DNA from: Methanomicrobiales archaeon
GTDB lineage: Archaea > Halobacteriota > Methanomicrobia > Methanomicrobiales > Methanospirillaceae
DNA: 64,000 nt
Direction of reading: 5' to 3'
NCBI GenBank assembly: GCA_012516785.1
Contig: JAAYWH010000029.1
Location: 1-64,000, forward strand
This document shows, one piece after another, positions 1-64,000 of this stretch. The position numbers and the translations under genes were made by a program. Positions within the stretch are counted from its first letter, which is position 1. Each line of letters opens with the position of its first letter. A model generated the notes under the pieces. The model saw only the letters and a list, made by a program, of their open reading frames with translations. It did not search any database and was not told the DNA's origin.

Positions 1-38
1 ATTGCAATCATTTGATTACAGAAGGAGTTGATTATTCC

Positions 39-593
39 ATGAAAAAGGATGTTCGAAAGAGTAAGATATGTCCAATCCTTTTAGGATTGGGAATACTATT
101 TATGACGGTATCTATTACATCTGCTGCGAATGATGTAACTGAATCGATCCAATGTCCATTTGAATCAATAGAAGAAACAAAAATAATTTTGGATAGTACA
201 CCCGAAATAATTGATGAAAATTTTTTCCAAATTATTAGTAATATCAGATCAATTACACCCTTCACAACAAGGTCTTATACATTAATGGCAGGGGAGGGGA
301 TCAGCCTTCAGATACCCAGAACTATACTCTACTCCTCGGGTCAATATACAGTTCCCACAACGATTGTTGACATGCAGCTTCAAACAGGATTGCAGAAAAA
401 GAATGGTGTCATCTGGGACCTTGTCGCATCCAAAACCGCAGAGCGTGATACAACAGATGAGCTTTCACAATCCGGAATTTATTATGCCTTACCGGGAACA
501 TACCGCACAGTTGGATGCCACAAAGTTTGGGAAGGAGATGAATTAGTTCTCCATGTGGATTCATGGACTGCAGGGGAACTTACAGTATCATAA
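39..593 (+). CDS. Secreted protein of unknown function
   Basis: Product of 184 residues that I do not recognise. The start was placed at the ATG at 39, because an AGAAGGAG ribosome-binding sequence lies just upstream of it; an in-frame ATG at 12 would add nine residues. Residues 1-30 form a classical signal peptide: a basic MKKDVRKSK start, a hydrophobic LLGLGILF core and a small-residue SAA cleavage region. The mature part has no visible metal or nucleotide motif and reads like a beta-rich domain. The gene is clearly more AT-rich than the rest of the window and lies 30 bp before another secreted protein, so the two may be co-transcribed and recently acquired (inference). Confidence 0.7.
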   Translation: MKKDVRKSKICPILLGLGILFMTVSITSAANDVTESIQCPFESIEETKIILDSTPEIIDENFFQIISNIRSITPFTTRSYTLMAGEGISLQIPRTILYSSGQYTVPTTIVDMQLQTGLQKKNGVIWDLVASKTAERDTTDELSQSGIYYALPGTYRTVGCHKVWEGDELVLHVDSWTAGELTVS

Positions 594-622
594 TTTAACT
601 GACATGATCGGAGGTTAACAAC

Positions 623-1306
623 ATGAAAGATAATCGATACAGACCGGCTTTGTCAAGTATGTATTTCATAATGCTCATTGTTGGAATCCTAGTTCTTCCA
701 GGATCCGCATCATTTGTCTCCGATCCCTATAGTGACTCTTGCGTGTTCGATGGGGATCAGGTAGAAGAAGCTCTAATCCAGCCCGAATTATCATCAGAGG
801 GTATGTTCTGCGTTACGATCGATCCCGATAATAGAGTGATGATCGGGGAATATATCAGAGATACCTATCCTGATATCTGGCCGTTGCTCAGCAAAGAAAA
901 CCAGGATTATTATAACTCCGTGGCAGCAGTGTGGCCATGCGGTGAGGATGAGCCGATGCTGCCAAATGAAGTCATCCGGCTACTCTGGCTGATGCAGGAG
1001 GCAAGAACAGTCAGCCCCGCGCTGCACGACAAGGAATCGCAGCTGACTGGCTTTTCAATACCGCTGAAACCTGTTTTACCGGCTATTGGTCATTCTTTAC
1101 CGATTGACAGCAGCAGCCCCGGTTCGATATTTGATGTCCGCACTCCGGACGTTATTAATGATCCTGAGATAACCAGAATGCGTGTCATCAGCACCCCTGC
1201 CATCAGCAGTTTCCGCTTTCAGGAGGTCCAATCGGGCGCCAGCCATGCAATGTTTGATGCCCGAACTCCAGGCACAACGCTGCCAAAATTGACAAGACCC
1301 TTCTAA
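623..1306 (+). CDS. Secreted protein of unknown function
   Basis: Product of 227 residues. GGAGGT lies about 8 bases before the ATG. A hydrophobic stretch at residues 13-30 (YFIMLIVGILVLPGSAS) is a signal peptide or signal anchor. The mature part has three cysteines (about residues 40, 63 and 96). An F-D-x-R-T-P motif occurs twice near the C-terminus (about residues 170 and 211), suggesting a short internal repeat. No family recognised. It follows the secreted protein at 39-593 with a 29-bp gap, which suggests one transcript. Probably acts outside the membrane; role unknown. Confidence 0.7.
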   Translation: MKDNRYRPALSSMYFIMLIVGILVLPGSASFVSDPYSDSCVFDGDQVEEALIQPELSSEGMFCVTIDPDNRVMIGEYIRDTYPDIWPLLSKENQDYYNSVAAVWPCGEDEPMLPNEVIRLLWLMQEARTVSPALHDKESQLTGFSIPLKPVLPAIGHSLPIDSSSPGSIFDVRTPDVINDPEITRMRVISTPAISSFRFQEVQSGASHAMFDARTPGTTLPKLTRPF

Positions 1307-1731
1307 CCGGAATACCTCCCCCCCCACTCCTCCCTATTTTCTCCTTTGAGGGACAAGCCAATCGATCCAGGCTGCGGGGAACTGACCTAGGCTTTGGAGC
1401 CACCTGCCAGCAACGTACGGATTGCCCGGATGAAGCGGCTCCGAAGATCCGGCTGTTCCTTATATTTGGCCTCTCCTGATCTTCGGCTGGATTCGCGGGA
1501 CTGTCCCGGCCCGGAGTCCACGGAAAAGTGAACATTTCCAGGACTGACCAGAAACCATAAATACTGCCCGGATCAGGCTTTACCTGATAATTCCACAATG
1601 TTCCACCCCCCAGGAATCCCCAGGAGTACCAGGCAGTCTGCAGGTGATACAATGTGGCAGGTATTGAGACCGGAACTCCCGGAGAAAAATTCTACTCTCT
1701 CCCCATCAGGTCTCCCCCTCAGGAGCAGGCT
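1307..1731. other. Intergenic region, no gene found
   Basis: About 425 bases between the secreted-protein pair and the decarboxylase. It has pyrimidine-rich stretches right after the upstream stop (CCTCCCCCCCCACTCCTCCC), which could help transcription end. A CCATAAATAC sequence near 1554-1563 could be a TATA element for the decarboxylase, although that would give a leader of about 150 bases. Open frames crossing it, including one on the minus strand, have no protein-like composition. Confidence 0.5.
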
Positions 1732-4050
1732 ATGAACCCCGAAGAGACTCTGACGGTGGTCATCATCGATGATGCCCTCCCTACCGATACCCCCCACGGC
1801 CGCACAATCCAGCGGATCGTGAAAGGGCTTGCGGATTTTGACCTCGAAGTGGTGACCATCGCCTCGCTCGAGGATGCCCGGTCGGCCTATGCCAACCTCC
1901 CGGAGGCCGATTGCATCCTGGTGAACTGGAACCTGGGAGACCCGGTTGGAAAGACCCATGCTGATGCAAAGGAACTGATCCACGAGATCCGGGAGCGGAA
2001 CGAGGACATCCCGATCTTCCTCATGGCAGAACCCGCCGAGGAGACCACGACCACCCTCACCTCGCTTCCGGTCGATATCCTCCGGGAGGTCAACGAATTC
2101 ATCTATATCATGGAGGATACCCCCGAGTTCATCGCCGGCCGGATCACCGCTGCTGCGAACCGGTACCGCGAGACCCTTCTCCCGCCATTCTTCGGTGCGC
2201 TGGTGAAATTTTCAAAGGACTTCGAGTATTCCTGGCACACCCCGGGGCACGCGGGCGGAACTGCGTTCCGGAAATCCCCCTCAGGCCGGCTCTTCCACAA
2301 TTTCTTCGGCGAACAGCTCTTCCGGTCCGACCTCTCGATCTCGGTGGGGGAGCTCGGCTCGCTCCTCGATCACTCCGGCCCGATAGGGGAGGCCGAGCGA
2401 TACGCAGCGAAGGTCTTTGGGGCGGACGACACCTATTTTGTGACGAATGGGACCTCAACGGCCAACCGGATCGTCTTCTCTGGCAGGGTGACGGAGGATG
2501 ACATCGTGCTTGTAGACCGGAACTGCCACAAATCCGCAGAACATGCCCTGACATTGACCCGTTCCATCGCGGTCTTCCTCATCCCCACCCGGAACCGGTA
2601 TGGAATCATCGGGCCGATCCCCCCGGGCGAGATGACGCCGGAATCGGTCCGGTCAAAGATCGATGCCTGCCCGCTGACCGGAGCCCTCACTCCCCGGGAG
2701 CCGGTCCATGCGATCATCACGAACTCAACCTATGACGGGCTCTGTTACTATATTCCGGAGGTCGAAGGCCTCCTGGGTCATTCTGTCGACAGCATTCATT
2801 TCGATGAAGCCTGGTTCGGGTATGCCCGGTTCAATCCGCTCTACGAAGGCCGGTTTGCCATGCGGGACGGGGCACGAGATCAGGCTGGCCCGACTGTGTT
2901 TGCCACCCAGTCCACCCACAAACTCCTGGCTGCCCTCTCCCAGGCCTCCATGATCCATATCAGGAACGGCCGGGTTCCCGTGGTGCATTCCCGGTTCAAC
3001 GAGGCCTTCATGATGCACAGCTCCACCTCTCCTCTCTACCCGATCATGGCATCCCTTGACGTCTCATCGAAGATAATGGAAGGGGCGGCAGGCCGCGTCC
3101 TCACCACGGAATCCATCGAGGATGCGATCCGGTTCCGGCGGACCATGGGCCGCATCCACCGGGAGGTCTGCGGACATTCGGGATCAACGGACTGGTGGTT
3201 CGGGATCTGGCAGCCGGATACCGTCAACGATCCGGCGACGAAGAAGACGATGCCGTTCCATGAGGCTCCCCTGGGACTGCTCCGGGACGACCCCTCCTGT
3301 TGGGTGCTGCACCCAGGGGATTGGTGGCATGGATTCGACGGACTCCCGGACGGGTACTGCATGCTGGATCCCATCAAGGTCACCCTCCTTACTCCCGGCG
3401 TTCACGAAGACGGATCGCTTTCCCGGTGGGGGATACCGGCTGCAGTGGTGGTCAGGTTCCTCGAAACGAGAGGGATCGTGATCGAGAAATCCGGGGATTA
3501 CACGGTCCTTTTTCTCTTCTCGATGGGCAACACGAAAGGGAAATGGGGGACCTTGCTGACCGAACTCTTCGAGTTCAAGCGTTTGTATGACGAGAAGGCC
3601 CCTCTTGAGGAGATCTTCCCGGATCTCACCGGCCGGTACCCGCACCGATACGGCGGGATGACGCTGCCAGGGCTTGCCGATCAGATGCATGCGTTCAAGA
3701 AGGACAATGGAATGTGTCAACTCCTCCATGAGGCATTCTCGCTCCTTCCATTGCCTGCAATCACATATGCGGAAGCCTACCGGAGACTGGTGAAGGGCGA
3801 GGTGGAGCAGGTCAGCGTTGCTGATGCAGGCAGGCGGATCATTGCCACCGGGATTGTCCCCTATCCTCCCGGTATTCCACTCCTTGCTCCCGGAGAGGAG
3901 ACCGGGGAGGAGGGCGGGGCGCTGCTCAAATACTTAAAAGCCCTTGAAGATTTTGACCGTTGTTTCCCGGGTTTCGAACACCGTATCCACGGCATTGAGA
4001 AGAGAGCTGGTGAATACGTCATGTACTGTATCAAGGGCGAGCGGGGATGA
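1732..4050 (+). CDS. Orn/Lys/Arg decarboxylase, fold-type I (PLP)
   Basis: Product of 772 residues, matching the long bacterial-type Orn/Lys/Arg decarboxylases (about 710-760 residues). Order of domains: an N-terminal receiver-like wing domain (about 1-130, starting VVIIDDALP), the PLP-binding aminotransferase-like domain, and a C-terminal domain. Visible motifs are WHTPGHAGG, the cofactor-pocket aspartate in HFDEAWFGYA, and the Schiff-base lysine in TQSTHKLL (Lys397). It would release CO2 from a basic amino acid to give a diamine or agmatine in the cytoplasm. Which substrate is used cannot be told from sequence. The start at 1732 is supported by CAGGAG upstream; an in-frame start at 1654 has no such signal. 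It stands alone, upstream of tgtA on the same strand. Confidence 0.9.
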   Translation: MNPEETLTVVIIDDALPTDTPHGRTIQRIVKGLADFDLEVVTIASLEDARSAYANLPEADCILVNWNLGDPVGKTHADAKELIHEIRERNEDIPIFLMAEPAEETTTTLTSLPVDILREVNEFIYIMEDTPEFIAGRITAAANRYRETLLPPFFGALVKFSKDFEYSWHTPGHAGGTAFRKSPSGRLFHNFFGEQLFRSDLSISVGELGSLLDHSGPIGEAERYAAKVFGADDTYFVTNGTSTANRIVFSGRVTEDDIVLVDRNCHKSAEHALTLTRSIAVFLIPTRNRYGIIGPIPPGEMTPESVRSKIDACPLTGALTPREPVHAIITNSTYDGLCYYIPEVEGLLGHSVDSIHFDEAWFGYARFNPLYEGRFAMRDGARDQAGPTVFATQSTHKLLAALSQASMIHIRNGRVPVVHSRFNEAFMMHSSTSPLYPIMASLDVSSKIMEGAAGRVLTTESIEDAIRFRRTMGRIHREVCGHSGSTDWWFGIWQPDTVNDPATKKTMPFHEAPLGLLRDDPSCWVLHPGDWWHGFDGLPDGYCMLDPIKVTLLTPGVHEDGSLSRWGIPAAVVVRFLETRGIVIEKSGDYTVLFLFSMGNTKGKWGTLLTELFEFKRLYDEKAPLEEIFPDLTGRYPHRYGGMTLPGLADQMHAFKKDNGMCQLLHEAFSLLPLPAITYAEAYRRLVKGEVEQVSVADAGRRIIATGIVPYPPGIPLLAPGEETGEEGGALLKYLKALEDFDRCFPGFEHRIHGIEKRAGEYVMYCIKGERG

Positions 4051-4213
4051 TCAGCGTTCTTGGCATGGATGGGGCTACACCAGGACCATGGGACATTTGA
4101 TGTTCTCTCTTTGTAGTACCGACCTTTTCGGAAGAGATCCCTCCGCCCTCTTCCAGGGCCATACCTTATTTGCTCCCCTGAACCCTACCTAATGCAGAAA
4201 TTTCTGGGATACC

Positions 4214-5659
4214 ATGGCCATCACGTTTGAGGTCCTTGAGAAAGATATCGCGGGAAGGATCGGCCGGCTGAAGGCAGGGGAGCGGACCGTGCGGACACCG
4301 CTCCTCCTCCCGGTCATCAACCCACACCTGCAACCGGTCTCGCCTGCCGAGATGAAGGCGATGGGTGCCGAGGGGATCATCACCAACGCCTACATCTTCT
4401 CACGGAGCGGGGAGTACCGGGACGAGGCGCTTGCCCGCGGTCTCCATGATCTTCTCGGGTTTGATGGTCTCATCATGACCGACTCGGGGTCCTTCCAGCT
4501 CTCCGTTTACGGTGACATCGCGATCACCAACCTCGAGACCCTTGAGTTCCAGAAGGCAATTGGGAGTGATATCCATGTCCCGCTGGACATCCCGACCCCA
4601 CCGGACGCCGACCGGCAGAGGGCTTCGGCTGAGCTCGATGTCACAATGGCGAGGCTCCGGGAGGCAAAAGAGGTGTTCGGACCGGATGCCCCGCTGGCCG
4701 GACCGGTCCAGGGGGGGATCTTTGAGGATCTCCGGGTGAAAGCAGGACGTGAGGCAGGGGATCTCGGGTTCTCGTTCTGCCCTATCGGCGCGGTCGTCCC
4801 CCTGATGGAATCGTACCGGTATCCGGATCTCGTCAGGGTCGTGATGGCGGCACAACGCGGCATCCCCCGCTCCTCCTGCATCCACCTCTTTGGGGCAGGG
4901 CACCCTGCCATGTTCTCCCTGGCCGTTGCGATGGGCTGCGATGTCTTTGACTCGGCTGCCTACGCCCTCTATGCCAAGGATCGCCGGTACCTGACCGCCC
5001 AGGGCAGCTACCGGCTGGACGAGCTTGCCGAGTTTCCCTGCGCCTGCAAGGTCTGCAGGAGCCATACCGTCCAGGAGGTTCGTGAATCCGATGATGCGGT
5101 CAGGCTGCTCTCGCTGCACAACCTCGCGGTGAGCCTCGCTGAGATCAGTCATGTCCGGCAGGCGATCACCGAAGGGACCCTCTGGGAACTGGTCGATGAC
5201 CGGTGCCGGTCCCATCCCCAGCTTTTCAGGGGATACCGGGAGCTCCTGAACTTTCGGGAATCCCTCGCCCGCGAGGACCGGGTCACGAAACACCGGTTCT
5301 TTTACCGGGGTGAGGAGAGTTGTGCACGGACCGAGGTCGTGCTGTACCAGGACCGGCTCTCCCGGTTGCCGGTCTCGGGCAACGTCCTGATCGCCATGGA
5401 CGGGATCACTCGCGAGGGGTATGATACCGTGCTCTTCTTCAAGCCTCCCTTCGGCCCGTATCACCCGGCATTGAGAGAGACCTTCCCGATCGGGCAGAGC
5501 GAGATTCCTGACTGGGACAAAGCGATGGTGCGGCAGGGGTGCAGGGGGATTGCCCGCATCATCAGCAGCAACCCCGGATGCCATTTTGTCGTGTATACTC
5601 CCCCGGAATGGTATGACCTGGTATGTCATGAGCTCCCGAAAACAGAGGTGCAGTGTTGA
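4214..5659 (+). CDS. tgtA: Archaeal tRNA-guanine(15) transglycosylase TgtA
   Basis: Product of 481 residues. It exchanges guanine-15 in the D-loop of archaeal tRNAs for preQ0, the first committed step to archaeosine. The catalytic TIM barrel is at the N-terminus; MTDSGSFQL holds the aspartate that starts the exchange. A zinc-binding cluster CACKVCRSH follows at about residue 275. The C-terminal part (after about 330) is the archaeal extension, but no PUA domain is present here; that domain lies at the end of the next gene. The last bases overlap the start of arcS by 7 nt, so the two are translationally coupled. Confidence 0.95.
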
Positions 5660-7299
5660 GCAGTTTTGAAGTGAAAAAGAGGGACGGTCTTGCACGGATC
5701 GCGGTGTACTCAAGGGGAGACCAGGAGATCCGGCTGCCCTGTGCCATGGATACTGAGATACTCTTCCCCGATCTTGCGGATCGCTCTTTTTCAAATGTGC
5801 CACTGGCTGCCCCGGAATCATTTGCATCTGCCTGGCTCTCCCCCGGAAAAGACCAGCCGGTGCTCGTGCACCCTGCCCTTCCCCCTTCTGTTTCATCCGG
5901 TGATTGTGTCATGGCAGGGAACTGGAATACTGTCCTTGATAATCCGAGGAGCTACACCGACTGGCTGGTGCGGCTCAAAGAGCAGATCCCATCCGACACG
6001 GCCTGGTATGCCCCGGGCGCAGCCCTGCCCTCAAACATCCACCTCCTCTGCTATTCGGGCTTTGACCTCTTCGATTTCATCGCTGTGGACCTGGCGACGG
6101 CACGGCACCGCTTCTGTCTTCCTGAAGGGGAATTCCCTGCATCAGTGATGGATAACGGGGTGTGCGGTTGCCAGGGCTGCCGGGAAGAGGATCTCGGGAT
6201 GCACAACCGGTTTGCCCTGCAGCGTGAACTTAGCCTCGTCTCCCATTTTATCGGAGACCAGCAGCTTCGCGAATTCGTCGAGGCACGCTCCAGGATGCAC
6301 GCGGCGCATGTTGCGATCCTCCGCCACCTCGACCGGCACTACCCCTTCCTCGAGCAGCATCTGCCGGTTGCACGGGCAAGCCGCCTCGGTGCCATGAGTG
6401 GCGAGGCGCTGAAGCGCCCTGAGGTGGTCCGGTTTGCCGACCGGGTACTCCATCGGTATATCCCTCCTGCCGCTGACGTTGCCGTGCTTCTTCCCTGCTC
6501 GGCACGGAAACCGTATTCAGCCTCGCAGAGCCACCGGAAGTTTGCGGAGGCGATCGGTGGGCGGGCCCTCGAGCTGATCGTGACCTCGCCGCTCGGCCTT
6601 GTCCCGCGGGAGATCGAGCGAATCTACCCTGCCGCCCATTATGATATCCCGGTCACCGGGTACTGGGACCGCGAGGAACTGGCATTCACTGCCGGGGTCG
6701 TTGCCGATTTCCTGGAGCGTCACCAGTTCCGGCGGGTGATAGCCCATCTGGAGGGTGGCGCACTGGAATCAGCCCGGCTGGCGGCTGCCCGTGCCGGGAT
6801 CGTGCTGGAGAAGAGCGGCGATCCACGCCCGGTCTCGGGATCAGCGCTCCGGAACCTGTCCTCCCTGCTTGACGGTGAACGTCCGGTCAGGCAGGATCCC
6901 GTCCGGGGAACGCTCTCGTGGCAGTTCGGGATACAGGTGGATACGCAGGGGATGTCGGTCAGGTGGAAACCCCCGCACCTGATGGTCCGGCGCGGAAAAG
7001 AGCCGCTCTTCTCGCTCGACCCGGGGACCGGGTTCCTGCGGCCCACGTTCCAGGGATGGAAGTACCTCCCCGGCGTCTACCGGGTCCGCATTGATGATTT
7101 TGTACCACAGGGGGATATCCTCGCACCAGGAGTTCTTTCCGTAGATCCCGCTGTCCGTGAAGGGGATGAGGTGCTGGTGGAGGGCCCGCATGCCCTCGCA
7201 ACCGGGAGGGCTGCCATGGGTGCTGCCGAGATGCAGTCCTCTTCCCGCGGCGTGGCAGTTCGGGTCCGGAAAGTATTGAAAGGGCAGACGTTCCATTAG
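5653..7299 (+). CDS. arcS: Archaeosine synthase ArcS (TgtA2)
   Basis: Product of 548 residues starting at a GTG that overlaps the end of tgtA and has GAGGTG upstream. ArcS adds lysine to the preQ0 nitrile already in tRNA; with RaSEA the adduct becomes archaeosine. The family signature PC-x3-KPY-x2-S-x2-H is fully present: Pro281-Cys282, Lys286-Pro-Tyr, Ser291, His294. The N-terminal half looks like a catalytically degenerate TGT barrel with its own Cys pair (CGCQGC). The last 75 or so residues (from [13 protein letters not shown]) are a PUA RNA-binding domain. Its likely partner RaSEA is encoded at 28085-29050. Function is a confident family assignment. Confidence 0.94.
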
Positions 7300-7352
7300 T
7301 ATACCGCAACTATCGATTATGGAGTAATTATCGTGTACAGGGAGAACCGGCC

Positions 7353-8495
7353 ATGCCGTTTGTGATTGCCGTTCCGAAAGAGAAGGCTGAAGGGGAGAGG
7401 CGTGTGGCGATCGTGCCAGAAGTCGTCCAGAAGCTGACCAGAGCAGGACACGAGATCAGGATTGAAACGGGAGCCGGGGCCGGGGCTTTTTACCCCGATG
7501 ACCTCTTCACCGCTGCGGGCGCAAAGGTTGTCTCCGGCAGGGCTGAACTGTTCCAGGATGCCCGGGTCGTCCTCTCGGTCCAGCCACCTGCCCCTGACGA
7601 TATCGACCAGCTGGCAGAAGGCAGCATCGTTATCGGGTTCATGAATCCGTCCCGCAATCCCGAATCGATTAACCGGATGTGTGACCGGAAGGTCACGGCC
7701 TTTGCCTTGGAACTGGTCCCCCGGATCACCCGGGCCCAGAGCATGGATGCACTCAGCTCGCAGGCAACCGCAGGCGGGTACGCGGCAACGATCCTCGGCG
7801 CGGCCCACTGTCCGAAGTTTCTCCCCATGCTGACGACGGCAGCAGGGACGATCCGGCCTGCAACGGTGCTCATCCTTGGAGCGGGAGTGGCCGGACTCAT
7901 GGCGATCGCGACCGCACGGCGTCTCGGAGCCCTCGTCGAAGCGTACGATGTCAGGAGAGCTGCCGGTGAGCAGGTCCGGAGCCTTGGTGCCAAATTCCTG
8001 GAGCTCGAGATCAATGCTGAAGGCCAGGGAGGGTATGCACGGGAGCTTACCGCCGAAGAGAAGGCCCAGGAGCAACAAATGGTATCGGCTGCAGTCGCAC
8101 GGGCTGACATCATCATCACGACTGCGGCGATCCCCGGGCGGAAAGCCCCGGTCCTTATCACAAAGGAGACCGTCATGACGATGAAACCTGGTTCCGTTAT
8201 CGTTGATCTTGCCGCCGAATCGGGCGGCAACTGCGAACTGACCCAGGCTGGGAAGACGGTAACGGAGCATGGAGTGACCATCATCGGGCCAACGAACCTC
8301 CCCGCCCACGTGGCATTCCATGCAAGCCAGATGTATGCAAAGAACCTCCAGCAGTTCCTTGCCCTCATCATCGACAAGGAAGGCTCGCTCGTCAGTGAAT
8401 TCTCCGATGAGATCCTCGCCTCGAGCCTGATGGTCCATGCAGGGGAGATCCGTCACACCCCGACCCGTGAACTTTTGCAGGGAGGGAGATCGTAA
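7353..8495 (+). CDS. pntAA: NAD(P) transhydrogenase alpha subunit, part 1 (NAD domain)
   Basis: Product of 380 residues equal to domain I of proton-translocating transhydrogenase. It resembles alanine dehydrogenase: the N-terminal IAVPKEKAEGERRVAI signature is followed by a Rossmann fold with GAGVAG at about residue 175. It binds NAD(H) and passes hydride to the NADP domain of PntB while protons cross the membrane. The stop codon overlaps the start of pntAB by one base (TAATG). The split three-subunit form is known from several bacteria. In a methanogen, where F420 is the main hydride carrier, it would provide NADPH from NADH or the reverse (inference). Confidence 0.93.
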   Translation: MPFVIAVPKEKAEGERRVAIVPEVVQKLTRAGHEIRIETGAGAGAFYPDDLFTAAGAKVVSGRAELFQDARVVLSVQPPAPDDIDQLAEGSIVIGFMNPSRNPESINRMCDRKVTAFALELVPRITRAQSMDALSSQATAGGYAATILGAAHCPKFLPMLTTAAGTIRPATVLILGAGVAGLMAIATARRLGALVEAYDVRRAAGEQVRSLGAKFLELEINAEGQGGYARELTAEEKAQEQQMVSAAVARADIIITTAAIPGRKAPVLITKETVMTMKPGSVIVDLAAESGGNCELTQAGKTVTEHGVTIIGPTNLPAHVAFHASQMYAKNLQQFLALIIDKEGSLVSEFSDEILASSLMVHAGEIRHTPTRELLQGGRS

Positions 8496-8803
8496 TGGAA
8501 CTCTCATTGTTTTGGACAGCGGTCTATATCGTCATCCTGGCCGCGTTCACCGGCTATGTGGTGATCAGCCGGGTCCCGGTCATCCTCCATACTCCCCTGA
8601 TGAGCGGTTCCAACTTCATCCACGGTATTGTGCTGATCGGCGCGATGGTCGCCCTCGGCCTTGCGACCACCCCCGGGCAGCAGATCATCGGGTTCATTGC
8701 CGTCGTCCTTGGGGCCGCGAACGTGACGGGAGGGTACGTCATCACCGAGCGCATCCTCCAGATGTTCGATTCGAGCCGGAAGAAACCGGGCAAGGGTGAT
8801 TGA
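8495..8803 (+). CDS. pntAB: NAD(P) transhydrogenase alpha subunit, part 2 (membrane)
   Basis: Product of 102 residues with three hydrophobic helices (about residues 5-25, 35-57 and 60-82), matching the short membrane alpha-2 subunit. The SGSNFIHGI loop between helices is typical of the family. It sits in the membrane with PntB and forms part of the proton path. Start and stop are locked into the operon: the ATG overlaps the pntAA stop and the TGA ends one base before the pntB ATG. Confidence 0.92.
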   Translation: MELSLFWTAVYIVILAAFTGYVVISRVPVILHTPLMSGSNFIHGIVLIGAMVALGLATTPGQQIIGFIAVVLGAANVTGGYVITERILQMFDSSRKKPGKGD

Positions 8804-8804
8804 G

Positions 8805-10190
8805 ATGGTGGATCTCTCATACCTGATCGACCCGGTCTATATCGCGACCATCATCATCTTCATCATCGGCCTGCAGCGGATGAGCCATCCCCTGACCGCC
8901 CGGAGCGGGATCGTCTGGGCGGGTGCTGCGATGCTGATCGCCACCCTTGTCACGTTCCTCACCCCTGAACTCACGAACTTTGCCCTGATCGCGATCGCCA
9001 TCGTCATCGGGGGAGGACTCGGCTATATCGCGGCCAAGCGGGTGGCGATGACCGACATGCCCCAGATGGTGGCGATCTACAACGGGATGGGTGGCGGTGC
9101 CGCGGCTGGTATCGCTGCCGTACACCTCCTCGGGACCACGACCCCTGCAACGAGTACCCTTGCTGTCATCGGGGGTCTCATAGGGGCCGTTTCGTTCTCG
9201 GGGAGTATGATCGCGTTCATGAAGCTCCAGGGCTGGATGCGTCCGAGACCGATTACGTTCCCCGGCCAACAGGTCGTCAACATGGCGGTCCTCGCCCTCG
9301 CTGCCCTCTCAGGTATCCTCCTCCTCTGGCAGCCTTCATTCCTCCCGGTCGCCTTCTCTGCGTACCTCCCGCTGTTCTTCGTTCTCTCGCTCGCATTTGG
9401 GATCCTGATGACTCTCCCGATCGGGGGTGCTGACATGCCGGTGGTGATCTCCATGTACAATGCCTTCACCGGGCTTGCAGTCGGGCTTGACGGGTTCTCC
9501 TTTGCCACCCCCAATTACGCGATGGTGATTGCCGGGATCATTGTCGGTGCAGCAGGAACGCTTCTCACCGTCCTGATGGCACGAGCAATGAACCGCTCGA
9601 TCGCCAACATCCTCTTCGGGGCATTCGGTGCAACCGAGGAGACAGCAGTTGAGATACAGGGCAGCATAAAGTCGATCGAGGCCGATGACGTGGCGGCCAT
9701 GCTGGCGTATGCCAATTCCGTGGTCATCGTCCCGGGATACGGGATGGCGGTGGCCCAGGCCCAGCAGAAGGTCAAGGAGCTGATGGACCAGCTCGAGAGC
9801 AGGAACGTGACAGTGAAGTTTGCCATCCATCCGGTTGCCGGCAGGATGCCGGGGCACATGAACGTGCTCCTCGCCGAGGCAGGTATCTCCTATGACCACC
9901 TGTTCGACCGGGATGAGATCAACCAGGAGTTCCCGGGCACCGATGTGGTGCTCGTGATAGGGGCAAACGATGTGGTCAATCCTGCAGCACACCGCGAAGG
10001 GAGTCCGCTCTTCGGGATGCCGATCCTGGATGTCGAACAGGCAAGGAACGTGATCGTCCTGAAACGGGGCCAGGGCAGGGGTTTTTCGGGGATCGAGAAC
10101 GACCTGTTCTACCGGGACAACACGCGGATGCTCTACGGTGATGCAAAGGAGACACTCGGGGAGCTTGTGCAGGCGATAAAGAGACTGTAG
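8805..10190 (+). CDS. pntB: NAD(P) transhydrogenase beta subunit (NADP domain)
   Basis: Product of 461 residues. The N-terminal 270 or so residues hold about eight membrane helices. The C-terminal domain III starts near residue 285 and has the NADP-binding IVPGYGMAVAQAQ motif. VIGANDVVNPAA and LFYRDNTRMLYGDAK are also strongly conserved family segments. The ATG at 8805 was chosen because AAGGGTGA lies correctly before it; a GTG at 8796 is in frame but inside the end of pntAB. Last gene of the pntAA-pntAB-pntB operon; a T-rich stretch follows near 10232. Confidence 0.94.
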   Translation: MVDLSYLIDPVYIATIIIFIIGLQRMSHPLTARSGIVWAGAAMLIATLVTFLTPELTNFALIAIAIVIGGGLGYIAAKRVAMTDMPQMVAIYNGMGGGAAAGIAAVHLLGTTTPATSTLAVIGGLIGAVSFSGSMIAFMKLQGWMRPRPITFPGQQVVNMAVLALAALSGILLLWQPSFLPVAFSAYLPLFFVLSLAFGILMTLPIGGADMPVVISMYNAFTGLAVGLDGFSFATPNYAMVIAGIIVGAAGTLLTVLMARAMNRSIANILFGAFGATEETAVEIQGSIKSIEADDVAAMLAYANSVVIVPGYGMAVAQAQQKVKELMDQLESRNVTVKFAIHPVAGRMPGHMNVLLAEAGISYDHLFDRDEINQEFPGTDVVLVIGANDVVNPAAHREGSPLFGMPILDVEQARNVIVLKRGQGRGFSGIENDLFYRDNTRMLYGDAKETLGELVQAIKRL

Positions 10191-10272
10191 AAGAGATTTG
10201 TCAACAGGGCCAGGGGACTGCCCTAATACTTCTTTTTTCAGAAGACCTCGTTTTCGGGAATTTAATGGGAGA

Positions 10273-11451
10273 TTAGGCTTCGTCAGAATACCTGAGCATC
10301 AATCCCTTGTATACCCGTACTGCATTCTCGAGCGACTCGACCGTCACATGCTCATCAACTGCATGCAGGGCTTGTATCTCGCCAGGACCGTACTCGACGA
10401 CCGGGAATCCTTCGCGCCTCAGGTAACGTGCGTCGCTTGCAGCCCACTGCACCATGGGGCGGGCTGGCTGATGATGGACATTTTTTATCTCCTCAAGCAG
10501 GCGGGTCACAAGCAGGGAGTCCGGAGACGTGATACTTGGCTCCGACATGTTGATGACTGAGATATCGGCTCCGGGCGCATGGGTCCGGATCTCTTCGAGG
10601 AGGACGGGAATGCTGCACCCCCATGGGATACGGAGGTCGAGTTCGAGGCTGCACTGCTGTGCAACGATATTGGCTTTCTCTCCCCCCTCGATGGTCCCCG
10701 GGTTGAACATCACGTGGGTGAGGATATCCTTTGTCCCTTCCATGGAGAAGATCTCCCCGAGGATCTCGGATGATTCACTGATCAGCCGGGAGAGCCCGGG
10801 GTCACCGGGATCATACTCGCGGGTATGCAGTGTTTTTATAAACTCGATGAAGGAGAAGGCCTCCATGACGGCACTCACTCCCTTCACCGGGTAGAGCGAC
10901 CCATGACCTGGTGTCCCATGGAATATGCAGCAGAGCCGCATCAGCCCTTTCTGACCGACATTGGGGGAGAGGGGGGGTGTCGGCTCTGCAATGAGGGTGT
11001 CACAGGGGATCAGCATATTTCCTGCGATCAGTTTCCTGATGCCGTTGGTACCGCTGGTCTCTTCATCGCAGACGAATGCCAGGTCCGCAGGGAGTTCATG
11101 CCCTTCATCGATCACCTCCCTGCACGCGGAAAGGATCGAGGCACATCCCCCCTTCATGTCGGTGCTTCCCCGTCCCCAGACCTTCCCGTCCTCGATCGTT
11201 CCGGAAAACGGATCATGCCGCCATGAACGGGAGAGGGCCGGGACCACATCGACATGCCCGCAGAAGAGCAGCCTGCCCTTCGGTTTTGCCGAGACGAGGT
11301 TGTACTTCCCGCCTTTGCTCCTGATCACCCGGGTCTTAATCCCGCAGGAGTCCGTGAAGTCCCGGATATACCCGATCACGTCCCTCGTATCGCCCGGAGG
11401 GTTCTCACTCCGGATTCGGACAAGGTCGGCGCAGAGGTGGGCGGGTGTCAT
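10273..11451 (-). CDS. M20-family metallopeptidase (DapE/ArgE-like)
   Basis: Product of 392 residues. Zinc-ligand motifs are FCGHVDVVP, GRGSTDMKGG and the catalytic-glutamate segment CDEETSGTNG, in the order expected for M20 deacylases. The family includes succinyl-diaminopimelate desuccinylase, acetylornithine deacetylase and dipeptidases. Because dapA, dapB and asd are encoded 5-8 kb away, a role in lysine biosynthesis is attractive, but sequence alone does not fix the substrate. AGGGAGAG precedes the ATG at 11451; another ATG lies 18 bases upstream at 11469. It follows the unknown gene at 11475-11978 directly. Confidence 0.82.
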   Translation of the reverse strand: MTPAHLCADLVRIRSENPPGDTRDVIGYIRDFTDSCGIKTRVIRSKGGKYNLVSAKPKGRLLFCGHVDVVPALSRSWRHDPFSGTIEDGKVWGRGSTDMKGGCASILSACREVIDEGHELPADLAFVCDEETSGTNGIRKLIAGNMLIPCDTLIAEPTPPLSPNVGQKGLMRLCCIFHGTPGHGSLYPVKGVSAVMEAFSFIEFIKTLHTREYDPGDPGLSRLISESSEILGEIFSMEGTKDILTHVMFNPGTIEGGEKANIVAQQCSLELDLRIPWGCSIPVLLEEIRTHAPGADISVINMSEPSITSPDSLLVTRLLEEIKNVHHQPARPMVQWAASDARYLRREGFPVVEYGPGEIQALHAVDEHVTVESLENAVRVYKGLMLRYSDEA

Positions 11452-11474
11452 GGGTATTCTCTCCCTCATGTCGT

Positions 11475-11978
11475 TCAGCTGCAGCGCTTGAACTCGGCGA
11501 ACCTGGAAGCAAGCGATGCATCCTCATAGAGGCTTTTCAGGAAGTCCTGTTTGAAGAACTCCTCGATCATCATGAAGAACACGTGGGGACGAATCGCATC
11601 GCGGTTGTCCCGGTCAAGGACAATCCTGAAGCTGATGTAGGATGCCGGATCCCCGTCATCGTAGATCTTCCGCCAGAGCGAGGGGAGGTCATCGAAGATT
11701 CCAGGATGGTTCACCTTGAGCCAGTTGACAAATGCGGGGAACTTCGCCCGGTCGCCCTTCTTCTCCTCATCAATCCTCCACCGGAGATACTGGCCTGCCA
11801 TGATATTCTTGGGCGACTGGTAAGTGTAAGTCATCAGCCCGACGGTGTAATCGATATGGGCGAGGGCATCGATAAAGTAGAAGTAGAGTACCGGATCCCA
11901 GAGGGACTGATCGTGAAGGACGAGCGATTTCTCATACAGGTGCTCAAGGACATGAACGTACTCCTTGTCTTCATTCAT
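11475..11978 (-). CDS. Conserved-looking cytoplasmic protein, unknown
   Basis: Product of 167 residues without signal peptide or membrane segment. It is rich in aromatic and charged residues (YFYFIDALAHIDYTVGL, YTYQSPKNIMAGQYLRWRIDEEK). No cysteine or nucleotide motif is visible except a terminal cysteine. I do not recognise the family. Codon use and length fit a real gene. It lies in a minus-strand run ahead of the M20 peptidase (gap 23 bases) and downstream of moaA (gap 81 bases). Confidence 0.75.
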   Translation of the reverse strand: MNEDKEYVHVLEHLYEKSLVLHDQSLWDPVLYFYFIDALAHIDYTVGLMTYTYQSPKNIMAGQYLRWRIDEEKKGDRAKFPAFVNWLKVNHPGIFDDLPSLWRKIYDDGDPASYISFRIVLDRDNRDAIRPHVFFMMIEEFFKQDFLKSLYEDASLASRFAEFKRCS

Positions 11979-12059
11979 AGGATCCTGTTCGCCATGGAGC
12001 GGTATATAAATTCGTAACGGGACAGGGTGCCCCGGAACGCCGGGGGCGGCACCACGCCC

Positions 12060-12938
12060 TTACCGGAAATAGGGGACGCGGCGCCTGACTGCCTCGGCAA
12101 ACAGTTCGCGCAGCTCCTCTTTCGTCTTTCCCCTGACATCCACGTGGTTGTCGGTCCGGAGGAGGCAGGGTTTCAGTTTCCCATCGGAAGTGACCCGGAG
12201 GCGGTTGCAGAAGGCACAGAACTCAGTGTTATGGAGCGGCCGGACTACCTCGACCTCAGATCCTTCGAGACAGTACTTCTTCCGGTGATGCATGCGGCGG
12301 GTCAGTACCTGGGTCGACCGCTTGGAGAGCTGCTGCTCAAGCCCGTTCAGCTCGCTGTGGTAATTGCATCCTTTCATCTCCATCAGCTCGATCAGCTGGA
12401 GAACCAGGTTCCGGTTCCCTTTTACGAACCTGATGAAGTCATCGATCTCGTGCTCGTTGATCCCTTTTAGTACCACCACATTCAGCTTGACAGGTGTCAG
12501 TCCGGCGTCAAGGGATGCATCGATCCCTGCAAGGACCTGGTCGAGGCAGTCCTTTCCGGTGATGGCCCGGTAGGTCTCGTGGTTCAGGCTGTCGAGGCTG
12601 ACGTTCACCCGCGAGAGCCCTGCATCGGCGAGTGCTGGAGCAATATCGGCTAGGAGGGTCCCGTTGGTGGTCATCGAGCTCTCCATGCCTGGGGGGACCG
12701 ACCTGACGATCTTGAGCAGGTCCCTCCGGAGCAGGGGCTCTCCTCCGGTAAATTTGACGCTCCGGAACTCGAACTCAGATGCCACCTCCATAATCTGTGT
12801 GATCTCAGATGCGCTGAGGCTCGCTTCCGGAAGGACCTCACCCTCGGCATGGCAGTACACGCAGCGGAGGTTGCAGGCGGGAGTGAGGCTCACCCGCAGG
12901 TTCGTGACCGGGCGGTTATATGGATCCTTCAGTCTCAT
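12060..12938 (-). CDS. moaA: GTP 3',8-cyclase MoaA (molybdopterin biosynthesis)
   Basis: Product of 292 residues. It is a radical SAM enzyme that makes the first intermediate of molybdopterin, needed for the tungsten/molybdenum formylmethanofuran and formate dehydrogenases of methanogens. The N-terminal cluster is CNLRCVYC (Cys22, 26, 29). The second, substrate-side cluster is CAFCNRLR followed by CLL (C-x2-C-x13-C) near residues 240-260. The SAM-side TGGEPLLRRDL segment is intact. The protein ends in RVPYFR rather than the Gly-Gly tail of bacterial and human MoaA. Its first 23 bases overlap the end of rlmE, so the two are likely co-translated. Confidence 0.92.
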   Translation of the reverse strand: MRLKDPYNRPVTNLRVSLTPACNLRCVYCHAEGEVLPEASLSASEITQIMEVASEFEFRSVKFTGGEPLLRRDLLKIVRSVPPGMESSMTTNGTLLADIAPALADAGLSRVNVSLDSLNHETYRAITGKDCLDQVLAGIDASLDAGLTPVKLNVVVLKGINEHEIDDFIRFVKGNRNLVLQLIELMEMKGCNYHSELNGLEQQLSKRSTQVLTRRMHHRKKYCLEGSEVEVVRPLHNTEFCAFCNRLRVTSDGKLKPCLLRTDNHVDVRGKTKEELRELFAEAVRRRVPYFR

Positions 12939-13521
12939 GCATGCTCACGTGGTTCTTTCCGATGATGTATATCTCTGCGCTCCCTTTCCTGCTCACCGAA
13001 CTTTTAAAGGTCCTGACGGAGAGAAAATGGTCCTGTACTTCACGATACAGCTGCTGAAAATCCTCTCCCTGAAATGCCTTGGCCACGAAATTCCCGCCGG
13101 GCTTTAACACTTCGCAGGCGAAGGAGAGGGCGTCCTCGCCAAGGGCAATGGACCGTGCCTGGTCATAGCTCTTGTGTCCGGAGAGTTTTGGTGCCGCGTC
13201 CGACGTCACCACGTTCACGACCCCGAGAAGATTCCGTGCCTCGGAACGGATCTCCCGATCGGCAATGTCCCCGGTAAGGGTAATGACCCCCTCAATGGGG
13301 ACTATCGGGGAAAGGTCGATCCCGAGTACTGTTCCCCGGGTAAGCCCCCGGATCACCTGGAGCCAGCTCCCTGGTGCAGCCCCAAGATCCACGACATTGT
13401 CCGTCTCCCGGATAATGTGGTGGCGGTTCTGGATCTCGACCAGTTTATAGGCCGCCCTCGATCGGTACCCTTCCCGCATTGCACGAAGATATGCACTGTC
13501 TCTGCTCCATTGAGAACCCAG
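12916..13521 (-). CDS. rlmE: 23S rRNA 2'-O-methyltransferase RlmE (FtsJ), apparent CTG start
   Basis: Product of about 201 residues if read from a CTG at 13521; the first ATG (13479) would remove the first 14 residues. The extra segment reads GSQWSRDSAYLRA, matching the conserved family N-terminus, and it is preceded by GGAGGTG at normal spacing, so the longer form is preferred. The SAM motif is VVDLGAAPGSW. The catalytic K-D-K-E set is seen as the Lys in RAAYKL, the Asp in TSDAAP, the Lys in NFVAKAF and the Glu in AEIYII. It methylates the ribose of a uridine in the 23S A-loop. The end overlaps moaA by 23 bases. Confidence 0.9.
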   Translation of the reverse strand: MGSQWSRDSAYLRAMREGYRSRAAYKLVEIQNRHHIIRETDNVVDLGAAPGSWLQVIRGLTRGTVLGIDLSPIVPIEGVITLTGDIADREIRSEARNLLGVVNVVTSDAAPKLSGHKSYDQARSIALGEDALSFACEVLKPGGNFVAKAFQGEDFQQLYREVQDHFLSVRTFKSSVSRKGSAEIYIIGKNHVSMHETEGSI

Positions 13522-13626
13522 TCATGCCACCTCCTTCCTCTTCACGTTGCCGGCCCCGTATCAAAAGTAGATATTATTAAAATGTGGTCGCATAGTGTAT
13601 AATAGACTCTATATAAGGGGTGTATG

Positions 13627-14370
13627 ATGTTAAAAGCAACGATTGATGCAGATATTCTGAAGGAGTCAATAGACGCGATATCAGCGCTTGTCACCGAATG
13701 CCGGCTTCATACGGATGAAAACGGATTTTCAACCCGTGCTGTGGACACCGCCAACGTGGCAATGGTCTCGGTCACCCTCAAGAAGGAAGCGTTTGAGGGA
13801 TACGGATCAACCAGGAACGAGCTCGGGCTCGACATCGCCAAGATGAAGAACATCTTTGGCATGATGGGGAAGAATGATGTCATCACCCTTGAACTCCCTG
13901 AGGAGAGCCACAAGCTGGAGATCAGTTTCGAAGGATACCGCTATTCCCTCACCCTCCTTGACCCGAATACCATCAGGAAAGATCCGAATCTCCCCAATAT
14001 CGATCTCCCTGGCCGCGTTGTCCTTTCCGGTGCCGAGCTGAACAATACCATCAAGGCAGCATCGGTGGTCTCCGACAAGATTGCCCTCGGGATCGATCCG
14101 GCAACCCAGACCTTCTTCATGTCAGCTGACGGGGATACCGATCATATCCGGCGCTCCTTTGGCAAGGACGAAGTCAATTTCATCAACGGATCCGAATCCC
14201 GTTCCCTCTTTTCACTCGATTACCTGAAGGACATGGGTAAAGTGATGAGCCGGGCAGCCGAGGTCGAGGTCGCTCTTGGCATCGACCACCCGGCCAAGTT
14301 TTCCTTCTATATCGCGAACGGAAACGGCCACGTGGAGTATCTCCTCGCACCCAGGATCGAGGCCGACTGA
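13627..14370 (+). CDS. pcn: DNA polymerase sliding clamp (PCNA)
   Basis: Product of 247 residues, the normal archaeal PCNA length. It starts MLKATIDADILK and has the two-fold repeated clamp architecture; the interdomain region and C-terminal EYLLAPRIEAD match archaeal PCNAs. It forms a trimeric ring that tethers replicative polymerases, FEN1 and ligase. A second ATG lies one codon upstream at 13624. AT-rich elements GTATAATAG and CTATATAAG lie just upstream (13595-13616), indicating a promoter with a very short leader. Its stop codon touches the priL start, so clamp and primase are made together. Confidence 0.95.
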   Translation: MLKATIDADILKESIDAISALVTECRLHTDENGFSTRAVDTANVAMVSVTLKKEAFEGYGSTRNELGLDIAKMKNIFGMMGKNDVITLELPEESHKLEISFEGYRYSLTLLDPNTIRKDPNLPNIDLPGRVVLSGAELNNTIKAASVVSDKIALGIDPATQTFFMSADGDTDHIRRSFGKDEVNFINGSESRSLFSLDYLKDMGKVMSRAAEVEVALGIDHPAKFSFYIANGNGHVEYLLAPRIEAD

Positions 14371-15399
14371 ATGCGGGTCTCCCTTGAATTGAAAGACCTC
14401 GCAAAATATCCTTTTTTGAAAGAAAGCCAGCAGTTCATCGGGGCTTCAACCGACACGATCGAGCAGTTCCTTGCGGGAGCGTCCGGGAGGATCGCCGTCC
14501 GCCATGCGATGGAGAGGATCCGGGTCTCTCTCAAAATGGCTGAACGGGACGGGAACAGTGAGCGGATCCCCTCTGACAGTCTCGACGTGAAACTCTCCAT
14601 CTCCGGGTATGTTCTTGCCCGGATCATCATCTCCTGCGCAGCTGACCGGGCCCTCATGGAGCGCCTCGTACGGTATGAAGCCGGGCGCGCCTACGCCTTT
14701 CTTCTTGATGAAGAAGACGGGAAGAGAAAATACATTGCCTCAAGCGTGGGACTTCAGCTCGGATCAGACAGTCTCCCGGTAATCCAGTATGTCGAGACGG
14801 TCGCAGGGCTCCATGAAGAACGCTGGAGGCTCGTGAACCGGGATGTTGCAGGGGGGGGTGTCGCGGTCAGCCCCCAGGAGATGAACGAACTCTTAAAAGA
14901 GCAGATCCGGGTTGTCCTCTTCCGGCAGCTCCCCCTGCGGGTACCGGAAAAGGTGTGCAGCATGCTCGGTTCACAGGTAGGTGAGATCCGGGATGCCTAT
15001 CAAAAGACGATCCTCGAGCAGTTCGGTTCGGTTGAGGAGGACTGTTTCCCCCCCTGCATCCAGGCCCTTGCAACCGCCCTCACCGCAGGCACCAACCTTC
15101 CCCACTCCGGGCGTTTCGCCCTCACGGCTTTTCTTCACAATATCGGCATGGGACCTGCCCAGATCATCGAGCTCTACTGCAGGGCACCGGATTTCGATCT
15201 CTCAAAGACCCAGTACCAGGTAGAGCATATATCAGGAAGGAGTGGCACGGAGTATACCGCCCCCTCATGTGCTGCCATGAGAACCTTCGGCCTCTGCATT
15301 AAGAGCGACGGGATCTGCGCCAGAATCAACCACCCGCTCAACTATTACCGGTTGAAAAAAAAGAAGGAGAAAAAGGATCCTACTTCGCCTTCTGATTGA
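14371..15399 (+). CDS. priL: DNA primase large subunit PriL
   Basis: Product of 342 residues. PriL is the iron-sulfur subunit of the archaeal/eukaryal primase and works with PriS, which is not in this window. The C-terminal domain carries the expected cluster cysteines: one in CFPPC, one in YCRAPDF and a pair in CAAMRTFGLC, ending with the INHPLNYY segment. The ATG directly follows the PCNA stop. The last 20 bases overlap the end of a convergent small membrane gene (15380-15577). Confidence 0.93.
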   Translation: MRVSLELKDLAKYPFLKESQQFIGASTDTIEQFLAGASGRIAVRHAMERIRVSLKMAERDGNSERIPSDSLDVKLSISGYVLARIIISCAADRALMERLVRYEAGRAYAFLLDEEDGKRKYIASSVGLQLGSDSLPVIQYVETVAGLHEERWRLVNRDVAGGGVAVSPQEMNELLKEQIRVVLFRQLPLRVPEKVCSMLGSQVGEIRDAYQKTILEQFGSVEEDCFPPCIQALATALTAGTNLPHSGRFALTAFLHNIGMGPAQIIELYCRAPDFDLSKTQYQVEHISGRSGTEYTAPSCAAMRTFGLCIKSDGICARINHPLNYYRLKKKKEKKDPTSPSD

Positions 15400-15577
15400 G
15401 GTACAGCCCTGCTGCACTCATGATGATGGCAAAGATGATTATCGTCGCGAGGTACGCGATGCCGTCATTGAGGACCATGGGGAGGATCCAGAGTAGGATC
15501 AGAAATACGGCAAATGCTGCAGCGGCCACTGCGATATCAACGATTCTTGGATCCATGGTTTTCCGGACCGTTTCCAT
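15380..15577 (-). CDS. Small two-helix membrane protein
   Basis: Product of 65 residues. Two hydrophobic helices (about 11-34 and 39-60) are separated by a short loop, and the protein ends in NQKAK. It is the credible 3' part of a much longer open frame whose upstream part has no protein-like composition. The ATG at 15577 has AGGA nearby; an alternative ATG is at 15556. It faces away from the ThiN-type gene at 15665, so the 90-base gap holds both promoters. Function unknown. Confidence 0.65.
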   Translation of the reverse strand: METVRKTMDPRIVDIAVAAAAFAVFLILLWILPMVLNDGIAYLATIIIFAIIMSAAGLYLNQKAK

Positions 15578-15664
15578 ACTATCCTGTATGTTGTTGTCCC
15601 TTATTGTTTTATCCCGCCAGTCCGCTGGGATCACGCATCTCTCATCCGTGTGGGAAAGGGATTT

Positions 15665-16252
15665 ATGCCTGGTATGCCCACGGTGATCACGATGAACGGG
15701 GAGATCCGCACCACGGTGCTTCAGGAGCTTGAGGATGCAGTGCAGGAGCTGATTCGTGTCATGGCTGCTGACCTCATCCCTGAAGTCGGGAGCAACATTG
15801 CGTATGCGATCCCTCAGGCGAAGGACAAGGACGATGTTGCCGCGGTGCAGGGCCGGATTGTGCGGCTCGCAGGAGCCCCGCACCCTGTCGGCCCCGTTGA
15901 ATTCGGCGCAAGCGACCACGTGACCAGGATCGTGCTCACCGCGATGAAGTTTGACCCCGGCGTGCGGTCCGCGGCAAATATCAGATTCACCCCGGAGATT
16001 ATCGGGATCATCGAAGATCTCCTCCTTGAGACCTGTTCCTTTGACCGGGAAAGAGAACCGCCGGGGACGCGCACCATGGACTGGGGAGTCGCCTTCTGCT
16101 GCCGGTCAGGCGTCCCGGATGTTATTTTTGATCGGGGCGCAGTCGGAAAGGAGCCCATGGTGCGGATCCTTGCTGAGCATCCTGCGGAGATCGTCGCAAT
16201 AATCCGGCGGATCAGCACCCGGTTCGGGACGATGCAGGAGGGGAAGGATTAA
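15665..16252 (+). CDS. thiN: ThiN-domain protein (thiamine-phosphate synthase type)
   Basis: Product of 195 residues, essentially a single ThiN domain. Recognisable family segments are IPEVGSNIAYA, GRIVR, FGASDHV, the MDWGV region and the C-terminal VIFDRGAVGKEPM. In archaea this domain is usually fused to ThiD, where it joins the thiamine pyrimidine and thiazole phosphates, or to a helix-turn-helix domain as the regulator ThiR. Here neither partner is attached, so it could be a stand-alone synthase or a ligand-binding protein. The start at 15665 is preferred; a GTG at 15650 is also in frame. It lies between the replication genes and S17e. Confidence 0.85.
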   Translation: MPGMPTVITMNGEIRTTVLQELEDAVQELIRVMAADLIPEVGSNIAYAIPQAKDKDDVAAVQGRIVRLAGAPHPVGPVEFGASDHVTRIVLTAMKFDPGVRSAANIRFTPEIIGIIEDLLLETCSFDREREPPGTRTMDWGVAFCCRSGVPDVIFDRGAVGKEPMVRILAEHPAEIVAIIRRISTRFGTMQEGKD

Positions 16253-16331
16253 ACCGGAATACCGGGGGATCCTGCCATATGTTTTTATGCCATCACGGAG
16301 CATTACTTAAGAATACACCGGTGAAAAGAGT

Positions 16332-16520
16332 ATGGGAATCAAGCCGACTTACATAAAGGCACTCGGGCTGGAGATCCTCGGGAGCTACGGTCCACGTTTT
16401 TCAAAGGATTTTGACGAGAACAAGCAGATTGTCAGCGAAGTGACTACGGTCGAGAGCAAGCGGGTGCGGAACCGGGTTGCCGGATTCATCACAAGAAAAA
16501 TTAATACAGGAAGATACTAG
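16332..16520 (+). CDS. rps17e: 30S ribosomal protein S17e
   Basis: Product of 62 residues, the compact archaeal form of S17e. It starts MGIKPTYIKALG and ends IAGF-like (VAGFITRKIN). Residues SKRVRNRVAG are strongly conserved and basic. It is a structural protein of the small ribosomal subunit. The stop codon lies 13 bases before dapA, and the pair is likely one transcript with dapB. Confidence 0.95.
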   Translation: MGIKPTYIKALGLEILGSYGPRFSKDFDENKQIVSEVTTVESKRVRNRVAGFITRKINTGRY

Positions 16521-16533
16521 ATTACCCTCTTGT

Positions 16534-17409
16534 ATGTTCGAGGGAGTTCTTCCTGCAGTCATTACCCCTTTTCAGAGAAACAGTTCGATGGACCTTGACC
16601 TGCCGGGTCTTGCGTCAAACCTCGAGTTTCTGATAGAGAATGGTGTGCACGGGATAGTCCCGTGTGGATCCACCGGGGAATCAGCAACGCTCAGTTTTGA
16701 GGAACATGAGACTGTCATCGAGAAGACGATCGATGTGGTCAACGGGCGGGTGCCGGTCATTGCAGGCACCGGTTCCAACAACACTGCGGAAGCCGTGCGG
16801 TTCACCAAGGCAGCAAAGGATCTCGGTGCCGACGGGGTGCTTGTCATCAGCCCTTACTATAACAAGCCGAACCGGTCCGGGCTGGTCAAGCACTACACGA
16901 TCCTCGCAGACCTGGACATCCCGGTCATCGTGTACAATGTACCAGGGAGGACGGGCCAGAACCTCCCCCCCGATCTCGTTGTGGAACTGGCGAAACATCC
17001 CAATATCGTCGGGATCAAGGAAGCCTCGGGCGATATCGGCCAGATCTCGCGCATCATTGAGGGAACCCTTGATGAGGAGTTCCAGGTCATTTCCGGGGAC
17101 GACAACCTGACGTTCCCCATCCTGGCCCTGGGGGGGAGCGGCGTCATCTCGGTCGCTGCAAACGTAGAGCCGGGCCGGATGGTCGCCATGTTCGAGGCGT
17201 TCTGCGAGAGTGACTTTGAGACCGCTCTCGACCTCCACTATGAGCTCTCGCCTCTCTTCCGGTCGATGTTCATCGATACCAACCCGATACCGGTCAAGAA
17301 AGCAGTGGAACTCCGCGGCATGGCAGCGGGGTCTGTCAGGCTGCCCCTTGACGAGCTTGACCATGAGAAGACCTCACGGCTGCGGGAGGTCCTTGCCAGC
17401 TATGATTAA
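16534..17409 (+). CDS. dapA: 4-Hydroxy-tetrahydrodipicolinate synthase
   Basis: Product of 291 residues. It condenses pyruvate with aspartate semialdehyde in the diaminopimelate route to lysine. Motifs: GSTGESATL, YYNKPN with the proton-relay tyrosine region, YNVPGRTG, and GIKEASGD holding the Schiff-base lysine. The ATG at 16534 was chosen for its match to the family start (MFEGVLPAVITPF); the open frame runs further upstream across S17e. It overlaps dapB by 8 bases. Confidence 0.95.
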   Translation: MFEGVLPAVITPFQRNSSMDLDLPGLASNLEFLIENGVHGIVPCGSTGESATLSFEEHETVIEKTIDVVNGRVPVIAGTGSNNTAEAVRFTKAAKDLGADGVLVISPYYNKPNRSGLVKHYTILADLDIPVIVYNVPGRTGQNLPPDLVVELAKHPNIVGIKEASGDIGQISRIIEGTLDEEFQVISGDDNLTFPILALGGSGVISVAANVEPGRMVAMFEAFCESDFETALDLHYELSPLFRSMFIDTNPIPVKKAVELRGMAAGSVRLPLDELDHEKTSRLREVLASYD

Positions 17410-18163
17410 GGTGGTGGTCTGCGGCGCCCTCGGGAGGATGGGCACAACGGTGGGCCGGCTCGCGAACGAAGCACCCGACATGGAACTTGTCGGGGGAATC
17501 GATCTCCGAGGGGGCTCTTTTTTTGGCGTCGACGTCACCGAAGCAGCGCAGATAGATACGCTCCTTGCTTCGGCCAGACCGGATGTGCTCATCGATTTCA
17601 CTGCGCCGGCTGCCTCTGTCAGCCATGTCAGGGCTGCTGCAAAGAGCAGAACTGCGGTAGTGGTGGGGACGACCGGTATTTCACCCGAACAACGGGCTGA
17701 GATGGAAAAAGCGATCAAGGGGACCATCCCTGCGGTGATCTCAAGCAACTTCTCAATCGGGGTGAATATCTTCTGGAACCTGCTCAGGGAGGCTGCCCGG
17801 ATGCTGCCAGAATACGACGTGGAAGTGATAGAGGCACATCACCGTTACAAGAAGGATGCCCCGAGCGGGACGGCTAAGACCATTCTTCAGATCCTTGATG
17901 AAGAGCTCGGTTTGCGGGAGAAGAAGTATGGGCGGGAAGGGATGATGGAACGCGGCAGGGAGATCGGCGTCCATGTTATCAGGGGAGGCGACATTGTTGG
18001 CGATCACTCCGTTCTCTTCTCCGGTAATTACGAGACCATCACCCTCTCGCATCGGGCCTATGACCGGTCGGTGTTCGCTCACGGGGCACTTAAGGCCGCC
18101 CGCTGGGTGTCCGGAAAGAAGCCCGGCATCTATGGGATGGCGGAAGTGCTTGACCTGAAGTGA
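17402..18163 (+). CDS. dapB: 4-Hydroxy-tetrahydrodipicolinate reductase
   Basis: Product of 253 residues. The N-terminal Rossmann motif is GALGRMG, and the active-site segment EAHHRYKKDAPSGTA holds the catalytic His and Lys. It reduces the DapA product with NAD(P)H. The start overlaps the dapA stop (TATGATTAA), giving tight coupling. The open frame extends far upstream, but only this start matches the family. Confidence 0.95.
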   Translation: MIKVVVCGALGRMGTTVGRLANEAPDMELVGGIDLRGGSFFGVDVTEAAQIDTLLASARPDVLIDFTAPAASVSHVRAAAKSRTAVVVGTTGISPEQRAEMEKAIKGTIPAVISSNFSIGVNIFWNLLREAARMLPEYDVEVIEAHHRYKKDAPSGTAKTILQILDEELGLREKKYGREGMMERGREIGVHVIRGGDIVGDHSVLFSGNYETITLSHRAYDRSVFAHGALKAARWVSGKKPGIYGMAEVLDLK

Positions 18164-18226
18164 CCGTTCAGAATAGCTCGAACGAAACCTATTTCTTTTG
18201 TCTGGAAAAAACGGGTAAGGTATATC

Positions 18227-18400
18227 ATGACAGCTGTTGTTGACAAGGACAAGTGCACTGCCTGTGAGACCTGTATCGATGAATGCCCTGCTGCCGCAAT
18301 TAGTCTGAATGACGGGAAGGCAAAAGTTGACAAGGACCTCTGTGTCGACTGTGGTTCCTGCGTGGATGTCTGTCCGTCAGAGGCCATCACTCTGGAATAA
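18227..18400 (+). CDS. Small 2[4Fe-4S] ferredoxin
   Basis: Product of 57 residues. Two complete cluster motifs are visible: Cys10-x2-Cys13-x2-Cys16-x3-Cys20-Pro and Cys39-x2-Cys42-x2-Cys45-x3-Cys49-Pro. It is a low-potential electron carrier of the cytoplasm, the type that serves the methanogen formylmethanofuran dehydrogenase, hydrogenases and 2-oxoacid oxidoreductases. The upstream AAGGTATATC serves as ribosome-binding and AT-rich region. It sits between dapB and asd, but its electron partner is not evident from context. Confidence 0.93.
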   Translation: MTAVVDKDKCTACETCIDECPAAAISLNDGKAKVDKDLCVDCGSCVDVCPSEAITLE

Positions 18401-18444
18401 AAACACACGATTTAATTACTCCGACTGACTAACTGCTTTTACTT

Positions 18445-19461
18445 ATGATCAATGTCGGAGTGCTTGGTGCTACAGGAGCAGTCGGGCAGAGGTTTGTTCA
18501 GCTCCTGGCTGAGCATCCATGGTTCAACCTGACGACACTGACTGCTTCCGAAAGGAGTGCAGGGAAGAAGTACCGCGATGTCGTCAAGTGGCGTCTTGAT
18601 GTACCGTTCCCTGACAACATAGGGGATATCCGTGTCAGCCCCACGAACGTGGCCAGTCTGAAAGAGGTGGACCTGGTCTTCTCGGCCCTCCCTGCTGAAA
18701 TTGCCAAGGATGTGGAGACTGCATGCGCAAATGGCGGGCTTGCCGTCTGCAGCAATGCGAGTTCCCACCGGATGGAACCGGATATACCCCTGGTTGTCCC
18801 AGAGGTAAACCCCGATCATCTGGCGCTGATCGATGTGCAGCGGGATCATGGGCGGGACGGATTCATCGTCACCAACCCCAACTGCTCAACCATCGTGATG
18901 ACACTTGCACTTGCGCCTGTCCGTGGATGCTCCTTCCAGAAGATCCATGTCGCAACCATGCAGGCGGTATCGGGGGCCGGGTTTGAGGGGGTCCCTGCCA
19001 TGGGGATCTATGACAATGTTATCCCCTACATCGGCCAGGAAGAGCAGAAGATGGAGACCGAGACCATCAAGATTATGGGAACGTTTAGGAACAACGCCGT
19101 CCAGCCCGCCCCCTTCCAGGTCAGCGCCAGCTGCCACCGCGTCCCGGTGCTTGACGGCCATACCATGGCGATCTGGCTCGATGCCCGTGAACCCGTAGAG
19201 AAGGTAAAAGAGGCATTCCTCCGCTACAAGCCACCCATCGAGGGTCTGCCGACACAGCCGAAGGAATCGGTCCATTTCTTCGATGAGCCTGACCGGCCCC
19301 AGCCCCGGCTGGACCGTAACCGGGGCAACGGGATGACGGTATCGGTGGGACGGCTCCGCGAAGGTATCCGTTTTATCGCCATGGGGCACAACACCATCCG
19401 CGGGGCGGCAGGGGCCTCTGTACTGAACGCTGAACTGATCTCCTCCAGAAAGTATCTCTGA
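18445..19461 (+). CDS. asd: Aspartate-semialdehyde dehydrogenase
   Basis: Product of 338 residues. The N-terminal nucleotide motif is [10 protein letters not shown], the catalytic cysteine is Cys147 in NPNCST, and [11 protein letters not shown] carries the active-site histidine region. It makes aspartate semialdehyde for lysine, threonine and methionine, feeding DapA just upstream. It belongs to the archaeal/fungal Asd type. The alba gene begins ten bases after its stop. Confidence 0.95.
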
Positions 19462-19471
19462 AGTGGTATCC

Positions 19472-19747
19472 ATGCTGAAAGACAATACAGTATTCGTCGG
19501 TAACAAGCCAGTCATGAACTACGTGCTTGCAGTGGTAACCCAGTTCAACAATGGAGCCTCGGAAGTCGCGATCAAGGCACGGGGAAAAGCCATATCGAGG
19601 GCTGTTGATACCGCTGAGATAGCCCTGAACCGGTTTCTCGAAAACGTGAGCAAGAAAGAGATCATCACCTCGACTGAGATCATCGACACTGACAGTGGAA
19701 AGACAAACGTGTCAAGCATTGAAATTGTCCTGGTGAACCAGCGATAA
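19472..19747 (+). CDS. albA: Alba DNA/RNA-binding chromatin protein
   Basis: Product of 91 residues, the usual Alba length. The N-terminal [14 protein letters not shown] segment contains the nucleic-acid-binding lysine that is acetylated in Sulfolobus Alba. [15 protein letters not shown] forms the helix contacting DNA. It coats DNA and binds RNA as a dimer. A GTG at 19463 is a possible earlier start, but the ATG at 19472 fits the family better. Likely the last gene of the transcript running through asd. Confidence 0.95.
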
Positions 19748-19884
19748 TTCCTTCCCTTTTTCCCTGCGTTCCCCGTCCCTCCCTGGCATGTTCATACAAC
19801 CTCCCGGTTCAGCCGTTGCACCGGGCGGGTCATTCAGGTAACCACCAGAAAGGATATAAGACACTCAACAACACTTAGTATTCA

Positions 19885-20334
19885 ATGAAAGGCTGGGCTC
19901 TTGCAGGGTGCTTTATGCTTCTGGCCGTCCTTACCGTGCCGGTCTTCGCGACCACGAATACCGATAAGTATGGGTACATCACGATAGAGGCGGTCGACAT
20001 TACCCTCGACGGGGGGAAAGCCACCATCGATATGAAGTATACCCTTGATGAACCGACACGGGTGATCGTCCTTCTCCTCGGAAAGCAGGATCTGAAAAAC
20101 AGACTCCTTACCGTCCTCAATTATGAGGATGCCGAGGTGAAAAATCTCGACCTCAATTCCGCTGAACTGGTGGTGGATGACATCTCTTACTCGTACGGGC
20201 GGGGGGTCTACTGGTTCCCCTCTCACACGTTCAATGTCCTGATCCCCACGCTCCGGATCACCACCCCGCAGGTCTCACGGGAGTACGCTGCGGTGACTGA
20301 GATCCCGAATGGGATCGGTTATTTTGCCTCATAA
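19885..20334 (+). CDS. Secreted protein of unknown function
   Basis: Product of 149 residues. A signal peptide is clear at residues 1-23 (WALAGCFMLLAVLTVPVFA). The mature part is beta-rich, with no cysteine or known catalytic motif. I do not recognise the family. It is a single gene between alba and the convergent DUF373 gene, about 480 bases away. GATATAAG at 19854-19861 is a plausible TATA element, close enough for a short leader. Confidence 0.75.
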   Translation: MKGWALAGCFMLLAVLTVPVFATTNTDKYGYITIEAVDITLDGGKATIDMKYTLDEPTRVIVLLLGKQDLKNRLLTVLNYEDAEVKNLDLNSAELVVDDISYSYGRGVYWFPSHTFNVLIPTLRITTPQVSREYAAVTEIPNGIGYFAS

Positions 20335-20817
20335 TCTCCCTGTCTTCTTTTGGGATGTCCTCGCTGTCCGGATGATGGAATAACAAAAAACCGGAATCGT
20401 GGCAAACACCTTCCAGGATCATCATCAAGATTGGTCCGGAATATTGTCTTCCACTTGTGGAGTTAGTACCCTTTCATAGTACCCCCCTCTTCACAGCTCT
20501 CCCTTCAATACAGGACATACGAACCAGGAGAGCAAAAGACCGGGAGAGCTCGCTGGGAACAGAATTATGGGACTGGGACCTCCTGCCGCTGGGGGGGGAT
20601 TCCCGAGTCAGCAGGGCAAGGTGCGGGTCAGAATTTTCCGGAACCCATCACTGAAACCGGGAATACGCTGGAAGATGAACATATGGGATGAGCTGCATCG
20701 CTCCTCCCATTTCCCCTCCCCGTTACGGGGTCTCTTTCCCTCATTTACATACGTTCCCTTTGGGAGAACGGATAAATTGAGCACCCTATCGTGGGGAAGA
20801 AAAAAATGTCCGCGCTT
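20335..20817. other. Intergenic region, no gene found
   Basis: About 480 bases between two convergent genes (secreted protein and DUF373). It contains a GC hairpin-like CCCCGTTACGGGG near 20720-20735 and runs of A near 20384 and 20803. Short open frames in it have no ribosome-binding signal and no protein-like composition. It most likely holds the two transcription ends. Confidence 0.5.
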
Positions 20818-21945
20818 TCAGACCAGCTCGATGACTTCGGGTGTTTTGTCACTCGTGTTCATATATCGGTTCACGAGATACTGGATCCCGATACCGGCAA
20901 ATGCACAGAGGAGCCCGCCAATCGTGCCGTACAGCATGTAGGTGATTGCATTGGCCGTGGAGAAGGGGAAATCCGGGACATTGCTTACCGCTATGGCATA
21001 GATGCTCGCGCCATAGGTGATCAGGCCGATCGCCCCGATGAAGAAGGGGAATATGATGACTTTGGCGAGTCTCTGGCGATCATGGAAGAAGTTGTCGATC
21101 ACAATCCCGGTGGAAGCAACGATGCCGGCAAGGGCCAGCCAGAGCACGGCTCCATAGACAAAGATCAGCACGTAGAGGAGGATCCCTACTTCGGTATAGT
21201 AGATGAGGATATTCATCAGTCCAAGGATCACCCCAATTATGACAAGGAGGATCCCGGCGATATAGGTGACAAAGGAGAACCTGCCCCTGGTGAGCGAGGT
21301 CTGGAGGGCAGTGGCAAATCCCCTGAAGAGGTCATCGATACCGAGACCCCGGTACAGGAGGTAGACCCCGATTGCTCCCACGACAATAACCGGTGCCAGT
21401 TCCGATCTCCCCGCAAGGTACGCGATCGGCCAGAACAGCATCAGGAGACCGATCGGCACAAGGACCAGCCTCGCTACCTTGGGATCGTTCAGGATCTTTT
21501 TGATCAGGTAGTAGGTCCCTTCAAGGTTCGGCATCTGGCTGACAATGACCCTCCGGATGCTTGAGACGGGAACCCTGGACTGGACGATGGGGATCACAAA
21601 CTCATCCTCAGCCCCATCGGTAACAACGATACAATTGTCTACCCCTGTCTCTTTCACAAGGCTGTCAATGGATGCCCCAATCTTCCGGTCCCCCTCGAGC
21701 ATGTGCATGTGGTCGCCGGCGATGAGGGCGATCTCCACACTCTCCCCAGCGGCAGCAAGTTCATCATAGATCTTGATCGCCTGGAATATGGCATTGACAT
21801 CCGAATCCTCGGGATCGGCGAGTGCGAGGGAATATGCGGCGTTCAGGCATGCTGCCCTGCCGAGGACGGGGCTCTCGACTCGCCCTTTATATCCGATATC
21901 GTCATCGCGATCGACACAAAGAACCAGTGTCCGCCCCGTCTGCAT
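20818..21945 (-). CDS. DUF373 family membrane protein
   Basis: Product of 375 residues. The N-terminal 170 or so residues are a soluble domain starting RTLVLCVDRDDDIGYK, typical of the archaeal DUF373 family. The rest is membrane-embedded with about six helices, including VLVPIGLLMLFWPIAYLAG and IVVGAIGVYLLYRGLG. The many acidic residues in VDRDDD suggest metal binding (inference). The biochemical role is unknown, but the family is widely kept in archaea. An ATG one codon upstream is also possible. Confidence 0.85.
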   Translation of the reverse strand: MQTGRTLVLCVDRDDDIGYKGRVESPVLGRAACLNAAYSLALADPEDSDVNAIFQAIKIYDELAAAGESVEIALIAGDHMHMLEGDRKIGASIDSLVKETGVDNCIVVTDGAEDEFVIPIVQSRVPVSSIRRVIVSQMPNLEGTYYLIKKILNDPKVARLVLVPIGLLMLFWPIAYLAGRSELAPVIVVGAIGVYLLYRGLGIDDLFRGFATALQTSLTRGRFSFVTYIAGILLVIIGVILGLMNILIYYTEVGILLYVLIFVYGAVLWLALAGIVASTGIVIDNFFHDRQRLAKVIIFPFFIGAIGLITYGASIYAIAVSNVPDFPFSTANAITYMLYGTIGGLLCAFAGIGIQYLVNRYMNTSDKTPEVIELV

Positions 21946-22009
21946 CACAATAGAAATCGCGATCTATCTATTAAATTGTTACTTCGGATGAACGGGGTTA
22001 AAAATGAAG

Positions 22010-22870
22010 TTAAATAAGTTTTGAGCGCTGGAGAAGGAGGATATCATCGGTCGTGAGTTTCTCTCCGGCCCTGAACATCTTGTAGACGTGTTCGGCCTCT
22101 TTCCGGACTGCCTTCTGCTCTTTGGAGACTTTGGCTTTCTTGGTCTTCTTGCGAAGGCCTGAGATCACCTTGTCGTAATCACGCAGTTCTTTCTGGCAGG
22201 CGATGAAGTACTTGTGTTCTGCATCAGCTGCCTCCTGTGCCTCGACAAAACTTCGGTGTGATGCATCGGCTTCCTCTCGTGACTTATCGGCTTTGCGGTA
22301 GAACTCGACCATCAGGTCATGGTGTTTCTGGGCAAGTTCGGCCATCTCGGTCACCTTTGCATGCATCTCGGAGGCCTGCCTGCGGAGATCGCGGGCGGAC
22401 GTGACTTTTACCTTGACTTCTTTGTTCTGTTCAAGCTCGGCCTCCTGTTCACGCATCGTCTCTTTCATCTGCTTGATCTTCTCGATCAGCTCGCGCTCCT
22501 TATCAGTGCTGATGACTTCCGTCTGCTGGCGGAATTCGAGGTGCTCGATCTGCTTCTGGAGCTCCTTCAGCCCACGGTTTTTCAGTCCGCCGTGGTCTTT
22601 CTTGAATCCTTCGATCTCTTCAAACAGGGCATTGGCCTGTTCATTGATCACGTTTCGCTGGTCTTTTAAGGACTGGACCTCGTTGTTGAATTTGTCCCGC
22701 AGCTCCTTGTTCTTCTGCGCTTCTTCGACATATTCCCTGGTCTGGTTGTTCAGGGTGTTCCGTTCCCGTGCGAATTTGCTGGCATTCGCATTGAGCTCAT
22801 TTCTGTGGTTTTTATGCTGTTCAGACTCGGCAAGAATCTTTTTACGTTTCTCAATCAGTTCATTCAACAT
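22010..22870 (-). CDS. Long coiled-coil protein
   Basis: Product of 286 residues, almost wholly alpha-helical. Heptad-like charged and leucine patterns run from residue 1 to about 245, followed by a basic region (LRKKTKKAKVSKEQK) and a short C-terminal globular tail ending LLLQRSKLI. Proteins of this kind occur widely in Euryarchaeota and are often mislabelled as phosphoserine phosphatases; no phosphatase motif is visible. GGGAGGT lies before the ATG. The start overlaps the stop of the small gene at 22864-23136, so the two are coupled. Possibly structural; role unknown. Confidence 0.85.
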   Translation of the reverse strand: MLNELIEKRKKILAESEQHKNHRNELNANASKFARERNTLNNQTREYVEEAQKNKELRDKFNNEVQSLKDQRNVINEQANALFEEIEGFKKDHGGLKNRGLKELQKQIEHLEFRQQTEVISTDKERELIEKIKQMKETMREQEAELEQNKEVKVKVTSARDLRRQASEMHAKVTEMAELAQKHHDLMVEFYRKADKSREEADASHRSFVEAQEAADAEHKYFIACQKELRDYDKVISGLRKKTKKAKVSKEQKAVRKEAEHVYKMFRAGEKLTTDDILLLQRSKLI

Positions 22871-23136
22871 GCCCTACCTCCCTCGATTACAGCCGGGCGG
22901 GTATCTCCGTTAGGAACGGTCTGCAGGATATGGATACAGTCAACTGCGCATACCTTCTGCTCATCAGCACTCATGCCAGGTATGGTAAAAGAGATATCCC
23001 TGCAATGAATGAGTGGCTGTGCGCCAGCATGCACCGCAAATGCGATTTTGCGCGAGCCTTTGTTCAATTGTCTGTCCATCATGTTCGACTCCCGATACCA
23101 GAAGGGACGCATGTCCGGATCTCCATAAACGGTCAT
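22864..23136 (-). CDS. Small conserved-looking protein, unknown
   Basis: Product of 90 residues, starting MTVYGDPDMRPFWYRES. It has three cysteines (in IHCRD, KVCAVDC) and one at the very end. Support for a real gene: its stop overlaps the next gene's ATG in the ATGTTGA arrangement, and a TATA-like ACTATATAG on the minus strand (about 23197-23206) would place transcription start near 23172. A GTG at 23154 would add six residues. I do not recognise the family. A plus-strand open frame covers the same DNA but has no such signals. Confidence 0.55.
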   Translation of the reverse strand: MTVYGDPDMRPFWYRESNMMDRQLNKGSRKIAFAVHAGAQPLIHCRDISFTIPGMSADEQKVCAVDCIHILQTVPNGDTRPAVIEGGRAC

Positions 23137-23456
23137 TCCGGAATAGCCCTTCACACAGCAGACGGTTCCGCGGGTGATAATCCTTCAGGATTTCTATATA
23201 GTACACGTTATTCCTTCATTTAATAATTTCCGAAGGAAGGGGCCGGAGTCGCTTGCATGGGGGGAGGATTCTTGACGTCAGAAGGTGATCCTGGGTATGG
23301 CTCCTGAACGTTCCTCATCAAAAACAGAACATATCCCTGAAAGTATCCTGATTCATCTTTGTAGAGGAAGGCTGAGAGAGGGGAGTGCTGGTTCAACAGG
23401 AATTTTTTTAAAAACAGGTCAACCAGGTCTTGGACCTGATCTGTCTTGGTGATAGT

Positions 23457-23493
23457 GGTGGCATCGTCCGGCACAAGGTGGCAGAGTGCCGGA
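23457..23493. repeat. Hairpin repeat, copy 1
   Basis: A perfect 8-bp stem (TCCGGCAC paired with GTGCCGGA) encloses the 11-base loop AAGGTGGCAGA. It is the first of two copies; 27 of the first 29 bases match copy 2, which starts 129 bp further on. It lies downstream of ftsZ1 in ftsZ1's direction of transcription. Confidence 0.8.
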
Positions 23494-23585
23494 TGGTTGT
23501 TGTCGGGGCGGTGTCGGTTTTTTCTCCTGTCACCGTTCATCAAAAAAGTGACCGGTTAACAGAACCCGATTCCGCAAAGGTATTT

Positions 23586-23622
23586 GGTGGTATGGTCCGG
23601 CACAAGGTGGCAGATGTGCCGG
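23586..23622. repeat. Hairpin repeat, copy 2
   Basis: The second copy has a 7-bp stem (CCGGCAC paired with GTGCCGG) and loop AAGGTGGCAGAT. It lies 35 bases beyond the ftsZ1 stop codon, where it could shape or protect the 3' end of that transcript. A fragment AAGGTGGC recurs at about 23635. Confidence 0.8.
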
Positions 23623-23656
23623 GCAGTTGTGAATCAAGGTGGCGTGTTGTTGTTGT

Positions 23657-24811
23657 TCAGAACCATTCCAGTAAGCTACCTCCGCTCGTGAAGTCCCGTG
23701 CTGCCTTGCGGTTCCTGGGGAGCTGGGGGACTTTCGGGTCCTCCTTCTTTCTGGCATCCTCCTCAAGGACCGACTTGTAAGAGACACGGTTTCCAAGAAT
23801 CTTTCCGCTCTGGACTCCTGTCATGATGGCCATGACGCGCACCTTGCCTTCCATGTCGTTCCTGACACGGGCACCCCATATGACATCGGCGTGCGGGTCA
23901 AGTTCGTAGGTAAGCGAGGTGGCGATCTCCTCGGCATCCTGCAGGGTCAGATCACTTCCACCAGTGATGTGGATCAGGCTTCCGGTTGCTCCGCGGTAGT
24001 CGACGTCAAGCATCGGGTTGCTCAGGCATTCCCTGACAACGCTCTCAGACTTGTTCTGCTGCTTGCTCTCGCCTACCAGCATCACCGCAACTCCTCCCTT
24101 GCTCATGATCGCACGGACATCGGCATAATCGATGTTGATGAGTGACGGCTCAGTGATGGTCTCGGAGATCCCCTTGACCGTCTCTCCCATCAGCTGATCC
24201 ATCACCGAGAACGCCTGGCCAAGCGGGAGGTTGGGCACAAAGTTTTTAAGGCGATTGTTATCGAGCACAATGACCGAGTCGGAGTTTGAAGCGAGCGTCT
24301 CCAGCCCCTCTTCTGCGCGGATCAGTCTGGCTTTCTCGACCTGGAAGGGATAGCTGACCATCCCGACCACGATGGCACCCTGCTCTTTTGCGATCTGTGC
24401 AACCACCGGGGCCGAACCTGTACCGGTCCCTCCCCCCATGCCTGCCGTTATGAAGACGAGATCGGCGTTCTCCAAAAGAGCCTCAAGGGTAGGGCGTGCC
24501 ATTTCAGCAGCACGTTTCCCGACATCGGGATAACCCCCGGCACCAAGACCCCTTGTCAGGGATTTGCCGATCAGCACTCTCTTGTCCGCCTGGATCATGT
24601 CGAGGTGTTGCTTGTCGGTGTTGATGGCAAGTGTCTCCGCACCGGCAACACCCATGTGGTGGAGACGGTTCACGGTATTGTTCCCGGCTCCACCGCAGCC
24701 GATGATCATGATTCGCGGCTGTCCGATGAAGTCATCATCCACACTCTGTGGACTTTTCTGTTCCTTCTCAATTTCTGCGTTTTTGAGCGCTTCATTGATG
24801 ATACTCTGCAT
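23657..24811 (-). CDS. ftsZ1: Cell division protein FtsZ, archaeal FtsZ1 type
   Basis: Product of 384 residues. This tubulin-like GTPase forms the division ring. Visible are [15 protein letters not shown] (nucleotide binding), the tubulin signature GGGTGTG in [12 protein letters not shown], and the T7 loop NIDYAD that completes the GTPase site of the neighbouring subunit. The N-terminus ([13 protein letters not shown]) and the long conserved [20 protein letters not shown] segment match archaeal FtsZ1 better than FtsZ2. A short variable tail ends in GGSLLEWF, a possible partner-binding peptide. It starts 11 bases after a ribbon-helix-helix gene, forming a two-gene operon. Confidence 0.95.
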
Positions 24812-24822
24812 TTCTGACCCTC

Positions 24823-24999
24823 CTAAACCTTGAATGAAACCTGGTCACTCTCTTTGAGGACACGCCCGCCTTGCCTTTCTATCAGTTGCCGGACAGCATA
24901 CCTCACTGCTTCAGAGATGGTCGGAAACTCCCCCGCTTCCACCATATGCTGAAGCATCTCGATCTGATGGTCGGGAAGCCTGAGCGTAATTCGCTGCAT
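24823..24999 (-). CDS. Ribbon-helix-helix regulator, CdrS-like, upstream of ftsZ1
   Basis: Product of 58 residues. The N-terminal strand QRITLRLP would read the operator and the two helices follow ([13 protein letters not shown], then [16 protein letters not shown]), the typical RHH/MetJ-Arc fold. The size and the position directly before ftsZ match CdrS, the small RHH protein that controls ftsZ transcription in haloarchaea. It is followed by ftsZ1 after 11 bases. AGGAGT precedes its ATG by normal spacing. Two adjacent palindromes lie 17 bases upstream, so it likely regulates its own operon (inference). Too short for many gene finders. Confidence 0.88.
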
Positions 25000-25015
25000 T
25001 TTTACTCCTCATGTA

Positions 25016-25038
25016 TGACAATTGTCAGACAATTGTCT
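25016..25038. promoter_or_regulatory. Double palindrome, likely operator of the RHH-ftsZ1 operon
   Basis: Two perfect 12-bp palindromes share one base: TGACAATTGTCA (25016-25027) and AGACAATTGTCT (25027-25038). Their centres are 11 bp apart, one helical turn, which is the usual layout for two RHH dimers side by side. They lie 17 bp before the RHH gene. Related half-sites GTCAG and CTGAC occur at about 25050 and 25070. A TATATATA element for the leftward promoter lies near 25108-25118. Confidence 0.75.
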
Positions 25039-25194
25039 GCTAATCATCTGTCAGAGAGCTACCTTTAGTCTGACATTAGATCAGATGATTCCTAAATAAA
25101 CAGCAATAGTATATATATTTTTTCTTTCTCGTCCCAAATACCTTCTGCATACCTTAATACCGCGGTGCACCCATTTCTGAAGGGAAATTTGAGC

Positions 25195-26181
25195 GTGAAC
25201 TACGATATCCCCCACAGAGTGATCCACGGTGGAAAGGTCCGGCAGTTCCAGCAGGAACAGGGGAAAGGTGCCATCGATTTCAGTGCGAATCTTAATCCAT
25301 GGCCCCCAGCCGTCCCCCTCTCTCTCCCTGACGATCTCATTTCCAGCTATCCGGACGACCGATATCTCCTCCTTAAGGAAGCTATCGCGGAGCGGTTTCA
25401 CCGGTCGGTTGAGGAGATCGCGGTAGGAAACGGATCCATTGAACTGATCAGGGTCTTCTGTCAGGCGACCTTATCCCGTGGAGACCGGGTATGGATCAGG
25501 AATCCCACCTTTGGGGAGTATGAAATGTCAGCACGCCTGGCAGGAGCCATCCCTGCAGGGGAATGGCAACCAGCGGCAGCCGGGTTCCTCTGCAATCCGA
25601 ACAATCCCACCGGAGAACTCCAGAGCAGGCAAGCCGTCCTAGATCTGCTCTCCCCTGCAAAGACCCTTTTTGTCGATGAAGCATTTATCGAGCTTTCCGA
25701 CATCAACCAGAGCGTTGCCGATGTCAGGGACCCCTCCCTATTCATCTGCCGATCCCTCACGAAGAGCTTCTCAGTTCCGGGAATCCGGTTTGGGTATGGG
25801 TTCGGGGACCCAGACCTTATCGAACGGATGGAGATCATACGCCCTCCCTGGAGTGTCAACTCGATCGCCGAGCAGTTTGCAATCAGGGCATTCGGCAGGT
25901 ATGAACAGCTCGAACAGTCCCGGTCCAGGATCCGGGCAGAACGGGAATGGTTCATCTCTGCCCTCCGCACCCTCCCCCTTTCGGTTCATCCCTCCGATAC
26001 CAATTTTTTACTCCTGACCTTCCCGTACGATGTCGCACCCCTCTGTTCTGCTCTCTCCGGCAGGGGCATCCTCGTCCGGGACTGCCATTCATTCGGACTC
26101 CCAAGTTCCATCCGGGTAGCGGTCCGGACGAGGGGGGAAAACAGCCTGCTCCTGGAGGCGATCGGTGAATGTATGCGTTGA
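25195..26181 (+). CDS. cobD: CobD/HisC-type PLP aminotransferase (likely threonine-phosphate decarboxylase)
   Basis: Product of 328 residues from a GTG start preceded by GAAGGGA; a GTG at 25165 and a TTG at 25189 are alternatives. It is a fold-type I PLP enzyme: FLCNPNNPTG, LFVDEAFIEL and RSLTKSFSVPGIRFGY, with the cofactor lysine in LTKSF. The start IHGGKVRQF and DFSANLNPWPP favour CobD, which makes aminopropanol phosphate for cobamides, over histidinol-phosphate aminotransferase. The overlap with cobY strongly supports a cobamide role. HisC remains possible. Confidence 0.82.
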   Translation: MNYDIPHRVIHGGKVRQFQQEQGKGAIDFSANLNPWPPAVPLSLPDDLISSYPDDRYLLLKEAIAERFHRSVEEIAVGNGSIELIRVFCQATLSRGDRVWIRNPTFGEYEMSARLAGAIPAGEWQPAAAGFLCNPNNPTGELQSRQAVLDLLSPAKTLFVDEAFIELSDINQSVADVRDPSLFICRSLTKSFSVPGIRFGYGFGDPDLIERMEIIRPPWSVNSIAEQFAIRAFGRYEQLEQSRSRIRAEREWFISALRTLPLSVHPSDTNFLLLTFPYDVAPLCSALSGRGILVRDCHSFGLPSSIRVAVRTRGENSLLLEAIGECMR

Positions 26182-26762
26182 TACTTGCGGGAGGGAGCGG
26201 AACACGGCTCAATCTTGGTGAAAAACCACTTGTCACCTTGAACGGAAAGCCGATGATCGAATACGTCATCAAAGCCTTCCATGACGCAGGGTACGAGGTC
26301 GTGGTGATCCTGACCGGAAAGACTCCGTACACCCTCAACTGGTGCAGGGCACGGGCCATCTCCTATCTCGTCGCCTCAGGAGCCGGGTATATCGAAGATC
26401 TTGCCGAAGCGGCAGAGTATCTTGAGATAAGGGATCCTTTCTTTTCCTGTGTTGCAGATCTCCCCTTCCTCAGCCCGGCAACCATCAGCGAGATCAGGGA
26501 ACACTACCAGAAATCCGGAAAGGAGGCCTGCTCGGTATGGGTGCCCGAGGAGCTTATCAGGAACGCAGGCTCCCACCCTTCGTATTCGGGCTGCATTGGC
26601 ACCATCCCGGCATGTCCGGCCGGCATTAACATACTCCGGGGGGATCTCATGGAGAAACATCAGGATGAGCTGCAGCTCCTGCTCTGGGAGGAGAGTCTTG
26701 CATACAACATCAATACCCAAGAAGAACTGGATAGGGTTCGCCAGCTCTGCCAGGACCGATGA
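26169..26762 (+). CDS. cobY: Adenosylcobinamide-phosphate guanylyltransferase CobY
   Basis: Product of 197 residues. CobY is the archaeal enzyme, unrelated to bacterial CobU, that activates adenosylcobinamide phosphate with GTP. The nucleotidyltransferase motif LAGGSGTRL is at the N-terminus, followed by EKPLVTLNGKPMIEYV; CVADLPFLS contains the metal-binding Asp. The ATG lies inside the end of cobD (13-base overlap), so they are co-translated. The pair supplies late steps of cobamide synthesis, needed for the methyltransferases of methanogenesis. Confidence 0.9.
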   Translation: MYALILAGGSGTRLNLGEKPLVTLNGKPMIEYVIKAFHDAGYEVVVILTGKTPYTLNWCRARAISYLVASGAGYIEDLAEAAEYLEIRDPFFSCVADLPFLSPATISEIREHYQKSGKEACSVWVPEELIRNAGSHPSYSGCIGTIPACPAGINILRGDLMEKHQDELQLLLWEESLAYNINTQEELDRVRQLCQDR

Positions 26763-26857
26763 GCCCTCAAAAAAACAATACAAACGAGCCAGTTTGGGCA
26801 GATTCCCCCGATTACCGGAGAAATAATATAAGCAAGCGCCGCTGAATTATACTTACT

Positions 26858-28123
26858 ATGCAGGTCTCCCGTGAAGTCGAGCTCGAGGGGCACATCATCG
26901 ACTCGGGCATCATGACAAAGGTCTTTGATCGGATCATGGACAAAGGTGGCAATTTTGAAATTATCACCTTTGAAGTAGGCAAACGGAAGACAGACCCAAG
27001 CTACGCACGCCTGAAAGTAAATGCCGATACCGAACAGCAGCTCCAGGCGATCCTCTCAGAGATCCACCGGTTCGGTGCCCACCTGCTCTTTGAAGAGGAG
27101 ATTTCGGTAGCCCCTGCGGAGGGTGATCGTATCGTCCCGAAGGGCTTTTACTCGACTACCCACCATCCGACTTCTGTCAAATACCGGGGGCGATGGATCC
27201 CGGTTGAGCATATCGAGATGGACTGCACAATCGTGGTCGATCCCGAGGGGAAGTCAGCCCTGTGCACCCCGCTCTCAAAGCTGAAGAAAGGCGATCTTGT
27301 GGTGGTTGGTGAAGAGGGAGTGCGGGTGGACCCTCCTGAGCGTCCCCGCCAGCTTTCCAATTTCGAGTTCATGCACGGCACCGTCTCACCCGAACGGCCA
27401 AGTGAGACGATCATCGCGAAGGTTGCCGCTGAGATGATCGCACTGAAAGCAAAGGGAGGGAAGATCGGACTCGTGGGGGGACCTGCGATCATCCATACCG
27501 GAGCCGCCCGTGCACTTGCATCGATTATCCGGAAAGGATACATCGATGTCCTCTTTGCTGGCAATGCCCTTGCCACCCATGACATCGAATACAACCTTTA
27601 CGGGACATCGCTTGGTATGGACATCTGTACAGGAAAACCTGTCACGGGAGGTCATAAGAATCACCTGTATGCCATTTCCGAAGTGATGCGGGCAGGTTCG
27701 ATAAAAAAAGCGATCGAAACCGGGGTGATCACGGGCGGGATCATGTACGAATGTGTCATGAAGGATATTCCGTTCGTTCTTGCAGGATCTATCCGTGACG
27801 ATGGTCCATTACCTGATGTCATCACTGATGCGGTGGTAGCCCAGGACCAGATTCGTTCTCATGTAGAGGGGTGCGGGATGGTTCTCATGGTAGCCACGCT
27901 CCTCCACTCCGTGGCGGTCGGCAACTGCCTCCCCTCCTTTGTGAAAACCATCTGCGTCGACATCAATCCCTCATCCCTGACAAAGCTGATGGACCGCGGG
28001 ACCATGCAGGCTATCGGCGTGGTAAGCGATGCCGGGACATTCCTGCCCCTCCTCGAAAAGCAGCTCGAGATTCAGGAAGTGCCATCACAGAGTCAGCGGC
28101 ATGCAGTACGGTTTCTCGAGTGA
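26858..28123 (+). CDS. LOR/SDH-domain protein, TIGR00300 family
   Basis: Product of 421 residues. The N-terminal 100 or so residues (EVELEGHIIDSGIMTKV) form the LOR/SDH conserved domain, followed by a middle segment with FEFMHGTVSPERPSE and a C-terminal Rossmann-like part with VGGPAIIHTGAARAL and LFAGNALATHDIEY. The family is common in methanogens. Relatives have been linked to ornithine cyclodeaminase and, in cyanobacteria, to arginine dihydrolase fusions; I recall this from the literature but cannot confirm the activity here. AT-rich GAAATAATATAAG at about 26820 is a likely promoter. Its 3' end overlaps the convergent RaSEA gene by 39 bases. Confidence 0.85.
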   Translation: MQVSREVELEGHIIDSGIMTKVFDRIMDKGGNFEIITFEVGKRKTDPSYARLKVNADTEQQLQAILSEIHRFGAHLLFEEEISVAPAEGDRIVPKGFYSTTHHPTSVKYRGRWIPVEHIEMDCTIVVDPEGKSALCTPLSKLKKGDLVVVGEEGVRVDPPERPRQLSNFEFMHGTVSPERPSETIIAKVAAEMIALKAKGGKIGLVGGPAIIHTGAARALASIIRKGYIDVLFAGNALATHDIEYNLYGTSLGMDICTGKPVTGGHKNHLYAISEVMRAGSIKKAIETGVITGGIMYECVMKDIPFVLAGSIRDDGPLPDVITDAVVAQDQIRSHVEGCGMVLMVATLLHSVAVGNCLPSFVKTICVDINPSSLTKLMDRGTMQAIGVVSDAGTFLPLLEKQLEIQEVPSQSQRHAVRFLE

Positions 28124-29050
28124 CAGGACCCGCTCCCATTCTTCTTTGCATTCGCATCCCCTGGAAAAGAGCTGGTGAAGTGTCTGGCAATTCCCAGAGA
28201 GGTTGTAATCCCGTATTGCCTTGACAATATCATAATCACAGGTCCCGCAATTGTGAGGTCCGCGTGCACGACCCCCTCCTACCGGATCACAGGTGATGTG
28301 GGCGGGTGCAGAGAGGAGCAATGAAACAACACTCCAGAGATAGGGAGGCCGGTACCCTCCCCGCTTCCAGTAGTATTCGAGCTCGGTATGCTTCTGGACG
28401 GTGCAGGGATTCATCGAGATCATATCAGCAATTCCAGTAACGGTCCGGATCGACTCCTCCATATCAAGGAGCGCCTCCCGTTCCGTGAGAAAGAGCGGTT
28501 TTAAAAGGAGATATGCCTTGATCCCGGCGCCCCCCGCTCTGGCGTTATCTGCCGCTTTTTTGAAATCAGAGAACGTAAATCCCTTATCGATCGATTTCTG
28601 ACGGATACTGTCATTTGTGGTCTCGAGACCGATGGCCACGTAGAGCGGGGTCGGGTAATCTCCTGAATCGATCGCTGAAATGAAGGCTGCAATCCGTTCA
28701 GAGTCAACAAATTCAGGCCGTGTCTCCGCGATGACAAGTTTCCCCCAAAAGATCCGGGCCGCCTCCTCTACCACGCGGGGAGGCACTTCCCCGGGATCGA
28801 AGAAACTGCCCGAAGTGTAGAGCTTGACGATGGCAACCCCGGATGGAGGGTAATGCTGGACCACCCAGTGGAGCTGGGAGAGGAGGGCGCCCTCGAGATC
28901 GGTCCCCTCCGGGTACCGTTCAAACCGGTAACTGCACATCCTGCAGCGGTTGTGCCGGCACCCCCCGGTCTTCAGGATGATGGTGAGAGAAGGGAGGACC
29001 TCTCCTTCGTATCGTTCCTCCCCTTTCCAGCATGCGAGCGGCCGTTCCAT
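28085..29050 (-). CDS. raSEA: Archaeosine biosynthesis radical SAM protein RaSEA
   Basis: Product of 321 residues. It works with ArcS: after ArcS attaches lysine to preQ0 in tRNA, RaSEA cleaves the lysine C-N bond by radical chemistry, leaving the amidine of archaeosine. The cluster motif is C-x4-C-x2-C (CRHNRCRMCSY), an Elp3-like spacing rather than the classical C-x3-C-x2-C. Other family segments are KLYTSGSFFDPGE, AETRPEFV and AIGLETTND. C-terminal cysteines (CDPVGGG, NCGTCDYD, CECK) may bind metal. tgtA and arcS lie about 21 kb upstream. Convergent 3' overlap with the LOR/SDH gene. Confidence 0.9.
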   Translation of the reverse strand: MERPLACWKGEERYEGEVLPSLTIILKTGGCRHNRCRMCSYRFERYPEGTDLEGALLSQLHWVVQHYPPSGVAIVKLYTSGSFFDPGEVPPRVVEEAARIFWGKLVIAETRPEFVDSERIAAFISAIDSGDYPTPLYVAIGLETTNDSIRQKSIDKGFTFSDFKKAADNARAGGAGIKAYLLLKPLFLTEREALLDMEESIRTVTGIADMISMNPCTVQKHTELEYYWKRGGYRPPYLWSVVSLLLSAPAHITCDPVGGGRARGPHNCGTCDYDIVKAIRDYNLSGNCQTLHQLFSRGCECKEEWERVLSLEKPYCMPLTL

Positions 29051-29208
29051 GATTACAACACCTCTTTCATGGGTCGTGCAGGTTTAAAGCATCAACGGGG
29101 ACGGCATGCCGGATGGGCAAGGTATTAAGGATGCAGCACAAATTTTTATCCAACCGGTGTCGTTTTCATCCTGACGACAACACCCATGCATTCAGGCGGG
29201 ATTTATTG

Positions 29209-30342
29209 ATGGACCAGAAGAGACCAGCCTCTCACACCCTGGCGCGAATCGCTCTCGTGGCCCTCCTGTGCCTTGCCCTCTGCGGGGGAGTTGCACAGGC
29301 TTATGAACTGATACTCAAGGCGCCCTCGCAGATCCAGAGGGGGATGCCGCTCGTGGTGAACGGAACAAGCAACCTTCCCCCTGGCATCAGCGTCGACATT
29401 GTCCTCTATAAATCAGGCCATGTTACCGAGGAACTCGCACGAAAAACGGTCACGCTCCAGGCAAACAGTGAATTTTCTGTCGTATTTGACACCACAGGAT
29501 TTACCAAGGGGGTATACAAGGCGGAAGTGCCTGCCATCTCCGGGTATTCCTACCTGGGGGATTCGGTAACCCTCCGGGTGATCGAGATCATCGACCGCAG
29601 CGACGAAATCGTCTTTTCAGCGTTTAGTTCCCAGGAGATGGACGGGACCCTCGATATTGACGGATCCATTGCCGGACTGGCAAATTCGGGGGTCCAGATC
29701 GGAGTCACTGGCCCGGGAGGTGAAGCGGTGTTCGGACCGGCCTATGTTAGTGTCAAGTCAGACAGCTCGTTCTCCACAGAGGTCCCTATCAAGGGCCCCG
29801 GGCAGTATAATATCAGTTTCACCGATGCCAAGGGATACATTGGGACGATTTTGGTCACGGTCCGGGAGAAGCCTGTAGCAACCACCCCGCCAACCATCGT
29901 CCCCACCACAAATCCGATCCTATCAGCAAGTGCCTTTGCCTCCAGGGACAAGCCGGCGACTTTCGTAGTGACAACGGGTGGACCAGGGACGATCAGGGCT
30001 TTCACCTCGTCAGGGATCGACTGGGTTATCGAGTATACCGATACAGAAGGGAAGACCGTGAAAGTAAACGAAAAAGGTTCAGTGGGAAATGAGGAGATCA
30101 TCATCGACACCGCTGAGGATGTTCTTGTCCTTAAGGTGTACCCTTACAGCTATGCAGCTGAGGGGGATGTGCTCCTGTCGGCTGACGGGGCGGCGAAGGT
30201 GGAGACTTCAGGCCCCGGTACTGCTGCAACCACGCCAGGTACTACCTCCACGGAAGAACAATCCTCCCCTCTGCCGGCTATAGGGGTGGTAGCCGCGGTT
30301 ATAGCCGGGGTAGCACTCGTTGTGATTCGGAGAAAGTGGTGA
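29209..30342 (+). CDS. Membrane-anchored surface protein, methanogen DUF3821-like
   Basis: Product of 377 residues. A signal peptide is at residues 12-34 (LARIALVALLCLALCGGVAQA), then two beta-sandwich-like parts rich in Ser, Thr and Gly, a Pro/Thr linker (TTPPTIVPTTNP), a further beta domain, a Thr-rich stalk, and a C-terminal membrane helix ending in RRKW. That is the typical build of a cell-surface protein in Methanomicrobiales. YELILKAPSQIQRGMPLVVNG resembles the start of DUF3821-type domains. The ATG at 29209 gives the cleanest signal peptide; the open frame continues upstream. A T-run follows the stop. Confidence 0.78.
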   Translation: MDQKRPASHTLARIALVALLCLALCGGVAQAYELILKAPSQIQRGMPLVVNGTSNLPPGISVDIVLYKSGHVTEELARKTVTLQANSEFSVVFDTTGFTKGVYKAEVPAISGYSYLGDSVTLRVIEIIDRSDEIVFSAFSSQEMDGTLDIDGSIAGLANSGVQIGVTGPGGEAVFGPAYVSVKSDSSFSTEVPIKGPGQYNISFTDAKGYIGTILVTVREKPVATTPPTIVPTTNPILSASAFASRDKPATFVVTTGGPGTIRAFTSSGIDWVIEYTDTEGKTVKVNEKGSVGNEEIIIDTAEDVLVLKVYPYSYAAEGDVLLSADGAAKVETSGPGTAATTPGTTSTEEQSSPLPAIGVVAAVIAGVALVVIRRKW

Positions 30343-30344
30343 TC

Positions 30345-30352
30345 TTTTTTTT
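30345..30352 (+). terminator. T-run terminator after surface protein gene
   Basis: Eight consecutive T follow two bases after the stop codon of the surface protein, the usual archaeal termination signal, and separate it from the tRNA-Ser gene. Confidence 0.5.
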
Positions 30353-30382
30353 ATGCTTTGGCGTCGCATATACTATATCCGG

Positions 30383-30467
30383 GCCGGGGTAGTCTAGACC
30401 GGTAAGGCGGTGGCCTTGAAAGCCACTGGTGCCATGCACCTCAAGAGTTCAAATCTCTTCCCCGGCG
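30383..30467 (+). tRNA. tRNA-Ser (anticodon TGA)
   Basis: An 85-base class II tRNA. The acceptor stem GCCGGGG pairs with CCCCGGC and a G discriminator follows. The anticodon arm GTGGC-CTTGAAA-GCCAC gives anticodon TGA. A long variable arm follows, as expected for serine, and the T arm reads AGAG-TTCAAAT-CTCT. CCA is not encoded. No intron is visible. Confidence 0.96.
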
Positions 30468-30565
30468 CTTTCACTTTTTTTCCAGAACATACATCGGTTC
30501 TGGCATTTCTCTGCTGCCACCACCCACACCATTTTTATCCATCATCACCAAAACAAAAGATATAA

Positions 30566-31516
30566 ATGCGATTGAAAGACGCACTTCCGAAGATGCCCAA
30601 GATTGGGACAACCCACTACCTTACGTTCATCGTTTTTCTCGGCATCCTTAATGCCTCGATAGGCCTTGCCTACGTTGAGGCGAAGACCTCGGAGATCACG
30701 GTGCTCCATATCGACGGAGCACCAGACAATATCGTCTTCATTGCTGACCCCCACCTGAAACAGGGGAATATCAACTACGTCAATACCATCGTCAATGAGA
30801 TTAACGCCCTTGACCCGTCGGTAGTCCTGATCGGGGGGGATTTCGTCTACGGGGATGGAGAGGAGTTCTCGCTCCAAAAAATATGGGATGGGATCGATGC
30901 TCCGGTCTACGCCGTGCTTGGCAACCATGACTACAAGTCAGGTATCACCTCAACATCCTGGGTAGAAAAGAACCTCGCGGTGAATAATGCCTCGTTCGAC
31001 AGGGACGATTACAATGTGAGCAGCCTCCGGGATGAGACAACGGATGTGGTCTATGCCGGTCGGCTCACTGACGAGCTCGGGATGAACGGTGTGAGGGTAC
31101 TCAAAAATGAGTACCTTGTCGTGGATGCAGACGGACAGGATCTGATCCTTGTCGGTATTGATGATGGCTGGGCAGGAATGGCGGATCCCCCCGACGTCCC
31201 GAAATCCAGTGCATTCACTCTATACCTGATCCATGAGCCTGAATGCCGGGCCAACTGGGCTGCTGATCTCATCCTCGCCGGCCATACCCATGGGGGGCAA
31301 TTCCTCCCCCAGGACATCCCCTTGCCGGGATTCGAGCTCTCCGGTCTCTCTCTTGAGAACGGCGTGAGTACCTACATCACCCGGGGTATCGGGACGTCTA
31401 ACCTTGGCGTGGAACTGAGGCTCTTTGCCACTCCGGAGATAGTCGTCATCAATCCAACCTGTTCCCCTGAAGAATTGTTCCCAGATAAAAAAATTACCCA
31501 TATAACGCTCCCTTGA
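30566..31516 (+). CDS. Membrane-anchored calcineurin-type metallophosphoesterase
   Basis: Product of 316 residues. One N-terminal membrane segment (about residues 17-35, YLTFIVFLGILNASIGLAY) anchors a phosphoesterase domain. The full metal set is seen: FIADPHLKQG (D-x-H), LIGGDFVYGDG (GGD), LGNHDYKSG (GNHD) and LAGHTHGGQF. This matches the YkuE/YaeI-like branch, whose known members act at the membrane, some on lipid pyrophosphates. The substrate here is unknown. It stands alone between tRNA-Ser and a lipoprotein gene. Confidence 0.88.
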   Translation: MRLKDALPKMPKIGTTHYLTFIVFLGILNASIGLAYVEAKTSEITVLHIDGAPDNIVFIADPHLKQGNINYVNTIVNEINALDPSVVLIGGDFVYGDGEEFSLQKIWDGIDAPVYAVLGNHDYKSGITSTSWVEKNLAVNNASFDRDDYNVSSLRDETTDVVYAGRLTDELGMNGVRVLKNEYLVVDADGQDLILVGIDDGWAGMADPPDVPKSSAFTLYLIHEPECRANWAADLILAGHTHGGQFLPQDIPLPGFELSGLSLENGVSTYITRGIGTSNLGVELRLFATPEIVVINPTCSPEELFPDKKITHITLP

Positions 31517-31580
31517 TCCGTCCCCCTTTTCCAAGGGGAAATTTTATAGGAGCTGCCATGCCATGCTTTAACATAGCAGG

Positions 31581-32894
31581 GTGTTTGGATTGGACGCGAA
31601 GTTTGCTGTAGGGGCAGTGCTGCTGATCGGCGTCATTCTTATCGCAGGATGTACTCAGCAGCCTCAGGCTGAACCGACCCTCAAGATCGGGGTTGTTGCC
31701 TCAATGACCGGATCGGCCAGCACCACCGGAAAAGATATCTGGCAATCGGCCGTACTTGCTGTCGAGGAGATCAATGCGGACGGCGGAGTGTACATTAAAG
31801 ACCTCGGCAGGAAAGTCCCGATAGAGGCGATCCTCGGGGACGATGAATCGACCCGTGAAGGGGGGCAGAAGGCGGTAACCAGGCTGGTTACCGAGGACAA
31901 GGTCGATCTCCTTGTCGGGGGATTCTCGAGTGCGGTTGTCTCATCTCACCAGGCGATTGTAAACGAGCACCAGGTTCCTTATATTGTTACCGGGGCATCG
32001 AGCCCGATCATCACGCAGCGGACTGACATGCCGACCAGTACCACGTTCCATTACTGTCCGACAACGGATGACTACGGGCGCCAGACCACCCTCTTTGCTA
32101 ATGAGGTGATCCGTCCTGCCATCAACGAAAAATTTGGCTTCTCATCTGAAAGGCCGCTCCGGATGGCGCTCATCTACCAGGACAGCCCCTATGGGAAAGG
32201 GGTGCAGACCGCGGTGATAAACACCATCGAACAGGAGCATCTTCCCATCTCGATCGTAGCAAACGAGACCTTCAAGATGGGCGAGACCGATTACCGGACC
32301 CTGCTCACTTCGGTCAAGGCGGCACAACCTGATGTTATTTACCCGGCGACGTTTATCAACGAGCAGATCCCCCTTGTCACCCAGGCACGGCGGGATGTAG
32401 GGATCAATGCCATCTTCCTTGCGGTAGAGTGCAATGATGATCCTGATTATTACAGTGGAGTGGGACAGTACGGGGACTCCTCTGTCATCGAGTCCCGGTT
32501 CAGCCCGTATACCATCCCTCCCGGGACGATTGCGAATAATACGGCACAGTTCAAGCAGGATTTCGAGAAGAGGTGGGGAGGCTTCCCGGGAATGATGGGA
32601 GCATCGACCTATGAAGGGGTTTACATCGCAGCACAGGCAGTTGAAAACGCCGGAACCCGCGACAAGGTAGCGGTGGTAACCGCTCTCCACTCACTTGAGA
32701 TGCCCGAGATTATCGAGGAGATGGAAGGGGGAGTGATCCAGTTCACCCCTGAGTTCAGGGAGGCCAAATTTGACCTGTACATGGAACAGTTGCGATGGAA
32801 CGAAACTGCAAGGAACCTTCGGCCGGTAATCGTCTGGCCCGACCATCTCAAGGAAGGGGACTTCATCCTTCCCGACTGGTTTGAGGCAGTCTAA
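31581..32894 (+). CDS. Ligand-binding lipoprotein, branched-chain amino acid ABC type
   Basis: Product of 437 residues, GTG start. A lipobox is present: LIAGCTQQ, with Cys24 the lipid-attachment site. The mature part is a type I periplasmic binding fold of the LivJ/Leu-Ile-Val class: LKIGVVASMTGSASTTGKD at the start, LLVGGFSSAVVSS, and FKMGETDYRTLL. No permease or ATPase genes are next to it, so it may serve a transporter encoded elsewhere or act as a surface sensor. Start choice is uncertain because no clear ribosome-binding site is seen. Confidence 0.85.
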   Translation: MFGLDAKFAVGAVLLIGVILIAGCTQQPQAEPTLKIGVVASMTGSASTTGKDIWQSAVLAVEEINADGGVYIKDLGRKVPIEAILGDDESTREGGQKAVTRLVTEDKVDLLVGGFSSAVVSSHQAIVNEHQVPYIVTGASSPIITQRTDMPTSTTFHYCPTTDDYGRQTTLFANEVIRPAINEKFGFSSERPLRMALIYQDSPYGKGVQTAVINTIEQEHLPISIVANETFKMGETDYRTLLTSVKAAQPDVIYPATFINEQIPLVTQARRDVGINAIFLAVECNDDPDYYSGVGQYGDSSVIESRFSPYTIPPGTIANNTAQFKQDFEKRWGGFPGMMGASTYEGVYIAAQAVENAGTRDKVAVVTALHSLEMPEIIEEMEGGVIQFTPEFREAKFDLYMEQLRWNETARNLRPVIVWPDHLKEGDFILPDWFEAV

Positions 32895-32903
32895 TTTTTT
32901 TCA
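32895..32903 (+). terminator. T-run terminator after lipoprotein gene
   Basis: A run of T (TTTTTTTC) starts directly after the lipoprotein stop codon, consistent with archaeal transcription termination. Confidence 0.45.
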
Positions 32904-33256
32904 TACAGGCAACTCCCGTTTTGTACCGGATGTCAGGATCTGTTATTTTCGAAAAAAGCTTACGAGAAACCACTCTCTCGTCTGTATATGCGAATGATGA
33001 GGCCTGAATTAAGGAGGTATACCCCTAAGAAGAAAATACTTCTGAACCTAGGAATGCTGGTTGGCACTCCTCGCCTGAATCATGAACCAGTACATCGCCG
33101 GGGGTTCCGAATGGCGTGCGGGACCCGGCGGGTAGCGCTTCTGAATCTTTCCTCATCAGGATCATTGCTAGCCGGTTCTTTTTTGTTGCTATAAGCCACC
33201 ACAATCATCTCTTTTATCATTTCAGAAAGACAATATGAATACAGGGATCCGACTCT
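32904..33256. other. Intergenic region upstream of hypC
   Basis: About 350 bases without a convincing gene. A 68-codon frame (32988-33194) starts without ribosome-binding signal and looks random. A GC-rich inverted sequence (GCCGGGGGTTCC ... GGGACCCGGC, about 33100-33130) could fold. ATGATGA and CTGA boxes near 32994-33045 recall a C/D box RNA, but the spacing is wrong. Confidence 0.4.
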
Positions 33257-33505
33257 ATGTGTATAGCAATACCTGCCGAGGTCATTGAGAAGAAAGAGGG
33301 TAACATCGGGATTGTCGATTACGGTGACCTGAGACAGGAAGTGCGGCTTGATCTGGTCGATGTGGAAGTCGGAGAGTTTGTACTCGTCCATGTGGGTTTT
33401 GCCATCCAGAGGCTCTCGCGGGAGGAAGGATTTGAGACCCGTGAGATCTTCAGGCAGGTATTTGCTGCGATGGAAGAAGAGGCTGAAGGACAGCAGACGT
33501 CCTGA
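33257..33505 (+). CDS. hypC: Hydrogenase maturation chaperone HypC
   Basis: Product of 82 residues. It begins MCIAIPAEV, with Cys2 the residue that binds the Fe(CN)2CO precursor and the hydrogenase large subunit. With HypD it builds the iron site of [NiFe]-hydrogenases. The family beta-barrel core (GNIGIVDYGDLRQEVRLDLV, then VGEFVLVHVGFAIQRL) is intact. hypA and hypE lie 13 kb away; hypB, hypD and hypF are not in this window. Confidence 0.94.
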   Translation: MCIAIPAEVIEKKEGNIGIVDYGDLRQEVRLDLVDVEVGEFVLVHVGFAIQRLSREEGFETREIFRQVFAAMEEEAEGQQTS

Positions 33506-33611
33506 ATCTATTTTTTCAAGCATATGCTTGATCGTCCAGGGTTCCATTCCTTCGACAGCACTATTCTTATGTATTCAAAGAACTGATAGGGTAGTAAAAG
33601 GAGAGTATGAA

Positions 33612-33791
33612 ATGGATAAAACAGGTGTTGCGAGCCTTATTGGGGGAATTATTCTGCTGGCTCTCGGGGCCTATGCAGTATGGGTATTCCTCCCTGATGT
33701 CATCACCGTTCTGAAGGGATCCATAGGGATTATTGCGATTATTATCGGAATCTTCCTGGTAATATTCGGGGCGATTCTCATCAAGGACTGA
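33612..33791 (+). CDS. Small two-helix membrane protein
   Basis: Product of 59 residues with two hydrophobic helices (about 7-28 and 36-57), starting MDKTGVASLIGG and ending ILIKD. GGAGAGTATGAA upstream of the ATG provides a ribosome-binding site. The 5' part of the longer open frame is shadow of hypC. Function unknown. Confidence 0.7.
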   Translation: MDKTGVASLIGGIILLALGAYAVWVFLPDVITVLKGSIGIIAIIIGIFLVIFGAILIKD

Positions 33792-33908
33792 TCACATCTT
33801 TTTCTGGTGCTTGCAGGGTGACCTGACCGCGATGTCAAATTTTAAGGCCTATAAGGTCATAATTTATCCATATAACAGGATATAATCCCATTTTTATGAG
33901 GTGCAACC

Positions 33909-34790
33909 ATGATGCGGGAGAAGGTGCTTGTGCTGCTGCTGATCATGTCTCTCTGCGGGAATGTCATCCTTGTATTTTTTAATCCGCTCCTCCCTCCATC
34001 CCTTACAGGAGCAAACAGCACGTCCGGTTTTGCAGGCATCGACCTTTCCAAAATTTCAGGTCATAACGACTTTATGGTCGACGAGTATGGTAATCTCATC
34101 GGGATTCCTCCTACCCAGGATACACCCGGTGAACCCAATCTCACTGTTCCTCGGGGGGATTCTGATCTCTCATCTTCTGATCCGGAAGCAGAAGAACTGA
34201 ATGAAACGGCTGTCATGATCACTGATGATCCAACCATGACGCCGACTCCGGAAGTGACGGAGGAGATCCCGCTCGATCCCCTGGTCACCTATGAGAACAA
34301 GAAATTTGGGTTCTCTCTTCGCTACCCGAGAAACTGGACCATCAACGAAGCGGCCGCCGGGAGGACCGTCCTTACCCTGACCGCACCGATTGAGGGGGGC
34401 TGTGATTCCGAGACCAGCCAGTGCTTTAATTACATCGCCAATTTAACGGTAGAGATTGATTCGAAACCAAAGACCCTGATCCTTGAGGACTATTTTAATT
34501 CTGCAGTGTCTCAGCTGCAGCTGGATTATTTTATAACAACGACGAGCAAGAGTGCACCCGCACTTCTTTCTGATACACGAGCCTACCAGATTGAATATTA
34601 CACCCGCGATAAAAGAGGAAATGCTGACCGGAGATATATGCAGTATTACGCGTTGATGGATGGGAAAGGCTATATCGTCAGCTATTTCGGACCTTACTCC
34701 ACCTGGGAAAACGTATACGACCATAATAAGCCGGATGCCCAGATGGTGGTGAATTCTTTCACCGTACAGAGGACCTTTAAAACAGCCTGA
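33909..34790 (+). CDS. Membrane-anchored protein with PsbP-like domain
   Basis: Product of 293 residues. An N-terminal signal anchor (VLVLLLIMSLCGNVILVFF) is followed by a long low-complexity acidic linker (about 35-125, rich in D, E, S, T, P) and a C-terminal domain from YENKKFGFSLRYPRNWTINE. The FSLRYPxNW pattern is typical of PsbP-like domains in archaeal and bacterial surface proteins. It likely sits outside the membrane. GAGGTG lies before the ATG. Role unknown. Confidence 0.75.
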   Translation: MMREKVLVLLLIMSLCGNVILVFFNPLLPPSLTGANSTSGFAGIDLSKISGHNDFMVDEYGNLIGIPPTQDTPGEPNLTVPRGDSDLSSSDPEAEELNETAVMITDDPTMTPTPEVTEEIPLDPLVTYENKKFGFSLRYPRNWTINEAAAGRTVLTLTAPIEGGCDSETSQCFNYIANLTVEIDSKPKTLILEDYFNSAVSQLQLDYFITTTSKSAPALLSDTRAYQIEYYTRDKRGNADRRYMQYYALMDGKGYIVSYFGPYSTWENVYDHNKPDAQMVVNSFTVQRTFKTA

Positions 34791-35014
34791 AGAAGCGGGG
34801 AGCAGGGGACCTGCCATCCCCCTGATTTTCGCACCGGACCTCGCTTACGATCTCTGTATTACGTCCTTTGGCGCGATCCGCGAAAACCCGGGAAAGCAGC
34901 GATGGGCTTGCGTCTGAATTCAGGCTGCCACATCAATAAGATTTATAAAATAATCTTAGTAATATAATAAGAACCGACATTTTTTCATGGTGGTTGTTTC
35001 CCTGGAAGTGATCC

Positions 35015-35245
35015 ATGCGCCCGACCCTGAAAGAAGAACTTGAATTTGCGATCTGGAAGATCACCGGCACCCCGATGAAGTTTTCTGAATACACCATCCC
35101 CTATCTGTCACAGGAGATTGCAAAGAAGACGGGTGAGGACCCCGCCGTCATTAGCCTGAAGCTGATCCAGGAGATGAAGCAGATCATCAACGAAGATGTC
35201 GATCGACAGCTGAAAAAGTGTCCTCCCTGTATGAAACGGGCCTGA
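35015..35245 (+). CDS. Small cytoplasmic protein, unknown
   Basis: Product of 76 residues: LKEELEFAIWKITGTP then an alpha-helical region and a C-terminal KKCPPCMKRA, a C-x2-C pair. No family recognised. Upstream AT-rich stretches (AATCTTAGTAATATAATAAG, about 34952-34971) make a credible promoter. It is a single gene. Confidence 0.65.
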   Translation: MRPTLKEELEFAIWKITGTPMKFSEYTIPYLSQEIAKKTGEDPAVISLKLIQEMKQIINEDVDRQLKKCPPCMKRA

Positions 35246-35545
35246 ACATCTCCTCCTGTTTTCGGGTATACGTCATACAAGCGCACGTCCTAAACATCCC
35301 CTCACATCCTCTTCTCTCCCTCTCCTCCCATCTTCCCTTTATCATACCTTCCGAGGGGAGGAGCGTGTAATTGCCGTTGAAGAAAACGGCCTTGGGCGGT
35401 AGCGGAACCTCCTCCCAGTGACCGGATTATCCAGATGCCCCGCGTTCGCCTCCCTGCGCGAAACCGTTGTGAACTCATGTGCCCCGATCAGAATCTTAAC
35501 CATCCAGCGCAAAACCTGAATTATGATGGTGTTGAAAATCCCTGT

Positions 35546-36442
35546 ATGCATCAGGTCATGAGAGGTTATGTGGATCTCCTGCGGCTCCATTTCTTTTTTG
35601 CGTGGCCTGTCCTCTTCTGCTCGGGATACCTCCTTGCCACTTCCGTATACGGTCTCTTCTCATGGTATGACCTCCTGAAAGTAGCGTTCATCGGTTTCCT
35701 TGGATTTGAAGCAGGGTTTGTCCTCAATGACTATGTTGACAGGCATTACGATACCCGGGATATCGAAACCGGAAAGCTGACCAAGTACTGGAGAATGTTT
35801 GGGAGGCGACCGATTCCGGAGGGGCTGGTCTCTTCCCGGGAGGCAGTTGTCGTATTTATTATCCTTGTGACAGCGACCGTCCTCCTCACCGCGACCCTTC
35901 CTTTTCCTCATTCGGCATTCGTCTTGCTGATCATGCTCTGCAGTTACGGTGTCGAGGTCTTTTACCAGGTGAGAAAGCGAAACCAGCGTTTCCCTCTTGC
36001 ACAGCTGGTAGGACGCACCGATTTTGCCCTGTTCCCCATCGCAGGGTACCTGTGCATCGGCTATCCCGATGTGCTGGCCCTCTTTTACTTCATGTTCTTT
36101 TACCCGTTTGCCCAGGCCCACCTTGGAGCAAATGACCTGATCGATGTCGCGAATGACAGGGCACGGGGGATGAATACGGTGGCAACCCTGTACGGGCTTT
36201 CGGGAACAGCGCTCTGGATTGCAGGATTCACTGCAATCCATGTGATCACCGCAGTCCTCTTCATGACCCGCCTGGGCTGGATAGCACGGGGCGGAATCGT
36301 CCTTGGGCTCTGCCTGCTTCTCGTGGCAAACATGGCGATCAGCAGGGACAGGACCCCGGATACCTGCCTTCGGATGCTTCCGCTCTTCCACATCACCATG
36401 CTGATTTATGCCGTGTCGATCGGTCTTGACAGCTTCTTCTGA
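35546..36442 (+). CDS. UbiA-family prenyltransferase
   Basis: Product of about 298 residues. Both aspartate-rich motifs of the UbiA superfamily are present: LNDYVDRHYD and GANDLIDVAND. About seven to nine membrane helices. In archaea such enzymes attach isoprenoid chains to lipids (geranylgeranylglyceryl phosphate) or quinone-like rings; the substrate is not identifiable here. The start is uncertain: ATGs at 35477, 35546 and 35558 are in frame and none has a strong ribosome-binding site; 35546 gives the usual family length. Confidence 0.82.
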   Translation: MHQVMRGYVDLLRLHFFFAWPVLFCSGYLLATSVYGLFSWYDLLKVAFIGFLGFEAGFVLNDYVDRHYDTRDIETGKLTKYWRMFGRRPIPEGLVSSREAVVVFIILVTATVLLTATLPFPHSAFVLLIMLCSYGVEVFYQVRKRNQRFPLAQLVGRTDFALFPIAGYLCIGYPDVLALFYFMFFYPFAQAHLGANDLIDVANDRARGMNTVATLYGLSGTALWIAGFTAIHVITAVLFMTRLGWIARGGIVLGLCLLLVANMAISRDRTPDTCLRMLPLFHITMLIYAVSIGLDSFF

Positions 36443-36635
36443 ACGGAAAGAGAAAATTCAGGATATGCTGCCCGGGAATGCGGTTGAGGGAAACACTATA
36501 TCCCTCTTCTTTTCGAACAGGGGTAAAATCCAGTTAAAGCGGATCGTATCCATTCCTTTGGAGTGACAGGAAGGAAGGATCTGAAAGGAGGGACTAGCCC
36601 TCCCGGATACCGCTCTGTTCTCAGGTGATGCCAGG

Positions 36636-37460
36636 CTACCGGGCGTATGCCTCTACAAGGTCCCTCGCGGTGATGATCCCTTCCATGGTCTTGTTCTTCG
36701 TGAGGATTAGCCTGCGGATGTGTCTTGATGCCATTGTCTTTGCGGCGGCATGAATACTGATCCCGGCGGGAGCAGTGATCAGCGGTGATGAGGATGCCAT
36801 GCTCACCGGGGCATCAAGGGGCCTGTCCCGCGCGAGGAAGGTGGTGAGGAGATCACGTTCCGTGAATATCCCCAAAGGGTGGTCATCCCTCATGACGAGA
36901 AGGCTGCCGATCCGCTCCCTGCCCATAAGACGGGCTGCCTCTTCAACGGTCTCATCCTCCCCGATGCTTTTTACGTCCCGCGTCATGAATTCGTCAACGG
37001 TGAGCGATGTCTCGGGAGCATCGGGCATCTCCCGGATGAGGTCTGATGCGGTGATCACCCCGGCAATATCCCCGCACTGGAAGACGGCGAGCCTCCCTTT
37101 TCGCCGGATCATGGTCCGTGCCGCTTCCCTGATCTCCAGGTCGGGACAGATCTTGATGAGCGGGTACGACATCACATGGCTGACCTTTGTCGCCCCGATA
37201 TCAAGACCCCCTGCCAGGATCTTTGAAAGCAGGTCCCGTTCGGTCACGATCCCGATCGGGGTGCCATATTGCATGACGATCAGGCTCCCGATATGTTTCT
37301 CACCCATCTGCTTTGCGGCATCTGCCATGATGGTGTCGGGGGTTGTGATGGCAACCTCCCTGCTCATGATATCCTCCACCTTCAGGTGGCGCTTGTATTC
37401 CTTGTAAGCACGGTCGAGAACGCTCGGGAATTCAATACCAGGCTTTTCCGCTGCAACCAT
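36636..37460 (-). CDS. Protein with four CBS domains
   Basis: Product of 274 residues, two tandem CBS pairs (about 28-85, 95-145, 153-205, 212-272). Repeated segments VEDIMSREVAITTPDTI, IGSLIVMQYGTPIGIVTERDLL, VDEFMTRDVKSIGEDETV and IGSLLVMRDDHPLGIFTERDLL show the duplication. CBS pairs sense adenine nucleotides. No enzyme domain is attached, so it is probably a stand-alone sensor; its partner is unknown. Confidence 0.9.
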   Translation of the reverse strand: MVAAEKPGIEFPSVLDRAYKEYKRHLKVEDIMSREVAITTPDTIMADAAKQMGEKHIGSLIVMQYGTPIGIVTERDLLSKILAGGLDIGATKVSHVMSYPLIKICPDLEIREAARTMIRRKGRLAVFQCGDIAGVITASDLIREMPDAPETSLTVDEFMTRDVKSIGEDETVEEAARLMGRERIGSLLVMRDDHPLGIFTERDLLTTFLARDRPLDAPVSMASSSPLITAPAGISIHAAAKTMASRHIRRLILTKNKTMEGIITARDLVEAYAR

Positions 37461-37839
37461 TGAAAGTCCCCATTGTGAGGATCAGCTCCAGATGTTTAAA
37501 GGTTTCGGAGGTATAACGCTCATCTGGTATGCCATCCTCTCCTAAAACTACTAAAAAGCCATATAAACGCGATATATTGAAAATAAACGTTTAAATATTC
37601 TTTTAATTCCACAAAATCAACCGATTACTGATCCGCAAAAGACCTTCACAGATTGCATGCACGGGCCTCTTCCGGTTCCATCCGATGAATCCCACTACCA
37701 CCTATTTCTCTCGTACAGAGCTTCAATAAAAAGATCCTTTTTAATAAGATATTTGCGACTATTTTTTGAAATGAAGCGATTTTATCAATACTCTCCATAA
37801 GTATAAACATAATTTCCTATGGAAATGCGGTTCCATGTT

Positions 37840-37870
37840 CAAAATGGGCGAAACGGAGTCCAAAATGGGC
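37840..37870. repeat. Two direct copies of CAAAATGGGC
   Basis: CAAAATGGGC occurs at 37840-37849 and again at 37861-37870; start-to-start distance is 21 bp, two turns of the helix, so both faces align. It could bind a regulator, but no gene start lies close by. Confidence 0.6.
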
Positions 37871-37990
37871 TTAATTTTGAGGTGATCCAGGTACCAGAAA
37901 TGATCCCGCATTCAACGCCATCTTTTCCCTCATCCCTCGTGGCTATCGGGAACATCTGGCTATTAATCGCATAAATCGGGGTTATGAAAA

Positions 37991-38008
37991 GAGTGCTGCT
38001 ATGGGGAT
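37991..38008. repeat. Copy of the tRNA-Glu 3' end (att-like direct repeat)
   Basis: The 18 bases GAGTGCTGCTATGGGGAT here are identical to 38043-38060, which covers the 3' acceptor end and part of the T arm of tRNA-Glu (minus strand). The copies are 52 bp apart. Partial tRNA copies of this sort are typical scars of integrase-type recombination. Confidence 0.75.
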
Positions 38009-38045
38009 ATCAAAACGGAAAGAGAATAGAACCCTCAGTGAGGAG

Positions 38046-38120
38046 TGCTGCTATGGGGATTCGAACCCCAGTCTTCGGCGTGAAAGGCCGAAATGATTGG
38101 CCGGACTACACTATAGCAGC
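38046..38120 (-). tRNA. tRNA-Glu (anticodon TTC)
   Basis: A 75-base tRNA on the minus strand. The acceptor stem GCTGCTA pairs with TAGCAGC and A is the discriminator. The anticodon arm TTCGGC-CTTTCAC-GCCGAA gives TTC. The T arm TGGGG-TTCGAAT-CCCCA is perfect. CCA is not encoded. The 3' end borders the duplicated att-like sequence. Confidence 0.96.
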
Positions 38121-38185
38121 AAAGTTGCTTTATCCTGTTAGATCTTCAACGTAAAAATAATTGTGGATGGGGATGCCGGGGAGTA

Positions 38186-39055
38186 TCACTGGTAGATCGG
38201 GGTCCCTTCGGTCTCGGTGACGGTTTTGAACGCTGCCATCAGCTGGCGGGTGACGGGGCCGGGTTTTCCGGTGCCGATCGCACGGCCATCGATCAGGACA
38301 ATCGGGGCGACCTCGGCCGCAGTGCCCGTGACAAAGACCTCGTCTGCCGAATACATATCGTAATACCCGAGGTTCTGCTCCACCAGGGTAAGGCCGTGTG
38401 ATTTTGCAATCTCAAGGACCACGGCACGGGTGATCCCCCTGAGGTTGTTTAGCGTCGGCGGGGTGAAGATGACCCCGTTTTTCACAATGAAGATATTGTC
38501 GCCCGACCCCTCCGACATATACCCGTTAGTATCAAAGAATATCGCCTCGTCGCCGCCCTTGTAGTTCGCCTCAATCTTGCCGAGGATGTTGTTCAAGTAG
38601 TTCAGGCTCTTGACATTCGGCGGGAGTGCCTCGGCAGGGTTCCTCCTGACCGAGACTGTGATCGCCTTGAGGCCCTTCTCGTAGAGATCACCGTACATCG
38701 CACCCCATTCAACGGCGATCACGATCACCGAGGCTATCGGGCACTTCCTCGGGTCGAGTCCAAGGTCTCCCACCCCCCTCGTGACGAGTGGCCGGATATA
38801 GCCGTTCGAGAGCTTGTTCCTTCTGAGCACCTCAAGGATGATCCCGGCCATCTCCTCTTTCGGGACCGGGACCTTGAGGTCAATGGTCCGGGCGGAGTCA
38901 TATAACCGGTCGAGGTGCTCCTGGAGGCGGAAGACCCTGCCGTTGTAGGCACGGATCCCTTCAAAGACCCCGTCCCCGTAGAGGAATCCATGGTCAAAGA
39001 CAGAGATGTGTGCCTCTTCCTTTGGCAGATATTTCCCGTCAATATAGATGATCAT
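38186..39055 (-). CDS. ilvE: Branched-chain amino acid aminotransferase
   Basis: Product of 289 residues, fold-type IV PLP enzyme. It begins [27 protein letters not shown]-like (read [11 protein letters not shown], then [17 protein letters not shown]). The cofactor lysine is in [11 protein letters not shown], and SEGSGDNIF and [10 protein letters not shown] close the active site. It interconverts leucine, isoleucine and valine with their oxoacids, complementing the leuC-leuD-leuB genes at the end of the window. D-amino-acid or aminodeoxychorismate relatives are less likely given the close IlvE match. Confidence 0.92.
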
Positions 39056-39096
39056 ACCTGCTAGATTTGGAAGTACTAGTATTTTTTACCTGCTGG

Positions 39097-40479
39097 TTAT
39101 CCCCGGGCGCCGGTCCTGCAGGAAACGATAAAAGACGAGAACATGTTCCGGCTGCTTACCGGGTGAAGGTGGGTGTAGCTCCCGATTGTATTGTCCCGGA
39201 CGGCACCATCGAGCTGCCCCTTTATCCCTTTGCCACGCGAGAGGAGGTAGGAGAATCGGGTATCCGTCTGGAGATTCACATCAGAGTAATGGAACTCATG
39301 GCCCCGGAAATGTCCTGCACCGAGGGGATTTCCTCCCTGGCTCTCTCCTTCGACATAACTAACAATCCGGCGTGCAGGCATGATCGTTTCACCATCAAAG
39401 ACCCCGCACATCCCGCAGGCCTCCTCCTTGTCTGATCCCTGCCATCCCGCTTTCGTCCGTATCGCTCCGGTGAGGTACATCAGGCCCCCGCATTCGGCGT
39501 AGATCGGGATACCCTCCCTCGACCTCTCATGTACCGCATCCCTCATCCGGTCGTTTGCCTCGAGTTCATGCAGGAACAGTTCGGGGTATCCCCCTCCGAA
39601 GATGTACCCGTCCGCTTCCGGCAGCCGGTCATGGATCGGGCTGAAGGTGACTACCTTTGCCCCGCCAGCCCTTAGGTGGTCAAAGAGATCCGCATAATAG
39701 AAATTAAACGCTTCATCGAGTGCAACTGCAATGGTCGTATCGGGTACCTCGGCAGGCTCGAACAGGGGATCATGGCCGGGAGGGGTGGGGACCGTGGCTG
39801 ACAGTCCAAGGAGGAGATCGGGATCGATATGATCCCCCACCATTGCAGTAATGTTCTGGATGCGCCGGAGAAATGCAGGAGCAGTCTTTCCTTCGAGATA
39901 GGGCACCAGCCCCAGGTGGCGCATCGCAAGCTCCATGTCAGGCTGGCGTGGTACTGCCCCGATGACCGGGACCCCGCAATGGTGCTCGATTGCCTCGGTA
40001 GCCTTCCGGACATGCTGTGGCCCAGAGACATTGTTCAGGATGATCCCCCTGATATCGATCGCAGGGTCAAATGATTGGAATCCCTTCACAATGGCGGCGG
40101 CACTCCGGGTGATGCTCCGTGCACTTACCACCAGTACGACCGGTATGTTCAGGAGCTTTGCGACCGCTGCACTGCTCCCCTCATCCCCGAGGGACTCTGC
40201 CCCCTCGTAAAGCCCCCTGACACCTTCTACAAGGCCAACATCCGATCCCTCCATCCCGTGGGCGAAGATCCTGGCAAGATCTGTTCTTTCCATCACGAAG
40301 GTATCCAGGTTACGGCAGGGACGCCCTGTAACCCCGGTGAGGTAGGAGGGATCGATGTAGTCCATGCCCACTTTGAACGTCTGGACCGTCATCTTCTGCG
40401 AGAGCAGCGCAGCGATCGCGAGGCTGATGCTGGTCTTCCCGCTCCCTGAACGGTCCCCTGAGATCATCAGAGCTCGCAT
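39097..40479 (-). CDS. cfbB: Ni-sirohydrochlorin a,c-diamide synthase CfbB
   Basis: Product of 460 residues, CbiA-type. An N-terminal ATPase domain with SGDRSGSGKTSIS is joined to a C-terminal class I glutamine amidotransferase domain with the nucleophile in IYAECGGLMYLTG. CbiA amidates cobyrinate; in a cfb cluster the same chemistry acts on Ni-sirohydrochlorin, the second step towards coenzyme F430. Context (cfbD, cfbE, cfbA upstream in one run) decides the CfbB call. Its start overlaps the end of cfbD by 13 bases. Confidence 0.92.
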   Translation of the reverse strand: MRALMISGDRSGSGKTSISLAIAALLSQKMTVQTFKVGMDYIDPSYLTGVTGRPCRNLDTFVMERTDLARIFAHGMEGSDVGLVEGVRGLYEGAESLGDEGSSAAVAKLLNIPVVLVVSARSITRSAAAIVKGFQSFDPAIDIRGIILNNVSGPQHVRKATEAIEHHCGVPVIGAVPRQPDMELAMRHLGLVPYLEGKTAPAFLRRIQNITAMVGDHIDPDLLLGLSATVPTPPGHDPLFEPAEVPDTTIAVALDEAFNFYYADLFDHLRAGGAKVVTFSPIHDRLPEADGYIFGGGYPELFLHELEANDRMRDAVHERSREGIPIYAECGGLMYLTGAIRTKAGWQGSDKEEACGMCGVFDGETIMPARRIVSYVEGESQGGNPLGAGHFRGHEFHYSDVNLQTDTRFSYLLSRGKGIKGQLDGAVRDNTIGSYTHLHPVSSRNMFSSFIVSCRTGARG

Positions 40480-41540
40480 GACATGCTCCGGAGGATCGCA
40501 CCAAACTCGCTCTCGACAATATCTTTCACGCCAAGGGTCCGGGGATGGAGATCCACCTCAACGACGACGTGCCGGTGCCCAAGGTCACGGAGCGGCTCGA
40601 CCTGCCGCGGGCCGTTCGTTATCGAGAAGCATTCGATCCCATCGGTATATTCCCGGGGGATTGCGTGCGGAACCCCGACAATGAGTGCAAACTCAGGGTC
40701 AAGTTCTGAAAGCCGCTTCCCTACAGCCTCTCCGTTAGCACCGTACTCATCGAGGGCCCCCAAAAGCCCGGGTTCCAGCCCCCGCCCGGTCATCCCTGCA
40801 AGGATCCGTCGGGCATCTTGCCGGACCTTCGGAAGACCCCTGGCTTCAAGGTTTGCAAGATACGTGATGTCGGCACAGGGGCAGAGGTCATGGAGCGCCA
40901 GGAGTTCATCCGCGAACATGTATGCGGTCTCTTTCTTGGCGTTCATGATTGCAATCCCCCTCTTTCCCGAACCTGCAAGGGCGGCCAGCCTTCCCGCAAC
41001 GAGATGTTTGAGATCCCCCCGGGAGGGCTCTATATAGGGTTTACAGGCTGCTCCCCGGAGACGCTCCACTTCGTTTGCCATCCCGAGCAGGTATTTCTGG
41101 CGTTCGAGTTCATCGGCTGAGATCCATCCTGCCTCAGCGGCGGGTTCAAGGGTGGCGATCACACCCTCTATGTTCTCGGGATATCCTGCATGGATCTCGA
41201 TCGCGATGGTTGGCGTTGAGACGCCCGAGAGGGTTACTGCCGACTTGAGATCCTCACCGATGATCATGGAGACACAAGTACCCACGACCGCCATCCTGTG
41301 GGGGTGGAACTGCTCCTCGGCATACCTGAGAACCCGTTCGAGCGGCTCCTGCCCCCCGAAAATGAACTCGTGGTCGGCGAGTGAGGTGGTCAGCACCCGC
41401 ATCCCGTCTTCTTCAAGGAGCCGGGCATGCTTGAACGAGCATCCCGACGGCCCGTGGAGCACGGCTACATCGACCTCCAGATCGCGGGCGGTATAAAGGG
41501 CAGCGACAATCGAACTCGGCCTCGGCTGCATATACTTCAT
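40467..41540 (-). CDS. cfbD: Ni-sirohydrochlorin a,c-diamide reductive cyclase, CfbD subunit
   Basis: Product of 357 residues, a NifD-like protein. It begins MKYMQPRPSSIVAALYTARD. Cluster-type cysteines are in HGPSGCSFKH and VGTCVSMIIGEDL. With the NifH-like CfbC it performs the six-electron reduction and cyclisation of the F430 precursor. The ATG at 41540 follows GGAGGTGAGAGAAGCC; the long upstream extension of the frame lies over cfbE and is not translated. The partner gene cfbC is absent from this cluster. Confidence 0.93.
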   Translation of the reverse strand: MKYMQPRPSSIVAALYTARDLEVDVAVLHGPSGCSFKHARLLEEDGMRVLTTSLADHEFIFGGQEPLERVLRYAEEQFHPHRMAVVGTCVSMIIGEDLKSAVTLSGVSTPTIAIEIHAGYPENIEGVIATLEPAAEAGWISADELERQKYLLGMANEVERLRGAACKPYIEPSRGDLKHLVAGRLAALAGSGKRGIAIMNAKKETAYMFADELLALHDLCPCADITYLANLEARGLPKVRQDARRILAGMTGRGLEPGLLGALDEYGANGEAVGKRLSELDPEFALIVGVPHAIPREYTDGIECFSITNGPRQVEPLRDLGHRHVVVEVDLHPRTLGVKDIVESEFGAILRSMSCEL

Positions 41541-41548
41541 GGCTTCTC

Positions 41549-42751
41549 TCACCTCCAGCACTTCACGGAAAGGACAATGCTTCCACAGCTGGTAAGGGTG
41601 CGTGCGATGGAAATCCCCTCGGCAAGGGATCCAGCATAATGGAACGGGATACTCCTGCATCCGGGATCATCTCCGATCCCGGCATATTCGCTGCCAACCA
41701 TGATCACCATGGCAGGTTGGATCTCACCGATCACAGCAAGGATATCCTCTCTTGGAAATCCCTCGCACACCGCCCCGGTCTCTTTCCCGGTGACGAGCGT
41801 GATCTCCTCTTTGCCTGTAACATTCCTTGCGTACTGCACCGCAGACCGGGTTGTCAGTGCACAGGTCCCTGAATTTGAATTGTCGATGATCCGGATCCCC
41901 CCTTCAGATGTCTGGGACATCCTGCCCTGGATGGCCTGAAACGATGCGAGCCGTGACGGGTCGCCCCCCAGATCACAACCGGCAGCGGCTGCGAGCTGCA
42001 GGGGTATCCGGTAACTCTCGAGCATGAGGAGCGGGGATCCAAAGGTCCCGGTCATTCCCCCGCATTCCCACCGGCACACCTTACCATCAGTGACAGCGAC
42101 TGACTCAACCTGCACTGCACCCGGGGCATCAACTCCCGGGGCTACCAGAAGGCGGGGGAGCCGCTGCCCGGATCGGACCTTCTCGGCGAGGGCCTTCTTT
42201 TTTCCACCGGCGAAAAGGTAATCCTCCGATGAAGTGATGATCCCATACTCTCCTGCACCTGTGCACCCGAGAGAGACCTCGCTGATGCACCACCCCCCGA
42301 TACGCAGCGCCTCTTCTGCCGCCGGGACAAGGGAGGTGGGGGTAATACTCTTCTTCCAGATAAGGTCCTTTTCCGGGAAACGGTAGGTTCCTCTGGAAGT
42401 ATGGAGGATGCCCGGCCCCTTCATGACATGGGCAAGTGCACAGGCTGTGGTCGTCTTGCCCCTGGCCCCCGTGATCTCGATGAACGGTGCAGGCCTGTCC
42501 TTTCCGATGATCCACCTGACCGCATCGTGGTGTGAGATGACGGGGACCGTAAGCGACTGGAGCAGCGGGTGCCACGGATCGAGGTGAACCGGTGCAATAG
42601 CCAGGTCATACGACCGCTCTGCTGCGGTTGCGGCATCGATCCCCACATTTCCTCGGTAAACATCGACTACGTCTGTGAAATGGCCCCTGACGTTCAGGTA
42701 TCTTGCGATGTCAAGACCGCCATGGATCGTGTCGATAACAAGAATTCGCAT
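41549..42751 (-). CDS. cfbE: Coenzyme F430 synthetase CfbE (Mur-ligase-like)
   Basis: Product of 400 residues. The Mur-type P-loop is ITGARGKTTTACALA. The last part has LVTGKETGAVCEGFP and ends SIVLSVKCWR. CfbE uses ATP to close the six-membered carbocyclic ring from a propionate side chain, giving F430, the nickel cofactor of methyl-coenzyme M reductase. It lies between cfbA (6-base gap) and cfbD (8-base gap). It is shorter than a complete MurD, as is usual for CfbE. Confidence 0.92.
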   Translation of the reverse strand: MRILVIDTIHGGLDIARYLNVRGHFTDVVDVYRGNVGIDAATAAERSYDLAIAPVHLDPWHPLLQSLTVPVISHHDAVRWIIGKDRPAPFIEITGARGKTTTACALAHVMKGPGILHTSRGTYRFPEKDLIWKKSITPTSLVPAAEEALRIGGWCISEVSLGCTGAGEYGIITSSEDYLFAGGKKKALAEKVRSGQRLPRLLVAPGVDAPGAVQVESVAVTDGKVCRWECGGMTGTFGSPLLMLESYRIPLQLAAAAGCDLGGDPSRLASFQAIQGRMSQTSEGGIRIIDNSNSGTCALTTRSAVQYARNVTGKEEITLVTGKETGAVCEGFPREDILAVIGEIQPAMVIMVGSEYAGIGDDPGCRSIPFHYAGSLAEGISIARTLTSCGSIVLSVKCWR

Positions 42752-42757
42752 GAAGGA

Positions 42758-43159
42758 TTACAGGGTTGAGAGCACCCGTTCGGCATTCTTTATCATCAGG
42801 TCAGCAAGAAGCGGATCGCTGCCGATGGGATCTGCATAGAGGAGGGGGATGTTCTTTCCGTTCATTGCAAACTGCCCCTTTGTCTCCCCGCCCGATAGCC
42901 CTATGATCTCCGGGATATCCTGCAGGATATGTACCCCTTTGGCAAGGAACAGCGGCACGACAACCAGCACTTCGATAGGCTCGTTCCGAAACGCATCCAT
43001 GGAGTCCTTGATGGAGGGGGAGTTCATGTTCATAAATCCGCATTTTACGATAAAATCCGGATATCTCCTGGCAATAAGCCCGGCAGTCTCTTCGACAAGT
43101 TCCTTATTATACGGGAGTTTACTTCCATGGCCCACAAGGAGGATGCCCTTCTTACTCAT
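42758..43159 (-). CDS. cfbA: Sirohydrochlorin nickelochelatase CfbA
   Basis: Product of 133 residues, the small single-domain CbiX type that works as a dimer. Metal-site histidines lie in ILLVGHGSKLPYN and PLFLAKGVHILQD. It inserts nickel into sirohydrochlorin, the first step of F430 synthesis, and may also insert cobalt. The ATG at 43159 fits the family; the long upstream frame is not protein-like. First gene of the cfb run, divergent from the marker 9 operon. Confidence 0.93.
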   Translation of the reverse strand: MSKKGILLVGHGSKLPYNKELVEETAGLIARRYPDFIVKCGFMNMNSPSIKDSMDAFRNEPIEVLVVVPLFLAKGVHILQDIPEIIGLSGGETKGQFAMNGKNIPLLYADPIGSDPLLADLMIKNAERVLSTL

Positions 43160-43398
43160 ATGGTAATACGTTGTGCTGATGGACGTAAAACAATTGCCAA
43201 TTTTCCCCCCGAACATTCCAGGCAGCACCTCAGAATGAAGGAATCCGCAGGCACTGGAGGGGGAAGAAAGGGTTTTTATACCATTTTTTGTATATTCCTT
43301 CCGGTTTATTTTTAAGGTATTCAAACGATTTATAATCCCATACAATGGATCATCTACTGCATTCGGTGTAATTTTGAAACCTGTCCAGCGTGTTACAT

Positions 43399-44541
43399 AT
43401 GGAAAATAACGAATATTTCCGAAGGTTTGGAATCATTCTCAATCGTAAGGTGGTAAAGACTCCCCTTGCCATAGCATCCATGGCCGGAATCGTGGACGCC
43501 ACGTATGTGCTCGAGCGGGAGGCGCATGTCGGAGCTGCCTTTATCGGGGGATACTCCATTGATGAAAAGACGGTCGCTGCCAGCCATGAGATCGCGGCAA
43601 AAGGGAGACAGGAGTTCCTCTGTGACGATCCGCTCATGGAGATCGAGGAGCAGATCCGGCAGCTTCGCAGGAGTGATGTTGTTACCGGAGTCAATATGAG
43701 GGGGAGCTGCCCTGACTCATTCCGGGAGGCCGCCCGGCAGCTCGGGGACGAGGTGATCTATGAGATCGATGCCCACTGCCGCCAGGAGCCGATGAAACAG
43801 GCCGGGGTCGGTGAATATTACCTCCATCACCCTGATGAACTTGTCCAGTGCGTTCAGACGCTCAAGTCCGAAGGGGTCGTTGTCTCTGTGAAGATCCGGG
43901 CAGGAATACATTCCAACGATGCAGCTCTGGCACAGATTCTCTGGAAAGCCGGCGCCGATATCCTTCATGTCGACCTGATGGACTTTGGATACCAGAAGAT
44001 CCGGCAGATGCGGAACAACTGCCCTATCTTCATCATCGCAAACAACTCCATGAATACCTTTGAACGGATGAAAGAGATGCTCTCCCATGGTGCAGACATG
44101 GTCTCCCTCGCGCGGAAAGCCGATGAGCGGACACTTGGAGGCCTCGATGCTGCCATATCCCGGTATGCCGATGAGCATGGCTGGTATAACTCCCCAAAAC
44201 AGCTCTGCAGGGGTGGGGATCTCCGTTCCCTCGCGTTCTGCTGCATGCCGGTCAAGAATTGCCCCCTTATACCGACCCTGGAAAAGGCAGGGGTGACAAG
44301 GGAAGAATACATGAAGCTGAAGCAGGAGTACGTTAAAGATACCCCCCTGGCCGAGGGGAAACAGACCTGTTTTGGCAGCCTGGCCTGGTGCTGCAAGGAT
44401 TCCTCTCCCTGCATGTTCCGCGATCTCACGATACGGCAGGCAGGCCTGACCAACAGCGAGTACATGCGGAAGAAACGGGAACTTTCAGAGAAATTGATGC
44501 ACTGGTTGTTTTATGAACGGGCAACCGATAACACGTGCTGA
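43399..44541 (+). CDS. Methanogenesis marker protein 9 (Dus-like barrel)
   Basis: Product of 380 residues. The N-terminal 280 residues are a dihydrouridine-synthase-like TIM barrel (KTPLAIASMAGIVDATY, ADILHVDLMDFGYQKI). The C-terminal part has cysteine clusters CRGGDLRSLAFCCMPVKNCPL and CFGSLAWCCKDSSPC characteristic of methanogenesis marker 9. The family is found almost only in methanogens; function is unknown. A GTG at 43390 is an alternative start. Its end overlaps the CitG-like gene by 29 bases. It is divergent from the cfb cluster across about 240 bases. Confidence 0.88.
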   Translation: MENNEYFRRFGIILNRKVVKTPLAIASMAGIVDATYVLEREAHVGAAFIGGYSIDEKTVAASHEIAAKGRQEFLCDDPLMEIEEQIRQLRRSDVVTGVNMRGSCPDSFREAARQLGDEVIYEIDAHCRQEPMKQAGVGEYYLHHPDELVQCVQTLKSEGVVVSVKIRAGIHSNDAALAQILWKAGADILHVDLMDFGYQKIRQMRNNCPIFIIANNSMNTFERMKEMLSHGADMVSLARKADERTLGGLDAAISRYADEHGWYNSPKQLCRGGDLRSLAFCCMPVKNCPLIPTLEKAGVTREEYMKLKQEYVKDTPLAEGKQTCFGSLAWCCKDSSPCMFRDLTIRQAGLTNSEYMRKKRELSEKLMHWLFYERATDNTC

Positions 44542-45334
44542 CCGTGCGCAACTTGCGATGATGCTCGAGGTCTGCGCTTTTCCCAAACCGGGAAACGTGG
44601 ACCGGTGCCATGACTATGCCGAGACCCGGCTCGAACATTTCCTTGCATCGACCATTCTCTCACGCAAAGCGCTCGAAAGGGCGGAGCAGTGCGAAGGGGG
44701 GATCGGGGACATTATCCTCGATGCAGTCGGACGAACCAACGTCCATTCGGGGGGAAACACTCATTTCGGGGCTTTTATCCTGCTGATCCCCCTTCTCTGC
44801 GGGGGGGATATCCCCGGTGCCTGCCGTATTATATCAGAGACTACTGTCGAAGATGCTATCCTCTTTTACCGGGCTTTTGGAAAAACGCGGGTCAGGGTGT
44901 TAAAGGACGATGAGCTCGATGTGAACGATCCACGCGCTACCGATGAACTCAGAGAACGCCGGATGACGTTATACGATGTCATGCTGTATTCTGCCAAACA
45001 TGACATGGTTGCCCGTGAATGGATCAACGGATTTGCCCTTACCCGGCGAGGGGCCGATCTCCTCAAATCCCATCACGGGGGATGCGGGGCTGTGGTGGGA
45101 ACGTTCATGGATCTCCTGTCCACCGAACCTGATACGTTCATCATCAAGAAGCATGGCCGAGACGTCGCCTGGGAGGTCATGAGAAAGGCACGGGAGGTAA
45201 GGGAAGGAATCCGCGACATCACCCGGTTCGACCAGGAATTGATCGATAGCGGCATAAATCCCGGCTCAATCGCAGATATTATCATTGCTTCCCTCTATAT
45301 CGCTCTGGGTGAAGGATGGCAATGGGACTATTGA
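44513..45334 (+). CDS. CitG/MdcB-family protein (triphosphoribosyl-dephospho-CoA synthase type)
   Basis: Product of 273 residues. Family motifs are AFPKPGNVDRCHD, TNVHSGGNTHFG and HHGGCGAVVGTFMD. Bacterial CitG makes the prosthetic-group precursor of citrate lyase, an enzyme methanogens lack. Relatives in methylotrophs occur in tetrahydromethanopterin gene clusters, so a pterin-related role is more likely here (inference). The ATG lies within the end of marker 9, and its end overlaps the DUF447 gene by 19 bases. Confidence 0.85.
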   Translation: MNGQPITRADRAQLAMMLEVCAFPKPGNVDRCHDYAETRLEHFLASTILSRKALERAEQCEGGIGDIILDAVGRTNVHSGGNTHFGAFILLIPLLCGGDIPGACRIISETTVEDAILFYRAFGKTRVRVLKDDELDVNDPRATDELRERRMTLYDVMLYSAKHDMVAREWINGFALTRRGADLLKSHHGGCGAVVGTFMDLLSTEPDTFIIKKHGRDVAWEVMRKAREVREGIRDITRFDQELIDSGINPGSIADIIIASLYIALGEGWQWDY

Positions 45335-45891
45335 GAGAGGGTATCAACGAGGTTATCGCAACCACCTGCCGGAATGCAGCACCCATGGGCATCATCTACC
45401 GGAACGGAGTGGCGCGGATGGTGGTATTCCGGGGCAGTCATACTGCCGAGCGGATAAGGGAGCATGGCTGGGTCGTGGCAAATTTTCTCTACGACCCGGT
45501 GGTCTATGTGAAAACGGCCTTCGAAGATCTGCCACCGGAAGATTTTATCGATGAACAGGTGGGTGAGATTGCCGTCCAGCGACTTTCCGGGGTGGAAGCC
45601 TGGGCAGCCTACCAGGCCGAGATTGACCAGGAGACCAATGAGGCTCTGATCGTCACCCTCACCCTCCTGAAAGAGACGATCTGCAGCCTGGCCCTGCACC
45701 CGGTCAATCGTGGTTTCAACAGTATCATCGATGCGACCGTTCACGCGACCCGGTTCCAGCAATCCCGCGACCCCCATCTCCGCGACCTGATCCGGCACCA
45801 TGCTTCACTTGTCAGGAAATGCGGCGGTGCGCGCGAGATGGAAGCGCTCGAGCTCCTCTCTACCTATCTGGATTTCGGGGACGAAGAATAA
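45316..45891 (+). CDS. DUF447 family flavin-binding-like protein
   Basis: Product of 191 residues. Recognisable by LREGINEVIATTCRNAAPMGIIYRNG, the characteristic DUF447 start, and a split-barrel FMN-binding-like fold. DUF447 genes accompany tetrahydromethanopterin genes in methylotrophs. It overlaps the CitG-like gene, making the last member of a three-gene operon with marker 9. The exact reaction is unknown. An ATG at 45322 is an alternative start. Confidence 0.85.
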   Translation: MAMGLLREGINEVIATTCRNAAPMGIIYRNGVARMVVFRGSHTAERIREHGWVVANFLYDPVVYVKTAFEDLPPEDFIDEQVGEIAVQRLSGVEAWAAYQAEIDQETNEALIVTLTLLKETICSLALHPVNRGFNSIIDATVHATRFQQSRDPHLRDLIRHHASLVRKCGGAREMEALELLSTYLDFGDEE

Positions 45892-46083
45892 TCCTGCTTC
45901 TCACCTCCTATTCTCCCGGCTCTTTTCGGTTTGATACAACAGAGGTTTGAAACACCAGGAGACCCAGGAAGGGAGCGCCTGCACCTCTGATGCACTGTCA
46001 CGGTTCCTGGCTTGGGACTGCCGGCATTCTGATCCCTGTTCAGGCCAGGTGAGTCCGTAGTCCAAAAAAAGGATGAACCGGTA

Positions 46084-47079
46084 TCAGCAGACCCTCGGGA
46101 CGGGATCCCCGATCGGAGGTTCGATGAAGCGTTCGCCCCCCACCGCGGTCTCCATAATCACATGGGCCCCTTCCGTTACCCTGCCGATGATTGCTGCATT
46201 GTACCCATAGTGGTGTGATTTGATTGCGGCGAGAATTGCCTCTGCCTCCTCTGCGGGGACCCCCATCACGACTTTTCCCTCGTTTGCAACCTGCAGGGGA
46301 TCAATCCCAAGCATCATCGAGGCGCTCTTCACGCTCTTTCGCAGCGGCACCGTCTCCTCATCGATGCGGATTGAGACCCTGCTCTTCTTTGCCATCTCGT
46401 TGATCGCACTGGCAAATCCACCCCGGGTAGGGTCCTTCATGGCATGAATGGTCCCTGCCTCAAGGGCACGGGAGACCAGGCCCCAGAGTGGGGCGACATC
46501 GGATCGGATCTGCTCTCCGAATGACAGGCCCGCCCGTTCTGCCATGATGGCAAGCCCATGGTCACCGAGCGTCCCGCTTACAAGGATCACATCACCTGGC
46601 AGGAGCCCCGAGTCCCGGACCGGGGTCCCGGCAATACCAATACCCGCGGTATTGATCACTATCCCGTCCAGGGCACCCTTTTCCAGCACCTTCGTATCCC
46701 CAGTCACCAGGCTCGCACCGGATTCGCCGAGAGCGGCATCCATGGACTGTACGATCCGCTCAAGGTCCGCTACTTCAAATCCCTCTTCGATGATCATACC
46801 GCAGGAGAGCGCAAGCGGCCTGCCACCCATCATGGCGAGGTCATTGACCGTTCCACAGATGGATATCCGCCCAATATCCCCGCCTGGGAAGAAGATGGGC
46901 CGGACGACGTGGGAATCCGTGGTGAAGACGATGTTCATCCCATCTACGGGGATGACTGCCCCGTCATCAAGCGCCTCGAGGCCGATCCCCCCTGCATTGT
47001 TGTGCTCTATCCTCGTCAGGACCTTGAGGAGTTCCCCCATCACTTCACCGCCGGCCCCATGCATCAGGCTGACTTTCAT
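46084..47079 (-). CDS. hypE: Hydrogenase maturation protein HypE
   Basis: Product of 331 residues. HypE dehydrates a carbamoyl group on its C-terminal cysteine to give the cyanide ligand of [NiFe]-hydrogenase. The conserved C-terminus PRVC is intact, and MHGAGGEVMGELL plus DGAVIPVDG, GTVNDLAMMGG and TRGGFASAINEMA are the PurM-like ATP-binding features. Its ATG directly follows the hypA stop codon (TAGATG), so the two are coupled. Confidence 0.95.
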   Translation of the reverse strand: MKVSLMHGAGGEVMGELLKVLTRIEHNNAGGIGLEALDDGAVIPVDGMNIVFTTDSHVVRPIFFPGGDIGRISICGTVNDLAMMGGRPLALSCGMIIEEGFEVADLERIVQSMDAALGESGASLVTGDTKVLEKGALDGIVINTAGIGIAGTPVRDSGLLPGDVILVSGTLGDHGLAIMAERAGLSFGEQIRSDVAPLWGLVSRALEAGTIHAMKDPTRGGFASAINEMAKKSRVSIRIDEETVPLRKSVKSASMMLGIDPLQVANEGKVVMGVPAEEAEAILAAIKSHHYGYNAAIIGRVTEGAHVIMETAVGGERFIEPPIGDPVPRVC

Positions 47080-47418
47080 CTACTCATCCACCTCTATCTC
47101 GATATGGGTGACCACGATCTCCCTGCCCCGCACCAGCTCAGGGAGCGCCCCGCATCCCGGACAGATGAATTTCTCACTTCCCCGGTACCCACAGATACAC
47201 CGTGTCTCAGGGGGGACCTGCGTACTCTCCAGGACTGCCCCGCGTAAGACCGGATCTTCTTCGATGAGGGTGTCGAACAGGAACTGTACCTGTTCGGGAC
47301 TGACCATCGACATCTCGCCGATATCAACGCACACCCTCTTCACCTGCCTGGCATGGTGATCCCGGGCTGTCTTCTGTGCCGTCTTAAAAATATCGTATGC
47401 AATTCCAAACTCGTGCAT
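47080..47418 (-). CDS. hypA: Hydrogenase nickel-insertion protein HypA
   Basis: Product of 112 residues. It begins MHEFGIAYDIF, where His2 and the N-terminus bind nickel. Zinc-site cysteines are in TRCICGYR and FICPGCG. It delivers nickel to the hydrogenase large subunit together with HypB. The ATG at 47418 fits the family exactly; the upstream part of the open frame is not used. It is followed directly by hypE. Confidence 0.94.
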   Translation of the reverse strand: MHEFGIAYDIFKTAQKTARDHHARQVKRVCVDIGEMSMVSPEQVQFLFDTLIEEDPVLRGAVLESTQVPPETRCICGYRGSEKFICPGCGALPELVRGREIVVTHIEIEVDE

Positions 47419-47625
47419 GTTTTCAACCGGATAAAGAGGATATCCCCGGCCGTGTGCCGGGAAGTGCACCGGGAGCGTCCGGGTGCGGGGGCGGCAGGAG
47501 GACCGTATTCCTGTACAGTTCTGCCGGAACCGCAATAAATGATCGCATCATGCCGTTATACCTCCGCCGGGGAATTCTTCATATAGTCCTGTTCCAAAGA
47601 GTAGTAGCGGCGAAGGTACACTCCC

Positions 47626-48279
47626 ATGCTGGATTCTTTGCTGCATATTGACCAGAACCTCGCCGGGCTGATAACCACCTTTGGTCCGGGTGCCTATCTG
47701 ATCCTCTTCCTGATTCTCCTTCTCGAGACCGGGTGCATCCTCACGGTATTTCTGCCCGGGGACTCGCTCCTCTTTGTGGCCGGTGCAGGGGCAGCATCAG
47801 GCCTCTTCTCCCTCTCCTGGTTGATCATCATCTTCTTCCTTGCAGGGGTGGCTGGCGACCTCCTGAACTATTGGCTCGGACACCATATCGGGCTGAACGT
47901 CTTCAGGAAGCGGTTCCCTGACCTCGTAAAGGAAGAATACATCGATCGGACGAGCCTGTATTTTGAGCGGTTCGGGAAGAAGACGATCTTTATTGGGCGG
48001 TTCATCCCGGTGGTCAGGACATTTGCCCCCTTCCTTGCCGGCATCGGCACCATGGATTGCCGCGATTTCCTGCTCTACAACGTCATATCCGCGTTCTGCT
48101 GGTCGGTGGCCATCACGGGGGCCGGGTATATCCTTGGATCGATCCCCTGGATACAGGAGCATATCGGCCTGATCATCCTGATCACGATTGTGTTCATCCT
48201 GGCGACGATCATCGTGATCATCCTGGCGTCTGCCCATGGGTTTTTGAGGGCAAAGAGAGGAGAAAAGAACGGGGGATGA
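47626..48279 (+). CDS. DedA-family membrane protein
   Basis: Product of 217 residues with about five hydrophobic segments. Family motifs are FLPGDSLLFVAGAGAA (E/F-x-P-G-D region), GDLLNYWLGHHIG, and the basic FGKKTIFIGRFIPVVRTFAPFLAGI signature. DedA proteins include transporters that return polyprenyl or phospholipid carriers across the membrane. The substrate here is not known. Single gene, divergent from hypA. Confidence 0.9.
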   Translation: MLDSLLHIDQNLAGLITTFGPGAYLILFLILLLETGCILTVFLPGDSLLFVAGAGAASGLFSLSWLIIIFFLAGVAGDLLNYWLGHHIGLNVFRKRFPDLVKEEYIDRTSLYFERFGKKTIFIGRFIPVVRTFAPFLAGIGTMDCRDFLLYNVISAFCWSVAITGAGYILGSIPWIQEHIGLIILITIVFILATIIVIILASAHGFLRAKRGEKNGG

Positions 48280-48313
48280 CTCCCTCCGCCCCTGAGAGGG
48301 AGACTGGGGGACC

Positions 48314-49390
48314 CTAACAGGAGTGATGGATCATAAGCCCTTCGTTGTCGATCTTTGATTCCACCGTGATCGAGAGGCCGATTTTTTTGACGATCTCTTC
48401 AACAAAAGCCCGGTCTTTCTCGGTGATGATGGCAATCGAAGGGCCAACCGAGCTCATGCCGACAAACTCAAGACCGGCTTCTCGGAGCTGGCTCATGTAA
48501 TGGTAGATCTCGAAGCTGTGGTGCTCCACCTCGGCCCGTTTCGAACCGCGGAACTCGATCTCCCAGATGATATTGCCGATCCGCTTCAGGTTGTCCTCCT
48601 CAAGCGCCGGGATCATGTCCATGAGCATGAGGTACGCCTTCAGTTCCCTGTCGCGGTAGTCAAGGACTCTTGCCTTGTTCATCAGGAGGTCAAACTCCTT
48701 TGTTCCCGCAGATGAGATGTCACTTGGGGGGATGACCACAAAGACATTTTTCCCTTCCGCGAATGGATGGTGGTAGGCCAGCGTCAGCTCATCTCCCATG
48801 ATTGCCATACCGCCGTAAGTACTGACAGCGGGGCCGACACCGGTCTCGAATGCAAAGGCGATCGTCTCCCCTGCGGTCTCTTCGACGTAATTGTTGCCGA
48901 CCAGTTTCCTGAGCTGATCCGGCGTGAGGGGAGATCCCACCGCGTAGTTGAGTGCGTTGGCAAGCGAGATCATGACGGTACTAGTTGAACCGAGCCCGAC
49001 ATGCTGGTGCTGGTGGTCCCGGGCACGGATTCGGAATCCTCCCTTGTACCCGGTCACTTTCCTGAAGACCTCTACGAAATGCCGGATGATGCCTTCACGG
49101 GAGTAATCAATCTCAATTCCCGATTCCGTGCAGGTGACATCGACGCTGCAGTAGAGCTGGAGGGCAAACCCGAGCCCCCCGCCTCCCGCCCGTCCTGGGG
49201 CAAACCGGTTCATATCAAAAACGGTCAGGTGGATCCGTGCAGGTGAACGGACCGTGACCGTGCCTTTTACAGGAGAAAGGGGATAGGAACGTTCGAGCCC
49301 AAGGGTCCGGATATTCTCTCCGGGATGAAACGAGATGAACTCGTATTCGACGAGATCGAGATCTCCTCCCCGAATTTTCATGATGGCCAT
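48314..49390 (-). CDS. GHMP-family protein, beta-RFAP synthase-like
   Basis: Product of 358 residues. A short N-terminal addition precedes VTVRSPARIHLTVFDMN, the start of the GHMP fold; the nucleotide-site segment is VGLGSTSTVMISLANALN. Close to beta-ribofuranosylaminobenzene 5'-phosphate synthase, the enzyme that starts the methanopterin arylamine branch. The fit is good but the first 40 residues and the D-x-N-R-F-A segment differ from what I recall of the typical enzyme, so a GHMP paralogue is possible. GGAGAG lies upstream of the ATG. CitG-like and DUF447 genes 3 kb away fit a methanopterin theme. Confidence 0.75.
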   Translation of the reverse strand: MAIMKIRGGDLDLVEYEFISFHPGENIRTLGLERSYPLSPVKGTVTVRSPARIHLTVFDMNRFAPGRAGGGGLGFALQLYCSVDVTCTESGIEIDYSREGIIRHFVEVFRKVTGYKGGFRIRARDHQHQHVGLGSTSTVMISLANALNYAVGSPLTPDQLRKLVGNNYVEETAGETIAFAFETGVGPAVSTYGGMAIMGDELTLAYHHPFAEGKNVFVVIPPSDISSAGTKEFDLLMNKARVLDYRDRELKAYLMLMDMIPALEEDNLKRIGNIIWEIEFRGSKRAEVEHHSFEIYHYMSQLREAGLEFVGMSSVGPSIAIITEKDRAFVEEIVKKIGLSITVESKIDNEGLMIHHSC

Positions 49391-49727
49391 CTACATAACT
49401 CTCCTTTCCAGTGACCGATTCTGATCGATCAGAGCATATGTTTCCTGTAGCTCCGGAGGGTCTTAAGGATGTTCATCAACAACCGGTTCGGATAATTCCG
49501 GAATTTATGGGGTATTTTTCCGAGGTTTTACCCCTGTGTACCGTCAAGGGTGAGAGTGTCAACCCGATCCACTTCTCTTTTCAGTGATCCTCTTAGTCAG
49601 TGCATTGGACCGAAGCCAGGACCCTTCCCCCGAGCTTTAGTGTCCATTCGTCACCGGCAAAGACCTCATCAGGGAACGACCCGTGTGCCTTCTGTACCCC
49701 AAAAGGAAGCCCGGGCCCTTCTTCATC
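49391..49727. other. Intergenic region, no gene found
   Basis: About 335 bases between the end of pit and the start of the GHMP gene, both leftward. The first 50 bases likely include the GHMP promoter and the rest the end of the pit transcript. The short frames present have no ribosome-binding signal. Nothing else noted. Confidence 0.4.
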
Positions 49728-50900
49728 CTAGAGGAACCACGAGAGGACCACGTAAGCAGACCAGGAGAGGGCAAATGCGAGGGGAATGGTCACTACCCAT
49801 GCCTCCATCATCCGGCGGGTGACCTCCCATTTTACCGCCTTGACACCTCGTGTTGCACCGACACCTACGATCGATCCGCTCATCACCTGAGTGGATGATA
49901 CCGGGATCCCGTAGGTTGTCACCATCGCAAGGACAGCCCCTCCTGATGTAGCAGCGCAGAAACCCTGGTATGGCCGGATTTTGGTGATCTCTTTTGCCAG
50001 CTTGTTGATAACTTTCCATCCCCCGAAACTCGTGCCAAGCGCGATCGCGGCGGCTGAGAGGATGATCACCCACAGGGGGACCGTGAACAACGGGATCAGC
50101 CCCCCGGCGAGGAGCAGGGCACAGATAACCCCGACAGCATGCTGCCCGTCGTTGGCACCGTGCCCGGCTGCCTGGAACAGGCTTGCGGCGACCTGCAGCG
50201 GCTGAAAGATCCGTCTCATCCGATTCTGCCGGGAGAAGCGAAACAGGTGGGAGACCAGGAGATCGAAGAGAAATGCAGCGATGAACCCGATCACGGGAGA
50301 GATAAAAATGAAGACAACAATGGCGAGGATCCCGGAAAGAACAAGAAGACCCGCAAGGATCATGAGGGGGATGGTGACCGAGATACCGAATATCACCCCA
50401 AGCACGAGGGCGGGTCTGATCCCTTCCTCGAGATAATATGCCAGGATACTGAGGATCAGGGCTCCGATTCCCGCGCCGGTGAGAGAGAAGAGGACGAGAG
50501 CCCTGATCGTTGCTGCGGGCGGCAGAATAAGAGCAGAAAGACCAGCAACAGCCACCCCTGTCCCCAGTATCCCGCCAATGAGGGCATGGCTGCTTGAAAC
50601 AGGCAGCCCGATATGGGTGGCAGCAAGGATGAGCATGATCGAGACCAGCATCGCTACCACGAGAGACAACGGGGTCATAGCACCCGGGACCACCAGCTCG
50701 GTACCGATCGTTGCGGCGACAGCGGTGGTGAACATGAACGGGCCGATAAAATTGGCGATCGCTGATGAGACGCTTGCCTTCAGGGGAGAGAGCGCCCTCG
50801 TTTCAACGACGGTGGCGATCGAATGGGATGCATCGTTTACGCCATTCACGAAGTTGAGCATGAGCGCGAGGGCGATTCCGGTGATGATCAGGAGATCCAT
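49728..50900 (-). CDS. pit: Inorganic phosphate transporter, PiT family
   Basis: Product of 390 residues with about ten membrane helices. The two Pit signature repeats are LNFVNGVNDASHSIATVVETRALSP-like (read NFVNGVNDASHSIATV) near residue 15 and AAGHGANDGQHAVGV near residue 245. A soluble loop lies between. It imports phosphate with a cation. The DUF47 gene just upstream (5-base gap) is its usual partner. Confidence 0.93.
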   Translation of the reverse strand: MDLLIITGIALALMLNFVNGVNDASHSIATVVETRALSPLKASVSSAIANFIGPFMFTTAVAATIGTELVVPGAMTPLSLVVAMLVSIMLILAATHIGLPVSSSHALIGGILGTGVAVAGLSALILPPAATIRALVLFSLTGAGIGALILSILAYYLEEGIRPALVLGVIFGISVTIPLMILAGLLVLSGILAIVVFIFISPVIGFIAAFLFDLLVSHLFRFSRQNRMRRIFQPLQVAASLFQAAGHGANDGQHAVGVICALLLAGGLIPLFTVPLWVIILSAAAIALGTSFGGWKVINKLAKEITKIRPYQGFCAATSGGAVLAMVTTYGIPVSSTQVMSGSIVGVGATRGVKAVKWEVTRRMMEAWVVTIPLAFALSWSAYVVLSWFL

Positions 50901-50905
50901 CGTGA

Positions 50906-51535
50906 TCAGGCATGGTTCCGTGAGATGTCGGTGAGGGCATGCCCGACATCGTTGTACTTCTCCATCACCCTTGCCATTCCCTCGTAGATGTCCTTGAGCT
51001 TGATGATGAGGAGCGGATCTTTCGACTGGAACAACTCAATCACCGCTCTCGAGAGAAGTTCGTTTGATACATTGTACAGCCTGTTGATCTCCCGTGCGTG
51101 CTGTTCGATCTCCTCTGATCGTTTCATAGTGGCAAGATCGTCTATTCCGTGCGTGATCTCGGCGCTTGAAAGGATGATCAGGTACGAGAATTCCCTCAGG
51201 AGTTCCGTGGACTGGGGTATTCCGTAATTGCAGATCTGATGGGTAACCCAGTCGATCCGATCGAGCACATCGTCAAGTGCCGGAGCAAGGCGTGCAATCT
51301 CCTCGGGTTCCAGTGGCGTTATCAGTGAATCGTTCAGCCGCTCGTAGGTCTGCCGGGTGATCTCATCGGCTGCATGCTCGATCTGCCGGACTTTCTGCCC
51401 TTTCTCGGTTCCTGCTGGCAGTTCGTGAGTGATCTCGTTGAGAATCCCTGCTGCTTCATCGATCTTTTCAGCCATCTCCTTAAAGAGGGTGAAGAAGACT
51501 TTATCTTCCGGTAGAATCAGATCCCGGATCCGCAT
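50906..51535 (-). CDS. DUF47/PhoU-like Pit accessory protein
   Basis: Product of 209 residues, all helical. It starts with LILPEDKVFFTLFKEMAEKI and has LEPEEIARLAPALDDVLDRID and ALTDISRNHA at the end, typical of the TIGR00153/DUF47 family. PhoU-like acidic motifs may bind metal clusters. These proteins pair with Pit transporters and probably gate or regulate them. The stop lies 5 bases before pit. Confidence 0.9.
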   Translation of the reverse strand: MRIRDLILPEDKVFFTLFKEMAEKIDEAAGILNEITHELPAGTEKGQKVRQIEHAADEITRQTYERLNDSLITPLEPEEIARLAPALDDVLDRIDWVTHQICNYGIPQSTELLREFSYLIILSSAEITHGIDDLATMKRSEEIEQHAREINRLYNVSNELLSRAVIELFQSKDPLLIIKLKDIYEGMARVMEKYNDVGHALTDISRNHA

Positions 51536-51596
51536 AGGTACTCTTTCCTGGTACCCGGAAACAGAAAAAACTGGTGCCCGGAAAGGCTGGGGTGAT

Positions 51597-52151
51597 TTAT
51601 CCTACCGGCCTGTCGAAGAAGATGTTCTTTCCGGTGATACTCACCGGGATCCCATAGGCGACACTGCAGCTCTCCATCCAACCGAGGGACAGGCATGCAA
51701 CTCCGGCCGTATACATGATCCTGTTATCCAGGTTATGCAGGGAAGCGGTCTTTGCGGCAGACCCGATGGCAATTCCGAGGTCCGTCATCTTCATGATGCA
51801 GTTTGGCCCGGCAAATGGCGGTCCCTTGACCGGAGTTTGGTCCCGGAAAGCCTCCATCTCGGCACAGGATCTGAAACCGCACCCATGGCAGTTCAGGCCC
51901 AGCGGCTCATATCCTCGGGCTCCGATCAGGAGGCATGCATCGGATGCAGCGATATTCTTACCATCACGGACGAAAAAAGGCTGGGCATGCTCATTCCCGT
52001 ACCGGATCATCTCGAGCGAAAGCAGGGAACGATCAGAGTTCAGGACTGTGCGGGTCATGATCGAGTCCTTCCCCTTCCCCTTTGGTGCAGTCCGTGCCGA
52101 AACAGCCATAAGGGAGACGACCAGTCGGACCGCTTCATCAGTATCCTTCAT
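51597..52151 (-). CDS. DUF2148 ferredoxin-like protein
   Basis: Product of 184 residues. The cysteine motif C-x2-C-x4-C in NCHGCGFRSC, followed by GPNCIMKM, and a final CLSLGW segment mark the DUF2148 family, thought to bind an iron-sulfur cluster. It starts within VRLVVSLMAVSARTAPKGKGKD, typical of the family. Redox role suspected; no partner is evident. Unusual tandem repeats occupy its upstream region. Confidence 0.85.
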   Translation of the reverse strand: MKDTDEAVRLVVSLMAVSARTAPKGKGKDSIMTRTVLNSDRSLLSLEMIRYGNEHAQPFFVRDGKNIAASDACLLIGARGYEPLGLNCHGCGFRSCAEMEAFRDQTPVKGPPFAGPNCIMKMTDLGIAIGSAAKTASLHNLDNRIMYTAGVACLSLGWMESCSVAYGIPVSITGKNIFFDRPVG

Positions 52152-52161
52152 GATCGTACGT

Positions 52162-52207
52162 AGGGATCCGGTCAGTGAAAAGGGATCCGGTCAATAAAAA
52201 GGGATCC
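52162..52207. repeat. 19-bp tandem repeat upstream of the DUF2148 gene
   Basis: AGGGATCCGGTCAGTGAAA (52162-52180) is followed without gap by AGGGATCCGGTCAATAAAA (52181-52199) and a partial third copy AGGGATCC (52200-52207). The array begins 11 bp from the DUF2148 ATG, where a leader or operator would be. Confidence 0.85.
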
Positions 52208-52550
52208 GAACCGGGTAGATCCGAGTTTCTCTTCCCTGAATTAAGAGACCGGCCGGCGACCGGATCCTGATCCTCAGGAAGTTGTCCGGCAGCTGGAGCA
52301 ACCCTGTTCCTCTTCAACAATACCGTGAATCCGCCTGATACTCTCCCTGCCCACTGCGCCAATGAGACGTTTCAGTTCGCCTCTTCCTGTGCTGCGATAG
52401 AAACCGTTATACCGGCACGGGAATCACGTCCTATGAAGACGGATCCATCGACTCCGAATCTGAAGGCTGCAGGCCATCATCAGGGGTAGCTCTTGTGCAG
52501 TTCTGCTGCCGGCAGGGGGAGAGCCGATGGGTGCTTGAGGAGACGCTACC
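52208..52550. other. Divergent intergenic region of DUF2148 and fprA
   Basis: About 340 bases. GATAGAAACCGTTATACC near 52396-52413 is a possible TATA element for rightward transcription of fprA. A minus-strand frame ending at 52274 reads like a helical peptide with a C-terminal GCSSCRTTS but has no ATG, GTG or TTG at its beginning. Otherwise nothing seen. Confidence 0.4.
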
Positions 52551-53759
52551 ATGACTGTACGAGAACTGGGTCACGACATCTACTGGATCGGGGCGATCGA
52601 CTGGAACCGGAGACTGTTCGACTCCCTGATCCCCCTCCCAGAAGGGACAAGTTACAATGCCTACTTTGTGAAGGGAAGCGAGAAGTCTGCCCTTATCGAT
52701 ACCGTTGATCCGAGCAAGGAATTCGAGTTTGTCTGCAACCTGATCAAGCTCGGTGTTGAAAAAGTGGATTATATCATCATCAACCATGCAGAGCAGGATC
52801 ACTCGGGATCGCTTCCCATGGCTTCAGAGCTCTTTCCGGAAGCCCGGATCGTCGTCAGCGAGAAATGCAAAGACCTGGTGGTGAGCCTGCTTGAGATCGC
52901 CCCGGAACGGTGCCTCGTGGTGAAAGACCATGACACGATATCCCTCGGCGACCGGACTCTCGAATTTTTCATGGCCCCCTGGGTACACTGGCCGGAGACG
53001 ATGTTGACCTATCTCCGGGAGGACAAAATTCTGTTCTCATGCGATCTGTTCGGTTCCCACATCGCAACAAGCACTCTGGTGGTGCACGATGTGGCGGAGA
53101 TGTATCACCCGGCAAAACGGTACTATGCTGAGATCATGATGCCGTTCCGGATGCAGATCCGGGACCATATGAAGAAGATTGCTGACCTCAAGATTGAAAT
53201 GATCGCACCAAGCCACGGTCCCCTGTATCAGCCACCCGATCCGATCCTTGCGCTTTACCGTGATTGGATATCGGATACGGTGAAGAATGAGGTCGTCATC
53301 CCGTATGCAAGCATGCACGGGAGCACTGAGAAGATGGTCCTTCATCTGGCCGGTGCCCTCATCGATCGCGGCATCGCGGTCAAACCATTCGACCTGACAA
53401 AAACGGACCTTGGCGAACTGGCCGCCGCTCTGGTCGATTCAGCCACCATCGTCATCGGCACCCCGACCCTCCTCTTCGGGCCGCATCCTCTTGTCGCCAA
53501 TGCCGCATTCATCACCAACCTGATCAGGCCGAAAGCGAAATATGCGACGGTAATAGGGTCGTACGGGTGGGGGGGAAAGACCGTGGAGGCAGTCAAGGGA
53601 ATGCTGAACCACCTTTCTGCCGAGATCATCGATCCTGTCTATGTGAAGGGAGCCCCCGACTCTGCCTGCCTGCGCGAACTCGAAGCCCTCGCAGAACGGA
53701 TTGCCGCAAAGCACCGGGAAGCAGGCTTGCTGAACGATTCACCTCCTTTGCTGCCATGA
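52551..53759 (+). CDS. fprA: A-type flavoprotein, F420H2 oxidase (FprA)
   Basis: Product of 402 residues. An N-terminal diiron beta-lactamase-like domain with NHAEQDHSG (H-x-E-x-D-H) and further metal ligands in SCDLFGSH and APSHGP is joined to a C-terminal flavodoxin domain (VIPYASMHGSTEKMV; GSYGWGGKTVEA). In methanogens this enzyme reduces O2 to water with reduced F420, protecting against oxygen. GAGGAGACGCTACC precedes the ATG. Next gene: phosphoribulokinase, same strand. Confidence 0.93.
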   Translation: MTVRELGHDIYWIGAIDWNRRLFDSLIPLPEGTSYNAYFVKGSEKSALIDTVDPSKEFEFVCNLIKLGVEKVDYIIINHAEQDHSGSLPMASELFPEARIVVSEKCKDLVVSLLEIAPERCLVVKDHDTISLGDRTLEFFMAPWVHWPETMLTYLREDKILFSCDLFGSHIATSTLVVHDVAEMYHPAKRYYAEIMMPFRMQIRDHMKKIADLKIEMIAPSHGPLYQPPDPILALYRDWISDTVKNEVVIPYASMHGSTEKMVLHLAGALIDRGIAVKPFDLTKTDLGELAAALVDSATIVIGTPTLLFGPHPLVANAAFITNLIRPKAKYATVIGSYGWGGKTVEAVKGMLNHLSAEIIDPVYVKGAPDSACLRELEALAERIAAKHREAGLLNDSPPLLP

Positions 53760-53832
53760 GCAAGGAACGATTCGAAAGAACCCGGTACCCGGCACTCCTG
53801 CGATGGGGGAATCATGGAAGGAGCCCGGCGAA

Positions 53833-54789
53833 ATGAATGGCAAACCCTCATTCCGGGAAGCCGTTTCTGCCCGGGGCGGCGTGTATGTTATTGGTGTTGC
53901 GGGGGATTCCGGTTCAGGGAAGACCAGCTTCACCCAGTCGATCCGGCAGTTGCTGGGAGTGGAGCTGGTCTCGACTATCACCCTTGACGACTACCATCTC
54001 CTCGACCGGGAACAGCGGAAGGAACGGGACATCACCCCGCTCGCGCCCGAGGCAAATGATCTCGGGGGGCTCGAAAAGGACGTGGCGTCCCTGAAGCAGG
54101 GGGCGGCAATCGAGAAGATGGTGTACAACCATTCGACGGGCACACTGGAAGGGCCGGTCCTGTTCCGTCCCTCCAAAATCGTGATCCTGGAAGGCCTGCA
54201 TCCCCTGTATACCAGTACCCTCCGGTCGCTCATGGATTTCTCCCTCTATGTCGACCCAGCAGACGATGTGAAAAAGGAATGGAAATTGAAGAGGGATATG
54301 GAAAAGCGCGGCTATACCCGGCATGAAGTGATGGAAGAGATCCAGAAGCGACAGGCCGATTACCACCGGTACATTGCACCCCAGAGAGAGTATGCCGATG
54401 CCGTGATCCATATCGGGTTTTCACGCTATGGACGTGATCTCGGTTGGCAGAAGAACATCTATCAGACCACCCTCTCCCAGATTCCGATCAGCGATGATCT
54501 TCCGAGGACGGATCTGGCGCTGAATCTTCCTGCCCTGATGACCCTCATTCCAGGGCAGTTCTCTCTCTCCTACTCCCGTCTGATTCTTGGCGGCCGGACC
54601 CTGGCCTCGCTCACGTTCGATGGCGAATTCGATTGCCATTTCATCTCAGGCCTCCGCGATCTCTTTTCAGGGGACGCAGGGGTAAGTCCCTGCCAGATCC
54701 TGGGCGAAAGGGATATGCTCACCGCTCCGGATGTTGTTCGGGCAATGCTCGCCTGGAGAATTATCCAGGATATTATTTCAGAGCAATAA
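53833..54789 (+). CDS. prk: Archaeal phosphoribulokinase
   Basis: Product of 318 residues. The P-loop is GVAGDSGSGKTSF, followed by TITLDDYHLLDR (substrate and base residues), NDLGGLEKDVASL, VILEGLHPLYT and DYHRYIAPQ. These match the phosphoribulokinase characterised from Methanospirillum hungatei rather than uridine kinase. It phosphorylates ribulose 5-phosphate; with a type III RuBisCO it runs the reductive hexulose-phosphate pathway. No RuBisCO gene lies in this window. AAGGAG precedes the ATG; a start at 53803 is possible. Confidence 0.88.
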   Translation: MNGKPSFREAVSARGGVYVIGVAGDSGSGKTSFTQSIRQLLGVELVSTITLDDYHLLDREQRKERDITPLAPEANDLGGLEKDVASLKQGAAIEKMVYNHSTGTLEGPVLFRPSKIVILEGLHPLYTSTLRSLMDFSLYVDPADDVKKEWKLKRDMEKRGYTRHEVMEEIQKRQADYHRYIAPQREYADAVIHIGFSRYGRDLGWQKNIYQTTLSQIPISDDLPRTDLALNLPALMTLIPGQFSLSYSRLILGGRTLASLTFDGEFDCHFISGLRDLFSGDAGVSPCQILGERDMLTAPDVVRAMLAWRIIQDIISEQ

Positions 54790-54852
54790 ATTGGAGAGAA
54801 CCGGCTCATCGCGCAAAAAAGATAATCTCCTTACAACTATCATTGTCTTACA

Positions 54853-56310
54853 ATGGGCCGCATGCGGTATTTTTCCACCGTGTTTGCCGAACTTGGGGGA
54901 ATGCTTGAATACATCGGCCCGATGACTGCAGTTCCCCTTCTTATTGCGGTCGCATTCAGGGAGTATTCACTCCTCCTTCCCATGGCTGCCGTTCCTGCAA
55001 CCCTTTTTGCACTGGGCTTCCTTCTGAACCGTCTTCCACGGAGAAAAGAGGATATCAGGCTCTCCTCCGCCTTCTGTTCTGTGGCACTGGTCTGGCTCGT
55101 TTTTGCGCTTGTCAGCACTATCCCTTTTATCCTTGTGCTTGACCTGTCCCTTACCGATGCCCTTTTCGAGACCATGGCGGGATGGACAGGTACCGGATTT
55201 TCCCTTCTGCACCCGTCCGGTTATATCCCTGAAACATTGCTGTTCTGGCGGACATTCATGCAATGGATCGGAGGTATTGGGGTTATTGCCCTCTCCATCA
55301 CCATGGCAGGCCGTGGAGGTCTGGTGCAATCACCGCTCTTCAGGTCCGACAGCAGGAGTGAACGGATCCTTCCTGGGGTGATTGCGACAGGAAAGGAGAT
55401 CTGGGCAGTCTATGTCTTCCTTACTCTCATCGGTGCAGGGGTGATACTGATTGCGGGAGTTCCCCTCTACGAGGCGATCATGCTCTCGCTGACCACCATC
55501 TCCACCGGAGGCTATCTCCCTTTTGAGGGGGGTCTTGCCATATATGAGAGCAGGCTCCTCGAATATCTTCTCATCCCGGTGATGATTGTCGGTGCAACAC
55601 CCTTTACCCTCTATTATATCTCATACCGGAAACGGAAACTCTCCCTCTTTGGTAACGAGCAGGTCAAACTGCTCCTCCTCTTCCTTGCGGCAGGCTCCGC
55701 CGTGGTTATCGCGGATCTGCACTATCTTAACAGCCTCCCGCTCACTGAGGCAGTGAGGCAGGGCCTCTTTTTCACCGCAGCGGCTATCAGCACGACGGGA
55801 TATCAAGGCCAGCAGATCCAGTTGTTTCCCAGTGTCACCATCGTATTCCTTATGCTCCTGATGTTCATCGGGGGCTCTTCCGAGAGCAGTGCCGGCGGGG
55901 TCAAGCTCTCCCGCATCGCGATCGGATACCGGGGAATACTCTGGTGGTTCAAAAGGGTCTTTGTCCGGACAAAGGTTCTGGTCCCTTTCATGTATGGAGG
56001 AGTTAAAGTCCCCGAGAGCGTGGCAGAGCCAGAATTGTCCAAGAACATGCTGGTGATCATCCTGTCGGTGCTGACCGTATTCATTGCAACGATGGTGGTA
56101 CTCCAGTTCCATCTTATCTCTCTTGATGTGACCAATCTGGTCTTTGACATCGTCTCTGCCCTGAGCTCCTGCGGACTTTCGGCTGGGTATGTCACGCCCG
56201 GGATGCCGTTTGTATCAAAATGGGTCTTCATCATCGTCATGTGGATCGGACGGCTCGAAGTTATCCCGGTGATTGTGCTCCTCCTTGGGATCTTCCGTGC
56301 TGGTGATTAG
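54853..56310 (+). CDS. trkH: TrkH-family potassium uptake protein
   Basis: Product of 485 residues with about ten to twelve membrane helices. The four filter-loop repeats are recognisable: AGWTGTGFSLL, TTISTGGYLP, AAISTTGYQG and SALSSCGLSAGY. It is the channel-like membrane subunit for K+ uptake and normally works with a TrkA regulator, which is not adjacent. Promoter-like AT stretches lie in the 60-base gap after prk. ATG at 54862 is an alternative start. Confidence 0.93.
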   Translation: MGRMRYFSTVFAELGGMLEYIGPMTAVPLLIAVAFREYSLLLPMAAVPATLFALGFLLNRLPRRKEDIRLSSAFCSVALVWLVFALVSTIPFILVLDLSLTDALFETMAGWTGTGFSLLHPSGYIPETLLFWRTFMQWIGGIGVIALSITMAGRGGLVQSPLFRSDSRSERILPGVIATGKEIWAVYVFLTLIGAGVILIAGVPLYEAIMLSLTTISTGGYLPFEGGLAIYESRLLEYLLIPVMIVGATPFTLYYISYRKRKLSLFGNEQVKLLLLFLAAGSAVVIADLHYLNSLPLTEAVRQGLFFTAAAISTTGYQGQQIQLFPSVTIVFLMLLMFIGGSSESSAGGVKLSRIAIGYRGILWWFKRVFVRTKVLVPFMYGGVKVPESVAEPELSKNMLVIILSVLTVFIATMVVLQFHLISLDVTNLVFDIVSALSSCGLSAGYVTPGMPFVSKWVFIIVMWIGRLEVIPVIVLLLGIFRAGD

Positions 56311-56347
56311 CCGGACTCAAGTAAACTGGTGTAAACTTCAGAATAGC

Positions 56348-56359
56348 TAATATAAAATA
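56348..56359 (+). promoter_or_regulatory. TATA element of the nitrogenase-like operon
   Basis: TAATATAAAATA lies about 20 bases before the ATG of the NifH-like gene. A start site 22-27 bases downstream would fall on or just after that ATG (56374 or 56377), and no Shine-Dalgarno sequence is visible, so the mRNA is probably leaderless. Confidence 0.55.
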
Positions 56360-56373
56360 CCGACTTAGATCTG

Positions 56374-57195
56374 ATGATGAAACAGATTGCCCTGTACGGA
56401 AAAGGGGGTATCGGAAAATCCACCACTTCCACCAACATCTCAGCAGCCCTTTCCGGGATGGGGCTCGATGTCCTCCAGATTGGATGCGATCCGAAACGTG
56501 ACAGTACCCGGATGTTGATGCATGGCAGGCTGATCCCCACGGTGATGGATCAGGTCCGGGAACGGGGCGACAAGGCAATTACCCAGGAAGACGTGGTATT
56601 TACCGGATACGGGGGTGTCCGGTGTGTTGAGGCAGGTGGCCCAGAACCCGGGGTTGGCTGTGCCGGCAGGGGGATCATCGCCACCTTTCAGGTGCTCGAA
56701 AGGCTTGGAGCCCTCCATGCGGATGTGGTCGTGTACGATGTGCTTGGTGATGTGGTCTGCGGTGGCTTTGCTATGCCGATGAGGGAAGGGTATGCACAGG
56801 AAGTATACCTCGTTACTTCAGGGGAACTGATGTCCCTGTATGCTGCCAATAATATCTGCAAAGCCATCCGGCGGCTGTCCGGGCGTTCACGCGGCCAGTG
56901 TCGGCTCGGGGGAGTGATCTGCAATGCCAAGAACCTCCCCGATGAGAAGCAACTGGTCGCCACCTTTGCGGAAAGGATAGGAAGCACTCTTATCCAGTTC
57001 ATTCCAAGGGACCCGGTCGTTCAGCGTGCTGAGCTCAACCGCATGACCGTCATCGAGTATCTTCCCGGGTCTGACCAGGCAGAGGCATACCGCCTCCTTG
57101 CCCGAAACATCATCGAGAACCGGCGGCTCGATATTCCCGAACCTCTTGAGATCGCAGAGCTCGAGAATCTGGCATATGATTTCATCGCGGACTGA
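56374..57195 (+). CDS. NifH-like reductase of a nitrogenase-like system
   Basis: Product of 273 residues. The P-loop [10 protein letters not shown], the switch Asp in CDPKRDST, and both cysteines that bridge the [4Fe-4S] cluster of a NifH dimer (GVGCAGRG, and [10 protein letters not shown]) are present. It has a nifH-like C-terminal tail ([12 protein letters not shown]). It would pass single electrons, with ATP hydrolysis, to the two NifD/K-like proteins encoded next. Sequence also resembles CfbC of F430 synthesis, so a shared role is possible. Overlaps the following gene by 20 bases. Confidence 0.88.
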
Positions 57196-58189
57196 AGGAT
57201 GCACCCTGACAGGTGCACTTTCTGTTACCACATCGGTCCAGGATGCCATCACGGTCATCCATGGCCCCGATGGATGTGCCCATCACAATTTTTCCCTTCT
57301 CCATGCCCTCCATTTCGATAACGACCAACTGAACCTGCCATCCATCCTATCGAGCTCGCTGAAGGAGCAGGAGATCATTTTCGGTGGCGAGTTTGCTCTC
57401 GAAGAAACTCTCTCGGGAGCCATGGGAGAAAGTCCGGGCGCCATTTTCGTGCTGACCTCCTGTGTCGCTGCAGCGATAGGGGACGATGTCAGGGCGGTCT
57501 GCAACGAGATCAGGGGATGCCCCGTTGTCGTTATCCCCACCGGAGGATTCCTCGGGGGTGGCTTTTCAGACGGTGTGAGATCAGCCCTTATAGCCCTCTC
57601 TGAACTGGGGAAAGGAGGAGATCCCAACGGAACCGTAACCCTTGTCGGCGAGAAGAACCTTGAGTATGAGGCAGAGGCAAACTACCGTGAAGTGCAGCGG
57701 CTTCTGGGATTACTCGGTGTGAAGGTCCGTCTCCGTTTTGTCAGGAACATTGCCGTCTCTGAGATTGCACAACTCGGGTCTTCCTCGCTCAATATCCTCC
57801 GGGAAGAATCTCTTGCTGATGTCGGCGATCTGCTAAAAGACCGGTTCGGTACCCCTTATCTTCCCTCGTTTCCTCTTGGATTCGAGGGGACACTCACGTT
57901 TCTGTCCCAGGTGGGTGACGCGTTGAACACCGGGAGTGACCGGGCAATCTCAATGGAACTGGAGCGCCAGAAGGGGATCATAGACCAATTTTCAGAATTG
58001 AGAGGAAGAGCGGTCAACATCTGCCATTCTGACCATATGCCCGCTCCGTTCCTTAGCGAATTGCTGGAACTGTTTGACCTTCAGGTAAAAGAACGGGGAC
58101 AGATCCTCACCCTGCCCGACCCGATCCCAGTCGGGACTTCAGGACTTTCCCGTATGCTCAGCCGGTGGCAGAGGGTACTCCATGCGTGA
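57176..58189 (+). CDS. NifD/NifE-like protein of a nitrogenase-like system
   Basis: Product of 337 residues. Three cysteines sit where the P-cluster cysteines of nitrogenase-type proteins fall: [18 protein letters not shown] and [12 protein letters not shown]. About 100 residues shorter than NifD, like other nitrogenase-like reductases. The cysteine/histidine pair that would hold an iron-molybdenum cofactor could not be found. The ATG at 57176 lies within the NifH-like gene; the first cysteine is only at residue 9. The 3' end overlaps the next gene by 8 bases. Confidence 0.82.
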
Positions 58190-59312
58190 CTGCCGGAACG
58201 CCCTGTGGCCTTGCGCAATGACAGGAGCGGTCACCTGCTTTACCGGGATCCGGGGGATCGGGACCATCATCCATGGACCGAGCGGATGCTACTTCTTTCC
58301 CGCGACAGTCCTTCACCGGAGGCTTTACTGCACCTTCCTAATTGAGGAAGATATCATCTTTGGTGCCGAGGCACGGCTCCTTGAGCTCGTGGAGAGGCTA
58401 CGGGAAGAGTACGAAGCAGTCGCTGTGGTGAATACCTGTACTCCTGCCATCACCGGCGAGGAGATACGGACCTGTCTGCCGGGAGAGATCCTTATGGTTG
58501 ACAGTCCCGGTTTTATCGGAAATTTTGAAGAAGGATACCACGCCGCGTGCAGGACCCTCCCTGCAAGGATCGATCCTGAAACCGCCGGGGTGAATCTTGA
58601 CGGGTTGCAGCTCCTTGACCCGTTCTGTGCGGGAAATGCTCTTGAAGCACAGCGGGTCCTCGCTGCAGCCGGTGTTGGTGTCGCCGCCCGGTTCTGTGAT
58701 GAAACCCTTGGCGGGATGAGGCATTCTTCAGGGTATTCCGTCCATACAAATCCCGATCTCTCTTCCGGGTTTGGCCGAAGCATGGGAACTCTTCTTGGAA
58801 TAGCCGAAACCGGGGAGACGCTCAAACGCCTTGAGAAAACTCTTGATGGTGTTGACCTGGAAGCGTTTGAGTACGACATGGAGACTGTCGGGAGTGCAAT
58901 AGAAACCTCCTGTGAGAAATTCCTGATGCGGCATGATCCGCCCGTTGTGGCCATCTTCTCGGGCTTCTCCTATGCCGATTTTGCCGCTCGGATGCTGAAA
59001 CACTACCTTGACGCTTCCGTTACCATTCTCGGTGTCCGCAATGCTCCTGGTAATTCACGATTCAGGACCGCGGAAGCCAGCTCTCTCTCAGCCGTGCAGG
59101 ATCTTATTGCCGCAGACCCGCCCGATCTCTTGCTGGGTTCTTCCTTTGAACGTATGGCATGTCCCGATGCCGCTTTCGTTCCGTTCACCTATCCCCTGAG
59201 GGGCATGGTCAGGCTGAAAGCACGGCCTCTCGTCGGGATTCAGGGGATTGCAGGGTTGATGGAGGATGTTCTCAACGCCTGCCTAGATCACCAGGATTCC
59301 CTGAATACCTGA
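58182..59312 (+). CDS. NifK/NifN-like protein of a nitrogenase-like system
   Basis: Product of 376 residues. It parallels the preceding protein: WPCAMTGAV, HGPSGCYFFP and VNTCTPAITGEE hold three cluster-type cysteines, followed by two further Rossmann-like units. Clearly different from the preceding protein and from CfbD, so the operon would make a heteromeric (alpha2-beta2 type) partner for the NifH-like reductase. The substrate is unknown. Stop is followed by a T-rich stretch (TTTTTTTATGG at about 59330). Confidence 0.82.
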   Translation: MRDCRNALWPCAMTGAVTCFTGIRGIGTIIHGPSGCYFFPATVLHRRLYCTFLIEEDIIFGAEARLLELVERLREEYEAVAVVNTCTPAITGEEIRTCLPGEILMVDSPGFIGNFEEGYHAACRTLPARIDPETAGVNLDGLQLLDPFCAGNALEAQRVLAAAGVGVAARFCDETLGGMRHSSGYSVHTNPDLSSGFGRSMGTLLGIAETGETLKRLEKTLDGVDLEAFEYDMETVGSAIETSCEKFLMRHDPPVVAIFSGFSYADFAARMLKHYLDASVTILGVRNAPGNSRFRTAEASSLSAVQDLIAADPPDLLLGSSFERMACPDAAFVPFTYPLRGMVRLKARPLVGIQGIAGLMEDVLNACLDHQDSLNT

Positions 59313-59413
59313 AAAAGAATTTTTTTATGGTATTTTGCGGGCACAGACTGGTTTCCCAGTCATGCAATCCTGACTACTCCCGGCTGGACACTTTCACACT
59401 GCACAGATTGAAC

Positions 59414-59423
59414 GTTTATATAG
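59414..59423 (+). promoter_or_regulatory. TATA element before hypothetical gene at 59463
   Basis: GTTTATATAG lies about 45 bases before the start codon, giving a leader of roughly 20 bases and showing that the gene has its own promoter separate from the nitrogenase-like operon. Confidence 0.5.
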
Positions 59424-59462
59424 TCATGGTCTCGACGTAACTGTCAGGAAGAGTCAAAAACC

Positions 59463-59906
59463 ATGATGAAGAACGCAGGATACCTGCAGTTAAACCGGCG
59501 GCCTGTCCTTGATGAGGAGGGAATACCGCAGGATATCCTCGAGCTGTACCTTTACGGCACAAGGCTCTGCATCCGGATCAATGAACTCCGGAAAGCCCTC
59601 CGTTCCGGCCTTTCCGTGAGTGTCGAGAGAATCCAGCGGAACTGGATGGCGTATATCGGAAGGAGTGCAGGCAACGCCCGGATATCAAAATCGGGGAAGG
59701 CCCTCAACATCGAGCTTTCGAATGGCGAACGGTTCACCGTTTCGCTCGACTCGCTCCATGCCGTGCTCTGCTCCCGGGAGCGGTATGCCTCGGTTGCAGT
59801 GCTCCCGGCAAATATCCACGGACAGATCGTGCAAAACAGGAAGATCACCGATTACTGCCCACTTTCTGCACGGGAGGGTGCGACCAGGAAAGCTCTCCCG
59901 GCCTAA
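59463..59906 (+). CDS. Small cytoplasmic protein, unknown
   Basis: Product of 147 residues. It begins MMKNAGYLQLNRRPVLDEEG, then a helical region (LELYLYGTRLCIRINELRKAL) and a beta-rich region with a basic character (WMAYIGRSAGNARISKSGKAL). It has four cysteines spread out, no tight metal motif. I do not recognise it. The ATG could also be the second one at 59466. It has its own TATA element. Confidence 0.65.
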   Translation: MMKNAGYLQLNRRPVLDEEGIPQDILELYLYGTRLCIRINELRKALRSGLSVSVERIQRNWMAYIGRSAGNARISKSGKALNIELSNGERFTVSLDSLHAVLCSRERYASVAVLPANIHGQIVQNRKITDYCPLSAREGATRKALPA

Positions 59907-59930
59907 TCCCCCCAGCCTTGTGTCAGTGCC

Positions 59931-61046
59931 TCATCCTTTAAGAAGAATATCCGCGAGGTGATCGCCAACAGAGGAGGTGGTTGCAGTGCCACCCATGTCC
60001 CTGGTAACAACTCCGTCAGCAATTGATCGCTCGATCGCCTTCAGCACCGCCGCAGCCGCTTCATGCTCACCCAGATGATCAAGCAGCATCGAACCTGCCC
60101 AGACCGTTGCGATTGGGTTGGCAACATTTTGTCCTTTGTATTTTGGTGCCGATCCATGGATCGGCTCGAACATCGAGGTCCCGCCCGGATTGATATTGGC
60201 ACCTGGTGCAAGGCCAAGGCCGCCCTGTATCATGGCCCCCAGGTCAGTGATGATATCCCCAAACATGTTCGGCGTGACCACCACATCGAACCACTCGGGA
60301 TTCTTCACAAACCACATGGTGACCGCATCAACAAAGGTGAATTCGGTCGAGATTCCCGGATTCCTGGCAGCAACTTCTGAAAATACCTCCCTCCAGAGCC
60401 CATACACATCGGAGAGGACATTGGCCTTGTCAACGGAGGTCAGCTTCTTTCTTCGTTGTCGGGCAAGGTCAAAGGCGTAGGATATCACCCGTTCAGCCCC
60501 TTCCCGGGTGATCACCCCCACCTGATAGGCAAGCTCATCGGCATCGGATTCGATGTCGAGGTTGAACCTTGCCTGATAAAGTTCCCGCTCAATGGTAAGT
60601 GTCTTTTTTTCTCTCCCATGAAAACGGGATCCGATACCGACGTAAAAGTCCTCGGTGTTCTCCCTTACGACCAAGAAATCGATATCGGAAGGGCCCTTCC
60701 CTGCAAGGGGTGTCGGCACCCCTGAAAGCAGCCTTATCGGCCTCAGATTTACGTAGAGGTCGAGGCAGAACCGGAGGTGAAGGAGGATCCCCTTTTCGAG
60801 GATCCCCGGGGGGACACGTTCGTCCCCTATCGCACCAAAGTAGATGGCTCGGTACCGGGAGAGCTCCTTTTGGTCCTCCTCGGTGACAAGCTCCCCGCTT
60901 TTAAGATACCGGTCCGCACCGATATCAAACTCGTCCCAGGCGAGGTCAAATCCATACCGCTCTGCTGCCGCATCGAGCACCTTTCGCCCTTCTGCGATGA
61001 TCTCAGGGCCGATCCCGTCTCCGCCTATTGCTGCGACCCGGTACAC
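59931..61046 (-). CDS. leuB: 3-Isopropylmalate dehydrogenase (or homologue)
   Basis: Product of 371 residues. Nucleotide and substrate residues are visible: GGDGIGPEI at the start, [28 protein letters not shown] and PIHGSAPKY. It oxidises 3-isopropylmalate in leucine synthesis; methanogens also have a related homoisocitrate dehydrogenase (AksF), and the two are hard to tell apart by eye. Operon with leuC and leuD favours leucine. It overlaps leuD by 22 bases. Confidence 0.85.
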
Positions 61047-61528
61047 CGATCCACCTCCTCGAGATTCCTCGCAAAGGGGATAAGACCCCCTGCATCAGCG
61101 ATTCGGAGCAGGAACCCAGGGACAGGCTCAATCGGATACGTTCTCTCTCCACAGGTTATCAGGTGCTTATCAACATCCACCCTGCACTCGTCACCATCAG
61201 GGATTGCATCAGCTTCAGGGCACACGAGGGGGAGAAGCCCTACGTTCACGGCGTTCCGGTAAAATATCCGGGCAAATGATACGGCGACCACATACCGGAT
61301 GCCTGCCCCGGCCAGTGCCAGGGGAGCATGCTCCCGCGACGATCCGCATCCGAAATTCCTTCCGCCGATGATGACATCCCCCGGGGCAACTCCTTTTGCA
61401 AAGTCGTTTCGGGTCCCTTCGAATGCATGCGACGCGAGTACCAATGGATCATTGTACACCAGGTACCGCCCTGGGATGATGGCATCGGTATCGATGTTGT
61501 CCCCGAACTTCCAGGTCCGCATGGTCAA
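61025..61528 (-). CDS. leuD: 3-Isopropylmalate dehydratase small subunit
   Basis: Product of 167 residues. The swivelling domain has [18 protein letters not shown] and [14 protein letters not shown]. The specificity loop reads Y-L-V-Y, the form that I recall for isopropylmalate isomerase; homoaconitase has Y-L-R-T. That makes a leucine role more likely than coenzyme B side-chain synthesis. Stop/start overlap ATGA with leuC (4 bases) and overlap with leuB. Confidence 0.9.
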
Positions 61529-62775
61529 ACCTCCCTCGGGTCGGTGATCTCGCCATAAAGGGCGCTTGCTGCAGCCGTTGCCGGTGAACAGAGATACACC
61601 GAAGCATCGGCACTCCCCTGCCTGCCCCGGAAGTTCCGGTTCGAGGTCGAGAGGGACACCTCCCCGGGAGCGAGCAGTCCGAAGGCGCCGCCCATACAGG
61701 GGCCGCAGCAGGGAGCTTCCACCAGCGCCCCGGCCTTCACGAACCGTTCGATCAGCCCTGTCTGCAGCGCTTTCAGATATTCGTCCCGCGATGCGGGAAT
61801 GATGATGACACGGGTTGAGTCGTCGAACTCCCTGTCCCCTATCACTTCTGCAGCATCCGCAAGGTCTTCGAATCTCCCGTTTGTGCAGGACCCAATGAAT
61901 ACCTGGTCTACCCTGGTCCCTGCGACCTCTCCGACGTCACGTGCGAGATCGACATTATGGGGGATGGCAACCTGAGGCGGGAGATTGGTCACGTCGTACT
62001 TCTTCCGGGCGGCATACCGTGCGTCGGGATCACTTTCGATCGACACCCGGCCCGTCCTTCCTCTGCTGTGCATGTACTCGTAAGTGACCTCATCAGGGGG
62101 CACGAGACCGGCCTTTGCCCCCATCTCAATCGCCATATTGCAGCAGGTCATCCTCCCGTGGATCGGCATCGTTGCAAACGTCTCCCCGCAGAATTCGATA
62201 GCCTGGTAGGTGGCACCATCAGCCCCAATATCCTTTGCTATCGAGAGGATCAGGTCTTTGGGACCGACCCGCCTCTGGAATTTCCCGGATACCTCAGCCC
62301 GTATCGTCTCGGGCACCCTGAAGTAAAGAGCCCCGAACTTGAGCACGAATCCCATGTCGGTGGATCCTATCCCTGTGGCAAATGCCCCGGTAGCACCATA
62401 CATGCAGGTATGCGAATCGGCGCCTACAATAATCTCACCCGGTCCTGCCTTTCCCTTCTCGAGAACAACCTGGTGGCAGATCCCTTCGCGTATATCATAA
62501 TTATGGATCCGCTGGTTCCGTGCAAACTCTCGCATGAATACATGGTTCTCTGCCGCGGCAAGGGAATCGGCAGGGACCTGATGGTCGAATAGGAGGATGA
62601 TCTTCTCCGGGTCAAAGACCTCCTTTCCTCCCATCTCGAAGAAATTCTGTATTGCAAGCGGTCCCGTGATATCATGGATCATCGCACCATCCACGGGTGC
62701 CATCACTACCTCACCTGCCCTGACCGAATGGCCACATTTTGACGAGAAAATTTTCTCTACGATGGTTGCTCCCAT
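61525..62775 (-). CDS. leuC: 3-Isopropylmalate dehydratase large subunit
   Basis: Product of 416 residues. It belongs to the aconitase superfamily with cluster cysteines in FIGSCTNGR and APCCGPCMGG. It starts MGATIVEKIFSSKCG, the form usual for archaeal LeuC; the open frame runs 35 codons upstream without family similarity. With LeuD it isomerises 2- to 3-isopropylmalate. First gene of a tight leuC-leuD-leuB operon. Confidence 0.92.
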   Translation of the reverse strand: MGATIVEKIFSSKCGHSVRAGEVVMAPVDGAMIHDITGPLAIQNFFEMGGKEVFDPEKIILLFDHQVPADSLAAAENHVFMREFARNQRIHNYDIREGICHQVVLEKGKAGPGEIIVGADSHTCMYGATGAFATGIGSTDMGFVLKFGALYFRVPETIRAEVSGKFQRRVGPKDLILSIAKDIGADGATYQAIEFCGETFATMPIHGRMTCCNMAIEMGAKAGLVPPDEVTYEYMHSRGRTGRVSIESDPDARYAARKKYDVTNLPPQVAIPHNVDLARDVGEVAGTRVDQVFIGSCTNGRFEDLADAAEVIGDREFDDSTRVIIIPASRDEYLKALQTGLIERFVKAGALVEAPCCGPCMGGAFGLLAPGEVSLSTSNRNFRGRQGSADASVYLCSPATAAASALYGEITDPREV

Positions 62776-62933
62776 GAGGGTTCCCAGTATCAATGGGGCA
62801 TGAAGAGATATGGAAGTTGTGGCACCAGAAGCAGGGAGTCTAACAGCGTGATTCCTGTGTAACTGCGAAATATTTCGCATTAAAAGATAATTATTTGAAT
62901 TTCCCCATAGAATTTCTGCTGTGGTGAACTACG

Positions 62934-63668
62934 ATGCAAGAAAGAACAGTGACGCTCATTCCGGTACTACTAGTTGTGATCCTTGCACTGATACCAGGAG
63001 TTGCGATGGCTGCTGATCCTGCCTGCCCGGAAAACCTCATCACCGTCTCGGGCACCGGGGAGGTAATGACCGAACCTGATATCGGTCTTGTGACACTCGG
63101 TGTCAAGACTGAGCATGCTGATGTCAGGACCGCACAGGAACAGAATGCCATGACCATGGACGAGATAATCACCTCTCTTCTTGCTGCCGGAATACCCCGC
63201 CAGGACATCCAGACAGTAAGCTACAATATCTACCCTGTATACGATGACGAAACCCGCCCGTTCGGGGAGGACGTCAAGTACTACCAGGTGACCAGCATGG
63301 TCCAGGTGACGGTGCGGGAGGTATCAAGGACAGGGGAGATCATCGATATCGCGGTGAAGAATGGTGCAAATCAGGTCAGTTCCGTGGGATTCTCCCTGTC
63401 CCCCGAGAAGGAGAAGTCGCTTCGTGCAACAGTCCTGACCCAGGCCGTGGGAAATGCCCGCTCTGATGCCGATGTTACCGCGGCAGCAACCGGTGTCACC
63501 ATCACTGGCGTGAAATCAGTTGTAGTGGGATCCGTGTATGTCCCTGTGGCGTACGACAACCGGTACAACGGTTCAGCTGAAATGAAAGCCGTAGCCGTCC
63601 CAACCCCGATTGAGACCGGGCAGATAAAGGTATCAGCCCAGGTATCGATCTCCTATCTGATCACGTAA
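62934..63668 (+). CDS. Secreted SIMPL-domain (DUF541) protein
   Basis: Product of 244 residues. A signal peptide covers residues 1-26 (LIPVLLVVILALIPGVAMA). The rest is one SIMPL/DUF541 domain: LITVSGTGEVMTEPDIGLVTLGV at its start, then QDIQTVSYNIYPVYDD and VSAQVSISYLIT at the end. The family is periplasmic or surface located, and its function is not settled. Single gene, divergent from leuC; a T-run follows. Confidence 0.9.
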   Translation: MQERTVTLIPVLLVVILALIPGVAMAADPACPENLITVSGTGEVMTEPDIGLVTLGVKTEHADVRTAQEQNAMTMDEIITSLLAAGIPRQDIQTVSYNIYPVYDDETRPFGEDVKYYQVTSMVQVTVREVSRTGEIIDIAVKNGANQVSSVGFSLSPEKEKSLRATVLTQAVGNARSDADVTAAATGVTITGVKSVVVGSVYVPVAYDNRYNGSAEMKAVAVPTPIETGQIKVSAQVSISYLIT

Positions 63669-63677
63669 CCTCCTCCC

Positions 63678-63684
63678 TTTTTTT
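63678..63684 (+). terminator. T-run terminator after SIMPL gene
   Basis: Seven T in a row, 10 bases after the stop codon, consistent with archaeal termination. Confidence 0.45.
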
Positions 63685-64000
63685 ATTGTTCCTGACCGGA
63701 GTGGATCCCCTTACCCGGCCGTGCGAGGTCTCTTCCCAGGTGATCGGATGAAGCCTCCTTCGCCTGTGAATGAGGGACAACAAGCCCTTTCAGGAAATGG
63801 GATCGGAGGGCATTCTGCCAGTCCTTTGAGGAGCATAACAGAAAGCCACCCCCGTCGGGCAAACAGAAGGCTTTTCCTGTTCCCTTATCCTGTTCCCTTA
63901 TAGTCCAGGAAAACGCGGTTTTTAGAACATTCTCGCTCTCTCTTTTTACACCATGCATGTTTTTGAGTACCCTTTCCTTTCCGGTACGGATAGGCATACC
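63685..64000. other. Right edge of window, no gene found
   Basis: About 315 bases. A minus-strand frame of 104 codons (63683-63997) and a short plus-strand frame run through it, but neither has a ribosome-binding site or protein-like composition. The next gene probably starts outside the window. Confidence 0.4.

Follow-up and report, generated by a model that had tools for sequence, protein, structure and literature searches.

The three-gene operon and its surroundings

The 64,000-nucleotide stretch of Methanomicrobiales DNA analysed here (the window) carries three overlapping nitrogenase-like genes, which raise the questions of what reductase they encode, which Fe protein powers it and what it reduces. 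In a first-pass annotation they had been described as a NifH-like gene followed by two different NifD/K-type genes, overlapping by 20 and 8 bases. The open reading frame coordinates agreed with this layout, and the genes were named H, D and K; the list includes the gene conserved just downstream of K:

56374-57195, plus strand: H, 273 aa, NifH-type Fe protein, very probably CfbC, with P-loop GKGGIGKS and cluster cysteines C96 and C129
57176-58189, plus strand: D, 337 aa, read from the ATG at 57176 (alternative longer start, TTG at 57098), NifD/NifE-type catalytic subunit with three P-cluster-type cysteines and Arg209
58182-59312, plus strand: K, 376 aa, NifK-type partner subunit with three P-cluster-type cysteines and a nearly invariant N-terminal Cys4
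59463-59906, plus strand: 147-aa protein, family not assigned, no Pfam or NCBIfam match

H matched Pfam Fer4_NifH (E 1.8e-108), and both D (182 bits, E 1.8e-53) and K (119 bits, E 2.2e-34) matched Oxidored_nitro (PF00148); with such E-values the family assignments are not due to chance, and the NifH-like and NifD/K-type identities proposed earlier were upheld. Similar H-D and D-K overlaps of a few bases were found in most of the 31 loci examined across the order. The annotation had also considered a decaying acquisition, which would have left relatives without orthologous operons. Such operons were found throughout the order Methanomicrobiales, and decay was ruled out by the intact genes in almost all genomes, by the invariant cysteines described below, and by dN/dS ratios of 0.03-0.18 between the window and same-genus homologues (rough values, synonymous sites being near saturation). 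The source genome assembly spans 1.96 Mb and is 90% complete.

The cluster of the 147-aa protein spans 15 loci, and its gene still adjoins H where D and K are absent (L045, L051, L070). The conserved upstream flank (52551-56310, plus strand) encodes an FprA-type flavoprotein, a phosphoribulokinase-like protein and TrkH, and the conserved downstream flank (59931-62880, minus strand) an isopropylmalate/homocitrate-type dehydrogenase and dehydratase set. In Methanoculleus, genes for a Usp protein, a tautomerase, an acetyltransferase and a PH-domain protein, together with further genes without assignment, lie between D and K. The identified neighbours of the operon included no radical SAM gene and no sulfur gene.

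H is very probably the Fe protein of F430 synthesis

A cfbA-cfbE-cfbD-cfbB cluster, overlooked in the first-pass annotation, was located on the minus strand of the same window (39097-43345):

39097-40479, minus strand: CfbB, Ni-sirohydrochlorin a,c-diamide synthase (NF033195, 630 bits, cut-off 560)
40467-41540, minus strand: CfbD, presumed second partner of H (TIGR03282, 503 bits, cut-off 268.4)
41549-42751, minus strand: CfbE, coenzyme F430 synthase (NF033197, 316 bits, cut-off 250)
42758-43159, minus strand: CfbA, sirohydrochlorin nickelochelatase (NF033198, 150.5 bits, cut-off 120; start inferred from the model match)

No NifH gene was found within this cluster. H scored 416 bits against the NCBI model NF033200 (F430_CfbC), above the membership cut-off of 402, and 392.3 bits against the nifH model, just below its cut-off of 394.35. 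Nearly all H orthologues of the order passed the NF033200 cut-off, while bona fide archaeal NifH proteins failed it. The cysteines C96 and C129 were invariant (39/39 homologues), and H was the sole NifH-family gene found in the source genome, the only other Fer4_NifH match lying far below the cut-off. Because H passes NF033200 and is the one NifH-family gene found in its genome, and because the cfb cluster of the window has no NifH of its own, we are highly confident that it is CfbC, the Fe protein of coenzyme F430 synthesis.

Among the relatives with good genomes, exactly one NifH-family gene was found in 32 of 45 and CfbD in all 45, and 60 of 61 relatives had a single CfbD copy. A draft genome can hide a second NifH, and for that reason more weight was given to the six genomes that consist of one contig and have a single NifH, a single CfbD and K (G022, G036, G037, G040, G042 and G049). 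F430 is needed for methane formation; a sole NifH-family protein in genomes that all contain CfbD must therefore serve CfbD. The earlier view, in which H would serve a new system only, was abandoned on these grounds, namely its CfbC score and its standing as the only NifH in most good genomes, all with CfbD; a purely private role is unlikely given the many complete genomes in which no other NifH exists. The cfbC gene that H represents shares its operon with D and K almost throughout the Methanomicrobiales.

The phylogenies bear on how this arrangement arose. FastTree grouped the H proteins of the order with NifH (0.998), and in the trees they were not joined with the CfbC of Methanosarcinaceae, the gene of which adjoins cfbD there. 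Lying outside the Methanosarcinaceae CfbC, H may have begun as a private reductase of D-K and assumed the CfbC role later, so that the H of this order may be either an old CfbC or a gene that took over its function. The version in which H displaced an older CfbC and now serves both partners, an evolutionary variant of the explanation preferred below, is a possibility to which we give rather less than even probability. The FastTree grouping speaks for it, as does the gene order, H sitting here with D and K and the cfb cluster being without it, but the mixture-model tree does not decide, allowing both a union of H with CfbC (p-AU 0.37) and a union with NifH (p-AU 0.39).

D and K belong to none of the characterised families

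The three cysteines in P-cluster-like positions reported earlier for each of D and K were confirmed and proved invariant, C9/C34/C96 of D in 31/31 homologues and C11/C36/C86 of K in 31/31 full-length homologues. In the ligand alignment this 3+3 set is likewise kept by NifDK and MarDK; CfbD keeps two cysteines, BchB has an aspartate and BchZ one cysteine. At the position of NifD Cys275, the L-cluster cysteine of NifE and MarD Cys270, all 31 D homologues have an arginine (Arg209), and D is without most of the third domain, including the region of the cofactor histidine (NifD His442). Five basic residues of D (K160, R175, R187, R209 and R332) are invariant or near-invariant. The N-terminus of K (58182-58226, plus strand) bears a nearly invariant MxxCxNPLWPC motif, in which an extra cysteine, Cys4 (30/31), precedes the P-cluster Cys11; it may be a further ligand or a redox switch.

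D and K scored below the cut-off of every NCBIfam family tested, the best score being 99 bits for D against NifE, which was the top-scoring model for D in all members scanned. In trees with NifD, NifK, NifE, NifN, MarD, MarK, BchN/B/Y/Z and CfbD as references, D and K each formed their own clade with 100% bootstrap on a long stem, no closer to CfbD than to other families, although the deep branching was not settled. The placement outside the NifDK, Mar and CfbD clades leaves intact the novelty claimed for the pair, and together with the order-wide operons it supports the earlier proposal of a heteromeric, ATP-driven nitrogenase-like reductase without an assigned substrate. The AlphaFold single-chain models had pLDDT values of 88.4 (D) and 90.7 (K); Foldseek matched D with NifE, VnfD, DPOR-B and MarD, and K with VnfK, DPOR-B, AnfK and NifN. 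NifE/NifEN chains led both the PDB sequence and fold searches. Falling outside groups I-III and V by trees and family models, D-K is, judged from sequence, a group IV nitrogenase-like (Nfl) pair in the broad sense.

Comparison with each characterised system led to its rejection as the identity of D-K. The six P-cluster cysteines of nitrogenase are all present, but NifDK, VnfDK and AnfDK were discarded in view of Arg209 at the Cys275 position, the mostly absent third domain and the separate clades. NifEN is similar in that D finds its best sequence match in NifE, and differs in that its L-cluster cysteine is replaced by arginine, D and K lie outside the NifE/NifN clades and the source genome has no nifDK. 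The CfbC-CfbD system resembles ours in its Fe protein, H being above the CfbC cut-off with CfbD in the same window, and in a nitrogenase fold without an active-site cofactor; D-K, however, is a hetero pair of two different subunits with 3+3 cysteines, is present in addition to CfbD, and scored 36.6 (D) and 40.5 bits (K) against TIGR03282, far from 268.4, in keeping with the separate clades. For DPOR (BchL-BchNB) and COR (BchX-BchYZ) the likeness is the predicted route from Fe protein through an Fe-S relay to an organic substrate in a cavity, and both D and K have BchB among their best matches by fold. As aligned, DPOR nevertheless uses three cysteines and one aspartate and COR three cysteines plus one, against six in D-K, and the best DPOR-model score of D-K was 65 bits for a cut-off of 490; to our knowledge, Methanomicrobiales archaea have no chlorophyll pathway.

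The MarHDK system shares the H-D-K gene order and the 3+3 P-cluster cysteines, but it has a cofactor cysteine and the radical SAM enzyme MarB, whereas D carries Arg209, D and K fall outside the Mar clades and no MarB-type radical SAM gene was seen among the identified neighbours. Isr, which goes with the radical SAM gene IsrB, has one cysteine in D and three in K (PMC11423573) and was set aside, D having three here. A 2012 survey described nitrogenase-like pairs with 3+3 cysteines and no FeMoco ligands, for which limited-electron reductions were suggested (PMC3464626). The yellow clades in Fig. 4 of that survey are, as described there, like D-K in having six P-cluster cysteines and lacking both FeMoco ligands; they are unlike it in being NifE/NifN-related pairs of diverse organisms, whereas D-K belongs to one order and is tied to cfbC. 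In the literature searched, no published function for D-K and no note of its link with cfbC was found, though an earlier mention is possible.

Distribution and natural losses of D-K

K was present in 205 of the 232 genomes of the class and in 126 of the 135 good ones. Scored with the K profile, the order's members reached 434 bits or more, and the highest value for a genome from elsewhere was 107 bits, roughly what other nitrogenase-like families give; in this profile search of an even sample of the phylum, no K orthologue was detected outside the Methanomicrobiales. The best 80 loci in the GTDB collection all had Methanomicrobiales names or belonged to unplaced MAGs named 'Euryarchaeota', and the nearest named records among the matches listed were Methanoregulaceae and Methanoregula genomes. 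Nearly the whole of an order of major methanogens has thus kept what is predicted to be an ATP-driven enzyme with neither a function nor a family model.

D and K were absent from the genus Methanospirillum (g13; G034, which we take to be Methanospirillum hungatei JF1, and G023), from G017 and from genus g2. In Methanospirillum and G017 D and K are gone, but H was kept among the same neighbouring genes, next to that for the 147-aa protein. D-K is thus dispensable and H is not, a pattern that a second client of H would predict. Methanospirillum (M. hungatei JF1 among them) is therefore a natural D-K knockout with the reductase gene in place, and its comparison with Methanoregula, Methanosphaerula, Methanoculleus and others that have D-K opens the question to cultured species. 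The members of genus g2 (L057:7589-8371, G012) carry no D-K and have a divergent NifH-type gene elsewhere in the genome, possibly a replaced CfbC.

A proposed second reductase sharing the Fe protein of F430 synthesis

The reading that we prefer, with a probability slightly better than even, is that of a CfbC-powered, ATP-driven D-K reductase without an active-site metal cofactor, acting directly on an organic molecule, most likely an F430-related tetrapyrrole. H would be an ATP-dependent Fe protein, a homodimer carrying one 4Fe-4S cluster. It would pass electrons to CfbD for F430 synthesis, for which it is the only candidate and matches the curated model, and likewise to the D-K complex, as suggested by the operon and its conservation. 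Gene counts and operon conservation argue for one Fe protein shared by CfbD and D-K, and it is likely that H serves D-K as well. By homology, H would hydrolyse ATP and send single electrons to the Fe-S site of D-K, a presumed heterotetramer with the nitrogenase fold in which 3+3 cysteines at the D-K interface make up a P-cluster-type site; those six cysteines could hold either a P-cluster (8Fe-7S) or a 4Fe-4S cluster.

Arg209 replaces the cofactor cysteine and the third domain with its histidine is mostly gone, so that D-K very likely lacks an active-site metal cofactor (FeMoco or L-cluster of known kind). With the cofactor ligands gone, the cavity should hold the substrate, which would occupy the FeMoco-type site in the way that DPOR accommodates protochlorophyllide. 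A polycarboxylate substrate would suit the conserved basic residues of D, and because the pair shares an operon with cfbC, the likeliest candidate is a tetrapyrrole of F430 or corrinoid type, rich in carboxylates, in which D-K would reduce a double bond of the ring. Two observations count against this: no clue to a substrate was found among the operon neighbours in the window or in the relatives' loci surveyed, and DPOR, COR and CfbD, as aligned, use fewer cysteines than the six of D-K, making the tetrapyrrole analogy inexact. We regard a tetrapyrrole substrate as about evenly balanced. Of the two substrates suggested in the first-pass annotation, the tetrapyrrole thus stays plausible, and a carbon-sulfur compound has become unlikely in the absence of the cofactor cysteine from D.

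The fullest form of the proposal, in which CfbC of the Methanomicrobiales drives both CfbD and an order-specific D-K, and D-K serves to reduce, repair or modify a tetrapyrrole of F430 or corrinoid type through a cofactor-less P-cluster-type relay, is offered tentatively, with a probability well below even. If true, such a relay would be a ligand combination without an assigned function so far, and the substrate of an enzyme encoded with the F430 reductase might reveal a new step of F430 or corrinoid metabolism. A six-cysteine P-cluster site without an active-site cofactor would also help to order the steps from CfbD-like tetrapyrrole reductases to nitrogenase.

Three other functions were weighed against this reading. 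The main rival, which we hold to be unlikely, is a NifEN-like scaffold that uses CfbC to process a NifB-made L-cluster or Fe-S precursor for the MCR activation complex. NifE is the best NCBIfam match of the window's D protein and NifE/NifEN chains top the PDB searches, nifB occurs in the source genome without nifDKEN, and the MCR activation complex carries L-cluster-like clusters (PMC12176620); but the L-cluster ligand of NifE is an invariant arginine in D, and MCR activation is common to all methanogens, whereas D-K was detected in this order only and is absent from Methanospirillum. Less probable again is an F430 accessory role, with D-K as a CfbC partner that aids or replaces CfbD at the reductive cyclisation in some condition, or that repairs damaged F430, for example its oxidised didehydro form. 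F430 oxidises to its 12,13-didehydro form, which cells can re-reduce, and both this chemistry and the operon with cfbC throughout the order would fit such a role, as would the DPOR-like logic without an active-site cofactor. Against it stand the constant presence of CfbD, the trees, in which D and K are no nearer to CfbD than to other families, and Methanospirillum, which manages without D-K.

We consider it very improbable that D-K reduces a carbon-sulfur compound or another small molecule in the manner of Mar or isethionate reductase. Relatives in group IV do perform such chemistry and MarDK has the same 3+3 cysteines, but the 8Fe-9S-C cluster of Mar depends on Cys270 (PMC12552129), where D has arginine, the cysteine distribution of Isr is different, and radical SAM or sulfur genes were not identified beside the operon.

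Other nitrogenase-related genes

The earlier remark that nifB is missing was correct for the surroundings of the operon and not for the source genome, in which a nifB gene lies on another contig (C107:1316-2131, L267; 350.8 bits, above the cut-off). No nifDK or nifEN was found in that genome, and a nifB without them fits a function in MCR activation (PMC12176620).

A further contig of the source genome encodes a single-gene NifD-like protein of 395 aa without a K partner (C17:34312-35418; L001 1501-2607), homologues of which were recovered at L186-L203 and L205. Its Cys13, Cys38, Cys96, Cys209 (equivalent to the nitrogenase cofactor cysteine) and His366 (near NifD His442) are invariant in 14 homologues, and in Methanoculleus-type genomes the gene adjoins cfbD-cfbB; from these residues it is a candidate for a homodimeric, cofactor-bearing relative between CfbD and nitrogenase.

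In G057 and the Methanospirillum-type G023, a single reading frame of about 740 aa joins NifH to a NifD-like part, and a K-like gene comes after it (L213:5552-7771 and L214:4444-6654); NifH-NifD-type fusions are mentioned in PMC3464626. Another three-gene group, made up of an H and two genes of D/K type and related in the tree to VnfEN-like sequences, was present at L073, L074, L224 and L225, in a few scattered genomes of the order that include the genus of the window.
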